A DNA stretch of 55,080 bases from contig CAIPFK010000093.1 in the NCBI GenBank assembly GCA_903864315.1, positions 1 through 55,080 of the forward strand. The letters are read 5' to 3'. The notes below the pieces were generated by a model. It saw only the letters and a list, made by a program, of their open reading frames with translations. It ran no database searches and had not been told where the DNA came from. Source of the DNA: an uncultured Burkholderiales bacterium (GTDB taxonomy: Bacteria > Pseudomonadota > Gammaproteobacteria > Burkholderiales > Burkholderiaceae_C). A program made the translations under genes and the position numbers. Positions 1 through 55,080 of this stretch are shown piece after piece. The first letter of the stretch is position 1; each line of letters begins with the position of its first letter.

Positions 1-1
1 C

Positions 2-91
2 CCTCGAGTAGCCCACGTTGCTGCTCCTGCTGCGCAGACAACGCTCAATCCCCAAGCTGCATGGCCGTTTCCAACGGCAATCAAGCCCTGA
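2..91 (+). CDS. C-terminal tail of an upstream protein, possibly histone H1-like (partial)
   Basis: The window opens inside a plus-strand reading frame that ends with TGA at 89-91. The visible 29 residues are Ala/Pro/Thr-rich and end ...NPQAAWPFPTAIKP. From memory this resembles the tail of alanine/lysine-rich histone-like proteins of Burkholderiales, but too little is visible to be sure. A strong terminator follows 20 bases after the stop, which supports this being a real gene end. The start and the bulk of the gene lie outside the window. Confidence 0.5.
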   Translation, partial: PRVAHVAAPAAQTTLNPQAAWPFPTAIKP

Positions 92-110
92 GTTTTGAGT
101 GTTTGATCTC

Positions 111-143
111 AAGCCCGGTACCCCAAAGGTCCCGGGCTTTTTT
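111..143 (+). terminator. Rho-independent terminator after the partial upstream gene
   Basis: An 8-bp stem AAGCCCGG / CCGGGCTT is extended by three more pairs (ACC/GGT) around a short loop. It is followed by a run of six T at 138-143. It ends the plus-strand transcript of the partial gene and separates it from the convergent PfkB gene, whose stop is at 168. Confidence 0.85.
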
Positions 144-167
144 CATGGAGAGTCCCCTCCCAGAGAT

Positions 168-1076
168 CTAGACGAGCAAAGCGCGAATGGCGTCGCTCAA
201 TTGGTAGTTTTGTGGGCCTTGATGGGCGATTTTCAAGGACCCCAGATGGTTGCCCAGACTCGCACACCGCTCTAGGCTCCAGCCTCGCTCCAAGCCAAAG
301 AGAAGACCACCTCGCCAAGCATCCCCACAACCCGTGGGATCCAAGACCTTTTGTGCAGCCACTGGGGCCACGCGCGAGCACTCGCCTTGCACCCAGACGT
401 CACAGCCTTCGGCTCCCAAGGTCACGATCAGCCCTTTGAGCGACTTGGAGATGGACGCCAACGACTCTCCCAACTTGTCTTCGAGCAACTTGGCCTCGTA
501 GTCATTGAGTGTGGCCCAAGAGGCTTGTTCAATGAAACACTTCAATTCTTGAGCGCCAAACATGGGCAGACCCTGGCCTGGATCAAAGACAAAGGGGATC
601 TTCAAATCATGCAGTTGCTGGGCATGCTCGATCATGGCCTCTCGACCATCGGGTGCAATGATGGCGATGTGCGCCACGTCAGATCTCTTGATGGTATTCA
701 AGTGCGCCTGGTTCATCGCCCCGGGGTGAAAGGCGGTGATTTGATTGTTGTCTTTGTCGGTCATGATCATGGCTTGCGCAGTGTAGTCTGTGCTGACTTC
801 TTGGATCCACTGGGTGCTGATGCCAAGACCCTTCAAACGCTCCAAATACACACCGCCGTCTTGTCCCAACGTGGCCATGGGCACGGGCTCACCGCCCAAG
901 AGCTTGAGGCTATAGGCGATGTTACCGGCGCAGCCTCCAAAGTCGCGGCGTAGCGTGGGCACCAAGAAAGACACATTCAAAATGTGCAGTTGATCGGGCA
1001 AGATCTGTTCAGCAAAACGCCCTTCAAAGTTCATGATGGTGTCAAAGGCAAAGGATCCACAAATTAAAGAAGCCAT
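168..1076 (-). CDS. PfkB-family carbohydrate/nucleoside kinase
   Basis: 302 aa, the usual length for the ribokinase/PfkB family, whose members phosphorylate sugars or nucleosides with ATP in the cytosol. The N-terminus MASLICGSFAFDTI and the GGCAGNIAYSLKLLGG stretch (about residues 47-62) match PfkB signature 1. The C-terminal DPTGCGDAWRGG (about 246-257) is PfkB signature 2, with its catalytic Asp and anion-hole glycines. Burkholderiales genomes often label this gene an adenosine kinase or ribokinase-like protein; the sequence does not fix the substrate. It lies 92 bp downstream of the DUF3426 gene on the same strand and may be the last gene of the accB-prmA transcript. The stop codon is TAG, which matters for the accB observation. 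Confidence 0.9.
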   Translation of the reverse strand: MASLICGSFAFDTIMNFEGRFAEQILPDQLHILNVSFLVPTLRRDFGGCAGNIAYSLKLLGGEPVPMATLGQDGGVYLERLKGLGISTQWIQEVSTDYTAQAMIMTDKDNNQITAFHPGAMNQAHLNTIKRSDVAHIAIIAPDGREAMIEHAQQLHDLKIPFVFDPGQGLPMFGAQELKCFIEQASWATLNDYEAKLLEDKLGESLASISKSLKGLIVTLGAEGCDVWVQGECSRVAPVAAQKVLDPTGCGDAWRGGLLFGLERGWSLERCASLGNHLGSLKIAHQGPQNYQLSDAIRALLV

Positions 1077-1168
1077 GGTGATGTTGTAGTGAAAGTTGAG
1101 TTAAAAAAATCGCGTTGTAAGGACTGCGTGAGCGTTCATGGGAATGAGACGTGAAGTTGAGCGCCCGC

Positions 1169-2035
1169 TCAAGGCTTGTAGAGCAACTCCACACGGTAAC
1201 CCGTGGCCAGTTTATCTGCAATTGACTCCTTCACAACCACCGGCACACGCCAAGGGGTGATGACGCCAGGCTCGATGGCAGAGGTGTTGGAGATTTGCGC
1301 GAGGTCAAACTCTTCTTGCAGCACGACCTCCTCTTGCTCATTGAGCAACACCAATTTGACCATCGGTGCGGCAACGGGGTAGGAGTTGTGGTTTCTGAGC
1401 TTGATGCTCAAGGCAAAGTGACGAGGCCGCTCAGGCTCGGGGTCCAAAGCGCTGCTCTCAATGCTCAAGGCCTGCAAGTCTCGAGGGGTCTCCAACGTGC
1501 AGGAAAATGGCTGGCAAAAGCCCAGCAATGCGGGTTTGAGCTCGGGCCACATGGCGGCCATCACATGGCGAGAGCGATAGAGCTCAAGAGTGGCAAGGCT
1601 CAACAGCATCACCACGGCCAAGCCAACCATCAAGGCATACAAGAGGGCCGATGGGGTCTTGTTGCCAGCGTCCCTGGGCGAGCTTGGCATGGCGTGGCCC
1701 ACTGGCGTGGCTTGATGTGCAGACGTCGTGCGCAAGGTGGGCTCCATGCGCTCGCTTGCCTGGGCGTGGCCCGACCCTGAGGACGAAGCTCGCGCGCCTG
1801 GATGTTGGGCCGCGGTACGGGGCTGGTCAGACCCAGTCCATCCCAATGGGGTCAGATCACGGCTCAAGCACGCTGGCGCAAAAAACACTTGTTCGCACAC
1901 CCCACACCGCACCCAACCATCGGCCGCCTCCAAGTCAGCCACACCCAAGTCGTAGCGGGTACGACAACGCGGACATTGAACGGGCTCACTCAAGGCCAAG
2001 GGGGGCAGCATTTTCTCGCTCAGTGGGGTACTCAT
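1169..2035 (-). CDS. DUF3426 / MJ0042-type zinc-ribbon membrane protein
   Basis: 288 aa. An N-terminal MJ0042-like zinc ribbon has two CxxC knuckles (C21/C24 and C44/C47). A Ser/Ala/Pro-rich linker follows, then one transmembrane helix at about residues 129-151, then a DUF3426 domain with beta-strand character (ending ...GYRVELLYKP). The expected topology is a cytoplasmic zinc ribbon with a periplasmic C-terminal domain. The function of the family is unknown. Its place after prmA is conserved in Burkholderiales. It starts 198 bp downstream of the prmA stop, so it may have its own promoter. Confidence 0.85.
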   Translation of the reverse strand: MSTPLSEKMLPPLALSEPVQCPRCRTRYDLGVADLEAADGWVRCGVCEQVFFAPACLSRDLTPLGWTGSDQPRTAAQHPGARASSSGSGHAQASERMEPTLRTTSAHQATPVGHAMPSSPRDAGNKTPSALLYALMVGLAVVMLLSLATLELYRSRHVMAAMWPELKPALLGFCQPFSCTLETPRDLQALSIESSALDPEPERPRHFALSIKLRNHNSYPVAAPMVKLVLLNEQEEVVLQEEFDLAQISNTSAIEPGVITPWRVPVVVKESIADKLATGYRVELLYKP

Positions 2036-2201
2036 TTAAAAGAGGTGGAGAATTGGAGTCGAGACAATTCGTTCAATGCCAAGGTGAAAAACTTTCAATG
2101 GATCATACTTGAAACGCCTGGCCAGGAGGATCCAGCCATCACAAGACCCGCTAGCAGCGGTGAACCTCAGGCGTGTGCGTCGTGAATGCAATGCGAGGCT
2201 T

Positions 2202-2230
2202 TGCACTTGAATCATGCACTTGAATCATGC
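2202..2230 (-). repeat. 13-bp tandem duplication just after the prmA stop
   Basis: Two exact copies of a 13-bp unit (TGCACTTGAATCA on the plus strand) at 2202-2214 and 2215-2227, followed by the first three bases of a third copy. They begin 3 bp past the prmA TAA. On the transcript each copy carries a TGA. This is probably a replication-slippage product. Confidence 0.8.
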
Positions 2231-2232
2231 GC

Positions 2233-3123
2233 TTAAAAACGAGCGCTCATCAAAATCCAACCCTCTTGAGAGTCAATGACTTGCAAGTCTGCCAAGTCCG
2301 CATAAGCCTCTTGGAGCTCCTGTGCTTGACGCTCCAAGATGCCAGAGAGCACCAACACACCACCCGGGCGCACGAGGCCACACAACAAGGGCGCCAACAC
2401 TTTCAAAGGGCTGGCCAAGATATTGGCAAAAACACAATCGAAGGTGCCTTGGGCCAGGTCGGGCAGGCCCACCTCGATGACGGATGCGACGCCGTTGTCA
2501 AGTGCATTTTGACGGGCGGAATCGACGGCGGCTGGGTCGATATCGACCGCTTGGACAAGCTTGGCACCATAAAGCGCTGCCGCAATGGCCAAGATGCCTG
2601 AGCCACAACCGTAGTCCATGACCCGCTGATGCTCGTGAAACTGTTGCTGACTGCACCACGTCAAACACATGCGCGTGGTCGGATGGGTGCCGGTTCCAAA
2701 GGCCAGTCCTGGATCGAGTCGAATGACTTTATTCGCTACAGCGGGCACCTCGGACCATGTTGGCACCACCCAAAAATCAGGGGCGATGCCGACCGGCTGG
2801 AACTGCGACTGGGTCAAACGCACCCAGTCTTGGTCTTCAACGGTCTTGATGGCCAAGAGCTCCCAGCCAGACAGCGCCTCTTGGGCACTCAACGCCGCTT
2901 GGGCGGCTTGCACACTCGCCTCGTCAGCAAAGAGGCACAGCACGTTGGAGCGCTCCCATGCGTTGACTTCGATCACGCTGCCAGGTTCGCCAAAAATCGC
3001 TTTTTCTTGCTCGGTGTTGGCCTGGGCGTCCTCAACGCTCACGCTCAGCGCGCCCAGTTCGAGTAACGCATCGCTCAAACGCTCTACCAAGGACTCAGGG
3101 GCCAAGAGTTGGAGTTCAATCAT
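2233..3123 (-). CDS. prmA: Ribosomal protein L11 methyltransferase PrmA
   Basis: 296 aa, full length. PrmA trimethylates lysines and the N-terminus of ribosomal protein L11 using S-adenosylmethionine in the cytosol. Visible family features are an N-terminal alpha/beta substrate-binding domain, the [14 protein letters not shown] segment (about 137-150), the SAM-binding motif DYGCGSG (170-176), the acidic motif VDID and the ANILASPL loop (about 233-240). Its ATG overlaps the accC TGA (ATGA at 3123-3120), indicating translational coupling. The accB-accC-prmA order is common in beta- and gammaproteobacteria. Confidence 0.97.
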
Positions 3124-4466
3124 GTGCGTTTTTTAAGCCAAGCTTCTAGGTAGTGAATGTTGGTGCCGCCTTGAATGAACTGGGGGTCTTGCATGATCTC
3201 GCGGTGCAAGGCCACATTGGTGGAGATGCCCTCGACCACCATTTCGGACAACGCAGTTCTCATGCGCGCCAAGGCGTGCTCTCGGGTGTCACCGTGCACG
3301 ATGATTTTACCAATCATGCTGTCGTAATAGGGTGGCACCATGTAGTTGGTATAGGCGTGCGAGTCCACACGCACACCAGGACCTCCCGGGGCATGCCAAG
3401 TGGTGATGCGACCAGGAGAAGGCGTGAACTTGAAGGGGTCTTCTGCGTTGATGCGGCACTCGATCGAGTGCCCCTTGAATTCCACTTGTTTTTGCGTGAA
3501 GGTCAATTTTTCACCAGCGGCGATGCGGATTTGCTGCTGCACAATGTCCACGTGCGTGATGTACTCCGTCACCGGGTGCTCGACTTGAACACGGGTGTTC
3601 ATTTCGATGAAATAAAACTCCCCGTTTTCATACAAGAACTCAAAAGTCCCTGCACCTCGGTAGTTGATCCGCTTGCACGCGGCCACACAACGTTCGCCAA
3701 TTTTCTCAATGAGTTTTCTGGGGATGTGGGGCGCAGGCGCCTCCTCAATCACCTTTTGATGGCGACGCTGCATCGAGCAGTCGCGCTCGCCAAGGTACAC
3801 CGCATTCTTGTGCTGATCGGCAAGGATTTGAATTTCAATGTGACGGGGGTTTTGCAGGTATTTTTCCATGTAGACCGCAGCGTTGCCAAACGCTGCCTGG
3901 GCCTCGGACTTGGTGGTCTGCACCGCTTGCACCAACGACTCCTCGTCGTGCACGACTCGCATGCCGCGCCCACCACCACCACCTGCGGCCTTGATGATGA
4001 CGGGGTAGCCGACCATTTTGGCCACTTTGCGCATTTGCACGGGGTCGCTGGAGAGCTCCCCCTCAGATCCGGGGACACAGGGCACGCCCGCTTTGATCAT
4101 GGCTTGCTTGGCCGCGACCTTGTCGCCCATGATCCGAATGGATTCAGGCGTTGGCCCGATGAAGGCAAAACCGCTTTTTTCAACGCGCTCGGCAAAGTCA
4201 GCGTTTTCACTCAAAAAACCATAGCCCGGATGAATGGCTTGCACGTCGGTGACTTCTGCCGCCGCAATGATGGAGGGCATGCTCAAATAACTTTGCGCCG
4301 AGGCGGCGGGTCCGATGCACACCGCCTCTTCGGCCAACTTCACGTATTTGGCCTCGCGGTCGGCCTCAGAGTAAACCACCACGGCCTTGACGCCGAGCTC
4401 ACGACAAGCGCGTTGGATGCGCAGGGCTATCTCGCCACGGTTGGCGATCAGTATCTTTTTAAACAT
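3120..4466 (-). CDS. accC: Acetyl-CoA carboxylase, biotin carboxylase subunit
   Basis: 448 aa, typical for AccC. It carboxylates the biotin on AccB using ATP and bicarbonate, the first half-reaction of fatty-acid synthesis. It begins [17 protein letters not shown], the biotin-carboxylase N-terminal fold. An ATP-grasp domain follows, with the glycine-rich [11 protein letters not shown] loop and the catalytic [14 protein letters not shown] segment. The C-terminal domain includes [11 protein letters not shown]. The gene lies 11 bp downstream of accB and overlaps prmA by 4 bp, so it is part of one operon. Confidence 0.98.
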
Positions 4467-4477
4467 GGCCAGCCCCC

Positions 4478-4909
4478 TTACTCAATCGCAAAAAGAGGAC
4501 TGCCGTATTCAACGGCTTGCGCGTTTTGTGCAAATATTTGAGTGATGGTGCCACTTTTATCGGCTTCAATTTCGTTGAGAATTTTCATGGCCTCAACAAT
4601 ACAGATGGTGTCTCCCTCGTTGACCACCGAACCAATCTCCACAAAGGCCTTGGCCTCGGGACTGGCTGAGCGATAAAATGTGCCCACCATGGGTGACTTG
4701 ACCGTGTGGGCCGTGCTGGCAACGGGCTCGACTGGCAAAGGCGCACTCGAAGCCACCACCGGGGTACTGTCCAGCGGTGTGATCGTGAGTGGCACCACGC
4801 CCGACGCAGTGCCCGAGGGTATATACTGGGCACCGACACTCTTGACGATCCTCACCTTGCCCTCGGGTTCGGTGATCTCCAACTCGGCCACATTGGACTC
4901 GGAGACCAA
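4478..4909 (-). CDS. accB: Biotin carboxyl carrier protein of acetyl-CoA carboxylase; N-terminus interrupted by an amber codon
   Basis: From a TTG at 4909 this frame encodes 143 aa: a short N-terminal segment, a Pro/Ala/Thr-rich linker, and a biotinyl domain with the biotin-attachment motif EAMKI (Lys109 in this numbering). The homology begins earlier. In the same frame an ATG at 4942-4940 reads Met-Asp-stop-[10 protein letters not shown], matching the canonical AccB start MD(L/I)RK(L/I)K.LI(E/D)LV except that codon 3 is TAG (4936-4934). TAG is a genuine stop in neighbouring genes (PfkB, mpl, the RNB gene). Translation may therefore restart at TTG 4909, or another non-AUG codon, after a two-codon mini-ORF; or the base may be a sequence error. 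I annotate the uninterrupted part. No good Shine-Dalgarno precedes the TTG. AccB is essential, so the gene is presumably functional. Confidence 0.9.
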
Positions 4910-4942
4910 TTCGATCAGTGTTTTAAGTTTTCTCTAATCCAT

Positions 4943-5164
4943 AAGTTTCTATAATTTCAGCTAAAGAGTGGTTAATTTACACCAATTTTGTCCAAAAAGC
5001 ACTAAAAATATATTTTATCATTTAAAAATTTCCATCACCTGGACTTAAAGCCAACCCAATTCCCCTCAACGACAGTAGCGCCCCAAAAAATGGGTTTACC
5101 TTCAATCGCGTATTTTGAGGTTATTTTAAGCGAATTTTGATGAACTTAAGGTGAGATCACCATA
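4943..5164. other. AT-rich spacer between tlpA-like gene and accB, probable accBC promoter region; aroQ absent
   Basis: A gene-free stretch of 222 bp, far more AT-rich than its surroundings, especially 4921-5030. On the minus strand it holds several A/T-rich segments resembling -10 boxes (for example around 5000-5020), but no single -35/-10 pair stands out. In many Burkholderiales and pseudomonads aroQ (3-dehydroquinate dehydratase II) lies immediately upstream of accB. No remnant of it, such as an HGPNLNLLG motif, is visible here. Confidence 0.6.
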
Positions 5165-5770
5165 TCAAGCCAATTGCCATGCAGCCACATCGGCTTCATG
5201 CAAACGACCCAAATGGCGATGAAGCAAGCCCCCATTCGCACCGAGCACCAAGGTGAACGGCAAGCCGCCTTGCTCATCGCCCAGGTCTTTGCTCAGCTGA
5301 GGCCCGAGCATGCCCGCCAGTCCAATCGGGTAACTGACGGGTCTGAGCGATAAAAAGTGTCGCACCGCACTGGGCTGATCAATGGCCAACCCCAAGACTT
5401 GAACGCCTTTGGCGGCATTTTGCTTAAAGTAAGCGTCCAATAGCGGCATTTCAGCAATACAAGGCTGGCACCATGTTGCCCAAAAATTCAGCACCAAGGG
5501 CCGCCCCTTCAAACTCGACATGTCCAAGGTTTGACCCTCCGGCTGCTCAAAGGATGCGGACCAAAGCGCATGATGGGCCTCGTCGGAGAGGCCTGTCTCG
5601 CCCCACCCTCCACCACTTTGCAACCAGACTTGTGCGCGCCAACCCACCAAGGCGGCTGCAGCCGCCACCCCCAATCCCGCCACGACCGTGGTGCGACGAG
5701 ACCAGCCTGAGGGCGCGACGCCGCTCTTGTCTTCGGGGGTCGGGGACGATGGGACTGATGGATTGGTCAT
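5165..5770 (-). CDS. TlpA/ResA-family membrane-anchored thioredoxin
   Basis: 201 aa. After a cytoplasmic tail come Arg25-Arg26 and a hydrophobic Ala/Val-rich helix (about 28-45), which act as a signal anchor; RRTTVVAGLG is mildly Tat-like. The periplasmic thioredoxin domain carries the redox motif WCQPC (Cys101/Cys104) within FWATWCQPCIAEMP. This fold reduces disulfides, often of apocytochrome c or other exported proteins; the partner is not defined here. The gene is 9 bp downstream of the nucleotidyltransferase-like gene and in the same orientation as accBC. Confidence 0.9.
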   Translation of the reverse strand: MTNPSVPSSPTPEDKSGVAPSGWSRRTTVVAGLGVAAAAALVGWRAQVWLQSGGGWGETGLSDEAHHALWSASFEQPEGQTLDMSSLKGRPLVLNFWATWCQPCIAEMPLLDAYFKQNAAKGVQVLGLAIDQPSAVRHFLSLRPVSYPIGLAGMLGPQLSKDLGDEQGGLPFTLVLGANGGLLHRHLGRLHEADVAAWQLA

Positions 5771-5779
5771 TGAAGCATC

Positions 5780-6373
5780 TTACCCCAGCAGCTTGAGAAG
5801 CGCTTGCTCATTGCCTCTCAATGCACCCATTTGAGGGTCCACTTTGAGCGCGCCTCGGATGTCGTCGAAGTCATAAATCATCAAATGCAAACCCACATAC
5901 CGGGCCAAGGCAGTGGACTGAAGGTTCAGGCTCAACGCGTCAACGTCCTCGCCCTTGAAGCCGCGCACGCGCGTGACCTGGTAGCGAAGCCCTTGGTTGA
6001 TGAGTTCAATCTCTGCGCTTTTGGGGTCTTCGCAAAAGAGTTGTAAGTAAATATCCGAGTGCGCGCTGGCCGTCCCGCGCCAGACTGAGCCACTGAGGTG
6101 GGGTCGAAAGTCTCTGAGCCTCACCATCCATTGGAGCGCCAACGCCCTCAAGTGGGCCAACTCCTGGGCTTGCTCTTGAGCACAAAAGAGTTCGATGTAC
6201 TCTTTCACCGCGTCTTCGACCACTGCATTGCTGGGCAAAGGCGTGCGCGAGCCCAAGGCCAAGCGCTTGAGGGCCTGGCGCTTGGCGTCTCGGTACTCCA
6301 AGCCCTCTTGCACGACCAGTTGAGCGGCCGTTTGGGCAATCATGTCGTCGTGTTCGTTGTTCACACCCCGCAT
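5780..6373 (-). CDS. Conserved hypothetical protein, degenerate nucleotidyltransferase-like
   Basis: 197 aa, soluble, with no signal or membrane helix. The N-terminal half is helical and charged. The segment SGSVWRGTASAHSDIYLQLFCEDP (about 95-118) looks like a nucleotidyltransferase GS...DxD signature in which the second acidic residue is gone. A homologous gene divergent from mpl is common in Burkholderiales. The function is unknown; an inactive or divergent minimal nucleotidyltransferase is an inference from one motif. It is transcribed divergently from mpl, and its start lies about 90 bp from the mpl start. Confidence 0.7.
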   Translation of the reverse strand: MRGVNNEHDDMIAQTAAQLVVQEGLEYRDAKRQALKRLALGSRTPLPSNAVVEDAVKEYIELFCAQEQAQELAHLRALALQWMVRLRDFRPHLSGSVWRGTASAHSDIYLQLFCEDPKSAEIELINQGLRYQVTRVRGFKGEDVDALSLNLQSTALARYVGLHLMIYDFDDIRGALKVDPQMGALRGNEQALLKLLG

Positions 6374-6464
6374 TGTGCCCGTGTTTGCAATCAGGCCATA
6401 CGACGGCCATCATTTTTACCAGCACGGCCCATCGACTGCACCACACAAGCCTAAAATAGAGGCC

Positions 6465-7973
6465 ATGCATATACACATCTTAGGCATTTGTGGCACCTTC
6501 ATGGGCGGCTTGGCGGCCTTGGCCCAAGCCAGCGGTCACCGCGTCACGGGTTGCGACCAAGGCGTCTACCCACCCATGAGTGATCAACTGCAGGCCCTGG
6601 GCATCGAGCTCACCGAAGGCTTTGGCGATGAGCAATTGGCCCTCCAACCCGACTTGTTCGTGGTGGGCAATGTGGTCTCGCGCCATCACTCGGCTCACGG
6701 CGTCGCGAAATACCCGCTGATGGAGTCCATTTTGGAGTTGGGCCTGCCGTATGTGAGTGGCCCACAATGGCTGAGCGAGCACCTCTTGCACCGAAGCGGC
6801 CAAGAGTTTCATGTGTTGGCTGTGGCTGGCACCCACGGCAAAACCACCACAAGCTCGATGCTGGCTTGGATCTTGGAGTACGCCGAGCTCCAACCCGGCT
6901 ACTTGATCGGTGGGGTTCCCCTGAACTTCAACACGTCGGCTCGCTTACCCCAGAGAAACGGCAAAACGGCCAGGCCACTCTTTGTGATCGAAGCCGATGA
7001 GTACGACACCGCATTTTTTGACAAACGCAGCAAATTTGTTCACTACCGCCCCAGAACGGCGATTTTGAACAACCTTGAGTTTGACCACGCCGACATCTTT
7101 GATGACCTCAAAGCCATTGAGCGCCAATTTCACCACCTGGTGCGAACCGTGCCCGCCAAAGGCCGGGTGATTGTCAATGCCCAGGAGTCGAGCTTGCAGC
7201 GCGTGATGGACATGGGTTGCTGGAGTGAGTGCGAGGGCTTTGCGGCCCAAGCCCGGGGCAGCAACAAGATCACTGGCCAAGTGAGCGTTGACTGGCACAT
7301 CCTGGGACCGGCTGAGGATTTTGAGATTCACCACCAAGGACGCTTCATGGGCCGACTGCGCTGGTCCTTGAGCGGCGTGCACAACCAAATGAATGCATTG
7401 GCTGCCATCGCGGCGGCCCACCATGTCGGCGTTGATGTCGCCACGGGCATCCAAGCGCTCGAGGGCTTTCAAAACGTTCGCCGTCGCATGGAACTCAAGG
7501 GTCAAGTCACCCTTGGCGCTGCGTCCTCAGCCGAAAACGTCGAGACAAGTGCTGGCCTTGGGCCGCAGACCGTGAGCGTCTACGATGATTTTGCCCACCA
7601 CCCCACCGCCATCCAAACCACCTTGGAAGGACTGCGGCGACAGTTGGGCCACAAGGCTCGCATTTTGTGTGTGTTTGAACCTCGCAGCAACACCATGAAG
7701 CTTGGCAGCATGAAAGCACTCTTGCCCCAGGCACTGGAATGCGCAGACTTGAGTTTTTGCCACACCCAAGGGCTTGACTGGGACGCCCAAGAGGCCTTGG
7801 CGCCCTTGGGCACGCGTGCGATGTGCGCGAGCAGTATCGAGTCCATGGTTGAGTTGGTGAGTGCACACACACGGGCAGGCGACCACATTGTGTGCATGAG
7901 CAATGGTGGCTTTGGCGGCATTCACGCCAAACTCCTGTCACACTTGGCGGGTGCGCTGGGGCGCACGTCCTAG
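6465..7973 (+). CDS. mpl: UDP-N-acetylmuramate:L-alanyl-gamma-D-glutamyl-meso-diaminopimelate ligase
   Basis: 502 aa from the ATG at 6465 (MHIHILGICGTFMGGLA). That start fits the Rossmann beginning of Mur ligases, so a longer upstream frame is rejected. Mpl reattaches the recycled tripeptide to UDP-MurNAc using ATP, in the cytosolic muropeptide recycling pathway. Visible motifs are the P-loop [12 protein letters not shown], the IEADEYD segment, the H-rich catalytic region with NLEFDHADIF, and VYDDFAHHPTAI, which is diagnostic of MurC/Mpl. The stop is TAG at 7971-7973. It converges with aroG across 84 bp in which I see no clear terminator. Confidence 0.96.
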   Translation: MHIHILGICGTFMGGLAALAQASGHRVTGCDQGVYPPMSDQLQALGIELTEGFGDEQLALQPDLFVVGNVVSRHHSAHGVAKYPLMESILELGLPYVSGPQWLSEHLLHRSGQEFHVLAVAGTHGKTTTSSMLAWILEYAELQPGYLIGGVPLNFNTSARLPQRNGKTARPLFVIEADEYDTAFFDKRSKFVHYRPRTAILNNLEFDHADIFDDLKAIERQFHHLVRTVPAKGRVIVNAQESSLQRVMDMGCWSECEGFAAQARGSNKITGQVSVDWHILGPAEDFEIHHQGRFMGRLRWSLSGVHNQMNALAAIAAAHHVGVDVATGIQALEGFQNVRRRMELKGQVTLGAASSAENVETSAGLGPQTVSVYDDFAHHPTAIQTTLEGLRRQLGHKARILCVFEPRSNTMKLGSMKALLPQALECADLSFCHTQGLDWDAQEALAPLGTRAMCASSIESMVELVSAHTRAGDHIVCMSNGGFGGIHAKLLSHLAGALGRTS

Positions 7974-8057
7974 AGAAGACCCCGCAACTGAACGCACCCA
8001 GCTGCGAGCCGCCGACACATCACACCCATCGGGTGCAGGCACAGGCTCAGAGCCAGC

Positions 8058-9176
8058 TTAGGCCTTTTTCCGCCTGGACTTCACTGCTGCGGACAACACC
8101 TCCAGGCACTCCAAGGAATCGCCCCAACCCAAGCACGGATCGGTGATGCTTTGGCCATAGGTCAAGGCGCTCACATCGTCTTTGCCGGGGGTGAATTTTT
8201 GCGCACCTTCGAGCAAATGACTCTCCAGCATCACACCAAAGATGTGACTGGAACCACCCGCCATTTGCTGAGCAATATCGCTCACCACGTCCTTTTGCCT
8301 CTCAAACTGCTTGCTGGCATTGGCATGCGAGCAGTCCACCATCAAGACGGTGGGCAAATGCGCTTTTTCCAACTCGGCACAGGCCTCTTGAACACTTTGC
8401 GCATCATAGTTGGGCTTTTTGCCGCCGCGCAAAATCACATGGCAATCCGAGTTGCCTTGGGTTTGCACGATCGCGACTTGACCGTTTTTATGGACCGACA
8501 AAAAGTGATGTCCTCGCGCCGCGGCCTGAATGGCATCGGTGGCGATTTTGATGTTGCCATCGGTGCCGTTCTTAAAACCAATCGGCGCAGAAATCCCCGA
8601 GGCCAACTCGCGGTGCACTTGACTCTCGGTGGTTCTCGCCCCAATGGCGCCCCAAGAAATCAAGTCGCCAATGTACTGGGGTGAGATCACATCCAAAAAC
8701 TCACTGCCCGCGGGCAGCCCCAAGCGATTGATCTCGATCAAGAGTTGCCTGGCGATTCTCAGTCCCTCGTCAATGCGATAGCTCTCGTCCAAATACGGGT
8801 CATTGATGAGCCCCTTCCAGCCCACCGTGGTCCGAGGCTTCTCAAAATACACCCGCATCACCACCTCCAAGGTGCCCGCGAATTTGGCCCGCGCATCCAC
8901 CAAGCGGCGTGCGTACTCCAACGCGGCGGCGGGGTCGTTGATGGAGCACGGCCCCATCACCACGAGCAAGCGGTCATCCTCTCGCGCCATGATGCGGTGA
9001 ATGCTGCGCCGCGTGTGGGTGATCAACTCCTCGACCTTGGTGCCTTGGATCGGAAAGAAACGGATCAAATGCTCAGGCGGGGGCAAGACGGTGATGTCTT
9101 TGATGCGCTGGTCATCGGTTTGACTGGTTTTTTCTGTGCCCATGGGCAATGCATTGGGCTGAACTTTGGACTTCAT
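8058..9176 (-). CDS. aroG: 3-deoxy-7-phosphoheptulonate (DAHP) synthase, AroG-like
   Basis: 372 aa from the ATG at 9176; a further in-frame Met 11 codons on gives 361 aa, closer to the 350 aa of E. coli AroG. It condenses phosphoenolpyruvate with erythrose-4-phosphate, the committed step of aromatic amino acid synthesis. It matches type-Ialpha synthases throughout: LLVVMGPCSINDP, VYFEKPRTTVGWKGLINDP, the active-site GAIGARTTESQVHRE, ILRGGKKPNYD and SHANASKQ. Overall wording is closest to Phe-inhibited AroG, which fits the Phe-rich leader ORF upstream. The untranslated leader contains an intrinsic terminator and alternative pairings (see the attenuator entries). Confidence 0.96.
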   Translation of the reverse strand: MKSKVQPNALPMGTEKTSQTDDQRIKDITVLPPPEHLIRFFPIQGTKVEELITHTRRSIHRIMAREDDRLLVVMGPCSINDPAAALEYARRLVDARAKFAGTLEVVMRVYFEKPRTTVGWKGLINDPYLDESYRIDEGLRIARQLLIEINRLGLPAGSEFLDVISPQYIGDLISWGAIGARTTESQVHRELASGISAPIGFKNGTDGNIKIATDAIQAAARGHHFLSVHKNGQVAIVQTQGNSDCHVILRGGKKPNYDAQSVQEACAELEKAHLPTVLMVDCSHANASKQFERQKDVVSDIAQQMAGGSSHIFGVMLESHLLEGAQKFTPGKDDVSALTYGQSITDPCLGWGDSLECLEVLSAAVKSRRKKA

Positions 9177-9262
9177 GGCATGAACTTTCAGTAGAGAAGG
9201 CCCCAACTCCCAAGGGCACACATCAAAGACCTGAGACCCCACAACAAGGGGTCCCCAAACGC

Positions 9263-9284
9263 AAAAACCGCCCTCTAGGGGCGG
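9263..9284 (-). terminator. Intrinsic terminator in the aroG leader
   Basis: On the minus strand a 6-bp all-GC stem CCGCCC / GGGCGG closes a CTAGA loop and is followed by TTTTT (9267-9263). It lies 87 bp before the aroG ATG and about 205 bp after the tldD stop. It could end tldD transcription, but its position and the overlapping alternative pairings make it the likely decision point of an attenuator. Confidence 0.85.
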
Positions 9285-9349
9285 CCGGTGTGAATTTAAA
9301 ACAAGTTGGATTCGTTCAAACTCTCTCAGCCGCCAAGCGGTGTGAGAAA
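9263..9349 (-). promoter_or_regulatory. Candidate phenylalanine attenuator controlling aroG
   Basis: Four segments can be drawn on the minus strand. Segment 1 (9349-9337) and segment 2 (9333-9322) form a hairpin with outer stem TTTCTCA/TGAGAGA and inner stem CCGC/GCGG. Segment 2 (GGCGGCTG, 9334-9327) can instead pair over 8 bp, including one G-U, with CGGCCGCC (9287-9280), which contains the 5' arm of the terminator. Segments 3 and 4 form the terminator. The third Phe-codon cluster of the leader peptide (9349-9347) sits at the foot of segment 1. A ribosome stalled there would free segment 2 and favour antitermination, as in classical amino-acid attenuators. This is inferred from sequence only. 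Confidence 0.6.
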
Positions 9350-9385
9350 GATCCTAAAAAATCCAACTGGAGAAAAAATCATCAT
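9326..9385 (-). CDS. Phe-rich leader peptide of aroG (19 aa, candidate)
   Basis: ATG at 9385, TGA at 9328-9326. The peptide reads MMIFSPVGFFRIFLTPLGG, with 4 Phe in 19 residues, all encoded by TTT, including an adjacent FF pair. The ORF ends inside the 1:2 hairpin, where a leader peptide should end. No Shine-Dalgarno precedes the ATG. The putative promoter would start the RNA at about this AUG, so it may be leaderless, or it may be coupled to the small ORF that ends two bases upstream. Caution: the region is T-rich, so TTT codons occur in other frames too. Confidence 0.5.
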   Translation of the reverse strand: MMIFSPVGFFRIFLTPLGG

Positions 9386-9387
9386 GG

Positions 9388-9432
9388 TCAAAATATATCA
9401 CAAAAAAATTGTGCCGCCAAACTTAACTTCAT
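9388..9432 (-). CDS. Second small Phe-containing ORF upstream of the aroG leader peptide (14 aa, candidate)
   Basis: ATG at 9432, TGA at 9390-9388. The peptide is MKLSLAAQFFCDIF, with 3 Phe in 14 residues. It has a good Shine-Dalgarno, GAGGTG at 9446-9441, with 8 bases of spacing. The stop is two bases from the ATG of the next small ORF, so the two could be translationally coupled. It lies upstream of the likely -10 box, so it would be translated only from a longer transcript such as tldD read-through. Confidence 0.35.
   Translation of the reverse strand: MKLSLAAQFFCDIF
9392..9420 (-). promoter_or_regulatory. Putative sigma-70 promoter of aroG leader
   Basis: On the minus strand: -35-like TTGGCG (9420-9415), a 17-base spacer, and -10-like TATATT (9397-9392). 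The start site would fall at about 9385, at or beside the AUG of the Phe-rich leader ORF. Both boxes match at four or five of six positions and the spacing is ideal, but this is pattern matching only. Confidence 0.5.
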
Positions 9433-9489
9433 GGACATGGCACCTCACTGGAGCGCCTGAGCAATGGGTGCCTTGGCTAGCCTTCAAGC

Positions 9490-11067
9490 TCAGGCCGTTC
9501 CACCCACCGTCAAGCCTTCAATGCGCAAGGTCGGCTGACCCACGCCCACGGGCACACTTTGACCCTCTTTGCCACAGGTCCCCACGCCCGAGTCCAAATG
9601 CAAATCCGACCCAATCATGCTCACCCGCGTGAGCGCATCGGGACCATTGCCCACCAAGGTCGCCCCCTTCACGGGGTAGAGCAATTTGCCGTTTTCAACC
9701 CACCATGCTTGGCTTGTGGAGAAGACAAATTTACCCGAGGTGATGTCGACTTGTCCGCCACCAAAATTGCTGGCGTACAAACCGCGCTTCAAGCTCCCGA
9801 TGATCTCAGCGGGGTCACGATCCCCACCGAGCATGTACGTGTTGGTCATCCTGGGCATGGGCAAATGCGCATAACTCTCCCGCCGACCATTGCCCGTGGG
9901 CTTGACGCCCATCAAGCGAGCATTCATCGTGTCTTGGATATAGCCTTGCAAAATGCCGTCTTCAATCAAAACATTGCGTTGACTCACCTCGCCTTCGTCG
10001 TCCACGTTCAAGGAGCCGCGTCGGTGCGAGAGCGTGCCGTCGTCAAGCACCGTGACCCCCTTGGCCGCCACGCGTTTGCCAATGCGTCCACTGAAAGCAC
10101 TCGAGCCCTTTCGATTGAAGTCCCCCTCCAAGCCATGTCCGATGGCTTCGTGCAACAAAATGCCTGGCCATCCGGGGCCGAGTACCACGGGCATTTCTCC
10201 GGCCGGTGCGGCTCTGGCCTCCAAATTGGTCAAGGCGCACTGCACCGCTTCCTTTGCATAGTCGCCCAAGAGCGCATCATCAAAATACGCCAAACCGAAA
10301 CGCCCACCACCTCCACTCGAGCCCGTCTCACGGCGAGCATTTTGCTCCACGATCACCGTGACACTCAAACGCACCAATGGCCGGATATCGGCCGCTCGCA
10401 CCCCGTTGGCCCTGGCCACGAGCACGACATCGTGCTCCATGGATAAACTGGCCATCACTTGAACCACCCTTGGGTCCACGGCGCGGGCCATGCCTTCGAC
10501 TTTTTCCAGCAGGGCCACCTTGGCCGCGCTGTCCATGCTGGCGATCGGGTCTTCGACACCATACAAGCGCCGGGCAGACGGCATTTTGCCGCGAGGCACC
10601 TTTTGGTGACCATGGCGCAGGGAGGCCGTGATGGTGCGCACCGTGCGTGCCGCGTCCAAGAGGCTGGCCCACGAGATATCGTCTGAATAGGCAAACGCTG
10701 TTTTCTCGCCACTGATCGCACGCACGCCGACACCTTGGTCAATGCTGAAGGACCCGGTCTTGACGATGCCTTCTTCCAAACTCCAACCCTCTGAGCGGGT
10801 GGTCTGAAAGTACAAGTCGGCATCGTCGACTTGGTGTTGCGTGATCTCGGCCAAGGCACGCTGGAGGTGACTCTCGTCCAGTCCAAAGGGCTTGAGCAAC
10901 AAGTCCTGCGCGACTTGTTGTCGTTGCTGTGAGGCTGAGGCTGAAGGTTTGCTCGCACCCGGGGCTTGGTGCTGTGCTATGGGCGAGGCAAGCCCAGCCT
11001 CAAGGCTCAAGGCATGGTCATGGACCTGGGTCAGGGCAGTGAATATGGGGGAGGAGTTGTGCATCAT
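9490..11067 (-). CDS. tldD: Metalloprotease TldD
   Basis: 525 aa from the ATG at 11067; a longer frame exists but the family start fits here, and a second Met follows directly. TldD works with TldE/PmbA as a cytosolic zinc metalloprotease in peptide maturation, DNA-gyrase-toxin processing and turnover of unfolded peptides. The signature IDQGVGVRAISGEKTAFAYSD matches TldD, and the HEAIGHGLEGDF segment holds the HExxxH zinc ligands. GNGRRESYAHLPMPRMTNTY is also typical. No tldE is in the window, which is normal because the pair is often unlinked. The N-terminal 50 residues are Ala/Ser/Gln-rich and longer than in E. coli. Confidence 0.95.
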   Translation of the reverse strand: MMHNSSPIFTALTQVHDHALSLEAGLASPIAQHQAPGASKPSASASQQRQQVAQDLLLKPFGLDESHLQRALAEITQHQVDDADLYFQTTRSEGWSLEEGIVKTGSFSIDQGVGVRAISGEKTAFAYSDDISWASLLDAARTVRTITASLRHGHQKVPRGKMPSARRLYGVEDPIASMDSAAKVALLEKVEGMARAVDPRVVQVMASLSMEHDVVLVARANGVRAADIRPLVRLSVTVIVEQNARRETGSSGGGGRFGLAYFDDALLGDYAKEAVQCALTNLEARAAPAGEMPVVLGPGWPGILLHEAIGHGLEGDFNRKGSSAFSGRIGKRVAAKGVTVLDDGTLSHRRGSLNVDDEGEVSQRNVLIEDGILQGYIQDTMNARLMGVKPTGNGRRESYAHLPMPRMTNTYMLGGDRDPAEIIGSLKRGLYASNFGGGQVDITSGKFVFSTSQAWWVENGKLLYPVKGATLVGNGPDALTRVSMIGSDLHLDSGVGTCGKEGQSVPVGVGQPTLRIEGLTVGGTA

Positions 11068-11194
11068 ATGACTGCATTGTAGGGGGTCTCTAGGCATGGG
11101 CCAACGACAGTCCCTGCAAAGCCCATGGGCAGACAAAGGGACTTGAGGCCTAGATAAGAGACTGCGCCCCTCACTCGCCCTGACGCGTCCTGGA

Positions 11195-12349
11195 TCAAGA
11201 CTGCACGAGCTGTTTGGCTTTGGAGACCGACATCAAGATCCCCAAACCAAAACCCAAGGTCACCATGGCCGTGCCGCCATAACTGATGAAGGGCAACGGC
11301 ACACCCACCACCGGCAAAATCCCACTCACCATGGCCATGTTCACAAACGCGTAGGTGAAAAAAATCAAGGTGATGCTGCCTGCCAGCAAGCGGCTAAAGA
11401 GGGTGGGGCCATCCAGCGCAATGCTCAAACCGCGCAGAATCAAAAACACAAAACCCACGATCAATAAAATCGCCCCAAACAGGCCAAATTCCTCAGCATA
11501 GGAGGCAAACACAAAGTCTGTGGAATGCTCGGGGATGAAGTCCAAATGGGTCTGCGTGCCTTGCAAGAAACCTTTGCCAAAAATCCCCCCCGATCCAATG
11601 GCAATCATGCCTTGGATGATGTGAAAGCCCTTGCCCAGGGGGTCGCGCGAGGGGTCAAGGAGCGTACAAATGCGCTGCTGCTGGTACTCGCGCAACAGTG
11701 GCCAATGAAATTGATCCTCGCACAAGGTGGGCTCCAAGATCACCAAGGCCAAGATCAAACCTAAAAAAACCACCGCTGGTGGCACGATCAGGCGCCAACT
11801 CAGTCCCGCAAAGAAAATCACATAAAAGCCTGCAGACAGCACCAAGATGGCGGTGCCCAAATCGGGTTGCTTCACGATCAGGCCCACTGGCACGAGCAAC
11901 AAAACGCCGGCCACCATGAAGTCCAAAGGACGCAGTTGACCCTCGCGCTTTTGAAACCACCACGACAGCATCATGGGCATGGCGATTTTCAAGATCTCAC
12001 TGGGCTGAATCACCACCCCCACATACAGCCAACGCTTGGCGCCTTTTTTAGTGAGCCCAAAAAGCGCCACCGCAATCAGCAAGGCCACGCCCATGGTGTA
12101 CAACGGCAACGCAAAGGCCATCAATCGATGCGGCGGAATTTGCGCCACCATGAACATGATCAAACACGCGAGCAACATGTTCCGTCCGTGATCCATGAAG
12201 CGCCCATCTCCCCCCCCGCCAGAGGAATACATGGTGAGCATGCCCGCGCAGGCGAGTAAAAACACAGCGACCAACAAAGGACCATCCAAGCCTTGAAGCA
12301 TGAATTTCATTCGTTGATAGGGGTTGGGTTCTTCCAAAATGATCGACAT
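11195..12349 (-). CDS. rodA: Rod-shape SEDS glycosyltransferase RodA
   Basis: 384 aa from the ATG at 12349 (MSIILEEPNPYQR). About ten hydrophobic helices are visible. The SEDS signatures include KKGAKRWLYVGVVIQPSEILKIAMP, the KQPDLGTAILVLSAGFYVIFFAGLSWR block (RodA rather than FtsW style), the long periplasmic loop with DPSRDPLGKGFHIIQG, and the C-terminal LPFISYGGTAMVTLGFGLGI. RodA polymerises glycan strands with PBP2 for cell elongation in the inner membrane. The usual partner mrdA is not adjacent; upstream is the divergent RNB gene, 94 bp away. Confidence 0.95.
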   Translation of the reverse strand: MSIILEEPNPYQRMKFMLQGLDGPLLVAVFLLACAGMLTMYSSGGGGDGRFMDHGRNMLLACLIMFMVAQIPPHRLMAFALPLYTMGVALLIAVALFGLTKKGAKRWLYVGVVIQPSEILKIAMPMMLSWWFQKREGQLRPLDFMVAGVLLLVPVGLIVKQPDLGTAILVLSAGFYVIFFAGLSWRLIVPPAVVFLGLILALVILEPTLCEDQFHWPLLREYQQQRICTLLDPSRDPLGKGFHIIQGMIAIGSGGIFGKGFLQGTQTHLDFIPEHSTDFVFASYAEEFGLFGAILLIVGFVFLILRGLSIALDGPTLFSRLLAGSITLIFFTYAFVNMAMVSGILPVVGVPLPFISYGGTAMVTLGFGLGILMSVSKAKQLVQS

Positions 12350-12443
12350 GGGCTCTATTATCCATGGCAAGTGGGGCCAAAGCCCAGGAATTTTGTGGCT
12401 TTCTCACCCGCCGCCTCCTTCAGTCCATGGGACAATACCGCCC

Positions 12444-14696
12444 ATGTATGCAATCTTTGAAGAAGCGGGCAAATACGCCAGCGGCAAAATCCTCTCTACC
12501 ACCGACACCTCGGCTCAAATTGAACTCGAGACGGGCAAGCGCATCAAGGTCAAAAGTGCACTCTTGCTGATGCAATTTGAATCCCCTGCACCCACTCTTT
12601 TGTGGACCCAGGCTCAAGAGCTTCGTTTGGGCATGGAGACGGAACTCGCCTACGAGTTTGCCCAAGACGACGAGTTTGACTTCATCGAGTTGGCCAAAGA
12701 GTATTTCTCCAGCGACGCCAGCCTTGCGCAAAAACTCGCCAGCTTTCTCCTCCTCTTTGATGCCCCCCATTACTTTCGCCGACTCGGCAAGGGGCGCTTT
12801 AAAAAGGCCGCCCCCGAAGTGGTCGCCTTGGCGTTGGCAGCGATCGAGAAAAAACGCGCCCTCCAAGCCCAAACCGATCAATGGGCAGCAGACTTGGTGG
12901 CGGGTATCTGCCCAGACGCCATCAAAGCGCAACTCTACAAAATTTTATTCAAGCCCGACAAAAATGCCGCCGAGTACAAGGCGGTGGTCCAAGCCTCGCA
13001 TGCGGCCCAACAACCCCCCTTGGTGTTGCTGCAATTGGCCCATGCCATGGGGTCGGCCTACGAGTTTCATTGGCAACGTTTTTTGTTTGACCAGTTCCCC
13101 AAAGGCGTCCAGTTCCCCCCTGAAGTACTGAACTTTGCACCGAGCGAGGCTTCTTTGGAGGGGCTTCAAGTGGCCACCGAACCCCTGGCGCAGGAGAGCG
13201 CTCACTCCGCCACCCCGGCCAAGGACGTTCACGCCTTTTCCATCGACGACTCCATGACCACCGAGATCGATGACGCGCTCTCGGTGAGCGGTTTGGGCAC
13301 GGGCGTGGTGACCGTGGGGATTCACATCGCCGCGCCGGCCCTGGGCTTCTTGCCAGGACACGCGATGGACCACACTGCTCGCGAGCGACTCTCCACCGTT
13401 TACATGCCTGGCCAAAAAATCACCATGCTGCCCAAATCCGTGGTCGAGTCCTTTACCCTCAAAGCCGACCAACACTGCGCGAGCGTCTCTTTGTATGTCG
13501 TGCTGGATGAAGAGAGCTTGGAGACCCTGAAGAGCTTCACCCGCGTGGAGAAGGTCTTCATCAGCGCCAATTTGCGCTATGACCGCTTGGAAGAGTGGGT
13601 CAATCAAGCATGGCTTGAAGCTCAGCAGCCGCCCGAGGGCGACTTGAACCCGCCCCTTGAGCTCTTGCCCATCGAACATGCCCACGCCAAGTTGTCCTTT
13701 TTATACCGCTTGGCCTTGAAGCTCAAAGCCGCACGCGAAGTCGTGCGCGGCAAACCCGAGCGCTTTAACCAACCCGACTACCAATTCAAACTGGAACACC
13801 CAGGCTTGACGGAGATGGCCCCAGGGGACACCCCCACAGGAGACGAGCGTGTCAGCATCACGCCTCGGGTGCGGGGCAGTGGTTTGGATTTGATCGTGGC
13901 CGAGAGCATGATTTTGGCCAATTCAAGCTGGGGCCAATGGCTGGCCGCCTTGGGCGTGCCAGGCATTTACCGCTCCCAGCAAAGCATGCTCCCAGGTGTG
14001 AAAGTGCGCATGGGCACCAAGGCACTGCCCCACGCTGGCATTGGCGTGCCGAGTTACGCTTGGAGTACATCGCCACTTCGACGCTACACCGACTTGGTCA
14101 ACCAGTGGCAAATTGTGGCTTGCGCCACCCACGGCAACACCGCTGCACTGGCCGCCCCCTTCAAGCCCAAGGACACCGATCTCTTTGCCATCATCTCCTC
14201 CTTTGAGTCCGCTTACAGTGCCTACAACAGCCACCAGCAAAGCATGGAGCGGTTTTGGACGCTCAAATACTTGCAGCAAGAAGGCATCACCGAGTCGGTG
14301 GCAAGCGTCATCAAGGCGATTGCAGGTTACCCCGTGCTCGCGCGTCTGGAACACTTGCCCTTGGTGCTCACGCTCACCACCGCCAAAACGCTCAACCGGG
14401 GCGAGCGTGTGGTCCTCAAATTGGACGGCATCGATTTGATTGCCTTGGACGTCAAAGCGCAGTACCTGAGCACCATCGAAGAGATCAGCGAGCGCGATGG
14501 CGCCAGTGAAGACTTCACCGACAACCCGTTCAAGTCCGAGGACGAGGATGCCGAGATGCAAGACGCCGACATGGCGGGGCCGCTCAGCCTGGCCCTTGAG
14601 TTGGAAGAGTCAGAGACGTTGGGGTTGGGGTTGGGGTCGGCCTCAACATCGCCCACCCTGGCCATCTCGAGCGAGTCAGGCCCAGCTCAGGAATAG
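12444..14696 (+). CDS. RNB-domain exoribonuclease (RNase II family)
   Basis: 750 aa from the ATG at 12444 (MYAIFEEAGKYASGKIL). The N-terminal 60 residues look like a small beta-barrel. The RNB catalytic domain is marked by FSIDDSMTTEIDDALSV, with the Asp cluster that binds Mg2+, and by HDxAR-like TAREREST variants further on (HTARERLSTVYMPGQKITMLP). SYAWSTSPLRRYTDLVNQWQI is the RNB C-terminal signature with the YTDLxNQ motif. It degrades RNA 3' to 5' in the cytosol. The last 60 residues are acidic and low in complexity, and are encoded partly by a TTGGGG triplet repeat (14619-14636). The stop is TAG. It is probably co-transcribed with the TonB-like gene. Confidence 0.92.
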   Translation: MYAIFEEAGKYASGKILSTTDTSAQIELETGKRIKVKSALLLMQFESPAPTLLWTQAQELRLGMETELAYEFAQDDEFDFIELAKEYFSSDASLAQKLASFLLLFDAPHYFRRLGKGRFKKAAPEVVALALAAIEKKRALQAQTDQWAADLVAGICPDAIKAQLYKILFKPDKNAAEYKAVVQASHAAQQPPLVLLQLAHAMGSAYEFHWQRFLFDQFPKGVQFPPEVLNFAPSEASLEGLQVATEPLAQESAHSATPAKDVHAFSIDDSMTTEIDDALSVSGLGTGVVTVGIHIAAPALGFLPGHAMDHTARERLSTVYMPGQKITMLPKSVVESFTLKADQHCASVSLYVVLDEESLETLKSFTRVEKVFISANLRYDRLEEWVNQAWLEAQQPPEGDLNPPLELLPIEHAHAKLSFLYRLALKLKAAREVVRGKPERFNQPDYQFKLEHPGLTEMAPGDTPTGDERVSITPRVRGSGLDLIVAESMILANSSWGQWLAALGVPGIYRSQQSMLPGVKVRMGTKALPHAGIGVPSYAWSTSPLRRYTDLVNQWQIVACATHGNTAALAAPFKPKDTDLFAIISSFESAYSAYNSHQQSMERFWTLKYLQQEGITESVASVIKAIAGYPVLARLEHLPLVLTLTTAKTLNRGERVVLKLDGIDLIALDVKAQYLSTIEEISERDGASEDFTDNPFKSEDEDAEMQDADMAGPLSLALELEESETLGLGLGSASTSPTLAISSESGPAQE

Positions 14697-14700
14697 GGCC

Positions 14701-15591
14701 ATGGCCTACATGCAAAGCTCCATTGAAGTCTCCCGAACACGGCTGGGATGGAGTTGGCCCAACTTGCCGTTCAAAACCGCTTTGGGCTTGTCGCTGAGCA
14801 CGCATGTGCTGATACTGTGCGCCGGTCTTGGGCTTTGGGCCACACAGGGCCGCGTGGTCAAGGGTGCGCCCATCCAGATTATTTTGGTCAACACCCAAGC
14901 GGTCATGGACTCCAATGAACGAGCTCAAGCCCTGGCACAAACCACTCTCCTGGGCGGAGGTGATTTGCTGAGCAAGTCACTCGCCTCCTCTCCCACTGAG
15001 AGTGTGCCGCAAATGCGCATGGGACTCGATCACGCCCCCAGCCAAGATCAGATCAAACGCTTGGAGGCCCAAGAGCGCGCCTTGATCACAAGCATCCAAC
15101 AGCAACTCGAGCGCGCACCGGCGTTTTGGGAGCGCACGCCAAACCCAGCACAAGAACAAAAACGCCAAGCCATGCTCAAATGGCTCGGACAAATCCAAGA
15201 GCGCATTCAAGAACAAAACGCGAGACCCAAGCGCCGCTATCTCTCGCCTTCGACCAAAGAGGTGAACTATGCGCAGTACTACGTGGGCGTGAAAAGTAAA
15301 ATCGAGGCCACCGGCACGCAGTTTTTTCCTCAAGTGGCGGGGCGCAAGTTGTATGGCTCGCTCACCATGATGATGAGCATCAATGCGCACGGGGAGGTCG
15401 TTCAAAGTGAGGTGCTGCAAAGCTCAGGATCTGGCGAGCTCGATCGCCGAGCCTTGGCCATCGTGCGCCGAGGAGCGCCCTATGGTGAGTTTCCAATCGA
15501 GGTGCGTCGCGATGCCGATGAGTTGGCCATTGTCAGTGTGTTTCACTTCACCCCCGATGGCTTGGTGAGCAAAGAGTTTGCCGACGAATGA
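14701..15591 (+). CDS. TonB-like energy-transducer C-terminal domain protein
   Basis: 296 aa. The start at 14701 lies 4 bp after the RNB stop; a much longer upstream frame overlaps the ribonuclease and is rejected. One hydrophobic signal-anchor helix lies at about residues 22-45 (TALGLSLSTHVLILCAGLGLWA). A Gln/Glu-rich coiled-coil-like segment follows (about 115-185), then a TonB C-terminal fold (GRKLYGSLTMMMSINAHGEVVQSEVLQSSGSGELDRRALAIVRRGAP). It may span the periplasm, but no exbBD genes are near, so a role in energising outer-membrane transport is unproven. Its TGA overlaps the mtgA ATG by 4 bp. In related genomes aroE usually sits between this gene and mtgA. Confidence 0.85.
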   Translation: MAYMQSSIEVSRTRLGWSWPNLPFKTALGLSLSTHVLILCAGLGLWATQGRVVKGAPIQIILVNTQAVMDSNERAQALAQTTLLGGGDLLSKSLASSPTESVPQMRMGLDHAPSQDQIKRLEAQERALITSIQQQLERAPAFWERTPNPAQEQKRQAMLKWLGQIQERIQEQNARPKRRYLSPSTKEVNYAQYYVGVKSKIEATGTQFFPQVAGRKLYGSLTMMMSINAHGEVVQSEVLQSSGSGELDRRALAIVRRGAPYGEFPIEVRRDADELAIVSVFHFTPDGLVSKEFADE

Positions 15592-16334
15592 AAGCCGTTC
15601 AATTTTTCACCCGCTTGAAGTGGGAGCTCCTGCGGCTCTTTAAAACAGGGGTCTTGGTTTTAGTGCTGCTGCAATTGTTTTTTTTCAGCAAAGTCTTGTT
15701 GATGCGTTGGGTTGACCCCGAGTCCACGAGTTTTGAGAGAAGCGAGATGGCTCGATTGGCAAGCCACTCTGCTGTACTCTATTGGTCTCAGAACTGGGTG
15801 CCTTATGACAAAATATCGGTCCACTTGAAACGCGCTGTCATTGTCTCAGAAGACGATTTGTTTGCCACCCACAATGGCGTGCAATGGGCCGCCGTGGAGC
15901 ATGCTTGGCAAAAAAATCAATCCCAGCAAGAGCTTGCTCAAAAGTCCCCAAACGCACGCCCCCTGCACATCGTGGGGGGGTCAACCATCACGCAGCAGTT
16001 GGCTAAAAATCTGTTCTTGAGTGGTGAGCGCAACTTGGTGCGCAAAGGACAAGAGTTCTTGATCACCTTGGCGCTTGAGAGTGTCCTCAGTAAAAAAAGA
16101 ATTCTAGAAATTTATTTGAATCACGTGGAATGGGGCGAAGGTGTGTTTGGTGCGCAAGCCGCGAGTTTGCATTATTTTCACAAACCGGCGGCTCAACTCA
16201 CGCCTCAAGAAGCCGCCAGGCTGGCCGTCATGCTCCCACGTCCCAAGTATTTTCAAAAGCTCCCCAATTCGGTCTATGTGCAAAACCGCGCCGAGCAAAT
16301 CACGGCCAGGGCAAGCCAAGCGGTGCTGCCATGA
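15588..16334 (+). CDS. mtgA: Monofunctional biosynthetic peptidoglycan transglycosylase
   Basis: 248 aa, typical for MtgA. An N-terminal transmembrane helix (about 20-37) anchors a periplasmic GT51 glycosyltransferase domain, which polymerises lipid II into glycan strands. Motifs are [15 protein letters not shown] (catalytic Glu), [54 protein letters not shown], and [17 protein letters not shown]. The ATG overlaps the tonB-like stop, and the TGA overlaps the ruvC ATG, so three genes are coupled. Confidence 0.96.
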
Positions 16335-16879
16335 TGATCTTAGGGATCGATCCTGGACTTCAATGCACGGGCTTTGGCGTGATTGAGTCACAAGCCCAAC
16401 GCGTGCGCTATGTGGCCAGTGGCACCATCAAAACCACCCACTTGCCCACCCAAGACTTGCCCCAAAGAATCAAGGCGATCTTTGACGGCGTGAGCCAAGT
16501 CGCGCAGCAGTATCAAGTGGAGCAAAGCGCCATTGAGATCGTGTTTGTGAACAACAACCCCAAGTCAAGCCTGCTCTTGGGTCAAGCACGAGGGGCGTGC
16601 TTGAGTGCTTTGGTATTTCACAATTTACCGGTCACGGAGTACACGGCGCTGCAGATGAAAAAATCCATCGCTGGGCATGGCAAAGCCCAAAAAGCCCAGG
16701 TGCAAGAAATGGTCAAACGCTTGTTGAATTTGGATCGGCTGCCTGGCACCGATGCTGCCGACGCGTTGGGGCTGGCCATCACGCACGCCCAAGTCGCTTG
16801 GGTGCAGTCCAACACCGGACTGGCCGCCAAGCTCAGTTCCAGCAACACGGGACAGATGAAACACGGGCGAAGCAGATGA
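16331..16879 (+). CDS. ruvC: Holliday junction resolvase RuvC
   Basis: 182 aa from the ATG at 16331. RuvC is a dimeric endonuclease that cleaves Holliday junctions after RuvAB branch migration. It starts [19 protein letters not shown], giving catalytic Asp7; the [22 protein letters not shown] segment carries the second acidic residue, and [15 protein letters not shown] the last two. The gene is coupled to mtgA by ATGATG overlap. ruvA and ruvB, often neighbours, are not in the window. The downstream 165 bp towards convergent lpxC contain two weak inverted repeats but no clear T-run terminator. Confidence 0.96.
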
Positions 16880-17044
16880 TCAAGGTCTAGCTGACCAATG
16901 CTCTTTGTTCCCAATTGCCTGCGCAGGAATACAGATCGCTCGCCGATGAACTGGGTGTCTTCAAGAGGGTGACTCTGTGCGTGTCAGCACATCGTTTGTC
17001 TGATCTGTAAAGCGCAAGACCCATGCTTGCGAACCAACACCAAC

Positions 17045-17968
17045 TCACCACGCACTCGCGAGTTCAGCCAAGCCTTTGGGCGCTTTTTTCTCATCCTCAA
17101 AGCTCACCCATTCATAGGACTCGGGGCTGGCCAGCAAAGCTCTCAGCAACTCATTGTTCATGGCATGCCCAGAGCGAAACGCGCTGTAAGAGGCCATCAA
17201 GGGACTGCCCAAGATGTACAAGTCACCCATGGCGTCTAAAATTTTGTGTTTGACAAACTCATCGTCATAGCGCAAACCGTCGGTGTTGAGTACGCGGTAG
17301 TCGTCCATCACAATGGCGTTGTCCAATCCCCCACCGAGGGCCAATCCTTTGGAGCGCATCATCTCCACATCTTTGGTGAATCCGAAGGTCCTGGCGCGTG
17401 CAATGTCTTGGGCGTAGCGACCTGACTCCATGTCAAACACCACACGTTGACCCGTGGAATCCACCGCCGGGTGATGAAAATCAATCTCAAAACTCAAGCG
17501 AAAGCCATGATAGGGCGAGAGACTTGCCCATTTTTCATTGGCACCCTCACCGTGACTGACTTTGATCTCTTTTAAAACACGCAGTATTTTTTTGGGTGCG
17601 TTTTGTAGCTCAATGCCTGCCGACTGGAGCAAAAACACAAAGGAGGCTGCAGAGCCATCCAAAATCGGCACCTCTTCGGCAGAGATGTCGACATGCACGT
17701 TATCAATCCCCAAGCCACACAGCGCAGACATCAAATGCTCAATGGTGTGCACCTTCACGCCACCATTGGAGATGGTGGAGGCCAAGCGCGTGTCGCTCAC
17801 ACTCGTGGCTCGCACGGCAATGTCCACGGGTTGGGGTAAATCAATGCGGCGAAACACGATGCCCGTGTTGGCCTGGGCCGGGCGCAGGACCAACTCCACA
17901 CGCTCACCGCTGTGAAGACCGACCCCGACTGCGCGGGTCATGGAACGAAGGGTTCTTTGTTTTAACAC
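17045..17968 (-). CDS. lpxC: UDP-3-O-acyl-N-acetylglucosamine deacetylase
   Basis: 307 aa. The start is GTG at 17968, chosen because [24 protein letters not shown] aligns with the E. coli start MIKQRTL; an ATG nine codons in would cut the first strand. LpxC is the zinc-dependent committed enzyme of lipid A synthesis. Motifs are [21 protein letters not shown], with a zinc-ligand His, [14 protein letters not shown], with the His and Asp ligands, and [13 protein letters not shown]. It follows ftsZ, as in many proteobacteria, but a strong terminator lies between them, so it probably has its own promoter in 17969-18060. Confidence 0.97.
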
Positions 17969-18061
17969 CGCTCAATTTTAACCGCTTGCACCAAGCTTGC
18001 TTGTGAACACGCTCTAAAGACTCACCACCCCAAGGCACCTGATCGACCCCCACCGATCGAT

Positions 18062-18080
18062 AAAAACCCAGGCTCCTGGG
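18062..18080 (-). terminator. Rho-independent terminator after ftsZ
   Basis: On the minus strand a CCCAGG / CCTGGG stem with a two-base loop is followed by TTTTT (18066-18062). A second, longer imperfect hairpin (GGCTTGCAG..., about 18090-18124) lies between it and the ftsZ stop. Together they look like the true end of the dcw transcript and separate it from lpxC. Confidence 0.85.
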
Positions 18081-18131
18081 GCGCAGAGCAGGCTTGCAGG
18101 GAACTGTTGAGCCCTCTGCAAGCCCCAACCC

Positions 18132-19556
18132 TCAATCGGCTTGTTTTCTTAAAAAAGCCGGGATTTCATAGTCATCCATGCCACCAGAGGCCAACGCATC
18201 GACTTTGGCCGCGGCTTGGACACGGTTGGTGCGCCAAACGCTCGGCACGGCCATGTCCGTGTAATTGGGCGTCACAGGGGTGCGCGCGCTTGGCGCACTG
18301 GAGGTGCTGGGCGTTGTCGAACTGGAGGCACTGGGGGCACTGGGCATGGTGGCCGTCACTTCGACGCGAGTCGGCGCGCTGGGCTCAGGCGCACTGGGTG
18401 CCAAGAACGTGGGCACGGGCATGTCCTGGGCCGGACTTGGGGTGCTGTGCGCAGGGGTCATGGGCGCAAACGAGGTTGGCAAAATTGCAGGAGGCTGCGA
18501 CAACATCGGGTGCGGTGTGTAGTGAGGAGACACCATCAAGGGGGTGTTGTCGGTCCCTGTTCTGATGACCTGCAGATTTTGCGCTTGACGCTTGCCGGGA
18601 GACGACAAGCCCGTGGCCACCACCGTCACACGAATTTCGTCACCCAAGGCGTCGTCGTAAGCGGTTCCATAAATCACGTGTGCATCATTGGAGGCATAGG
18701 CACGAATGGTGTTCATGGCTTCACGCGACTCGGACAACTTCAAGCCGCCTTTGGCCGCGGTGATGAGCACGAGCACGCCTTTGGCACCACTCATGTCAAC
18801 CCCTTCCAAGAGTGGGCAAGCCACGGCTTGTTCAGCGGCAATGCGCGCGCGGTCTGCACCGCATGCACTGGCCGTGCCCATCATGGCTTTGCCTTGCTCG
18901 CTCATCACGGTGCGCACGTCTTCAAAGTCCACGTTCACCAAGGCTTCCACGTTGATGATCTCGGCAATGCCACCCACCGAATTGCGCAGCACATCGTTGG
19001 CAAACGCAAACGCCTCGTCTTGGGAGACATCATCGCCAAAGACTTGCAGCAATTTTTCATTGAGCACAATGATCAAGGAGTCAACGTTTTCTTCGAGCTC
19101 ATTCAAGCCCGCTTCGGCGTGACTCATGCGTCGGTTTCCTTCCCAGTCAAAGGGCTTGGTCACGACGCCAACGGTCAAGATGCCCATCTCTCTGGCGACA
19201 CGGGCCACCACGGGTGCGGCTCCCGTTCCTGTGCCCCCGCCCATACCAGCTGTCACGAAGAGCATGTTGCAGCCTTCGAGCATGCCGCGAATGTCCTCCA
19301 CAGCCGCTTCTGCTGCCTCACGGCCCCGCTCGGGCCTGCTGCCCGCACCCAAGCCGGTTTGACCGAGTTGGATGATCTTGTGAGCCGAGCTCAATTTCAA
19401 GGCTTGGGCATCGGTGTTGGCACAAATGAACTCCACCCCTTTGACCCCACTTTTGATCATGTGCTCAACCGCGTTGCCGCCACCACCACCCACACCAATC
19501 ACCTTGATTTGGGTGCCTGCGTTGAACTCTTGGACTTCAATCATTTCTATAGTCAT
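18132..19556 (-). CDS. ftsZ: Cell division GTPase FtsZ
   Basis: 474 aa, longer than the 383 aa of E. coli. FtsZ polymerises into the Z-ring. The tubulin signature GGGTGTGAAPVVARVA and the T7 region NVDFEDVRTVMSE are present. The conserved C-terminal peptide DDYEIPAFLRKQAD binds FtsA/ZipA-type partners. The extra length is a Pro/Ser/Thr/Ala-rich disordered linker of about 120 residues before that peptide. A GGGAG Shine-Dalgarno lies a few bases before the ATG at 19556. It is separated from ftsA by 209 bp, so it may have a separate promoter. Confidence 0.98.
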   Translation of the reverse strand: MTIEMIEVQEFNAGTQIKVIGVGGGGGNAVEHMIKSGVKGVEFICANTDAQALKLSSAHKIIQLGQTGLGAGSRPERGREAAEAAVEDIRGMLEGCNMLFVTAGMGGGTGTGAAPVVARVAREMGILTVGVVTKPFDWEGNRRMSHAEAGLNELEENVDSLIIVLNEKLLQVFGDDVSQDEAFAFANDVLRNSVGGIAEIINVEALVNVDFEDVRTVMSEQGKAMMGTASACGADRARIAAEQAVACPLLEGVDMSGAKGVLVLITAAKGGLKLSESREAMNTIRAYASNDAHVIYGTAYDDALGDEIRVTVVATGLSSPGKRQAQNLQVIRTGTDNTPLMVSPHYTPHPMLSQPPAILPTSFAPMTPAHSTPSPAQDMPVPTFLAPSAPEPSAPTRVEVTATMPSAPSASSSTTPSTSSAPSARTPVTPNYTDMAVPSVWRTNRVQAAAKVDALASGGMDDYEIPAFLRKQAD

Positions 19557-19646
19557 TGTTAACTCCCATTCTCAATTTTTTTGCAGTTGCTCGATCTGTT
19601 GATAGTTGTCTTTTTTTAACTTGTTTTTTTTATTTGATTCTTCACG

Positions 19647-19688
19647 CCTGACGTCATCAGGCCCTTATCCGCTCCCACTCGTGAGCGG
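19647..19688 (-). repeat. Two adjacent inverted repeats in the ftsA-ftsZ gap
   Basis: CCTGA/TCAGG (19647-19661) and CCGCTC/GAGCGG (19669-19688) could each form a hairpin in the ftsA-ftsZ intergenic transcript. Neither is followed by a T run on the minus strand, so they are not clear terminators. They could tune ftsZ expression or mRNA stability; this is inference only. Confidence 0.45.
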
Positions 19689-19765
19689 GGGGGCCAGCGG
19701 CAAATGCTCGCCCCCATGCGACTTGACTGCCCTCGTGGGGACCAAAGGTTTCAATGCAATGCTCA

Positions 19766-20995
19766 TTAAAAGTTCCCCACAAACCAGTCCTTGACTGCAC
19801 CAAAAGCGGTTTTCATCGACCCATTTTTTTGCGCCACTTTGAAGCCCCTCAAACGCCCCATGCGGGCTTCTTCCAACAGACCCATCACGGTGGCGGCTCT
19901 GGGCTGCGAGACCATGTCGGCCAAGGCGCCAGCGTAATTGGGTACGCCACGGCGCACGGGCTTGAGGAAAATATCCTCTCCAAGCTCCACCATGCCAGGC
20001 ATCAAGGCACAACCGCCCGTGATCACGATCCCGGAGGAGAGCACCTCCTCAAACCCAGAGTCGCGAATGACTTGTTGCACCAAGGCATAAATTTCTTCCA
20101 CCCGGGGCTCAATGACGCCGGCCAAGGCTTGCCTGCTGAGCATGCGAGGACCGCGGTCTCCCAGTCCGGGCACTTCGACTTGTACCTCTGGATCGGCCAA
20201 CAATTGCTTGGCATAGCCAGATTCGACTTTGATGTCCTCGGCGTCCTTCGTGGGCGTTCTGAGGGCCATGGCAATATCGCTCGTGATCAAGTCACCGGCG
20301 ATGGGAATCACCGCGGTGTGACGGATCGCCCCGCCCGTGAAAATCGCCACGTCGGTCGTGCCCGCACCAATGTCCACCAAAGCCACGCCCAACTCTTTTT
20401 CATCGTTGGTGAGCACCGAGCGACTCGAGGCCAGGGGGTTGAGCATGAGCATGTCCACATCCAAGCCGCAGCGGCGCACACACTTCATGATGTTTTCTGC
20501 GGCACTTTGCGCACCAGTGACGATGTGCACCTTGGCCTCGAGCCGAATACCGCTCATGCCAATGGGCTCCTTCACGTCTTGGCCATCGATCACGAACTCT
20601 TGAGGCTCGACGAGCAAGAGGCGTTGATCGGTGGAGATATTGATCGCTTTGGCCGTTTCCACCACACGCGCCACATCGGGCGCGGTCACCTCTCGGTCCT
20701 TGACCGCCACCATGCCACTGGAGTTGATGCCGCGGATGTGGCTGCCGGTGATGCCGGTGTAGACCCGCGTGATTTTGCAGTCGGCCATCAACTCGGCCTC
20801 TTTCAAGGCTTGTTGGATGCTTTGCACGGTGGCGTCGATATTGACCACCACGCCCCGCTTTAACCCGTTGCTTTGCGACACACCCAGGCCGGCAATTTTG
20901 AGCTCGCCGCCCGCGAGCACCTCGGCCACGACGACCATCACTTTGCTGGTCCCAATGTCCAGACCAATCACCAAATCTTTGTACTCTTTTGCCAT
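19766..20995 (-). CDS. ftsA: Cell division protein FtsA
   Basis: 409 aa. This actin-like ATPase tethers FtsZ filaments to the membrane. It starts MAKEYKDLVIGLDIGTSKVMVVVAEV, the phosphate-1 motif. SSGMVAVKDREV, VDIGAGTTDVAIFTGG (phosphate-2) and SSGIVITGGCALMPGM (adenosine motif) follow. The C-terminal amphipathic helix is ...FGAVKDWFVGNF, the membrane anchor. The Shine-Dalgarno AGAGGT precedes the ATG. It lies 13 bp after ftsQ. Confidence 0.98.
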   Translation of the reverse strand: MAKEYKDLVIGLDIGTSKVMVVVAEVLAGGELKIAGLGVSQSNGLKRGVVVNIDATVQSIQQALKEAELMADCKITRVYTGITGSHIRGINSSGMVAVKDREVTAPDVARVVETAKAINISTDQRLLLVEPQEFVIDGQDVKEPIGMSGIRLEAKVHIVTGAQSAAENIMKCVRRCGLDVDMLMLNPLASSRSVLTNDEKELGVALVDIGAGTTDVAIFTGGAIRHTAVIPIAGDLITSDIAMALRTPTKDAEDIKVESGYAKQLLADPEVQVEVPGLGDRGPRMLSRQALAGVIEPRVEEIYALVQQVIRDSGFEEVLSSGIVITGGCALMPGMVELGEDIFLKPVRRGVPNYAGALADMVSQPRAATVMGLLEEARMGRLRGFKVAQKNGSMKTAFGAVKDWFVGNF

Positions 20996-21008
20996 ATTGA
21001 CCTCTGAC

Positions 21009-21821
21009 TTACCTCTTCAACATCTGTGAGTCCACGGTAGTGATGCCCTTCAAACGAAGGGCATAACCATGGTCGTGGCGTAAATCTGCAGACTCCAACG
21101 CACTGACTTGCCGGTCATAGCGCTCACTCACCTGGGGCAAGGTTTGCGTAAAGTCATTCACCCGAGAGGCAATCTCTTGGGGATCGCCTCGCCCAATTTC
21201 CACCTTGCCACCGTTGGTGAGCCTCGCGCTCCAGCTGCCTCGCTCACTCAAATTGAACTCACGCACATCCAAACCCATTTTTTTAAACTCCGGCCTCACC
21301 ATCTCAAACACCTGGAGCACCAAGCTTGACTGGTTATCGGGTCCACTCAATTTGGGCAAACCGTCGTCATCGACCTCTCCCCAATTGGCATCGAAGACTT
21401 CGCCTTGTTCATTGAGCAGTCGGCCCTCGCCCTCTTGACCCCAAAACGCAGCGGGTTTGTGTTCCTGCAAGGACACGCGGATGCGATTGGGAAACTCGCG
21501 CTCCACCACCGCTTTTCGCACCCAGGGAATGCTTTGGAATATTTGCTGGGCATGGACCAAATCAACCGTGAAAAAGTTCCCCTTGATCTGCGGCGTGACG
21601 TTGGCTCGAATGGTGAGCACATTGTTGTGCTCCACCTCGCCGCTCAAGGTCATGGCCGTGATGGAAAAGAGGGGCAATCGGATCAATCCCCACATCAGGC
21701 CGAGGAGCACCAACACAGCAAAAAGCGACATCAAAACACGGGTCATGAATTGCATGAGTCGAATATCGATGGCGATGGGCTCGGGCTCAACCACGCGGTG
21801 AGTGCGGATATGGCGCGTCAT
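21009..21821 (-). CDS. ftsQ: Cell division protein FtsQ
   Basis: 270 aa bitopic membrane protein. A cytoplasmic tail is followed by a transmembrane helix at about residues 28-50 ([23 protein letters not shown]). The periplasmic POTRA domain ([36 protein letters not shown]) and the beta domain ([30 protein letters not shown]) come next. FtsQ recruits FtsL and FtsB to the divisome. The start overlaps the ddl stop by 4 bp. Confidence 0.96.
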
Positions 21822-22906
21822 CCCTCACCTCCCGCAATGGCGGCACTGGCTTTACTGGCCAGCCATTCTCCCGACTTCCAACTGTTGGCATGGTTGCCGA
21901 GTTGCGCCAAACTTAAAATCTTCAAACACAAGGCCTCATAACTCAAGCCCGACGCCTTGGCCGACATGGGCACCAATGAGTGACTGGTCATTCCAGGTGA
22001 GGTGTTCATCTCCAATAAAAAGGGCACGCGCCGCTTGGTGCACCACATCAAGTCTGCTCGCCCCCAGCCCCGGCAACCCAAGGCTTGGTAAGCGGCCAAA
22101 GACAAGTCCTGCACTTCTTTTTCAACCGTTTCTGGAAGACCACTCGGACAAGCATACTTCACCGCATCGGTGAAGTATTTATTCTCAAAATCGTAGTCCC
22201 CTTGGGGTGCCTCGATCTTCACCACCGGCAGCGCTTTCACGTCTGCACCAACGCCAATCAGAGGACAGGTGAGCTCCAGGCCCTCGATGAACTGCTCACA
22301 CAAGACTTGGTCGTCGTACTTTTTGGCCAACACCACAGCGTGCTCAAATTCGGCCAAGTTGTTCACTCGGCTCACCCCAATGGAGGATCCCTCGTGAGGC
22401 GGCTTGACAATCAAGGGATACCCCAGTGTGTTGGCAATGTGTTCGAGCTTGTCTTTCAGTGGGCGAATCGAACCTGGGCCTGGTCTTGCGGCCTCGGCCA
22501 AATCCATCTCCCCAATCACCACACTCTCGGGTGTGCGCAACCCCACGGCGGTCCAAACCCGCTTGGTCATCACCTTGTCCATCGCCAAGGCCGAGGCCAT
22601 GACGCCAGAGCCAGTGTAAGGAATACCCAGCACCTCCAGTGCTCCTTGCACGGTACCATCCTCGCCCAAACGGCCATGCAAGGCGATGAAAGCATGGGTA
22701 AATCCCTCGTCGACCAACGCTTGCAAGGGCCTCTGCGCTGGATCGAACGCGTGAGCATTGACGGCACACGACTTCAAAGCGGCAAGCACACCATTGCCCG
22801 ACATCAAGGAAATCTCCCGCTCCATGGAGCGTCCGCCCATGAGCACCGCCACTTTGTCTGTGGGCGCTAGGCCAACGGGCGCCACGGTTCTGTCCAGAGC
22901 GCTCAT
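21818..22906 (-). CDS. ddl: D-alanine--D-alanine ligase
   Basis: 362 aa from the ATG at 22906, preceded by GGAGG and overlapping the murC stop by 4 bp; an upstream in-frame Met inside murC is rejected. It makes the D-Ala-D-Ala dipeptide with ATP. ATP-grasp features are [64 protein letters not shown], and [11 protein letters not shown]...[18 protein letters not shown]. The C-terminus is about 50 residues longer than in E. coli DdlB. Confidence 0.97.
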
Positions 22907-24312
22907 GCAGCCTCCTTTGCCACATGGGCCAACATCATGGCAGGCACTTGTCCGATCGAGCCCGCGCCCAAGCACATCACCACGTCGCCGTCCTGGGCAA
23001 GATCGAGCATTTGATGGCTGATTTCTTCCAATGAATTGGAAAGCGCCACTTGCTCAAAACCTTGCACTCGCAAACTGCGCATCAACGCTCGCGAGTCTGC
23101 CGCCACGATGGGGGCTTCTCCCGCTGCATAGACCTGGGTCAAACACACCCAATCGGCCAACTGGAGGACACGAACAAAGTCTTCAAAACAGTCACGCGTT
23201 CGGGTGTAGCGGTGGGGCTGAAACGCCAAGAGCAACCGGCTCTTGGGAAATGCACCTCGCGCCGCTTGCAGCGTGGCTCGCAACTCCACGGGGTGATGCC
23301 CATAGTCCTCAATCAAGGTAAAACTTCCACCGGTTTTGGCGGGCAGTTGGCCGTGATTTTGAAATCGCCGCCCCACACCCGTGAAGTTCTTGAGCGCTGC
23401 TTGCACCGCCTCATCGGGGATGTTGAGCTCTACGGCAATGGCAATGGCGGCCAAGGCGTTTTGCACATTGTGCATGCCCGGCAAGTTGAGCTCAATGTCC
23501 ATGTCGGGCAGCGTCACACCGTTGCTGCGCAACACGGTGAACTGCATGCGTGTGCCCAACGGCCTCACATTCACTGCACGCACTTGCGCGCCCTCACTCA
23601 AACCATACGTGGTGATGGGCCTGCTCACCGAGGACAAGATGGAGTTCACCGCGGGGTCATCCACACAAAGCACCGCCGCGCCATAAAAAGGCATCCGGTG
23701 CAAAAATTCAATGAAGGCACTCTTGAGTTTTTCAAAATCATGCCCGTAGGTCTGCATGTGGTCTTCATCGATGTTGGTGACCACCGCCATGATGGGGAGC
23801 AAATTGAGAAATGAGGCGTCCGACTCGTCGGCCTCCACCACGATGTAGTCGCCCGAGCCCAATTGGGCATTGGCACCCGCACTGTTGAGCTTGCCCCCAA
23901 TCACAAAGGTGGGGTCTAGACCCGCTTGGGCCAAGACACTGGTCACCAAACTCGTGGTGGTGGTCTTGCCATGGGTGCCTGCGATGGCGATGCCGGTTTT
24001 TAATCGCATCAATTCTGCAAGCATCACGGCGCGTGGCACCACGGGGATGAGCTTGGCGTGGGCGTGGACGACCTCTGGGTTGTCCTCAGACACGGCGGAA
24101 GAAATCACCACCGCGTCAGCGCCTTCAAGGTGCTCAGGCGCATGCCCAATGTGGGTTTTGATGCCAAGGGATGCGAGTCGCTTGAGAACTGCAGAATCGT
24201 TCAAATCAGAGCCCGAGATCTCGTAGCCCAAATTCAGTAAAACTTCGGCAATGCCACTCATGCCCGCCCCGCCCAGACCCACAAAATGGATGTGTTTGAT
24301 CGCATGCTTCAT
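22903..24312 (-). CDS. murC: UDP-N-acetylmuramate--L-alanine ligase
   Basis: 469 aa from the ATG at 24312 ([25 protein letters not shown]), with a GGAGGGTGC Shine-Dalgarno. It adds L-Ala to UDP-MurNAc. The P-loop is [12 protein letters not shown], followed by [22 protein letters not shown], and the MurC-specific [15 protein letters not shown]. It overlaps murG and ddl by 4 bp each. Confidence 0.98.
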
Positions 24313-25388
24313 GCACCCTCCCCCACCAATTGGGTGCAAGCGTGGACCATGGTCTGGACCGCTTGGGTTTGTCTGAGGGCGTGTGCTTTTTGCGCCATGG
24401 CCAATAGACTGGGTCTGGTGACAGAGCCGAGCAACTGGGCCAAGCGCTCGGGCGTCAACTCACCTTGCGCCATGAGCCACGCCGCGCCCGATTGCGATAA
24501 AAATTCTGCGTTGCGGGTTTGATGATCATCCACGGCATGGGGAAAGGGCACCAACAACGATGCCACACCCACGGCAGCGATCTCGGTGACGGTGCTCGCC
24601 CCTGCTCGGGAGATGATCAAGTCGACATGGGCCATTGCACTCGCCATGTCGTCAATGAAGGCCGTGAGATGAACCTCAGACGCCAAGCCCAGGGCAGCGT
24701 AGCACGACTGCAAGGCTTCAATTTGTTTGGCGCCACTTTGATGGGTGAGAAGGGGTCGGTGCTCTTGGGGCATCAACGCCAATGCAGCGGGCACCAATTC
24801 ATTCAAGGCTTGTGCACCCAAACTGCCCCCCACCACCAAAACGCGCAAGGCGCCTTGGCGCTCACTGTAGCGAGTCTCAGGGCTTGCTTGCACGTTGAAG
24901 GCTTCACGCAAGGGGTTGCCTATCCACCGACCTTTGGCCAATGCATTGGGAAAAGCGCAATAGACCTCGGTGGTCAATTTGGCCAAAAGGCGATTGGCCA
25001 TGCCTGCCACGGAATTTTGCTCGTGCAGCATCAAGGGGCGACGACACAGCCAACTCGCCAGTCCTCCTGGCGCGCTCACATAGCCACCAAACCCGATCAC
25101 CACGTGGGGACGCAGCTTCCTGATCACGCCCACGCTTTGAATCACGGCCCTCAACAGGGCAAAAGGCATGAGCAGTTTGGTGCGCCAACCTTTGGAGCGC
25201 ACGCCTTTGAAAGACACGGCATGAAAGGGGAAGTCTTCACGCGGCACGAGTTGACTCTCCATGCTCGGTGCTTGCGTCCCAAGCCAATCCACTTGCCAGC
25301 CTAAAGTTGCCAGCGCTTGCGCCAGGGCCAGACCCGGGAAGATATGTCCACCAGTTCCTCCGGCCATGATGAGTGCCTTGGGCATCAT
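24309..25388 (-). CDS. murG: UDP-N-acetylglucosamine transferase MurG
   Basis: 359 aa. It transfers GlcNAc to lipid I to form lipid II at the inner face of the membrane. Motifs are the N-terminal [17 protein letters not shown] loop, [44 protein letters not shown], and the donor-binding [25 protein letters not shown]. The GT28 fold is complete. The ATG overlaps the ftsW TGA. Confidence 0.98.
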
Positions 25389-26671
25389 GATCGCCCCCCA
25401 TGCATTTTGATGCGGTTTTCATAATCGACCCGCATCACAACGGCAATGGAGATCACATTCAAGATGATCGCTGAGCCCCCAAAGCTCATGAGTGGCAAAG
25501 TCAATCCTTTGGTGGGCAATGCGCCCAAGTTCACCCCAACATTGATGAAGGATTGAAAGCCCACCCAGATGCCCACGCCTTGCGCAAACAGGCCCGCAAA
25601 GACTTGATCCATGGCGATGGCTTGTCGGCCGATGTACATGATGCGGCGTGTGAGCCACATGAAGAGACCAATAACACAAACCACGCCAACAAAGCCAAAC
25701 TCTTCGCCGATCACGGCCAACAAAAAGTCGGTGTGTGCTTCAGGCAGCCAATGCAGTTTTTCAACACTGCCACCGAGACCCACGCCAAAGATCTCACCTC
25801 GACCAATAGCAATGAGCGAATGCGACAGTTGGTAGCCTTTGCCCATGGAGTACTTTTCGCTCCATGGATCGAGGTAGGCAAAAATACGCTCACGTCGCCA
25901 GTCAGAAAAATAGATGATCGATCCAAACACCGCCACCACCACGAGTGCGATCAAAAAGAACATCCGTGCATTGACGCCGCCCAGGAACAAAATGCCCATG
26001 GCAATCACCGCAATCACCATGAAGGCGCCCATGTCGGGTTCCATCAAAAGCAACCACCCCACCAAGGCCACCGCAATGGCCATGGGAATGACGGAGGTGA
26101 AAAACTTTTCTTTCACTTCCATTTTTCTGACCATGTAGTCCGCTGCATAAAGCAAAACGCCAAATTTCGCCAACTCAGAGGGCTGAAAATTCATGATCCC
26201 CAGTGAAATCCAGCGCCGAGCACCGTTGACCTCGCGCCCCACATAGGGCACGACCACCAAGACCAAGAGGATCAATGAGGCCACAAAAATTTGTTTGGCG
26301 TGCTTTTCCCAAGTCTGCAGTGGCACAAGGAATGCGCAGACCCCGACAGCCATCGACAGGCCCAGGGCAAACAAATGGCGAACCAAAAAATGGGTCTGCG
26401 AGTAGTTGGCAAATTTCGGGTCGTCTGGCATCGCAATCGAGGCCGAGTACACCATGATGAGGCCCCACATCATGAGACCCAGGCTCACAAAGAGCAAAGG
26501 TTGATCAAACGCTTTGACCTGCACAGGGTAAGAACTGGTGGCCGAGAATTGCACACCATGCACGCGAACGGGCAGCACATCACTGCCGCCCCACTCTGAA
26601 CCCTGCGTGTCCTTGTTGCGCCAAAACGCCAAGCGTTCCAGCCAAGTGCCACCCATGCGTGCCTCACTCAT
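25385..26671 (-). CDS. ftsW: Septal SEDS glycosyltransferase FtsW
   Basis: 428 aa with about ten transmembrane helices. A cytoplasmic N-terminal tail of roughly 60 residues precedes the first helix ([23 protein letters not shown]). SEDS motifs are [85 protein letters not shown], and the C-terminal [14 protein letters not shown]. It polymerises septal peptidoglycan together with FtsI. It overlaps murD and murG by 4 bp each. Confidence 0.97.
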
Positions 26672-28656
26672 GGAGCACCTCCTGCATCTTGCACCATCGT
26701 CTCGTGGTGCTCTTGAGGAGATGCCTGGGGTGAAACTTGGGGTGAATTGTCGTGTAAGGCTTGGAGCGATTCTTGCCCCAATTGTCTCAATTGGCTCAAA
26801 TTGTTCACCGCTTCTTCAAACACCTGCGCTCGGTGGGCATAGTCTTTGAACATGTCAAAACTCGCACACGCTGGCGAGAGCAGCACCAAGTCGCCTGTTT
26901 TCGTGAGCTCTTGCGCCGCACTCACCGCTTGCGCCAAGCTTTGCACACAGACCATGGTTTTACCCAAAGGTTCGAGCACGTGTTGGATCTTGGGTGCATC
27001 TTCGCCCATCAAAATCACCGCCTTCACGTGCTGCTCAACGGGGCCGAGCAGTGGCGAGAAATCCTGTCCCTTGCCCACTCCACCCAAAATCACCACCAAG
27101 GGCCCCTCTTGTCCCAACGCATTCAAGGCCGCACAGGTGGCACCAACATTGGTGCCTTTGCTGTCGTCCACGTACTGAACACCGTCCAAGACCCGGATGG
27201 TTTGGATGCGATGCGACTCGCCACCATAGTCCTTCAAGGCATGGAGCATGGGTGCCATGTGCGCGCGCGTTGTGCATGCCAGCGCCAAAGCCGCCATGGC
27301 ATTCAAGGCATTGTGGGGCCCACGGATTTTCAAGGCATCCAAGGGCATCAAGCGCTGAATGGGTATCGGCTCCAGATCCAAAGCACTGGGTTTGACCCCC
27401 ACCTCGGCATCTTTGGCGCGCACCAACCAGACCATGCCTGCGCTGTGCTCCAGACCAAAATCTCCGGCTCGCTCGGGTGCTTGAGCACCATACTCCACCC
27501 ACTGGGGCAAGGCTTCACGGGCGGCGCGACCCAACGCGCTTTTGGGCTTGTGCACCATGGATTTGGCGGACAAGGTGGGACGCAAGGCGGCCATCTCGGC
27601 ATCGTCTCGATGGATCACTCGACAGGTGTTTGCCGCGAATAGACCAACCTTGGCCGCACGGTACTCCTGCATGTCTTGGTGCCAATCCAAATGATCCTCA
27701 CTGATATTGAGGATCACCGCCGCGGTGGGCTCAAACTCGGTGACGCCAAAGGCCTGGAAGCTTGAGATCTCCAGCACCCAAACCTCGGGCAATGCTTGCT
27801 CGCTTTGCCACACTGGACGCACCGGCTCGAGCGCGACGTGTGCCTCACCCAAGGTCGCCTCTCCATCCTCATCCAGACCGGCGCCGTCGGCCATGTCAGA
27901 CTCGGCGTCTTGGTCATGAGCTTCTTGGTCATGAGCTTCTTGTGCAGGCTCATCTTGAGCTTGCAGCTCTTGGTGCTGCATCACTGCATCCGGCACGTCC
28001 AAGCCCTCAGCCGCATGGCCTGGTTGCGCGCTGTTCGCACTCTCTTGGGGTGGGTGCAACTCAGCAGCTGCCGGCAAAGTGCCGATCCCGTCCAAGTCGG
28101 GCAAGTGCTCAACAGACTTGAACTCACGCAAGCTTTGCAAATCTTGCTGCGTCAAATAGGTGAGCAATGTGCCAAGCAGTGTGGGTCCAATGTTCCCCGC
28201 CATGGCCACGCGCTTCTTGGCTTTTTGTAGCATTTGAGTGCACAAACTCGTCACTGTTGTTTTACCGTTGGTGCCCGTCACCACCAAGACATCAGGGCGG
28301 TAGTGTGCGTGCGCTTTGAGGTCGTTGAGCGCCTGGGCAAAAAGGCTCAACTCATTGCCTAGTTTCAAGCCTTGGGCTTGGGCCTCCAGCCAAAGTGCGC
28401 TCACACTTTGAGGACTCAGCCCCGGGCTCTTGTACACCCCGTCAAAATTCGCCAATGTGAGGAGAGTAGGCTCCAAGCCTGCACTCACGAAGTGAACCTG
28501 GGGGAGCTCTTGCCTCAAACTCTTGAGTTGCGGGGGCTCCTCTCGGGTGTCCGCCACCCAGACGCTCGCCCCACAAAACACAGCCCAACGGGCCATGGCA
28601 AGACCGGAGTCTCCAAGTCCCAAAATGAGCAGATGTTGATGAGCGAGTTCGAGCAT
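26668..28656 (-). CDS. murD: UDP-N-acetylmuramoyl-L-alanine--D-glutamate ligase with a large acidic insertion
   Basis: 662 aa against 438 in E. coli. It adds D-Glu to UDP-MurNAc-L-Ala. The N-terminal Rossmann domain ([16 protein letters not shown]), the P-loop [13 protein letters not shown] (about 126-138), [11 protein letters not shown], the LEISSFQ...[14 protein letters not shown] region and the C-terminal [11 protein letters not shown] are all intact. Between [11 protein letters not shown] and [13 protein letters not shown] lies an extra block of about 124 residues (about 166-289), rich in Glu, Asp, Gln, Ala and His, with a [11 protein letters not shown] repeat. A further 30-residue polar tail follows the last domain. 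The insertion falls in a surface loop before the active-site strand, so activity is probably retained. Confidence 0.95.
27911..27940 (-). repeat. 15-bp exact tandem duplication inside the murD insertion
   Basis: Two identical in-frame 15-bp units (TGGTCATGAGCTTCT on the plus strand) encode QEAHD twice. Being a multiple of three it preserves frame. It suggests that the acidic insertion grew by slippage and may vary in length between strains. Confidence 0.85.
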
Positions 28657-28666
28657 GGTGCGTCTC

Positions 28667-29845
28667 TTACCTCAACTTCAAGCTAGACAATCCCACCAAG
28701 CACAGCAGCATGGTGATGATCCAAAACCGCACCACCACTTGGGTCTCTGGCCAGCCGATTTTTTCAAAATGGTGGTGCAAGGGCGCCATCCTCAAAATCC
28801 GTCTCCCTTGCCCGTATTTTTTCTTGGTGTATTTGAAGTAGGACACTTGCACCATCACCGACAAGGCTTCAACGACAAAGATCCCCCCCATGATGGAGAG
28901 GACAATTTCTTGGCGCACAATGACCGCCACGGTGCCCAAGGCCGCGCCCAAGGCCAGCGCCCCCACATCCCCCATGAAGACCTGTGCCGGATGGGTGTTG
29001 AACCATAAAAACGCCAAGCCCGAGCCGGCCATGGCCGCACAAAAAATCAACAACTCCCCTGCCCCTGGGATGTAGGGAATGATCAAATAGCGCGAATAGA
29101 CTGAGCTGCCCGTCACATACGCAAAGACCCCCAAGGCCGAGCCCACCATCACCACAGGCATGATGGCCAAGCCATCGAGCCCATCGGTCAAGTTCACGGC
29201 GTTGCTAGACCCGACAATCACCAAATACGTCAAAATCACAAATCCGAGCACCCCCAATGGATAACTCACCTCTTTCATGAAGGGCAGCATCAGGCCCGCT
29301 TTGGGCGGCAAACTCAAATCAAAGCCGGAAGAAATCCAACTCCAAAAAAGCTCCACCACTTTGTAGTTGCTGCTCTCGGAAATACTGAACACCAAATAAA
29401 GCGCTGCACTCAAGCCAATGAGGGACTGCCAAAAATATTTCTCTCCTGAACGCATGCCTTCGGGGTCTTTTCTGACGACTTTTCTCCAGTCATCCACCCA
29501 ACCGATGGCACCAAAACCAAAGGTGACGATCATCACAATCCAGACAAACCGATTTGACCAGTCTGACCACAACATCGTGGCCACGGCGATGCCAATCAAA
29601 ATCAACACCCCGCCCATCGTGGGCGTGCCCGATTTGCTCAAGTGACTCTCCATGGCGTATTCACGAATGGGCTGGCCAATTTTGAGCTCAGTGAGTCGAC
29701 GAATCACATAGGGACCCGCCGCCAAGCCAATCAACAAGGCTGTCAAGGCCGCCATCACCGCTCGAAATGTGATGTATTGAAATACCCGGAAAAATCCCAG
29801 GTCCGGGGACAAACTCTGCAACCACTGGGCCAAGATCAAGAGCAT
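28667..29845 (-). CDS. mraY: Phospho-N-acetylmuramoyl-pentapeptide transferase MraY
   Basis: 392 aa from the ATG at 29845 ([19 protein letters not shown]); the longer upstream frame inside murF is rejected. MraY transfers phospho-MurNAc-pentapeptide to undecaprenyl phosphate, giving lipid I. About ten transmembrane helices are visible. Catalytic motifs are [28 protein letters not shown] and [18 protein letters not shown], and the C-terminal [15 protein letters not shown] is diagnostic. It overlaps murF by 10 bp and ends 10 bp before murD. Confidence 0.98.
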
Positions 29846-31434
29846 GAAAGACCCTTCTGGGTTGCGCTTTGCGATAAAACATGTTGAACCACGCGCTCCA
29901 TGCGCATGTAACGAGAACCTTTGACCAACACACTGCCACAGCGCTCTAACTGCACATCCAGTGCTGCCAGCAATTGGGTCAATCCTGCCGCTGTGGGCTC
30001 GAAAGCGTTGGGACAAGTTGTCTCTTGACTTGGGGGCTGGGGCGCAAATGCGCGTGCACTGCATTGGGACAAATCACCCATGGTGAGGAGCACCTCGATG
30101 CCACAAGCGCTGGCGTATTTGCCCACCTCCTCGTGGTATTGCTCGCCACTCTCGCCCACCTCCCCCATATCTCCAAGCACGAGGACATGGGGTTTGGGCA
30201 AATTTTTGAGCACATCAATGGCCGCCAACACCGAGTCGGGATTGGCGTTGTAGGTGTCGTCTACCAAGGTGATGATGCCCGTGGTGGTGCTCACCTGGTG
30301 CAGTTGCCCTCGACCCGACACGGCCCGAAAGGATGCGATCCCCTCAGACACCGCGCTCAAGGGCACACCCAAACTCACACAGCACGCCACACTGGCCAGT
30401 GCATTGTCCACATTGTGTTCTCCCGCCATGTGCAGCATGAGGCTCACCTCTCCTTGGGGCGTCAAAACCTGCAGCGAATAGTGCCCGCCCAACCAGTCAT
30501 GGTCCAAGAGTTGAACCTGCGCACCAGGCTTGCGACCAAACATGCAACAAGACGCCTGGCCAGCCATGGTGGTCCAAAGCGGCGCATAGGCATCGTCCAT
30601 GGGGAACACGGCCACACCGCCTTTTCTCAACGCTTCTAGGACATGGCCGTTTTCTATGGCCACAGCCTCGACACTGCCCATGAACTCTTGGTGCTCGCGT
30701 TGTGCATTGTTGACCAAGGCCACTTGAGGGGAGACCCAACGCGCCAAGTTGGCAATCTCCCCTTCGTGGTTCATGCCAAGCTCCAGCACGCCCACGCGGT
30801 GGTGAGCTCTCAAGCGCAACAAGGTGAGGGGCACGCCAATGGCATTGTTGAAATTGCCTTGGGTGGCCAATGCGGCTTGCCCCATCCAGGCGCGCAAAAT
30901 GCTGGCCACCATTTGGGTCACGGTGGTTTTGCCGTTGCTGCCGGTCACCGCAATCAGTCCCAGATCAAACTGCGCTCTCCACGCATGGGCAATCTCACCC
31001 AAGGCCAAGGTGGAGTCCTCCACCTCAAAGCCTGGCAGACCAGCCTTTAAAAGCCCACTGTGTGCGACTGCACCGACTGCACCCTTGTCTTTGACTTGAC
31101 CCAAATAATCATGCCCATCGAATTGTTCGCCCTTGAGCGCGATGAAGAAGTCACCCGGCAATAGACTTCTCGAATCGGTTTGAATCCGAGCGATGAGGCG
31201 AGCTTCACTGGGCTTTGCGCCAAGTTCGCCGCCAGCAACACCACCCACCTCGCGCGCCTTCAGCGGTGGGCTGCCCGCCATGAAGCCGCGCAACTGCGAC
31301 CAGCTCAAATTCATGGGCAGGAAGGGATCTTTCGGATTGTCAACATTGGCAAGCTTGGCCTGAACCTCGCCTGAGCGCGCGTGCGCGCTCGGTGTGGACC
31401 CATGGGAGCCGGGTTGTTGCAGGACCTCGCTCAT
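29836..31434 (-). CDS. murF: UDP-N-acetylmuramoyl-tripeptide--D-alanyl-D-alanine ligase
   Basis: 532 aa from the ATG at 31434, preceded by GGGAG at good spacing; a GTG one codon earlier is possible. It adds D-Ala-D-Ala to the UDP-MurNAc-tripeptide. After a polar N-terminus of about 40 residues come MurF features: [28 protein letters not shown], the P-loop [27 protein letters not shown], and [17 protein letters not shown]. Its start overlaps the murE stop (TGATG). Confidence 0.97.
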
Positions 31435-33215
31435 CACGATCTCCCTTCACTGGTGCAAAGCGCTTGGCGATTGGCGCGCTCACGCTCCAAGGCCCTGGCC
31501 ACCACCTCTTGATCGCTGAAGGGCAGTCTGACACCCGACACCTCTTGGTAGGATTCATGCCCTTTACCGGCCACCAAGACCCAGTCCTTTTGCGCGGCTT
31601 TTGAGAGGGCCCATTCGATGGCCCGTTTTCTGTCGACCTCACGGTGGGCACCCACCTGGGTCATGCCCGATGCAATGTCTTCGATGATGGCGAGCGGGTT
31701 TTCATGCCTGGGGTTGTCCGAGGTGAGCACCACCTGATCGGCCAGGGTCTGGGCCGCGTGTCCCATCAAAGCTCGCTTGGAGCGGTCTCGCTCGCCTCCA
31801 CAACCCATCACACACCACAGCTTGGCGCCTTGCGTCTTGGTGATCTCTTGCAGCGAGGTGAGGACTTGCGTCAACGCATCAGGCGTGTGGGCATAATCGA
31901 TGACCACCGTGGGCGTGCCTTCTCGTGCCATGCGCTGCATGCGACCGTTCACGGCCTGCAACTCTTCACAATGCGACAGCGCTTGTTGCCAATCCACACC
32001 GAGCGCCAACAAAGAGCCCAGCACGGCCAAGAGGTTGCTCACGTTGTAGCGGCCCAAAACCTTAAGCTCAAAGGCCGCCCGTTGGCCCTGCCAAGACAGA
32101 TCAAAGGCCCAGGTGCCATCCTCTTGCAGGACAATGTGGTCTGCACTCAAGATGTCTTTGCCAAGCGCATCGACCTTGAAATGTGCAAGATCAGCAAGAC
32201 TCGCCATGTCGGATGCAGCCAGCGCTTGGCGAATTTTTTCCACCCCGTTGGTGTAGGCCACTATTTGAGGGCGGGGCTGGTGCTGTGCTCCACTTTGTGT
32301 GGCAAGTCTCAACTCCAAGTACAAGGCCAATCCGTGTGCATCATCGAGATTGATCACCACGGCTTTGGGGTTCATTTCTGCAAAGAGCGCCTTCTTGGCC
32401 TGCCAATAAGACGCCATGTCACCGTGATAGTCCAAGTGATCTTGCGTGAGGTTGGTGAGAACGGCCACTTCGATTTCTGTACCCCTCAACCGCCCTTCTT
32501 TCAATCCAATCGAGGAGGCCTCCAAGGCCATGTGCGTAAAGCTTTCTGAGCGGCAAAAGCGCATGGCATGCTGCAATTCGTTGGCTTCAAAGGTGGTGAG
32601 TCCGCCCAAGCCATGCGCGCCAAAAGCCTGTTGCGAGTGCAACGGCTTGAGGTGGTAAGCAGCCTCATGGCCCGGCCCAACTTTCGCCGCTTGCAACTCA
32701 AGCTCACCCAGCCCCAAGGTGCCTGCCAGGGCACATCGCCCTCCCAGCTTCGCCAAGACTTGGGCCAACCACCATGTGCACGTGGTTTTGCCATTCGTCC
32801 CCGTGACCGCCAAGACTTTGAGTTGGTGTGAAGGGTTGCCGTAATAGTGTGCTGCGACCCAACCCCGGGATGACTTCAAGTCAGGCATGAAGGCCACCCG
32901 TGTGTCTTGGGCCAAGGCTTCGCTGGCCTCATCACCCACACCCGGAAAAATCTGGGCCAATGCGCCTTGCTTGAAGGGGTCCACGTCTTGCAAGTCAACC
33001 AAACACGCTCGCGCTCCTTGTGCGAGTACCTCTGGAACCAAGGACCGGGCGTCATGCCTGCGACCCGCATAGGCCAAAAACACATCGCCCGCTCGAAGGG
33101 CTCTGGAGTCCGTTTGCAATGCCGCGCAACGGGATGCATCTTCACTGGACACGCACTCACCCACCATGGACTGGAGCCAATCGGCCGCCGCTTGAGGTGA
33201 ATGCAGGCATTGCAT
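31434..33215 (-). CDS. murE: UDP-N-acetylmuramoyl-L-alanyl-D-glutamate--2,6-diaminopimelate ligase
   Basis: 593 aa from the ATG at 33215, which overlaps the ftsI stop as TGATG; a TTG one codon earlier is also open. It adds meso-diaminopimelate. Features are LQTDSRALRAGDVFLAYAG, the P-loop [35 protein letters not shown] with the carbamylated-Lys region, VIDYAHTPDALTQVL, and the DAP-specifying DNPRHENPLAIIEDI motif. The DNPR Arg indicates diaminopimelate rather than lysine. It is longer than E. coli MurE (495 aa), with polar insertions in the N-terminal and central domains. Confidence 0.97.
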   Translation of the reverse strand: MQCLHSPQAAADWLQSMVGECVSSEDASRCAALQTDSRALRAGDVFLAYAGRRHDARSLVPEVLAQGARACLVDLQDVDPFKQGALAQIFPGVGDEASEALAQDTRVAFMPDLKSSRGWVAAHYYGNPSHQLKVLAVTGTNGKTTCTWWLAQVLAKLGGRCALAGTLGLGELELQAAKVGPGHEAAYHLKPLHSQQAFGAHGLGGLTTFEANELQHAMRFCRSESFTHMALEASSIGLKEGRLRGTEIEVAVLTNLTQDHLDYHGDMASYWQAKKALFAEMNPKAVVINLDDAHGLALYLELRLATQSGAQHQPRPQIVAYTNGVEKIRQALAASDMASLADLAHFKVDALGKDILSADHIVLQEDGTWAFDLSWQGQRAAFELKVLGRYNVSNLLAVLGSLLALGVDWQQALSHCEELQAVNGRMQRMAREGTPTVVIDYAHTPDALTQVLTSLQEITKTQGAKLWCVMGCGGERDRSKRALMGHAAQTLADQVVLTSDNPRHENPLAIIEDIASGMTQVGAHREVDRKRAIEWALSKAAQKDWVLVAGKGHESYQEVSGVRLPFSDQEVVARALERERANRQALCTSEGRS

Positions 33216-34948
33216 CAAAATGACTCCGGCTCGGCTTTGGCCACGACTTGGGGCTTGACACGCATATCGGGCTGAATGCCCATGACCCTGAGCGCTTGCT
33301 GCACGGTTTGACTGAACACGGGAGCGGCCACGTCTCCGCCAAAATAAAATCCGTCAGTGGGCTCATCAATCATCACGGCCACGATGATGCGCGGGTTTTC
33401 AATCGGGGCCATGCCAACAAAAAACCCACGGTATTTATTGCTGTACCCATTGCCTTGCACTTTGTGCGCTGTGCCCGTTTTGCCGCCCACCGAATAGCCC
33501 ATGGTTTGTGCCTTGGGCGCAGTCCCGCCAGGACCCGCCACCATGTGCAGCATTTGTCTCACCTCATCGGCATGCTGCTTGGAGATGACCCGCACGCCAG
33601 CCACATGTTCCTCGTGCTTCATGAGCGACAACGGAATGATCTCCCCTTCTCTCGCAAACATCGTGTAAGCATGGGCCAACTGAAACAAACTCACCGACAA
33701 GCCGTAGCCATAACTCATGGTGGCTTGCTCAATGGGGTGCCAAGTTTTGTAAGACCTGAGCCTGCCCCCCACCAAACCGGGAAAGGGCACTTGGGGCTTT
33801 TGCCCAAAACCCACCTGGGTGAATATGCCCCACAGTTGCTGAGGCGGCATCTGAAGGGAGATCTTGACAGCGCCAATGTTGCTGGACTTTTGGATGACTT
33901 GTCGCACTGAAATGGCCCCGTTGGGCGAATCGTCTCGAATCGTGAATCCACCCATGGCCAACTTTCCACCACCGGTTTGGATGATGGTGTCTGGCGTGAC
34001 TATGCCTTGCTCCAAAGCCAAGCCCACCACGAAGGGCTTCATGGTGGATCCTGGCTCAAAGGTGTCTGTGATGGCCCGGTTTCTCAACTGTGCGCCCGTC
34101 AAATTGGTGTGGCTATTGGGCGTGAAGCTTGGGTAATTGGCCAAAGCCAGCACTTCACCCGTGTTCACATCGAGCACCACGATGCTGCCGGCGATGGCTT
34201 TGTGTGCAACCACTGCATCTTTGAGCTTTTGATAGGCAAAGTACTGCACTTTGGAGTCGATGCTCAATTGCAAGTCTTGGCCGTCCACCGGTGCCAGTGT
34301 TTGACCCATGTCTTCCACGGCTTCACCAAAACGATTTTTAATGATGCGCCTCGATCCCTTGTGGCCCGTCAAATTGGTATTGAACGTGAGTTCTGCTCCA
34401 TCTTGTCCATTGTTCTCGATGGTGGTGTAACCCACCACGTGCGCCACGGCCTCACCCTCGGGGTAGATGCGTTTGTACTCTTTGCGCACACCAATGCCCT
34501 TGATTTTGAGGGCCTTGATTTGCTCGGCCAAGGGTTCATCGACCATGCGCTTGAGCCACACGAAACCCTTGTCTTCGTCTTTGGTGCGGTTTTGCAAGTC
34601 TGGCAAAGTCATCTCCAAGAGCTTGGCCAATTGGGTCATCTTGGCGGGATCTCGGTCGAGCTCTTCGGGGGTGGCAAAGATACTGGGCACAGCCACACTG
34701 GAGGCCAAAATTTGACCATTGCGATCAAAGATCTTGCCGCGGTCCGCAGGAATGTCTTGGGTCCGCACAAAACGAACCACACCTTGGCGCTTGAAGAAGT
34801 CGTTTTCAATGACCTGCACAAAGGCCGCGCGAACAATCAATCCTAAAAAACCCAATGCAATGAGCGCCACAATGAATTGGCTGCGCCAAATTGGCGTCTT
34901 GCTCGCAAGCAAGGGGCTGGAGGTGAATTGCACGCTTTTTCGACTCAT
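33215..34948 (-). CDS. ftsI: Peptidoglycan D,D-transpeptidase FtsI (PBP3)
   Basis: 577 aa. A short cytoplasmic tail and a transmembrane helix (about 21-43) are followed by a dimerisation domain and a penicillin-binding transpeptidase domain. The active-site SxxK is in EPGSTMKPF, the SxN in KSSNIGAV, and the KTG triad in GGKTGTAHKVQG. It crosslinks septal peptidoglycan with FtsW. It overlaps ftsL and murE. Confidence 0.98.
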   Translation of the reverse strand: MSRKSVQFTSSPLLASKTPIWRSQFIVALIALGFLGLIVRAAFVQVIENDFFKRQGVVRFVRTQDIPADRGKIFDRNGQILASSVAVPSIFATPEELDRDPAKMTQLAKLLEMTLPDLQNRTKDEDKGFVWLKRMVDEPLAEQIKALKIKGIGVRKEYKRIYPEGEAVAHVVGYTTIENNGQDGAELTFNTNLTGHKGSRRIIKNRFGEAVEDMGQTLAPVDGQDLQLSIDSKVQYFAYQKLKDAVVAHKAIAGSIVVLDVNTGEVLALANYPSFTPNSHTNLTGAQLRNRAITDTFEPGSTMKPFVVGLALEQGIVTPDTIIQTGGGKLAMGGFTIRDDSPNGAISVRQVIQKSSNIGAVKISLQMPPQQLWGIFTQVGFGQKPQVPFPGLVGGRLRSYKTWHPIEQATMSYGYGLSVSLFQLAHAYTMFAREGEIIPLSLMKHEEHVAGVRVISKQHADEVRQMLHMVAGPGGTAPKAQTMGYSVGGKTGTAHKVQGNGYSNKYRGFFVGMAPIENPRIIVAVMIDEPTDGFYFGGDVAAPVFSQTVQQALRVMGIQPDMRVKPQVVAKAEPESF

Positions 34949-35379
34949 GGCATGTCGATCCGAGAGCTGCTCTCGTTTTTAAGCACCAAGGAGCCAGCCA
35001 CTTGGGTTTTCATGGGCGAGTCGGTGTGGGTAGCGTTGGCCGGCGCCACATTGGGAGAGGCCTGGGGGGTGGCTTTGGGCTCAGAGGTGGACTTCGCACC
35101 ATGGGCCAGCACTTGACTGGGCTCGAGCACATACTGTGTGATGGCGGGTGTCACGTTTTTCATGTGCAACTGCTCTTTGGCCACTTTCTCCACCCTCAGA
35201 GAAGTTCCCTGAGACCGGCGCTCAACTTCGAGTCGCTCTCTCTCCAAGTCCAGCCGTCTGGACTCGGAGCGGGCGTGGTCATACTCGGTGTACATGCGTC
35301 TTGAATCGTATTGGGTTCGCACCAAATAAAAAGCACTGAACAACACCGCAATCAAGAGCAATGCATTGAGTCTTGTCAT
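34945..35379 (-). CDS. ftsL: Cell division protein FtsL
   Basis: 144 aa. A transmembrane helix at the very N-terminus ([27 protein letters not shown]) is followed by a leucine-zipper-like coiled coil (about 30-75) that pairs with FtsB and FtsQ. The last 50 residues are Pro/Ala/Ser/Thr-rich and are not part of the usual FtsL (about 90-120 aa). The gene lies between rsmH and ftsI and overlaps both by 4 bp, the standard dcw position. Confidence 0.92.
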
Positions 35380-36308
35380 GAGCGAACCCCCTCAGGGCTG
35401 GCTATTTTCTGGGCCACACGCATGATGGCCGAACGTGCACGGGGGTTGCGCTTGATCTCTTCGTCGCTTGGCTTGATGCGAGCAATGCTCTCGAGTTGCA
35501 TGATTTGCGGGACAGCAAAGGGCGCACGCCTGTCATAAGGCGCTTTCGAATGCTTGGCAATGAATTGTTTGACAATTCGATCCTCAAGCGAATGAAAACT
35601 GATGATCACCAATCTGCCCCCTGACTCCAAAATATTCAAACTCGCCTCTAACGCTTGTTGCAACTCTTCAAGCTCGCCATTGATGAAAATCCGAAAAGCC
35701 TGAAATGTGCGCGTTGCAGGATCCTGGCCCGACTCGCGGGTTTTGACCGCGCCAGCCACGAGTTGGGCCAACTCTGCGGTGGTTTGAGGAGTGCCCCGTT
35801 CTTGTCGGCGAGCAACAATCGCCTTTGCAATCGATACAGCAAACCGTTCTTCTCCATACTCACGTATCACCTGCGCAATCTTGTCTTGGTCTGCGTGCTC
35901 GAGCCAAGCACTCAATGGCTCGCCCCGAGTCGGATCCATCCGCATATCCAAGGGCCCGTCGAAGCGAAATGAAAATCCACGCTGTGGGTTGTCGATCTGT
36001 GGCGAGCTGATCCCAAGATCCATCAGCACACCCGCCACACTCGCACGCGGCAGATCGGCCAAGTGCACAAAGCCCTCGTGCCGAATCGAAAAGCGCGGAT
36101 CTTGAATGCGTTGGGCTGCCTGCACCGCCTCTGGGTCTTTGTCGAAAGCGATCAAGGACCCCATCGGATTGAGCTTGGAGAGAACAAGCGCCGAATGTCC
36201 ACCCCGGCCGAAGGTGGCGTCGACAAACACGCCCGAACGCTGCACCTCTAAGGCATCGACCGCCTCGTGCAACAACACGGTGTTGTGCGTCCATGTGTCT
36301 TGCTCCAT
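35376..36308 (-). CDS. rsmH: 16S rRNA (cytosine(1402)-N(4))-methyltransferase RsmH (MraW)
   Basis: 310 aa from the ATG at 36308 ([20 protein letters not shown]), 5 bp after the mraZ stop. It methylates N4 of C1402 in 16S rRNA. Motifs are [25 protein letters not shown] (SAM binding), [30 protein letters not shown], and [17 protein letters not shown]. No strong Shine-Dalgarno is visible, so translation probably depends on coupling to mraZ. Confidence 0.97.
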
Positions 36309-36313
36309 CAAGC

Positions 36314-36742
36314 TTAAAAGGAAAATTCTTTGAACACATCGGGCATTTGTGCTTTCATGGCCAAGGCCTCTTGGGACTCGTAAGTGCTCTTGTCCCAAAT
36401 CTCAAAATGGTTGCCCATCCCGAGCAATATCACTTCTTTCTCGATCGTGGCGGCGTGCCTGAGCTCGGGCGAGAGCAGCACGCGAGAGGTGCCATCCATC
36501 TCCACGTCCATGGCGTTGCCTAAAAATATCCGTTTCCACCACTGCGCATCCATGGGCAAGGCGGCAATTCGCGCCCTGAACTGCTCCCACTCGGGGCGGG
36601 GGAACATCATCAAGCAGCCGTGCGGGTGACGCGTGATGGTGAGCTGCGAGGCCGCATTGACCGCGAGCACGTCGCGGTGCCGAGTCGGTATGGATAACCG
36701 ACCCTTGCCGTCTAGACTCAACGATGATGCACCTTGAAACAC
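36314..36742 (-). CDS. mraZ: Division/cell wall cluster transcriptional regulator MraZ
   Basis: 142 aa from GTG 36742. That start is chosen because [26 protein letters not shown] matches the usual MraZ start MFRG.. and AAGGGA lies 10 bases upstream. An in-frame GTG at 36796 has a better Shine-Dalgarno (GGAGGAGG, 8-base spacing) and would add 18 residues. MraZ is an AbrB-like ring-forming regulator that represses its own operon. The two MraZ repeats, each with a DxxGRLxLP-like turn ([22 protein letters not shown]), are visible. The operator lies just upstream at 36840-36862. Confidence 0.95.
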
Positions 36743-36823
36743 GGTAATGAATTCCCTTTGAATGACACGACAAAAAGCGCTGCAAATCGAAGGCACCAAG
36801 AACGCCTCCTCCATGGGTTAAAA

Positions 36824-36862
36824 AGTATAAACTTTTTCCCACTTAATTGCACTTTATTGCAC
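36824..36862 (-). promoter_or_regulatory. mraZ/dcw promoter with three 10-bp-spaced MraZ operator repeats
   Basis: On the minus strand GTG triplets start at 36862, 36852 and 36842, exactly 10 bases apart (GTGCAATAAA, GTGCAATTAA, GTGGGAAAAA). They are followed by a -10-like TATACT (36829-36824). Known MraZ operators are short direct repeats containing TGGG or GTG at 10-bp period upstream of mraZ. This arrangement fits autorepression of the whole dcw operon. The -35 (GTGCAA) is poor and is embedded in the repeats. Confidence 0.8.
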
Positions 36863-37206
36863 TGTATCAGGAATTATAAATTTCGCAACAGGTATTTATT
36901 GCTTTTTTCAATGAAATCAATGACTTAGCCTGATTTCAAAGAATTCATTGAGATTAATATCGTTAAAAATGAAGGACTTAGGAAAACAACTGAATGTGAC
37001 AGATGAATAAGAACACGGCCAAAGGATTTCGACAAAGTGGTGGGTTGCGTTTCATGCTTGTCGCGTGACTCAGACACTCGGGCGCTCAGAGTCAAACCAA
37101 AAAGCTTCGATTGACCCCCCCCCAAGCAGAGGTGTTGTTGCGACCCATTGGGGTCTTGGAGGTCGAGAGCCCTTTGCATCACGGTCTTGAAAACCCACCC
37201 AACACT
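36863..37206. other. Gene-free stretch upstream of the dcw promoter
   Basis: The segment is AT-rich up to about 37010 and then GC-richer, with a 9-base C run at about 37111-37119. Short open frames exist on the minus strand but lack homology and ribosome binding sites. On the minus strand a TATAAT-like hexamer lies at about 36873-36878 without a good -35. I see no gene. Confidence 0.5.
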
Positions 37207-37254
37207 GTGGCCTGCAAACAGGCCACTTCAAGGTGAAGGCTTGCCGCGGCAAGC
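37207..37254. repeat. Three abutting perfect hairpins downstream of dksA
   Basis: In direct succession: GTGGCCTG-CAAA-CAGGCCAC (37207-37226), CTTCA-AGG-TGAAG (37226-37238), and GCTTGCC-GC-GGCAAGC (37239-37254). The first and second share one base, and the second and third abut. The block lies about 110 bp past the dksA stop and is palindromic on both strands. A short GGGTTTTC follows on the minus strand, so termination is possible though the T run is weak. It may be a structured 3' UTR or a small RNA. Confidence 0.7.
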
Positions 37255-37363
37255 GCTCAAGAAAGGACGAAGGGGTTGGATCACGAGCATGGCACCCGGC
37301 ACGCTGACACAGACAGCAATGGGGCCATTCTTCAAGAGAGGCTTGGGGCTTGCCTTGAGTGAA

Positions 37364-38704
37364 TTAATCACCAAACATTTTTTGTTTGAGCTCACGGCGC
37401 TGCTGCGCCTCGAGCGACAAAGTGGCCGTCGGCCTGGCCAGCAATCGACCCACGCCAATGGCCTCGCCCGTTTCATCGCAGTATCCATAGTCACCCGCGT
37501 CGATGCGCTGAATGGATTGCTCAATTTTCTTGAGCAATTTGCGCTCCCGGTCGCGCGTGCGCAACTCCAGCGCATGCTCCTCTTCAATGGTGGCACGATC
37601 AGCCGGATCGGGCACCACCACCGTATCTTCGCGCAAGTTCTCTGTTGTTTGACCTGCGTTGTTGAGCATGTCTTGCTTGAGCTGCGAGAGTTTCAAGCGA
37701 AAAAACGCCATTTGAGTATCGTTCATGTACTCGGCGTCTGGCATGGCAATGAGCTCTGCATCGGTGAGCTCAGCGACGGGTTTGGTTTTCCAATTGTTGG
37801 CCAGTTTGCTATCTTTTTTAGGTATCACGGGAATCACAGACGGAAGAGAGGGGGCATCAGCAGGCCCAAAACTAGACTTGGCCGCATTGGTGGACACCAC
37901 AGCCAAGGGAGGAGGAGGAACCATCGAGGCCGCTTTCGCGCCTCGAGAGGATTTTTTGTTTTGCGGCTGCACAATGGTTTGACCCGCGACCACTTTGGGG
38001 CCCTGAACCGAGGGCTTCAAGGGCGGGGTGGCAGGTGGCCGAACAGCATGGTTGGAGGGCTTGGGAGCCTCAGGCACGGGTTTGGGTGCCACAACAGGCG
38101 CGGCCTTGAGTACAGCTTTTGCAGGCACTTGAGCTGTGGACTTTGCGGCCACTTTGGCTGGCGCTGGTGGGGTGGCTTTGGACACCACTTTGACAGCAGC
38201 TTTCACTGGTGTTTTCACCGGTGCTTTTGCTGGTGCTTTTGCTGACGTTTTGACAGGCGCTTTTGCCGCGGCTTGGGGCTTCACCGGCACCTTGGCGGCC
38301 ACTTGATTGGGCGCCTTGGTCAGGGTTTTGGCAGCAGTTTTTACAGGCGTCTTGGCGGGTGCTTTGGATAGCGTCTTTGCCGGCGCAGCAGCAGGTGCTT
38401 TCACCGCTGCTTTGACGGGTGCTTTGACGGGTGCTTTCGCCTGTACCTTCGCTGGCACCTTCGCCGTTACTTTGGCGGCTGTTTTGACAGGCGCCTTGGA
38501 GGGTGTTTTAGCAGGTGTTTTAGAGGTGGGCTTGGAGGATGTTTTCGCGGGTGTCTTTGCAGCAGTCTTGGCGAGTGTTTTGGCGGGTGTTTTGGCGAGC
38601 GTCTTCAGCGGCAATTTGGTTTGAGGCGTCTTGGAAGAAGCAGTGACAGCCTTGGCAGTTGAGCCTGGCTTGGACTTTGGGGGCGAATTTACTTTTTTTG
38701 TCAT
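37364..38704 (-). CDS. dksA: DksA-family RNA polymerase-binding regulator with a long histone-H1-like N-terminal tail
   Basis: 446 aa from the ATG at 38704, preceded by AGGAGA. DksA binds the RNA polymerase secondary channel and, with ppGpp, mediates the stringent response. The last 126 residues are a complete DksA: a coiled coil with the tip PDPADRA (keeping the two Asp and the Ala needed for activity) and the globular end. Of the four zinc-finger cysteines only the first remains (GYCDETGE...ATLSLEAQ), so this is a zinc-free type, as is common in alpha- and betaproteobacteria. The first roughly 320 residues are repeats of AKTPAKT/KAPVKA type, rich in Lys, Ala, Pro and Thr, like eukaryotic H1 tails. 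They are probably disordered and may bind nucleic acid. Confidence 0.93.
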   Translation of the reverse strand: MTKKVNSPPKSKPGSTAKAVTASSKTPQTKLPLKTLAKTPAKTLAKTAAKTPAKTSSKPTSKTPAKTPSKAPVKTAAKVTAKVPAKVQAKAPVKAPVKAAVKAPAAAPAKTLSKAPAKTPVKTAAKTLTKAPNQVAAKVPVKPQAAAKAPVKTSAKAPAKAPVKTPVKAAVKVVSKATPPAPAKVAAKSTAQVPAKAVLKAAPVVAPKPVPEAPKPSNHAVRPPATPPLKPSVQGPKVVAGQTIVQPQNKKSSRGAKAASMVPPPPLAVVSTNAAKSSFGPADAPSLPSVIPVIPKKDSKLANNWKTKPVAELTDAELIAMPDAEYMNDTQMAFFRLKLSQLKQDMLNNAGQTTENLREDTVVVPDPADRATIEEEHALELRTRDRERKLLKKIEQSIQRIDAGDYGYCDETGEAIGVGRLLARPTATLSLEAQQRRELKQKMFGD

Positions 38705-38842
38705 GCTTGTCTCCTCGCGTTCCACAGTGGCGTTTTGACGCCCTTTTGTTGAGCCAAAAAATACGGCCAATAGGCTAGTAAGCACGTTGCAGCTCCGTCA
38801 ACTGAATGGTTGAATAAAGCCCTTGTGGCGCGCGGATTGTAC

Positions 38843-39949
38843 TCACACCAAGCACTGTTCGAGACCTTGGAGAAAAATATCTCTGGGCAAATCAATTCCG
38901 ATGAAAACCATTTTGTTGATTTTCTCTTCCCCCGCCCCCCACGCCGGGCCCAAATCGCTGCCCATCAACTGGTGAACCCCCTGGAAGATGACCTTTTTAT
39001 CCGTCCCCTTCATGTAAAGCACCCCCTTGTAGCGAAGCATTTTGGGGCCGTAGATGTTCACAATGGCTCCCAAAAAGTCCTCTAACTTGGCGGGATCAAA
39101 GGGTTTTTTCGATTTGAAGACAAAACTCTTGACGTCATCATCATGGTGGTGATGGTGAGCGTGAGCATGGTCATCGTGACCATGCGCTTGGTGACTGGGG
39201 TGGTCACAGTGCTCGCCATGTTCGTGGTCATCGTGGCCGTGGTGGTCGTGCCCGTGATGATCGTGGTCATGATGGTCATGGCCGTGAGCGTGATCATCGG
39301 TTAAAAAGTCCGGGTCGATGTCAAGCTTGGCGTTGAGATTGAAACCCTTCAAATCAAAGACATCGGCAATGCCCACCTCTCCAAAGTGCACACGCCGCAT
39401 CGGCGCCCTGGGGTTCATGTGTTTTAGGCGATGCTCCAAGGCTTGCAGAGAATCCTCGCTCACCAAGTCGGCTTTGGAGATGAAAATCTGATCGGCAAAA
39501 CCCACTTGACGGCGCGCTTCTTGGCGGTCATTGAGTTGCTGGGCCGCATGTTTGGCATCCACCAAGGTCAAGATAGAGTCCAATAAATAGCTCTCCGCAA
39601 TTTCATCGTCCATGAAAAAGGTCTGGGCCACAGGGCCTGGATCGGCCAAGCCGGTGGTCTCAATGACCACACGGTCAAATTCAATCTCGCCTTTGCGGCG
39701 CTTTTGCGCCAAATCGGTGAGCGTCGTGCGCAAGTCTTCACGGATGGTGCAGCACACGCAGCCATTGCTCATCTGGATAATTTGCTCCTTGCTCTCCAAG
39801 AGCAAAATATCGTTGTCGATGTTCTCCTCGCCAAACTCGTTTTCAATGACCGCAATTTTTTGCCCATGGGCCTCAGACAACACGCGTTTGAGCAAGGTGG
39901 TTTTTCCAGAGCCCAAAAAACCGGTCAAGATGGTGGCAGGAATCAACAT
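38843..39949 (-). CDS. COG0523 (CobW/ZNG1-type) GTPase, probable zinc metallochaperone
   Basis: 368 aa from the ATG at 39949 (MLIPATILTGFLGSGKTTLL). The P-loop is GFLGSGKTT (10-18), the metal-binding CxCC motif is NGCVCC (Cys64/66/67), the GTPase motifs are ETTGLADP and FISKADL, and a C-terminal CobW_C domain is present. Residues about 219-272 form a loop with roughly 26 histidines in 50 residues. COG0523 proteins use GTP to deliver metals, often zinc, to client proteins under limitation. The pairing with dksA is conserved in Burkholderiales. I see no Zur box in the 154 bp upstream. Confidence 0.9.
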   Translation of the reverse strand: MLIPATILTGFLGSGKTTLLKRVLSEAHGQKIAVIENEFGEENIDNDILLLESKEQIIQMSNGCVCCTIREDLRTTLTDLAQKRRKGEIEFDRVVIETTGLADPGPVAQTFFMDDEIAESYLLDSILTLVDAKHAAQQLNDRQEARRQVGFADQIFISKADLVSEDSLQALEHRLKHMNPRAPMRRVHFGEVGIADVFDLKGFNLNAKLDIDPDFLTDDHAHGHDHHDHDHHGHDHHGHDDHEHGEHCDHPSHQAHGHDDHAHAHHHHHDDDVKSFVFKSKKPFDPAKLEDFLGAIVNIYGPKMLRYKGVLYMKGTDKKVIFQGVHQLMGSDLGPAWGAGEEKINKMVFIGIDLPRDIFLQGLEQCLV

Positions 39950-40103
39950 AAAAGCGCTTTCAACAAATAACAAAACACAATAGATGGGTCCCAAAACCCG
40001 AAAATCAAGGCCCCATCACAAGGATGATCCCACACCAACCCCTTGGCGAGGGGTCCCCTTGTCGATCAAACACTGCTCAAACTCAAACACAGAGCATTAA
40101 ACC

Positions 40104-41405
40104 TCACTTTTTCATCACCACCAAGCCCTTTAAATAGTCCCCTTGGGGGAAATTCAAGGTCATGGGATGGTCGCTCGCTCCTTGTAGCCTCTCCAAGATG
40201 AAGCCGTCGACATGGGCATCAGCCCCAGCAGAGGCGACAATTTGATGAAAAAGCTCAGGACTCACCCCGCCCGAGCAACTGAAGGTGAGCAGCACCCCGC
40301 CAGGCGCCAAGAGCTTGAGCGCCAACCGGTTGATGTCCTTGTAAGCCCTGGCCGCTCGCTCCACATGGACGCTTGTCGGTGCAAATTTGGGGGGGTCGAG
40401 CACAATCGCGTCAAACTGCACCCCTTGCTCCAAAAATTGGCGCAAACTTGCATTCACATCCGCCACCATCCATGTCGTACTCGCCTCGTCAAAACCGTTG
40501 ATCTTTGTATTGTGGCGCCCCATCTCCAATGAAGGTGCAGAAGAATCCACGCTGGTGACATGCCCTCCATGGGCCAGCGCGCCCGACGCTTTCATGCCAT
40601 GCAAGGCCGCGACACTGAAGCCACCTGTGTACGCATAACAATTGAGCACCCGCGAGAGCCCCAACGACGCCACATAGCGGCCCAGCGTGGCTCTGGAGTC
40701 GCGTTGATCGAGATAAAAACCGGTTTTGTGGCCTGCTTCAATGTCCAAGCACAGTTGCCAGTCATGCTCCTTGATGGTGAGCCGTGTGCTCAACGCCTCA
40801 GCCCCTGACCCTGGCTGCACGGCCATGGGTGCGAGTGCACCTGGGTCGGCCTTTGCAAGAACGCCGGGAGCGGCAACGGCTTGAAGATCAGCCCACTGCA
40901 GCCAACCCAAACGGGGTTCGAGCCCCTCTTGTTTTCTGGAGCTCGTGTCCGATCGCTCAAAAATCTTCACGAGTCCCGTGTGCCCGATGAGGGAGCGAAC
41001 TATGGCCCCCTTGAACCGCTCCACCCCGGTACTGGAGATTTGCAAGACCAAGGTGTCGTTGTAGCGGTCCACAATGAGGCCTGGCAGCCCATCGGACTCG
41101 GCGTGAACGAGACGAACGCCTGAGCTTGCCCACTCCAGCCGATCCCGCATGGCAATGGCACGCTCCACCAAAGTGTCCATCCAGCCCTCATCGATGCGGG
41201 TGGCTTCATCAAAGCTCCACACCCGCGCCCTGATTTTGGAGCTCGGGCTGAAAGACGCCCAGGCCAAAAAAGCCCCTTCACTGGAGTGCACTCGAACCGT
41301 CTCTCCTGCATCGGCTGACCCCTTGGCAATGGACGTGTCAAACACCCAAGGATGCCCTTTGAGCAAAGAGCGCTCTTTGCCAGGTCTTAAGGTGATGGTT
41401 TTCAT
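40104..41405 (-). CDS. rlmI: 23S rRNA (cytosine(1962)-C(5))-methyltransferase RlmI-like
   Basis: 433 aa. An N-terminal PUA domain (KTITLRPGKERSLLKGHPWVFDTSIA) is followed by an EEHEE-like domain and a C-terminal SAM-dependent methyltransferase (NCYAYTGGFSVAALHGMKASGA; VLDPPKFAPTS; LTFSCSGGVSPELF). It modifies m5C1962 of 23S rRNA in E. coli. Compared with E. coli (396 aa) there is an insertion of about 35 residues (around 180-220) before the catalytic domain. The Cys in the FSCS motif is conserved. It appears to be a stand-alone gene. Confidence 0.9.
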   Translation of the reverse strand: MKTITLRPGKERSLLKGHPWVFDTSIAKGSADAGETVRVHSSEGAFLAWASFSPSSKIRARVWSFDEATRIDEGWMDTLVERAIAMRDRLEWASSGVRLVHAESDGLPGLIVDRYNDTLVLQISSTGVERFKGAIVRSLIGHTGLVKIFERSDTSSRKQEGLEPRLGWLQWADLQAVAAPGVLAKADPGALAPMAVQPGSGAEALSTRLTIKEHDWQLCLDIEAGHKTGFYLDQRDSRATLGRYVASLGLSRVLNCYAYTGGFSVAALHGMKASGALAHGGHVTSVDSSAPSLEMGRHNTKINGFDEASTTWMVADVNASLRQFLEQGVQFDAIVLDPPKFAPTSVHVERAARAYKDINRLALKLLAPGGVLLTFSCSGGVSPELFHQIVASAGADAHVDGFILERLQGASDHPMTLNFPQGDYLKGLVVMKK

Positions 41406-41517
41406 GGCGGAATGTGGGGTGTTATTGGGGTCTCATGCCGCCAGCGCTTTCCTTGGGGAGGGGCTGCGGGCAAAGGGTGAACTCTACCACTGCTGACCCG
41501 AGACAACAGCACGGTCT

Positions 41518-42588
41518 CTATTTGAGCTTGGGCGTGGGCTTGGGCTTGATCGGGGGTTTGCGTTTGGCCCTGGGGTGGGCTTGGTCATAGATTTGAGACA
41601 AGTGCTGATAGTCCAAGCGCGTGTAGACCTGGGTGGTGCTGATGTTGGCGTGGCCGAGCAACTCTTGCACGCCCCTCAAGTCCGAACTCGACTGCAAAAG
41701 GTGGCTGGCAAAAGAGTGCCTGAGCATGTGCGGATGCACGGGGGTGCTCAAGCCAGCCGCTTGCGCTCTCGCGCGCAAGCGCGCCCAAATGGCCTGCGCC
41801 GTCAGTCGCGTGCCATGCTGCCCAGTGAGCAGTGCGCTTGAACTGTCTTTGGCCTTCGCTTGAAAATCTCCCCGAATACTCAACCAATGCACCAACGCCA
41901 CCAGCGCTTCACGGCCGATGGGCACACTTCTGAACTTGCTGCCCTTGCCCAACACAAAGGCTGTTTTGGAGGGCAGGTCTATCCAGCCTTTGGCCTCTTT
42001 GGAGGGCTCAGCATCCAGCCCCACCATCTCCCCCACCCGCAAACCACTGCCGTAGAGCAACTCCACCATCAAGCGGTCCCTGGCCTCCAACCAGTCGCCC
42101 AGCGCAGCAGAAGTCTCGCTGGACTTTTGCTGGGGCGCATGAAAGTTGGCCAACTGCACCGCTTGGTCAACACTCAAGGCTTTTGGCAAGGGCTTGGGGG
42201 CTTTGGGGGCTTTGATGCCGAGCAAAGGGTTGGCGTTGATCAAGCCCTCGCGTTGAGCCCAACTCAAAAATCCTCTCCATCCCGAGACGATGAGCGCAAT
42301 GCCGCGCGCACTGCGACCGCCTTGGTGCATCTGCGCAATCAGTGTGCGGGCGTGGTGACTTTGCATTTGCTCGATCCCCAATCCCATGCCTTGCAAACTG
42401 GCCTCCAACTTGTGCAAGTCCAGTTGATACAGCTCCAATGTCCTTTGAGCCAAGCGCTTTTCAAAGCGAACATGGTCCAAGTAGCGCTTGATCCATGGAT
42501 GGGGCACGTCGCAACTGCGCAACTCGGGAGTGCTCGGCTCGGGGGTCGGATTGGACAACTCAGCGTTCACACGCGTCTCCCTCATCAC
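41518..42588 (-). CDS. xerC: Site-specific tyrosine recombinase XerC
   Basis: 356 aa. It starts with GTG at 42588 or the adjacent ATG; a GTG six codons later with AGGGAG upstream is an alternative. XerC, with XerD, resolves chromosome dimers at dif. The core-binding SAM-like N-terminal domain is followed by the catalytic domain with Arg184 (SGLRVGE), Lys216 (GKGSK), His287 and Arg290 (HPHMLRHSFASHLL), His313 (LGHANISTTQ) and nucleophile Tyr322 (VYTRLDYQHL). The dapF-DUF484-xerC order is the classic chromosomal xerC context, not a phage integrase. The extra residues are an N-terminal Pro/Glu-rich stretch and a loop before Arg184. Confidence 0.95.
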   Translation of the reverse strand: MMRETRVNAELSNPTPEPSTPELRSCDVPHPWIKRYLDHVRFEKRLAQRTLELYQLDLHKLEASLQGMGLGIEQMQSHHARTLIAQMHQGGRSARGIALIVSGWRGFLSWAQREGLINANPLLGIKAPKAPKPLPKALSVDQAVQLANFHAPQQKSSETSAALGDWLEARDRLMVELLYGSGLRVGEMVGLDAEPSKEAKGWIDLPSKTAFVLGKGSKFRSVPIGREALVALVHWLSIRGDFQAKAKDSSSALLTGQHGTRLTAQAIWARLRARAQAAGLSTPVHPHMLRHSFASHLLQSSSDLRGVQELLGHANISTTQVYTRLDYQHLSQIYDQAHPRAKRKPPIKPKPTPKLK

Positions 42589-42652
42589 GTTCTTGGCCAG
42601 ACCTGGACTCGCGAGTCGTCATCGCTCTTGGGCTCAGCGCCAGCTCAAACCC

Positions 42653-43423
42653 TCAAGCAACCAAGCGCATCAGCACTGCACTTGAGAGCTCACCAATGCG
42701 GGCTAAAAAATCCGTGCCCATGCCAGCGTGGTAACGCTGTGGGTCTGGCGAGGCCAAGACCAAGAGCCCAATGCAAGGCATCAACTCCTCGTGATGAGCA
42801 CCACGCAAGGTCAATGACTCGGCCAAGCTCACCCCTTTGTCTTGAGGCAAGTGCTCCCCATCCAGTGGCAAATGCAATTTTCTGAGGGCCACCATGGCAA
42901 TCGACTGCACTGCTTTGGCATCCCCCAACCACGCGATGGCTTCAAACCCGGAGTTCGGGCCACAGTAAGGTTGCACAAGCGAATTGGCAAATTCCTTCAC
43001 GCTCTCGCTCACCCCAGAGGCCACGGGGTCACTGGCATGCTCATCTTTGAGACCCCACATCTTGAGCGCCACTTGGGGCACCATGAATTGGCCCTGAACT
43101 TCTTGCACCATGGTGTGGGTCAAATGCTCGGTCCCATTGACCAAAAGCAAATTCTTGGCCCAACGGTGCAAGCGGTCGGTCAAAATCAAGTTTTCATTGC
43201 CGTTGCGAATCATCTCCATCAAGCGCATTTCATGCGCGCGGATTTTCTCGCGCAGCATGTCGGCTTGTCGCTCTTGCAAGCTCACGGCCCGCTGGCCGTG
43301 TGGGTTGGGAATTCTGATTTGTGACAATATCTCTGCGTGCCGCACAAAAAAATCTGGCGTGTGCAGCAAAAAATTCGCAATATCATCTTCCGTGATGGGA
43401 TTGATGTTGTTGTGCTCAATCAT
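42653..43423 (-). CDS. DUF484 family protein (GAF-like)
   Basis: 256 aa from the ATG at 43423, which overlaps the dapF stop; an upstream ATG at 43438 is also in frame. It begins with ITEDDIANFLLHTPDFFVRHAEIL, the DUF484 N-terminal signature. A helical linker (SLQERQADMLREKIRAHEMRLMEMIRNGNEN) and a GAF-like domain ending LGVLVLASPDPQRYHAGMGTDFLARIGE follow. The family always lies between dapF and xerC in proteobacteria. Its function is unknown. Confidence 0.93.
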   Translation of the reverse strand: MIEHNNINPITEDDIANFLLHTPDFFVRHAEILSQIRIPNPHGQRAVSLQERQADMLREKIRAHEMRLMEMIRNGNENLILTDRLHRWAKNLLLVNGTEHLTHTMVQEVQGQFMVPQVALKMWGLKDEHASDPVASGVSESVKEFANSLVQPYCGPNSGFEAIAWLGDAKAVQSIAMVALRKLHLPLDGEHLPQDKGVSLAESLTLRGAHHEELMPCIGLLVLASPDPQRYHAGMGTDFLARIGELSSAVLMRLVA

Positions 43424-44288
43424 GAAGATCCAATTCACCTTTAAAAACCGTCACCGCTGGGCCCGTGAGCGAGACATCGCTCACCCCGCCCAACCACTGA
43501 ATGGTCAACTCCCCACCTGGGGCAAAAACCTTCACTTTGGAGTCCAAGAGACCCCACCGAATTCCGCACACCACTGCCGCACACGCCCCCGTGCCACACG
43601 CCAAGGTCTCACCAGCACCGCGCTCAAACACACGCAAACGAATGCTGGTGCGGCTGAGCACTTGCATGAAACCCACATTGACCCGGGATGGGAAAGCCGG
43701 GTGATGCTCGATCACGGGACCCCAGCTCAACACGGGTGCACGCTCCACATGCTCGACCAACATCACCGCATGGGGGTTGCCCATGGAGAGCACACCGACA
43801 TGGGCATTGGCATTTGAAAATTGCTCGCCCAAATGAAGCCCCCAAGTGGCAAAGCCGCCCAGCGTGCTCACGGGCTGAGCGTGCTCGCTCAAGAAAGGAA
43901 TGCGCGCATCCTCAAAGGTGGGAGCGCCCATTTGCACCGTGACCAAGTGGTCCTCGTCCTCCACGAGCTCGATGATACCTTTTTTAACTTTCACGCGAAG
44001 AGGGGACTTTTGCGACAAACCAGACTCGCGCACGAAGCGCAAGAAACACCGCGCCCCGTTGCCACAGTGCTCCACCTCAGAGCCATCGGCATTGTGAATC
44101 ACGTACTCAAAATCCAGCCCCTCCACCTCGGTGGTGCGCACGCTCAAAATCTGATCGGCACCCACACCAAAATGCCTGTTGGCAATGAATTGATACTGCT
44201 GGGCACTCAAGTGGTACTGAACCAGGGTCTCATCGATGACCACAAAGTCGTTTCCCGTGCCCTGCATTTTTGTAAAGGGTATTCGCAT
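43416..44288 (-). CDS. dapF: Diaminopimelate epimerase
   Basis: 290 aa. It converts LL- to meso-diaminopimelate for lysine and peptidoglycan synthesis, so it supplies the substrate of MurE in this window. It starts MRIPFTKMQGTGNDFVVID. The two catalytic cysteines are in HCGNGARC and LACGTGACA. The NPHAVMLVE motif is present. A small extension at the C-terminus overlaps the DUF484 start. Confidence 0.97.
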   Translation of the reverse strand: MRIPFTKMQGTGNDFVVIDETLVQYHLSAQQYQFIANRHFGVGADQILSVRTTEVEGLDFEYVIHNADGSEVEHCGNGARCFLRFVRESGLSQKSPLRVKVKKGIIELVEDEDHLVTVQMGAPTFEDARIPFLSEHAQPVSTLGGFATWGLHLGEQFSNANAHVGVLSMGNPHAVMLVEHVERAPVLSWGPVIEHHPAFPSRVNVGFMQVLSRTSIRLRVFERGAGETLACGTGACAAVVCGIRWGLLDSKVKVFAPGGELTIQWLGGVSDVSLTGPAVTVFKGELDLHD

Positions 44289-44488
44289 GGGCTCAATTAT
44301 CGACGGAGTTGATCGCCAAGTTTAAAAAAACATGGGAATTTTTTGCGCACGGCTCGCCCCGTCCCCAGGTGGCTTGTGCATGAGTCTATTGGTGTCTGAC
44401 CCCATGGGCGCATTCACTGCGCCCCACTATACTGGTGCGCCTGTGCAAATCCAATTTTTTCATCCCCCACCTCACGGAGACCTAGACC

Positions 44489-45034
44489 ATGCGCATTCCA
44501 GCCTGGAGCCAATCGCTCAAAGCCCAACCCACCGATTTGGTCGACGCCATCAAAGCCAGGAGAGGCGGCACACTCATCAACTTGGATCACACCTTGCTTT
44601 GGAGCGAGCCTGTGGCACGAGGCTGGAATGGGTTTTTGAAAGAAGTTCGCACGGGACTGGGAACTTCCAGAAAACTGCGCGAGATTGGCATTTGCACCGT
44701 CGCCTTGCTCACCGGCGCGCACTATGAATACCACCATCACGCGCCTGACTTTTTGGCCGCCGGTGGCACCCAAGCCGAGCTTGACGCCTTGGCGCGCGTG
44801 CTCCAAGGCGACGCGAGACACCACGTGAGCGACCCCGCCTTGGACGAGCAGTCAAGTTTGGTGATCCAGTACGCTGCACAAATGACCCAAGATGTGCACA
44901 TCCAAGACGCGCTCTTCGAGTCCTTGAAGCAGCACTTTGACACCACCGAGATTGTGGAGCTCACCACCGCCATTGCCACCTACAACATGGTGGCCAGGCT
45001 CTTGTTGGCGCTGAAGGTCACGCCCGAAACCTAA
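44489..45034 (+). CDS. Carboxymuconolactone decarboxylase-family protein
   Basis: 181 aa, all-helical, with a good GGAG Shine-Dalgarno 9 bases before the ATG. The CMD fold is recognised by REIGICTVALLTGAHYEYHHHAPDFLAAGGTQAELDAL and the C-terminal ELTTAIATYNMVARLLLALKVTPE. It lacks the CxxC pair of AhpD peroxidase partners, so it is not an AhpD-type disulfide reductase; the HxxYHHH cluster may coordinate a substrate or metal. The reaction and substrate are unknown. It is transcribed alone and convergent with the Bug gene. Confidence 0.85.
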   Translation: MRIPAWSQSLKAQPTDLVDAIKARRGGTLINLDHTLLWSEPVARGWNGFLKEVRTGLGTSRKLREIGICTVALLTGAHYEYHHHAPDFLAAGGTQAELDALARVLQGDARHHVSDPALDEQSSLVIQYAAQMTQDVHIQDALFESLKQHFDTTEIVELTTAIATYNMVARLLLALKVTPET

Positions 45035-45054
45035 CAACGCCAGGCCAGCACCAC

Positions 45055-46173
45055 TCAATCGGCCTTGATGTTGTTGTCGCGCACGACCTTGGACCAGGTG
45101 TCCATTTGGGCCTCGATGAAGGTGCGGGCTTTGTCCACGCTGCCACCCACAATGTCAATGCCTTGGGCGTCAAGCTTTTGCGCAATCTCTGGGTTTTTGA
45201 GGGCTTTGTTGAGCTCCTCATTCATGCGCCGCACAATCTCCGGGGGCGTCTTGGCCGAGGCCAACACCGCCCACCAGGCGGGCGCGTCAAAGCCTGGAAA
45301 GCCATTCTCGGCAATGGTGGGCACATCGGGCAAATCACTCACGCGGTGGGTCGTGGTCACGGCCAAAGGACGCAATCTCTTGCTGTCCAAATGGGGCTTG
45401 GTGACAAACACCGACCCAATCGAGAGCGGCACATGACCCGCAATGGCGTCATTCATCAGTGGGCCACCCCCTTTATAAGGGACGTGGGTGAATTCCACCT
45501 GGGCATTTTTACCCAACAGTGTCATGGCCAAGTGGCCCAAAGAGCCGTTGCCGATGGTGCCAAAACTCACATTTTTTTGTGACTTGGCGGCTTGGATGAC
45601 GTCCTTGAAGGTTTTGTAGTCAGACCCCGCAAAAGTGGCCAGCACCATGGGGGATGTGCCCACCAACACCAAAGGGATCAAGTCGCGTTTGCTGTCGTAG
45701 GGCAGACCTGGGATCAAACTTGGATTCACGCCGTGAGTATCAAACACCACGGCAAAGGTGTAACCATCGGCAGGCGCATTGACCACCGACGCGGTGCCCA
45801 AGGTGCCGGACGCGCCTCCTCGGTTGTCAACGATGACGCTTTGGCCGAATTGGGTCTGCAAGGGTTGCGCCAAGATGCGCGCGACTTGGTCCACCGACCC
45901 GCCAGGTGGAAACACCGCCACGAGCTTGATGGCTTGCTTGGTGGGCCAAGCCTGGGCCAACACCAGCGCAGGTTTGAGGAGCACCGCGATTCCCAACAAC
46001 ACCGGGAGCAAAGCCCACACGGGCCAGCGCAAAAGCGCAAATTCACGTCTCCAAAGAAGTGGCGGCGTGTTGCAGTGGTGGTGTGGTTGAGGTGGGCGTG
46101 CTGAGTGGTGGTGCGCGAGCGCACAGGCATTGACATTTTCACGCTCACTTGCACACATGGAATCGGTCTGCAT
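45055..46173 (-). CDS. Bug-family (TctC-like) periplasmic solute-binding protein
   Basis: 372 aa from the ATG at 46173, with a GGGAGAG Shine-Dalgarno. A hydrophobic signal (about 49-72) ends in LVLAQA, giving a mature start WPTKQAIKLVAVFPPGGSVDQVARIL, the Bug signature. NRGGASGTLGTASVVNAPADGYTF and the FTHVPYKGGGPLMND motif follow. Bug proteins bind carboxylates or other small organics for TTT transporters or signalling and are hugely expanded in Burkholderiales. The ligand is unknown. The N-region before the signal is unusually long (about 48 residues, His-rich). No TctAB membrane genes are adjacent. Confidence 0.93.
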   Translation of the reverse strand: MQTDSMCASERENVNACALAHHHSARPPQPHHHCNTPPLLWRREFALLRWPVWALLPVLLGIAVLLKPALVLAQAWPTKQAIKLVAVFPPGGSVDQVARILAQPLQTQFGQSVIVDNRGGASGTLGTASVVNAPADGYTFAVVFDTHGVNPSLIPGLPYDSKRDLIPLVLVGTSPMVLATFAGSDYKTFKDVIQAAKSQKNVSFGTIGNGSLGHLAMTLLGKNAQVEFTHVPYKGGGPLMNDAIAGHVPLSIGSVFVTKPHLDSKRLRPLAVTTTHRVSDLPDVPTIAENGFPGFDAPAWWAVLASAKTPPEIVRRMNEELNKALKNPEIAQKLDAQGIDIVGGSVDKARTFIEAQMDTWSKVVRDNNIKAD

Positions 46174-46355
46174 CTTGTCTCTCCCAGTTATTTTTGCTAG
46201 ATTGTGACACCAATTCCAAAAAAGCTCTTGGTGTGGGTTTTCCGTCAGGCCCGAGAGCCTGGCGACCCTTTGTGATGGGCTCGCTCTACAATGATCAACA
46301 GATTTTTTTAAACCCCCTCAATCCCCCCCTGCACGGCACCAACACTCGCCACGCC

Positions 46356-48170
46356 ATGACCCGCCCCCACCATCATTTGCACCCGCCCACCGTGGTCGCT
46401 CCCGCTCAAAAAGCCGTGAGCCTGATTTGGGGGCGTGAACACCAATCAAAACTGCAAGTGTTGATGACCCAACGCTCGAGCCAAGCGCGCTTTGCGCCAG
46501 GGGCCTATGTCTTTGCTGGCGGCAAGGTCGACGAGGAAGACCACACCTACGCTGCGCACTATGCCAAGCTGCATGCCCATCACCAAGCCCAGTCCCATGA
46601 AAATTCGCTCACGCCATACCGCGCACGCACCGAGCAAACCCATGAGCATTTGAGCCAAGCCGCAGCCGCGCTGCGAGAAAGCTTTGAAGAGGTGGGTCTG
46701 GTCTTGGTGAGGGACAAGACGGGTCATTTGCTGAGCGCCTCTGAGGTCTGGGGGCCAGGGGGACTGCGCCAAGAGCAGCCACTCTACGAGCAACTGAGCG
46801 TGCGTGACTGGCACCTGGCCTTGGACCATCTCTACGTCATGTGCCACTGGGTCACCGACCGCGATTTACCCATCCGCTTTGACGTGCCTTTTTTATGGGC
46901 CCAAGCCCCCCATGACCAAGACCCCCAGGTGACTGGCGATGAACAAGTCAACGCCGTGTGGCTTGAACCCCAGCAAGCCTTGAAGGGCTACCAAGCCAAG
47001 AGTCTTCACATGGTCTACCCCACCCTCAAAACCCTCAAACGACTGGAGGCTTTTGTGAGCTGCGACAGTGTCTTGGAGGCCTGCCAAAACAACCTGGCTT
47101 GGTTCAGCTCCACCCCCAGAGGTGGATTTGTCACCGGCCAAGAAACCCGCTACATGGAGCACGAAGGCCCTTACGGCGAGCTCGCCTTGGTCTGCCCCGA
47201 GGGCCAACTCAAGCACAGTTTGGACTGGCAAAGCGATGCCCCGGTGTCGCTGCTCAAAAACTTGCACCGCTTGACTGCGCCCAACCCCGGCCTCATGACC
47301 GGCCCGGGCACGAACACCTACATCGTGGGCACCCGTGCCAGTGGCTTCATCGTGATCGATCCAGGTCCCGCCGAGGCCCAACATTTGGAGCGCATTTGCC
47401 TCTTCACGCAAGGCGACATCCGCGCCATCGTCTGCACCCACTCGCACGCGGACCACTCTCCAGGTGCCAAACCTTTGCAGGCCATGTGCGCGGGGACCCC
47501 GCCCGTCATGGGGCTGTCCTCCCGGTCCACAGCCAAGGACAGTCATTATTTTGTGGCCGACCACGAGTTGTCCATGCACGAGCGCATTCGAGTGATCGAC
47601 GGAATGTCCAACAGCGAGGGTTTACAAGTGTCTTTGGACGGGGACACCGCGCTCAACAACGCGGCGTGCAGCCACACCTTGCGGGTCATCCACACGCCAG
47701 GACATGCGGCCAATCACCTGTGCTTGGTGTTGGAAGAAGAAGGCATTCTCTTCAGTGGCGACCACATTCTCAATGGGAGCACCACGATTGTGGATCCGCC
47801 AGACGGTTGCATGAGTGCCTATTTGGATTCGCTCGATGTTCTTCATGCCATTTGCGAGCAAGGCGACATTGAGTTCATTGCCCCTGCGCATGGGCATGTG
47901 ATGGGCAACTACCGCGGCGCGCCCCATGGCCCTTTGCAAATCATCACTCAACTCAAAAACCACCGCCTCAAGCGGGAAGCCAAAATCAAAACGGTCATGC
48001 TGGCCCACCCGAGTGACAGTTTGAACGAATGGGTCAAACGGGCTTATGACGATGTGCCCGAGCGGCTGTGGCCCGCGGCCATGCGCTCCTTGACAGCGCA
48101 TGTGAAGCGCCTTTTGGAGCTCGGCATGGACATGACCCCAATCCCTGAGGTCATGAAAGCTTTGAAGTGA
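46356..48170 (+). CDS. Nudix hydrolase fused to metallo-beta-lactamase-fold hydrolase
   Basis: 604 aa from the ATG at 46356; two earlier in-frame Mets (46149, 46275) are less likely because they precede any homology. Residues about 15-230 form a Nudix domain: FAPGAYVFAGGKVDEED and the Nudix box core RESFEEVG (107-114), split by a His-rich insertion. Residues about 300-600 form an MBL domain with HSHADH (362-367), GHAANHLCLV, FSGDHILNGST and the C-terminal APAHGH, resembling human LACTB2-type RNases. Nudix domains hydrolyse nucleoside diphosphate derivatives and MBL-fold enzymes cleave esters or RNA; the joint substrate is unknown. Similar fusions are known in Burkholderiales. Confidence 0.9.
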   Translation: MTRPHHHLHPPTVVAPAQKAVSLIWGREHQSKLQVLMTQRSSQARFAPGAYVFAGGKVDEEDHTYAAHYAKLHAHHQAQSHENSLTPYRARTEQTHEHLSQAAAALRESFEEVGLVLVRDKTGHLLSASEVWGPGGLRQEQPLYEQLSVRDWHLALDHLYVMCHWVTDRDLPIRFDVPFLWAQAPHDQDPQVTGDEQVNAVWLEPQQALKGYQAKSLHMVYPTLKTLKRLEAFVSCDSVLEACQNNLAWFSSTPRGGFVTGQETRYMEHEGPYGELALVCPEGQLKHSLDWQSDAPVSLLKNLHRLTAPNPGLMTGPGTNTYIVGTRASGFIVIDPGPAEAQHLERICLFTQGDIRAIVCTHSHADHSPGAKPLQAMCAGTPPVMGLSSRSTAKDSHYFVADHELSMHERIRVIDGMSNSEGLQVSLDGDTALNNAACSHTLRVIHTPGHAANHLCLVLEEEGILFSGDHILNGSTTIVDPPDGCMSAYLDSLDVLHAICEQGDIEFIAPAHGHVMGNYRGAPHGPLQIITQLKNHRLKREAKIKTVMLAHPSDSLNEWVKRAYDDVPERLWPAAMRSLTAHVKRLLELGMDMTPIPEVMKALK

Positions 48171-48198
48171 CCCATAAGTGACCCATAAATGACCCATT
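48166..48198 (+). repeat. 11-bp tandem repeat (3 copies) spanning the stop of the Nudix/MBL gene
   Basis: Units AGTGACCCATA (48166-48176 and 48177-48187) plus a degenerate third copy AATGACCCATT (48188-48198). Because the period is 11, the TGA inside each unit falls in a different frame, so stops exist in all three plus frames within 25 bases. Confidence 0.85.
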
Positions 48199-48426
48199 CA
48201 ACTCACTCGCCTGTTCTAAGAGCTCGTGAACCAAGGTGCCCATGGCCCATCGAGAAGATCAAAGAGATCGATGCAGACTTGGGTCTAGTGACTGCGCAGT
48301 TGCGACTGAGCAAGTCCATGTGACGGTTGCTCCTGAAAGACCCTGATCGCCAGTTTTTTTGAGCCTCGTGCCGATCAAGCCATCGCATCCACCAGCGGGT
48401 CAGTGTCCAATGGGTGGGCAAAAAAA

Positions 48427-48798
48427 GTGTGAAGCCTGCCGATACGCCGGATTCTGTGCACGCGACTAGACCCGAGGATCTCATCACGCGTGACCGTCAT
48501 TAATCTGGGCCGTGGGTCACCCACACGGCTCGGTGCTACCTACCCGCCTACCATCCTTGCGAAACCACAAGTCAAGCACTCAAGAATGCTTGGGATAGGC
48601 CTACTTGGTATTGCTGCGCGCAGAGATTGCCCGTTTCACCCGCCCACCGGCTTTGCAGTCGATGGGCGACTCGTCTCTGTTGCTCTGATCCTCACCTCAC
48701 GGTGGAGAGGTGTTACCTCCTGCGCCGTTCTGTGCAGTCCGGACGTTCCTCCCGCGCAGTGTTTCCACTCTTGCGCCGGCGACGGCCTAGCATGCTTC
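48427..48798 (-). ncRNA. rnpB: RNase P RNA (A-type)
   Basis: About 372 nt. The RNA processes tRNA 5' ends. The 5' GAAGC (48798-48794) pairs with the 3' GCTTC (48435-48431) as part of P1. Near the 5' end GAGGAACGTCCGGAC matches conserved region I of P4 (usual form GAGGAAAGTCC, one difference). Near the 3' end ACAGAATCCGGCGTATCGGC matches conserved region V and the P1 return. A T run (48426-48420) terminates it. An overlapping short protein-like frame on the minus strand is spurious. Confidence 0.95.
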
Positions 48799-48805
48799 AC
48801 AAGGT

Positions 48806-48834
48806 GTATTATCCCTTGAGTGATCGCTGTCCAA
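48806..48834 (-). promoter_or_regulatory. rnpB promoter
   Basis: On the minus strand: -35 TTGGAC (48834-48829), a 17-base spacer, and -10 TAATAC (48811-48806). This places the start near the first G of GAAGC at 48798. Strong match and correct spacing. Confidence 0.8.
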
Positions 48835-48848
48835 TTTAAAATGGACAG
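48827..48848. repeat. Inverted repeat overlapping the rnpB -35 region
   Basis: CTGTCCA - 8 bases - TGGACAG: perfect 7-bp arms spaced like an operator dyad. The left arm contains the rnpB -35 hexamer. It could bind a regulator, or act as a weak hairpin between rnpB and the divergent COG2509 gene. Confidence 0.5.
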
Positions 48849-48996
48849 ATCAATGCCCACAAGGCTTGCTGCGCTGTGGTGAAAACCACCAAGGACACCC
48901 AGTGCCCGTGTTTTCCAATGCATTGATCAACAACGCTTGTGAGGACCCAAGTGGGGGTGATCAAGCTTTTTTGCACTTTTTCTCTGTACATCATCC

Positions 48997-51048
48997 ATGC
49001 TCAGGCTCAGCGAACTCAAGATCAAACTCGACCGTGTCTGGTCAACCCAAACCAGCATCGAGGTGCTGAGCAATGATGCGCAAAAAATTGGCACCGAGAG
49101 ATGGCTTGAATCCATGGACCCCCAAGCCACGGATCCACAAACCGATCTGCACCGACAAGCGCCCCAGGCCCTTTTGGAGTTGGTGCTCTCGACCTTGAAC
49201 CTCAAAGACACCGAGCTCAAAGACTTGGTTGTCCACAAGAGAAGTTTTGATGCGCGAGGCGCGGGCCTGAATGTCGTCTACATCGTGGACTTCGAGCTCC
49301 AAAGCCATGAAGCAGAAATCAAGCTGCTTCAAGCGTTCACGGGCCCCACCGCCAAGTTACCTCGCCCTCACCTCACACCAACGCCTGACATGGCCTGGCA
49401 CCCCCAGGTGCTGCTGGCTGGCGTGGGCCCCCAAGGCGGTGAGACGCCCTCCCCAGAACAATGCATCGAGCGTTTGCGTGCACTCTCCCAGCGTCTGCCG
49501 TTTGTGAAACAAAGCCCTTCGCCCAGCACCCCGTCTGCTGGCCTGCACCGCCCGGTCGTCGTGGGCTTTGGCCCCTGCGGTATTTTTGCCGCCTTGATCT
49601 TGGCCCAACTCGGCCTCAGACCGATTGTGATCGAGCGCGGCAAAGCGGTGCGCGAGCGCACCAAAGACACGTGGGGGTTTTGGAGAAAAGGCCACTTCAA
49701 CGCGCAAAGCAATGCCCAGTTTGGCGAAGGGGGTGCGGGCACGTTTTCAGACGGGAAGCTTTACTCACAGATCAAAGACCCCCGATTTTTGGGGCGCCAA
49801 GTCATGCGCGAATTCGTCAAAGCGGGTGCCCCTGAAGAAATTTTGATGGTGGCTCACCCCCACATTGGCACCTTCAAATTGGTCAAAGTGGTGGAGCGCC
49901 TTCGAGAGCAAATCGTGGCCTTGGGTGGTGAAATCCGCTTTGAACAGTGCTTGGAGTCGCTGGAACTCGAAGGCAGCATCAACGCTCACCGACGCCTGCT
50001 CAAAGGTCTGCGCATCAAGGACTTGAAGACTCAAAACACCTACACCCTGGAGAGCGAGCACGTGGTGCTGGCGCTCGGTCACAGCGCACGCGACACCTTT
50101 GTCCACCTCTACCAACAAGGGGTTGCCATGCAAGCCAAGGCGTTTTCGCTGGGCTTTCGCATCGAGCACCCCCAGAGCACGATTGACCTTGCCCGTTGGG
50201 GCCGTCACGCCTCCCACCCTTTGCTCGGTGCTGCCGACTACAAACTCGTTCACCATGCCAACAACGGCAGAGACGTCTACAGCTTTTGCATGTGCCCAGG
50301 CGGAACCGTGGTGGCCGCTGCGTCTGAGCCCCATCAAGTGGTCACCAACGGCATGAGCCAATATTCGCGCAACGAGAGAAACGCCAACGCGGCCATCGTG
50401 GTTGGCATCACCCCTGAAGACTTCGGTGTGAACGCTCAATCGTTTGAGCACAGCATCGGCCCCAACGCCTTGCCCGGCCACACCTCAGGCGCGCTGCCCA
50501 TCACCAGTTTGTGGGGGCACAGCCCTGGGGTTCACCCGTTGTCAGGGTTGGTGATGCAACGCACCCTGGAGTCGAGCGCCTACACGCTTGGGGGCGAGAA
50601 CTACCATGCGCCCGCTCAGTTGGTGGGCGACTTTTTGAAGCGCCAAGCCTCTCGCGTCTTGGGAGACGTCGACCCGTCTTACCAACCGGGGGTGCATTTG
50701 ACGGACTTGAATGGGGCGCTCCCCGCCGAGTTGATCTCGGCCATGCACGAGGCCTTGCCCGCCTTTGGCCAAAAAATCAACGGGTTTGACCGACGCGATG
50801 CACTCTTGACGGGTGTGGAGACCCGAACCTCTTCGCCACTGCGAATGCCACGAGATGACGCGTTTGAGAGCATCAACACCGCTGGGCTTTATCCAGCGGG
50901 AGAAGGGGCCGGGTTTGCCGGGGGGATTTTGTCGGCCGGGGTCGATGGCATCAAAGTCGCAGAAGCCTTGGCGCAAAAAATTCTAAACACCCAACACCCA
51001 TCGAACCAATCCACAGGACCCCAACGCTCACGCCCATTCTCGCTCTAA
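48997..51048 (+). CDS. COG2509-type FAD-dependent oxidoreductase
   Basis: 683 aa, soluble. An N-terminal domain of about 180 residues (LRLSELKIKLDRV..., with VHKRSFDARG) precedes an FAD-binding Rossmann fold with GxGxxG as VVGFGPCGIFAAL (about 190-195), VIERGKAVRERT, and the long SNAQFGEGGAGTFSDGKLYSQIKD block diagnostic of the family. The C-terminus has the second FAD contact (GLYPAGEGAGFAGGILSAGVDGIKVAEAL). The family is broadly conserved but its reaction is not established. The last four bases overlap the convergent DUF3025 gene. Confidence 0.92.
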   Translation: MLRLSELKIKLDRVWSTQTSIEVLSNDAQKIGTERWLESMDPQATDPQTDLHRQAPQALLELVLSTLNLKDTELKDLVVHKRSFDARGAGLNVVYIVDFELQSHEAEIKLLQAFTGPTAKLPRPHLTPTPDMAWHPQVLLAGVGPQGGETPSPEQCIERLRALSQRLPFVKQSPSPSTPSAGLHRPVVVGFGPCGIFAALILAQLGLRPIVIERGKAVRERTKDTWGFWRKGHFNAQSNAQFGEGGAGTFSDGKLYSQIKDPRFLGRQVMREFVKAGAPEEILMVAHPHIGTFKLVKVVERLREQIVALGGEIRFEQCLESLELEGSINAHRRLLKGLRIKDLKTQNTYTLESEHVVLALGHSARDTFVHLYQQGVAMQAKAFSLGFRIEHPQSTIDLARWGRHASHPLLGAADYKLVHHANNGRDVYSFCMCPGGTVVAAASEPHQVVTNGMSQYSRNERNANAAIVVGITPEDFGVNAQSFEHSIGPNALPGHTSGALPITSLWGHSPGVHPLSGLVMQRTLESSAYTLGGENYHAPAQLVGDFLKRQASRVLGDVDPSYQPGVHLTDLNGALPAELISAMHEALPAFGQKINGFDRRDALLTGVETRTSSPLRMPRDDAFESINTAGLYPAGEGAGFAGGILSAGVDGIKVAEALAQKILNTQHPSNQSTGPQRSRPFSL

Positions 51049-51992
51049 CTGCCTGCCCGACTGCTCACCAAAGGCTTGGTGCGTGGCCGAAATACCCCCG
51101 TGTCTTCATAGTACCCCGATGCGTCCTGAGCGTGGGCCCAACCGGGGATGCCCATCAAGGGCAAGACCTCAAAGGGCTTGACCCTGAGTGGCTCACGACT
51201 CTCAATTTGCAAGGCACGGGTCAATGCGTCTTTCACGCTCGCGTCCCACAACTCTTGGTCAGACAAGACCGTGCCCATCGACACTGGGCCCAAGGGTGAG
51301 CTCACCCGCAGCACTTGTGCCGTGATGGACTTGTAAGGGTTCATCAATTTCTCCAGCAGTGCATGCCCCACCAGGTGGACATGGCACTGCGCCCAAGCGG
51401 CTCGTTCTGTGACGAACAAATCTGTCCAACGGTGCTCACACAGCGCTTGCCACATCGCATCCGTGCAACTCAAAAACACCCCGCTCTCATCGATCAAGGT
51501 GAGACTGTCTCTGAGCAAACCGCGTGGGGGCGGTGGGGCGCTGAGCTCACCTGGCCCTGGCCCCAAAGCCTGGGCTTGGGGTGGTGAGCTCAATTGACGA
51601 TCGATCGCTTGTCCCTGCAAGCGACTGATGAGCGCCTTGGTCTGCGGCCAACGGCACCATGACATGGCGTTGAAAAAATCATGCATGTGCTCTCGAGTGG
51701 GCACTTGGGCATGGGTTTGAATGAAGGTCTCGTAGGCGACTGCTTTGGGCAACTGTTCTTGCGGCACAAAGGCGACGTGTGGCCGCCGTGAGTCGACGGC
51801 ATGGACCTCTTCAAGGGTCTGGTTGAGCGAACGGCTCAGGGCGTGCCCCGAGTGCCAAAGTTCCAGGACTCTGGGGCCCCAAGGGTGCAAGGGCTTGAAC
51901 CAAGGCGTTTGCCAGTCCAGCGTGGGCATGTCGGCACTCAGAGGGGCGGGGGCGGGGCCGAGGGCGGGGGCGGGAGCAGGATTGGTCAACAT
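51045..51992 (-). CDS. DUF3025 domain-containing protein
   Basis: 315 aa, soluble. The core is VPTREHMHDFFNAMSWCRWPQTKALISRLQGQAI (about 98-130) followed by LTLIDESGVFLSC and a C-terminal region, the DUF3025 pattern. The N-terminus is a PAPAPALGPAPAP stretch; the DNA encoding it is a G-run array on the plus strand. The function is unknown. In related Burkholderiales it also follows pyrC, here 48 bp downstream of it. Confidence 0.85.
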   Translation of the reverse strand: MLTNPAPAPALGPAPAPLSADMPTLDWQTPWFKPLHPWGPRVLELWHSGHALSRSLNQTLEEVHAVDSRRPHVAFVPQEQLPKAVAYETFIQTHAQVPTREHMHDFFNAMSWCRWPQTKALISRLQGQAIDRQLSSPPQAQALGPGPGELSAPPPPRGLLRDSLTLIDESGVFLSCTDAMWQALCEHRWTDLFVTERAAWAQCHVHLVGHALLEKLMNPYKSITAQVLRVSSPLGPVSMGTVLSDQELWDASVKDALTRALQIESREPLRVKPFEVLPLMGIPGWAHAQDASGYYEDTGVFRPRTKPLVSSRAGS

Positions 51993-52040
51993 GTGACAAG
52001 TCCAAAACGCTTCAAACCGCTGATCCCCATTTGCAACTTG

Positions 52041-53084
52041 TTACTCGGTCACCACACGCCAAGGCAGATGCTCTTTGGCAAAGAGGGGCGTCAAGAGGTC
52101 CTTGCCATATGGGTAACTCTGCGGCAACTGCCAACTTTCGCGTCGCAAAGTCAGTGTCCCCTGGTTGCGGGGCAAACCATAAAAGTCAGCCCCAAAATGG
52201 GCGGCAAAGCCCTCGAGTTTGTCAAGCGCTTGAACACTCTCAAAGGCCTGAGCATAGAGCTCCATCGCCGAGGCCGCTGTATAGCATCCCGCACAGCCAC
52301 ACGCGTGCTCTTTGAGGTGAACGGCATGCGGCGCGCTGTCCGTGCCCAAGAAAAACCGAGGATCCGCGCTGGTGGCCGCAGCCAAGAGCGCCAAGCGGTG
52401 ATGTTCACGCTTGAGAACTGGCAAACAATAATAATGGGGCCTGACCCCTCCCACAAAAATTGCATTTCGGTTGAGCAGCAAATGGTTGGCGGTGAGTGTT
52501 GCCGCCGTGTGGATGGCTTGGCTTTGCACAAACTGCACAGCGTCTTGGGTGGTGATGTGTTCGAACACAATGTTGAGCTCAGGAAAATGCGCTCTCAAGG
52601 GCTTCATGTGCCGCTCAATGAACACCGCCTCTCGGTCAAAGAGATCCACCTGGGGGTCGGTGACCTCGGCGTGAATCAAGAGCAAAAGACCGTGGCGCTG
52701 CATGGCATCGAGCACTGGGTAAATGAGCTCGATGCGGGTGACGCCGGAGTCACTGTTGGTGGTGGCCCCCGATGGGTAGAGTTTGCAAGCCACCACGCCA
52801 GCGGCGGCGGCGGCTTGGATCTCTTGAGGACTGGTCACATCGGTCAAATAAAGCGTCATCAGTGGCTCAAAATCAAGCCCCCTTGGAAGCGCAGCCAAGA
52901 TCCGCGCTCGGTACTCCATCGCCAAGGCCGTGGTGGTGACAGGTGGCTTCAAATTGGGCATGATCACCGCTCTCGCAAACTGGCGTGCCGTGTGGGGCAA
53001 TACCGCGGCGAGCGCCTCGCCATCTCTCAAGTGCAAGTGCCAGTCATCGGGCCTGGTGAGGGTGAGTTGCAAGGGGGTTGTCAT
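52041..53084 (-). CDS. pyrC: Dihydroorotase (class II)
   Basis: 347 aa, typical of E. coli-type PyrC. It cyclises carbamoyl aspartate to dihydroorotate in pyrimidine synthesis. [13 protein letters not shown] holds the first zinc-binding Hx[15 protein letters not shown] and [20 protein letters not shown] (carboxylated Lys) follow, [19 protein letters not shown] and [14 protein letters not shown] hold further ligands, and [25 protein letters not shown] the catalytic Asp. It lies 36 bp downstream of the ABC ATPase. Confidence 0.97.
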
Positions 53085-53103
53085 GTGTTGATCTTTTCTT
53101 GGG

Positions 53104-53118
53104 GCATCGCTTCGATGC
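53104..53118 (-). repeat. Short perfect hairpin between the ABC ATPase and pyrC
   Basis: GCATCG-CTT-CGATGC, 6-bp arms, just after the ATPase stop. No T run follows on the minus strand, so it is at best an RNA-stabilising hairpin or a weak, Rho-independent-like terminator. Confidence 0.5.
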
Positions 53119-53120
53119 GT

Positions 53121-53855
53121 TCAATGTTGCAAGATTTTGCCCAAAAATTCTTTGGTGCGCGCTTGGCGTCTCTCAGGATGGTTGAAAAACTCGTCCTTGC
53201 TGCAGTCCTCCAAGATGCGCCCCACATCCATGAAGATCACCCGACTGCCCACACGCTTGGCAAAGCCCATCTCATGGGTGACACACATCATGGTCATGCC
53301 GTCGTGGGCCAGTGAGGTCATCACATCGAGCACCTCCCCCACCATCTCGGGGTCGAGCGCTGAGGTGGGCTCGTCAAAGAGCATCACCTTGGGGTCCATG
53401 GTCAACGCACGTGCAATGGCCACGCGTTGCTGCTGCCCGCCCGAGAGTTGGGCGGGGTATTTGTCCTTGTGGGCCAAGAGACCCACACGCTCCAAGTACT
53501 TGAGGCCGTGCGTTGCCGCTTGGTCCACACTGCGGCCCAAAACTTTGATTTGGGCCAAGGTTAAATTCTCCATCACACTCAGATGCGGAAAGAGCTCAAA
53601 GTGCTGAAACACCATGCCCACTTGGCTCCTCAATGTGGGCAAGGATGTGGCGGGGTCGTGCACCGGCACGCCATCGACATAGATTTCACCTTGCTGGATG
53701 GGCTCCAGCGCATTGATGGTTTTGATGAGGGTGGACTTGCCCGAACCCGATGGGCCACAAATCACCACCACCTCGCCCAAGGCAATCTGGGTACTGCAGT
53801 CGTTGAGCACCTGGGTCTGACCGTACCATTTGCTCACGTGCTTGAGTTCAATCAT
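53121..53855 (-). CDS. Polar amino-acid ABC transporter ATP-binding protein (GltL/GlnQ-like)
   Basis: 244 aa from the ATG at 53855, preceded by AAGGA; an upstream TTG would add five residues. It is a complete ABC ATPase: Walker [11 protein letters not shown]-loop [13 protein letters not shown], signature [15 protein letters not shown], Walker [15 protein letters not shown], and a switch His in [11 protein letters not shown]. It energises uptake through the two downstream-listed permeases. The closest wording is the glutamate/aspartate system; the substrate needs the binding protein, which is not in the window. Confidence 0.95.
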
Positions 53856-53934
53856 GCTGAGGTCCTTCAAGACATTGTGTGTTGGGTTTTAATGTAGTCA
53901 ACGATGGGGGCACGGGTGGCGGGTGCAATCCCCC

Positions 53935-54603
53935 TCACCTCACGATGGCAATGCGAGTTTCCAGCCGCTTCACCCCCCAAGAGGCGGCCCAGCTCAAGGC
54001 GAAATAAATCACCGCTGCGAGCAAATAGGCTTCTTCAGGCCGGCCATATATTTTGCCAGCGGTCACGAATCCTTTGAGCAAATCATAAGCACCAATGGCA
54101 TAGACCAATGAGGTGTCTTGAAAGAGCACGATGGTCTGGGTAAAGATCACGGGCAGCATGTTGCGAAACGCTTGCGGCAAGATCACATGCTGCAAGCTTT
54201 GTGCGGGGGTGAGCCCAAGCGCCAGCGCAGCATTCTTTTGACCGGGAGAGACGGAAGCAATGCCTGCTCGCATGATTTCACTGAAATACGCGGCCTCAAA
54301 GGCCACAAAGGTGAAATACGCAGAAAACTCCACGCCAATGGAGTGACCGGTGAGGAGCGGGATGAGCAAATAAAACCACAAGATCACCATCACCAAGGGG
54401 ATCGAGCGCATGGTGTTGACATAAAAAGCGCTGAGCGCAGAGAGCGCCTTCAATCCCGAGAGCCGGCAGATGGCCAACAGCGTGCCAATCACCAACCCAC
54501 CCAGGCTTGCAACCACGGTGAGCTGCACACTAAAGACAAAGCCTTGCAAGATGAACTTGCGCATGAGCTCGAGCGTCACAAAACTCAGATCAAGGTCCAG
54601 CAT
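53935..54603 (-). CDS. Amino-acid ABC transporter permease (GltK-like)
   Basis: 222 aa, about five transmembrane helices. The HisM/GlnP-type permease signature is VTLELMRKFILQGFVFSVQLTVVASLGG, and the EAA loop is EAAYFSEIMRAGIASVSPGQKNAALALGLTPAQSLQHVILPQAFRNMLPV, which docks on the ATPase. It starts 2 bp after the stop of the first permease gene. It ends 80 bp before the ATPase gene. Confidence 0.94.
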   Translation of the reverse strand: MLDLDLSFVTLELMRKFILQGFVFSVQLTVVASLGGLVIGTLLAICRLSGLKALSALSAFYVNTMRSIPLVMVILWFYLLIPLLTGHSIGVEFSAYFTFVAFEAAYFSEIMRAGIASVSPGQKNAALALGLTPAQSLQHVILPQAFRNMLPVIFTQTIVLFQDTSLVYAIGAYDLLKGFVTAGKIYGRPEEAYLLAAVIYFALSWAASWGVKRLETRIAIVR

Positions 54604-54605
54604 GG

Positions 54606-55080
54606 TCAGTGTCCCAGGCCCAAGGGAGTTGCCATTGGCGCTGCGCCAGGGGTGCGCGCGCCGCCCTCACCACCCGCGCCCGGCAGGCGAAGGCGCTTCT
54701 CCAGCAGGGCAAACAAGCGGTTCACCGCCAAGGCCGACACCGCGTAGAGCAGCGTCACCGCCAGGTAGATCTCAATGCCCCTGGACGTTTCTTCCTGTGC
54801 TTGCATGGCAAACATGGTGAGCTCGGGCACGGACACTGCAAAGGCGATGGAGGAATTTTTAAGCACATTCATCGACTCGCTCGTGAGCGGGGGGAGTATC
54901 ACCCGCAAAGCCACGGCCCTCACCCCGTCTTGGTAAATCTGTGCGCGGGTCATCCCCAGCGCCAAGGCGGCTTGTGTTTGTCCGCTTTTGATGGACTCAA
55001 TGCCAGCCCTGAACTGCTCAGCAATGCGTGCCGAGGTAAAGAGCCCCAGCGCCAAGGCCACCAACCAAAACGAGGGGAAC
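54606..55080 (-). CDS. Amino-acid ABC transporter permease (GltJ-like), partial
   Basis: Only the C-terminal part of about 157 codons is visible; the frame is open to the window edge, so the start lies beyond 55080. The EAA loop SARIAEQFRAGIESIKSGQTQAALALGMTRAQIYQDGVRAVALRVILPPLTSESMNVLKNSSIA matches GltJ. The last 20 residues form a Gly/Ala/Pro tail. With GltK and the ATPase it makes a typical two-permease importer; the periplasmic binding protein gene is expected upstream, outside the window. Confidence 0.92.
   Translation of the reverse strand, partial: FPSFWLVALALGLFTSARIAEQFRAGIESIKSGQTQAALALGMTRAQIYQDGVRAVALRVILPPLTSESMNVLKNSSIAFAVSVPELTMFAMQAQEETSRGIEIYLAVTLLYAVSALAVNRLFALLEKRLRLPGAGGEGGARTPGAAPMATPLGLGH

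Follow-up and report, generated by a model that had tools for sequence, protein, structure and literature searches.

A TAG codon at the third position of accB in one draft assembly of an uncultured Burkholderiales bacterium, very probably a private single-base change

In E. coli, AccB, the biotin carboxyl carrier protein (BCCP), is essential and autoregulates. In-frame stops in bacteria are described as mostly short-lived, with a warning about artefacts, in the part of the source used here (PMC7918605). The stop reported below resembles the singleton in-frame stops of genome records, which the same part of that source presents as artefacts or short-lived nonsense alleles, in that it stands alone, in a frame that is conserved in other respects, and is absent from relatives. 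It differs from them in that it hits the third codon of a gene that is normally essential, as in E. coli. A literature search on an amber codon in accB gave no such title among the matches listed.

The window, that is, the whole stretch of 55,080 nucleotides that was analysed, belongs to the genome assembly labelled G000; comparison genomes are labelled G005, G011, G021, G031, G032 and so on. The features of its accBC region, with counts from the named loci of a second collection and from the loci of the genus, are as follows:

4940..4942, minus strand: conserved accB ATG start, ATG in 80/80 named and 30/30 genus loci (the window's own included)
4934..4936, minus strand: in-frame TAG at accB codon 3, a Leu codon in 80/80 named loci and 29/29 other genus loci
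4478..4933, minus strand: remaining accB frame (biotin carboxyl carrier protein, TIGR00531), open
3120..4466, minus strand: accC (biotin carboxylase), open frame, with its ATG 11 bases after the accB stop
4973..4984, minus strand: TGGTGTAAATTA box, intact in the window, beginning 42 bases before the accB ATG

Re-checking of the letters gave, on the minus strand, ATG (4942-4940), GAT (4939-4937), TAG (4936-4934) and AGA (4933-4931), followed by AAA, CTT, AAA, ACA, CTG, ATC, GAA and TTG, and the frame stays open until TAA at 4480-4478. This is what the sequence-only reading had described, namely Met-Asp-TAG from ATG 4942 and then a frame open through the biotinyl domain, which lies wholly downstream of the TAG (4484-4708). 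From codon 4, the accB frame scored 155.4 bits against TIGR00531 (BCCP), above the cut-off of 115.2, and accC, whose protein is 97% identical to its G021 counterpart, scored 743.3 bits against TIGR00514 (cut-off 626.5). Because of the TAG at codon 3, an uninterrupted accB frame from the conserved ATG is absent in the G000 assembly, which gave one accB match; no second accB copy was found in it. Pfam PF00364 had eight matches in G000; inspection covered those on contigs C21 and C147, neither being a long-form BCCP, and further ones lie on C10 (three), C107 and C181 (one each). A mis-annotated accB start was ruled out, as the start codon, the second-codon Asp and what follows the TAG all line up with the AccB starts of 80 named and 29 genus loci; the same alignment bears out the earlier statement that the residues around the TAG match the AccB start.

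The locus is comparable with other AccB (TIGR00531) genes in accBC operons in its start motif, its length, its biotinyl domain and the accC directly downstream, and its upstream box is common to most genus loci read; the difference is the TAG at codon 3, found in this one assembly. Counting the window's own, 25 of the 30 genus loci have the TGGTGTAAATTA box, with at most one mismatch, within 100 bases upstream, and in 21 of these 25 it sits 42-45 bases from the ATG. Its letters look like a putative extended -10 promoter element of accBC.

The genus of G000 is presumably Limnohabitans-like. An accB match was present in 79 of 84 genus genomes, and the stop was found in G000 only, with G031, one of the 79, lacking coverage of the N-terminus. 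The alignment of accB starts proposed in the sequence-only reading gave ATG, Asp and an intact Leu codon in all 80 named loci (the best 80 of 428 confirmed, among the matches listed), leaving G000 as the sole exception in the 79 genus genomes; the 29 other genus loci read, a set overlapping with the 80, gave the same three codons throughout. For the genus and the named loci, this is the outcome that the sequence-only reading had named as its refutation. Of the proposal that the TAG replaces a Leu or Ile codon, the Leu part stood, and Ile was not seen in the loci read. A survey of the family gave matches in 241 of 250 genomes; among the matches listed, a stop was present in G000 alone. Additionally, a degenerate accB-start pattern with TRR at codon 3 had no match in genome_contigs, a collection from which records near G000 may be absent. 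The same pattern with a Leu codon at this position fitted 80/80 fetched loci, indicating that the TRR version would have caught stops in close relatives at least. G005, G021 and G032, the three nearest relatives, show collinearity with the window for most of the fetched length, and their aligned blocks have DNA identities of about 72-90%. Across the genomes and loci covered here, the TAG occurs in one draft assembly alone and was unseen in the relatives whose start was read.

Because codon 3 is intact in the relatives read and G000 is the sole exception, the favoured explanation is that the consensus of this metagenome-type assembly has a wrong base here, which we rate somewhat better than even. 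The alternative that the TAG is a real, very young private allele in the sampled population is a good deal less likely. The G000 assembly has 3.4 Mb with 2.51% contamination, and its 314 contigs and 89.6% completeness were counted in favour of an error or a private change. Counting against an error, no general excess of errors was seen in the compared parts of the assembly. Among 42 ORF alignments of the window with G021, 10 had a stop and, judged by eye, only that of accB lay behind a shared start; this comparison used relatives' ORFs of at least 100 aa, some of which are probably antisense shadows. Neither G005 (29 alignments, 4 with a stop) nor G032 (9 alignments, 2 with a stop) added a further case, and elsewhere in the G000 assembly 57, 16 and 11 alignments contained 9, 3 and 1 stops, none of them clear. 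By eye, two questionable stops on contig C152 could be set aside, one lying in the wrong frame beside a real gene and the other upstream of the likely start. The flags raised near 48.4-48.9 kb of the window (two frames and a stop) were due to an RNA gene:

48427-48798, minus strand: RNase P RNA, bacterial class A (RF00010, 193.4 bits against 100)

A frameshift or a generally poor contig was unsupported by the ORF alignments with relatives. One isolated base remains, which suits a lone error and a private mutation alike. The GC content of the fetched G000 contigs ranged from 0.447 to 0.565, which seems wide for one genome, and the bin may be mixed.

The sequence around the TAG bears on its age. 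Codons 1-12 agreed with each of the three relatives at 32 of 36 bases, whereas the 36 bases just upstream agreed at only 16-17 (ungapped). In codons 4-12 there were two synonymous changes and one D to E. Against the three relatives, none of the 7-8 changed codons among codons 13-40 was non-synonymous; the share was 2 of 22-28 in codons 79-155 but 11-17 of 25-28 in codons 41-78, a stretch in which the three relatives diverge from one another as well. A stretch long unread would be expected to drift like the leader, and codons 1-12 have not, suggesting that they were coding until very recently or still are. Since these codons were kept while the leader drifted, three possibilities are left for the TAG, namely a very recent origin, an artefact or read-through. 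The flanking sequence on either side still looks coding.

A small cluster of private T-to-A changes was observed at the accB start (window 4910-4935, minus strand), which includes the amber and an Asp-to-Glu change at residue 11, where Asp is otherwise invariant (80/80 named and 29/29 genus loci). Of the four private changes within codons 1-12, three were T to A; for the rest of the aligned accB together with the first part of accC, the figure was 4 of 62 (hypergeometric 0.003, post hoc, chosen after the data were seen). A single error does not explain three clustered T-to-A changes, which counts against the lone-error reading.

The coding look on both sides of the TAG would also be accounted for if a suppressor or near-cognate tRNA decoded a genuine amber, yielding full-length AccB at a lower level, a possibility to which we give very little weight. 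General amber recoding had been excluded in the sequence-only reading because TAG normally ends the PfkB, mpl and RNB genes, and both the premise and the exclusion hold: TAG terminates the PfkB, Mur-ligase (mpl-like) and RNB genes of the window and, in all, 4 of 28 conserved window ORFs (the 28 being chosen by the analyst), and RF1 (prfA) is present in G000 with no internal stop (484.7 bits, cut-off 423.25). A strong suppressor would lengthen these four TAG-ended ORFs. No CUA anticodon was found among the 26 tRNA matches in G000, a set that is incomplete, as it is without a Tyr, Trp, Phe, Cys, Ile or Asn tRNA; a suppressor tRNA could therefore be missing from the assembly. An ARAGORN selenocysteine tRNA with anticodon tca was noted at G000:C68:6020-6109 (L056); its Rfam tRNA score is weak (29.4 bits). 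Purifying selection on in-frame stops is reported in bacteria, which would favour read-through, although such stops are mostly short-lived, according to the part of the source used here (PMC7918605). In its fullest form, this explanation would have the population carry the codon-3 amber and live by amber decoding, through a suppressor tRNA outside the assembly or unusually high local read-through, with the BCCP supply set by the frequency of reading; we consider this form just as improbable.

A real amber might also be tolerated by restarting downstream. The sites concerned are the following:

4907..4909, minus strand: TTG, accB codon 12, the proposed restart, no Shine-Dalgarno match
4853..4855, minus strand: GTG, accB codon 30 behind GAGG, the strongest pairing at a downstream GTG or TTG, present in two of the three relatives

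The TTG at 4909 does lie in the accB frame behind the TAG, as had been noted, and is its codon 12. The further proposal that a restart there throttles BCCP was not supported, as this TTG has no Shine-Dalgarno pairing in G000 or in the three relatives and the codons that it would skip are still coding-like. The pairing test is weak, because the conserved accB ATG itself is likewise without a match in G000 and two of the three relatives. The scan, which permits long spacings, predicted a pairing of -6.4 kcal/mol for GTG codon 30 and weak ones of -2.9 kcal/mol for CTG codon 9 and -2.5 kcal/mol for GTG codon 18. Together with a biotinyl domain that is fully downstream, these sites are consistent with a shortened AccB made at a lower rate from CTG codon 9, TTG codon 12, GTG codon 18 or GTG codon 30. 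However, the codon 30 site is also present in G021 and G032 and is thus no adaptation or response to the stop, and a start there would cut off the residues aligned to the N-terminus of the carrier chain in PDB 4HR7, which we take to be the E. coli protein. Codons 4-12, moreover, are still coding-like. A shortened AccB is accordingly improbable in our view, if less so than read-through. Of the two earlier alternatives, base error or restart, the base error fits best, G000 being the sole exception, and the restart at TTG 4909 is unsupported.

The geometry of a regulatory mini-ORF is present, in that ATG-GAT-TAG is followed by a TTG 24 bases on, and this two-codon ORF might regulate accBC via termination and restart. 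Against this stand the lack of a Shine-Dalgarno match at TTG 4909 and the fact that the stop was unseen in any relative searched (genus genomes, named loci and genome_contigs). In the part of the source used here, re-initiation was concluded to be non-dominant in the coupling of E. coli genes, with specific cases still possible (PMC7538156). The regulatory mini-ORF is not supported, and we find it scarcely credible.

A second biotin-dependent carboxylase was observed on contig C21 (L222, G000:C21, 407-5193), comprising a 72-aa biotin carrier, a biotin carboxylase and a carboxyltransferase. If it had made accB dispensable, accB could be decaying. The carrier was found only in G000 among the 41 genus genomes searched, and for the carboxyltransferase the matches, in eight other genus genomes, were at no more than 29-36%. 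The carrier scored above the NF004547 cut-off (78.5 against 75) and the biotin carboxylase above that of NF006367 (621.8 against 597). However, they fell below the cut-offs of NF006079 and TIGR00514, respectively, and the carboxyltransferase, whose best NCBIfam match was mmdA, fell far below that of TIGR01117 (351 against 998.8). The neighbouring genes, presumably MarR-like and transport-receptor-like, look catabolic, and the remaining accB and accC are open and conserved. The GC content of C21 is 0.485 compared with 0.566 for the window, and the set may have been acquired or may be a bin contaminant. Decay of a dispensable accB thus has next to no probability in our assessment. If part of the genome, the C21 carboxylase could have eased the cost of the amber.

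Even when taken together, the explanations that have the cell living with a real stop are unlikely. We consider it very likely that the TAG is a private single-base change, either an error or a young allele, in an otherwise ordinary accB, with no regulatory function of the stop. Either way, the accB of this lineage would be an ordinary gene translated from ATG 4942, the stop would be no regulatory element, and the working allele of the population would be one without the TAG. The TAG is true of the assembled letters and probably not of the organism, and when a core gene in a draft assembly shows a single stop, that base should first be verified in the reads. If it were real and fixed, an essential enzyme subunit would be expressed across an early stop, and amber decoding would become testable in an uncultured lineage.
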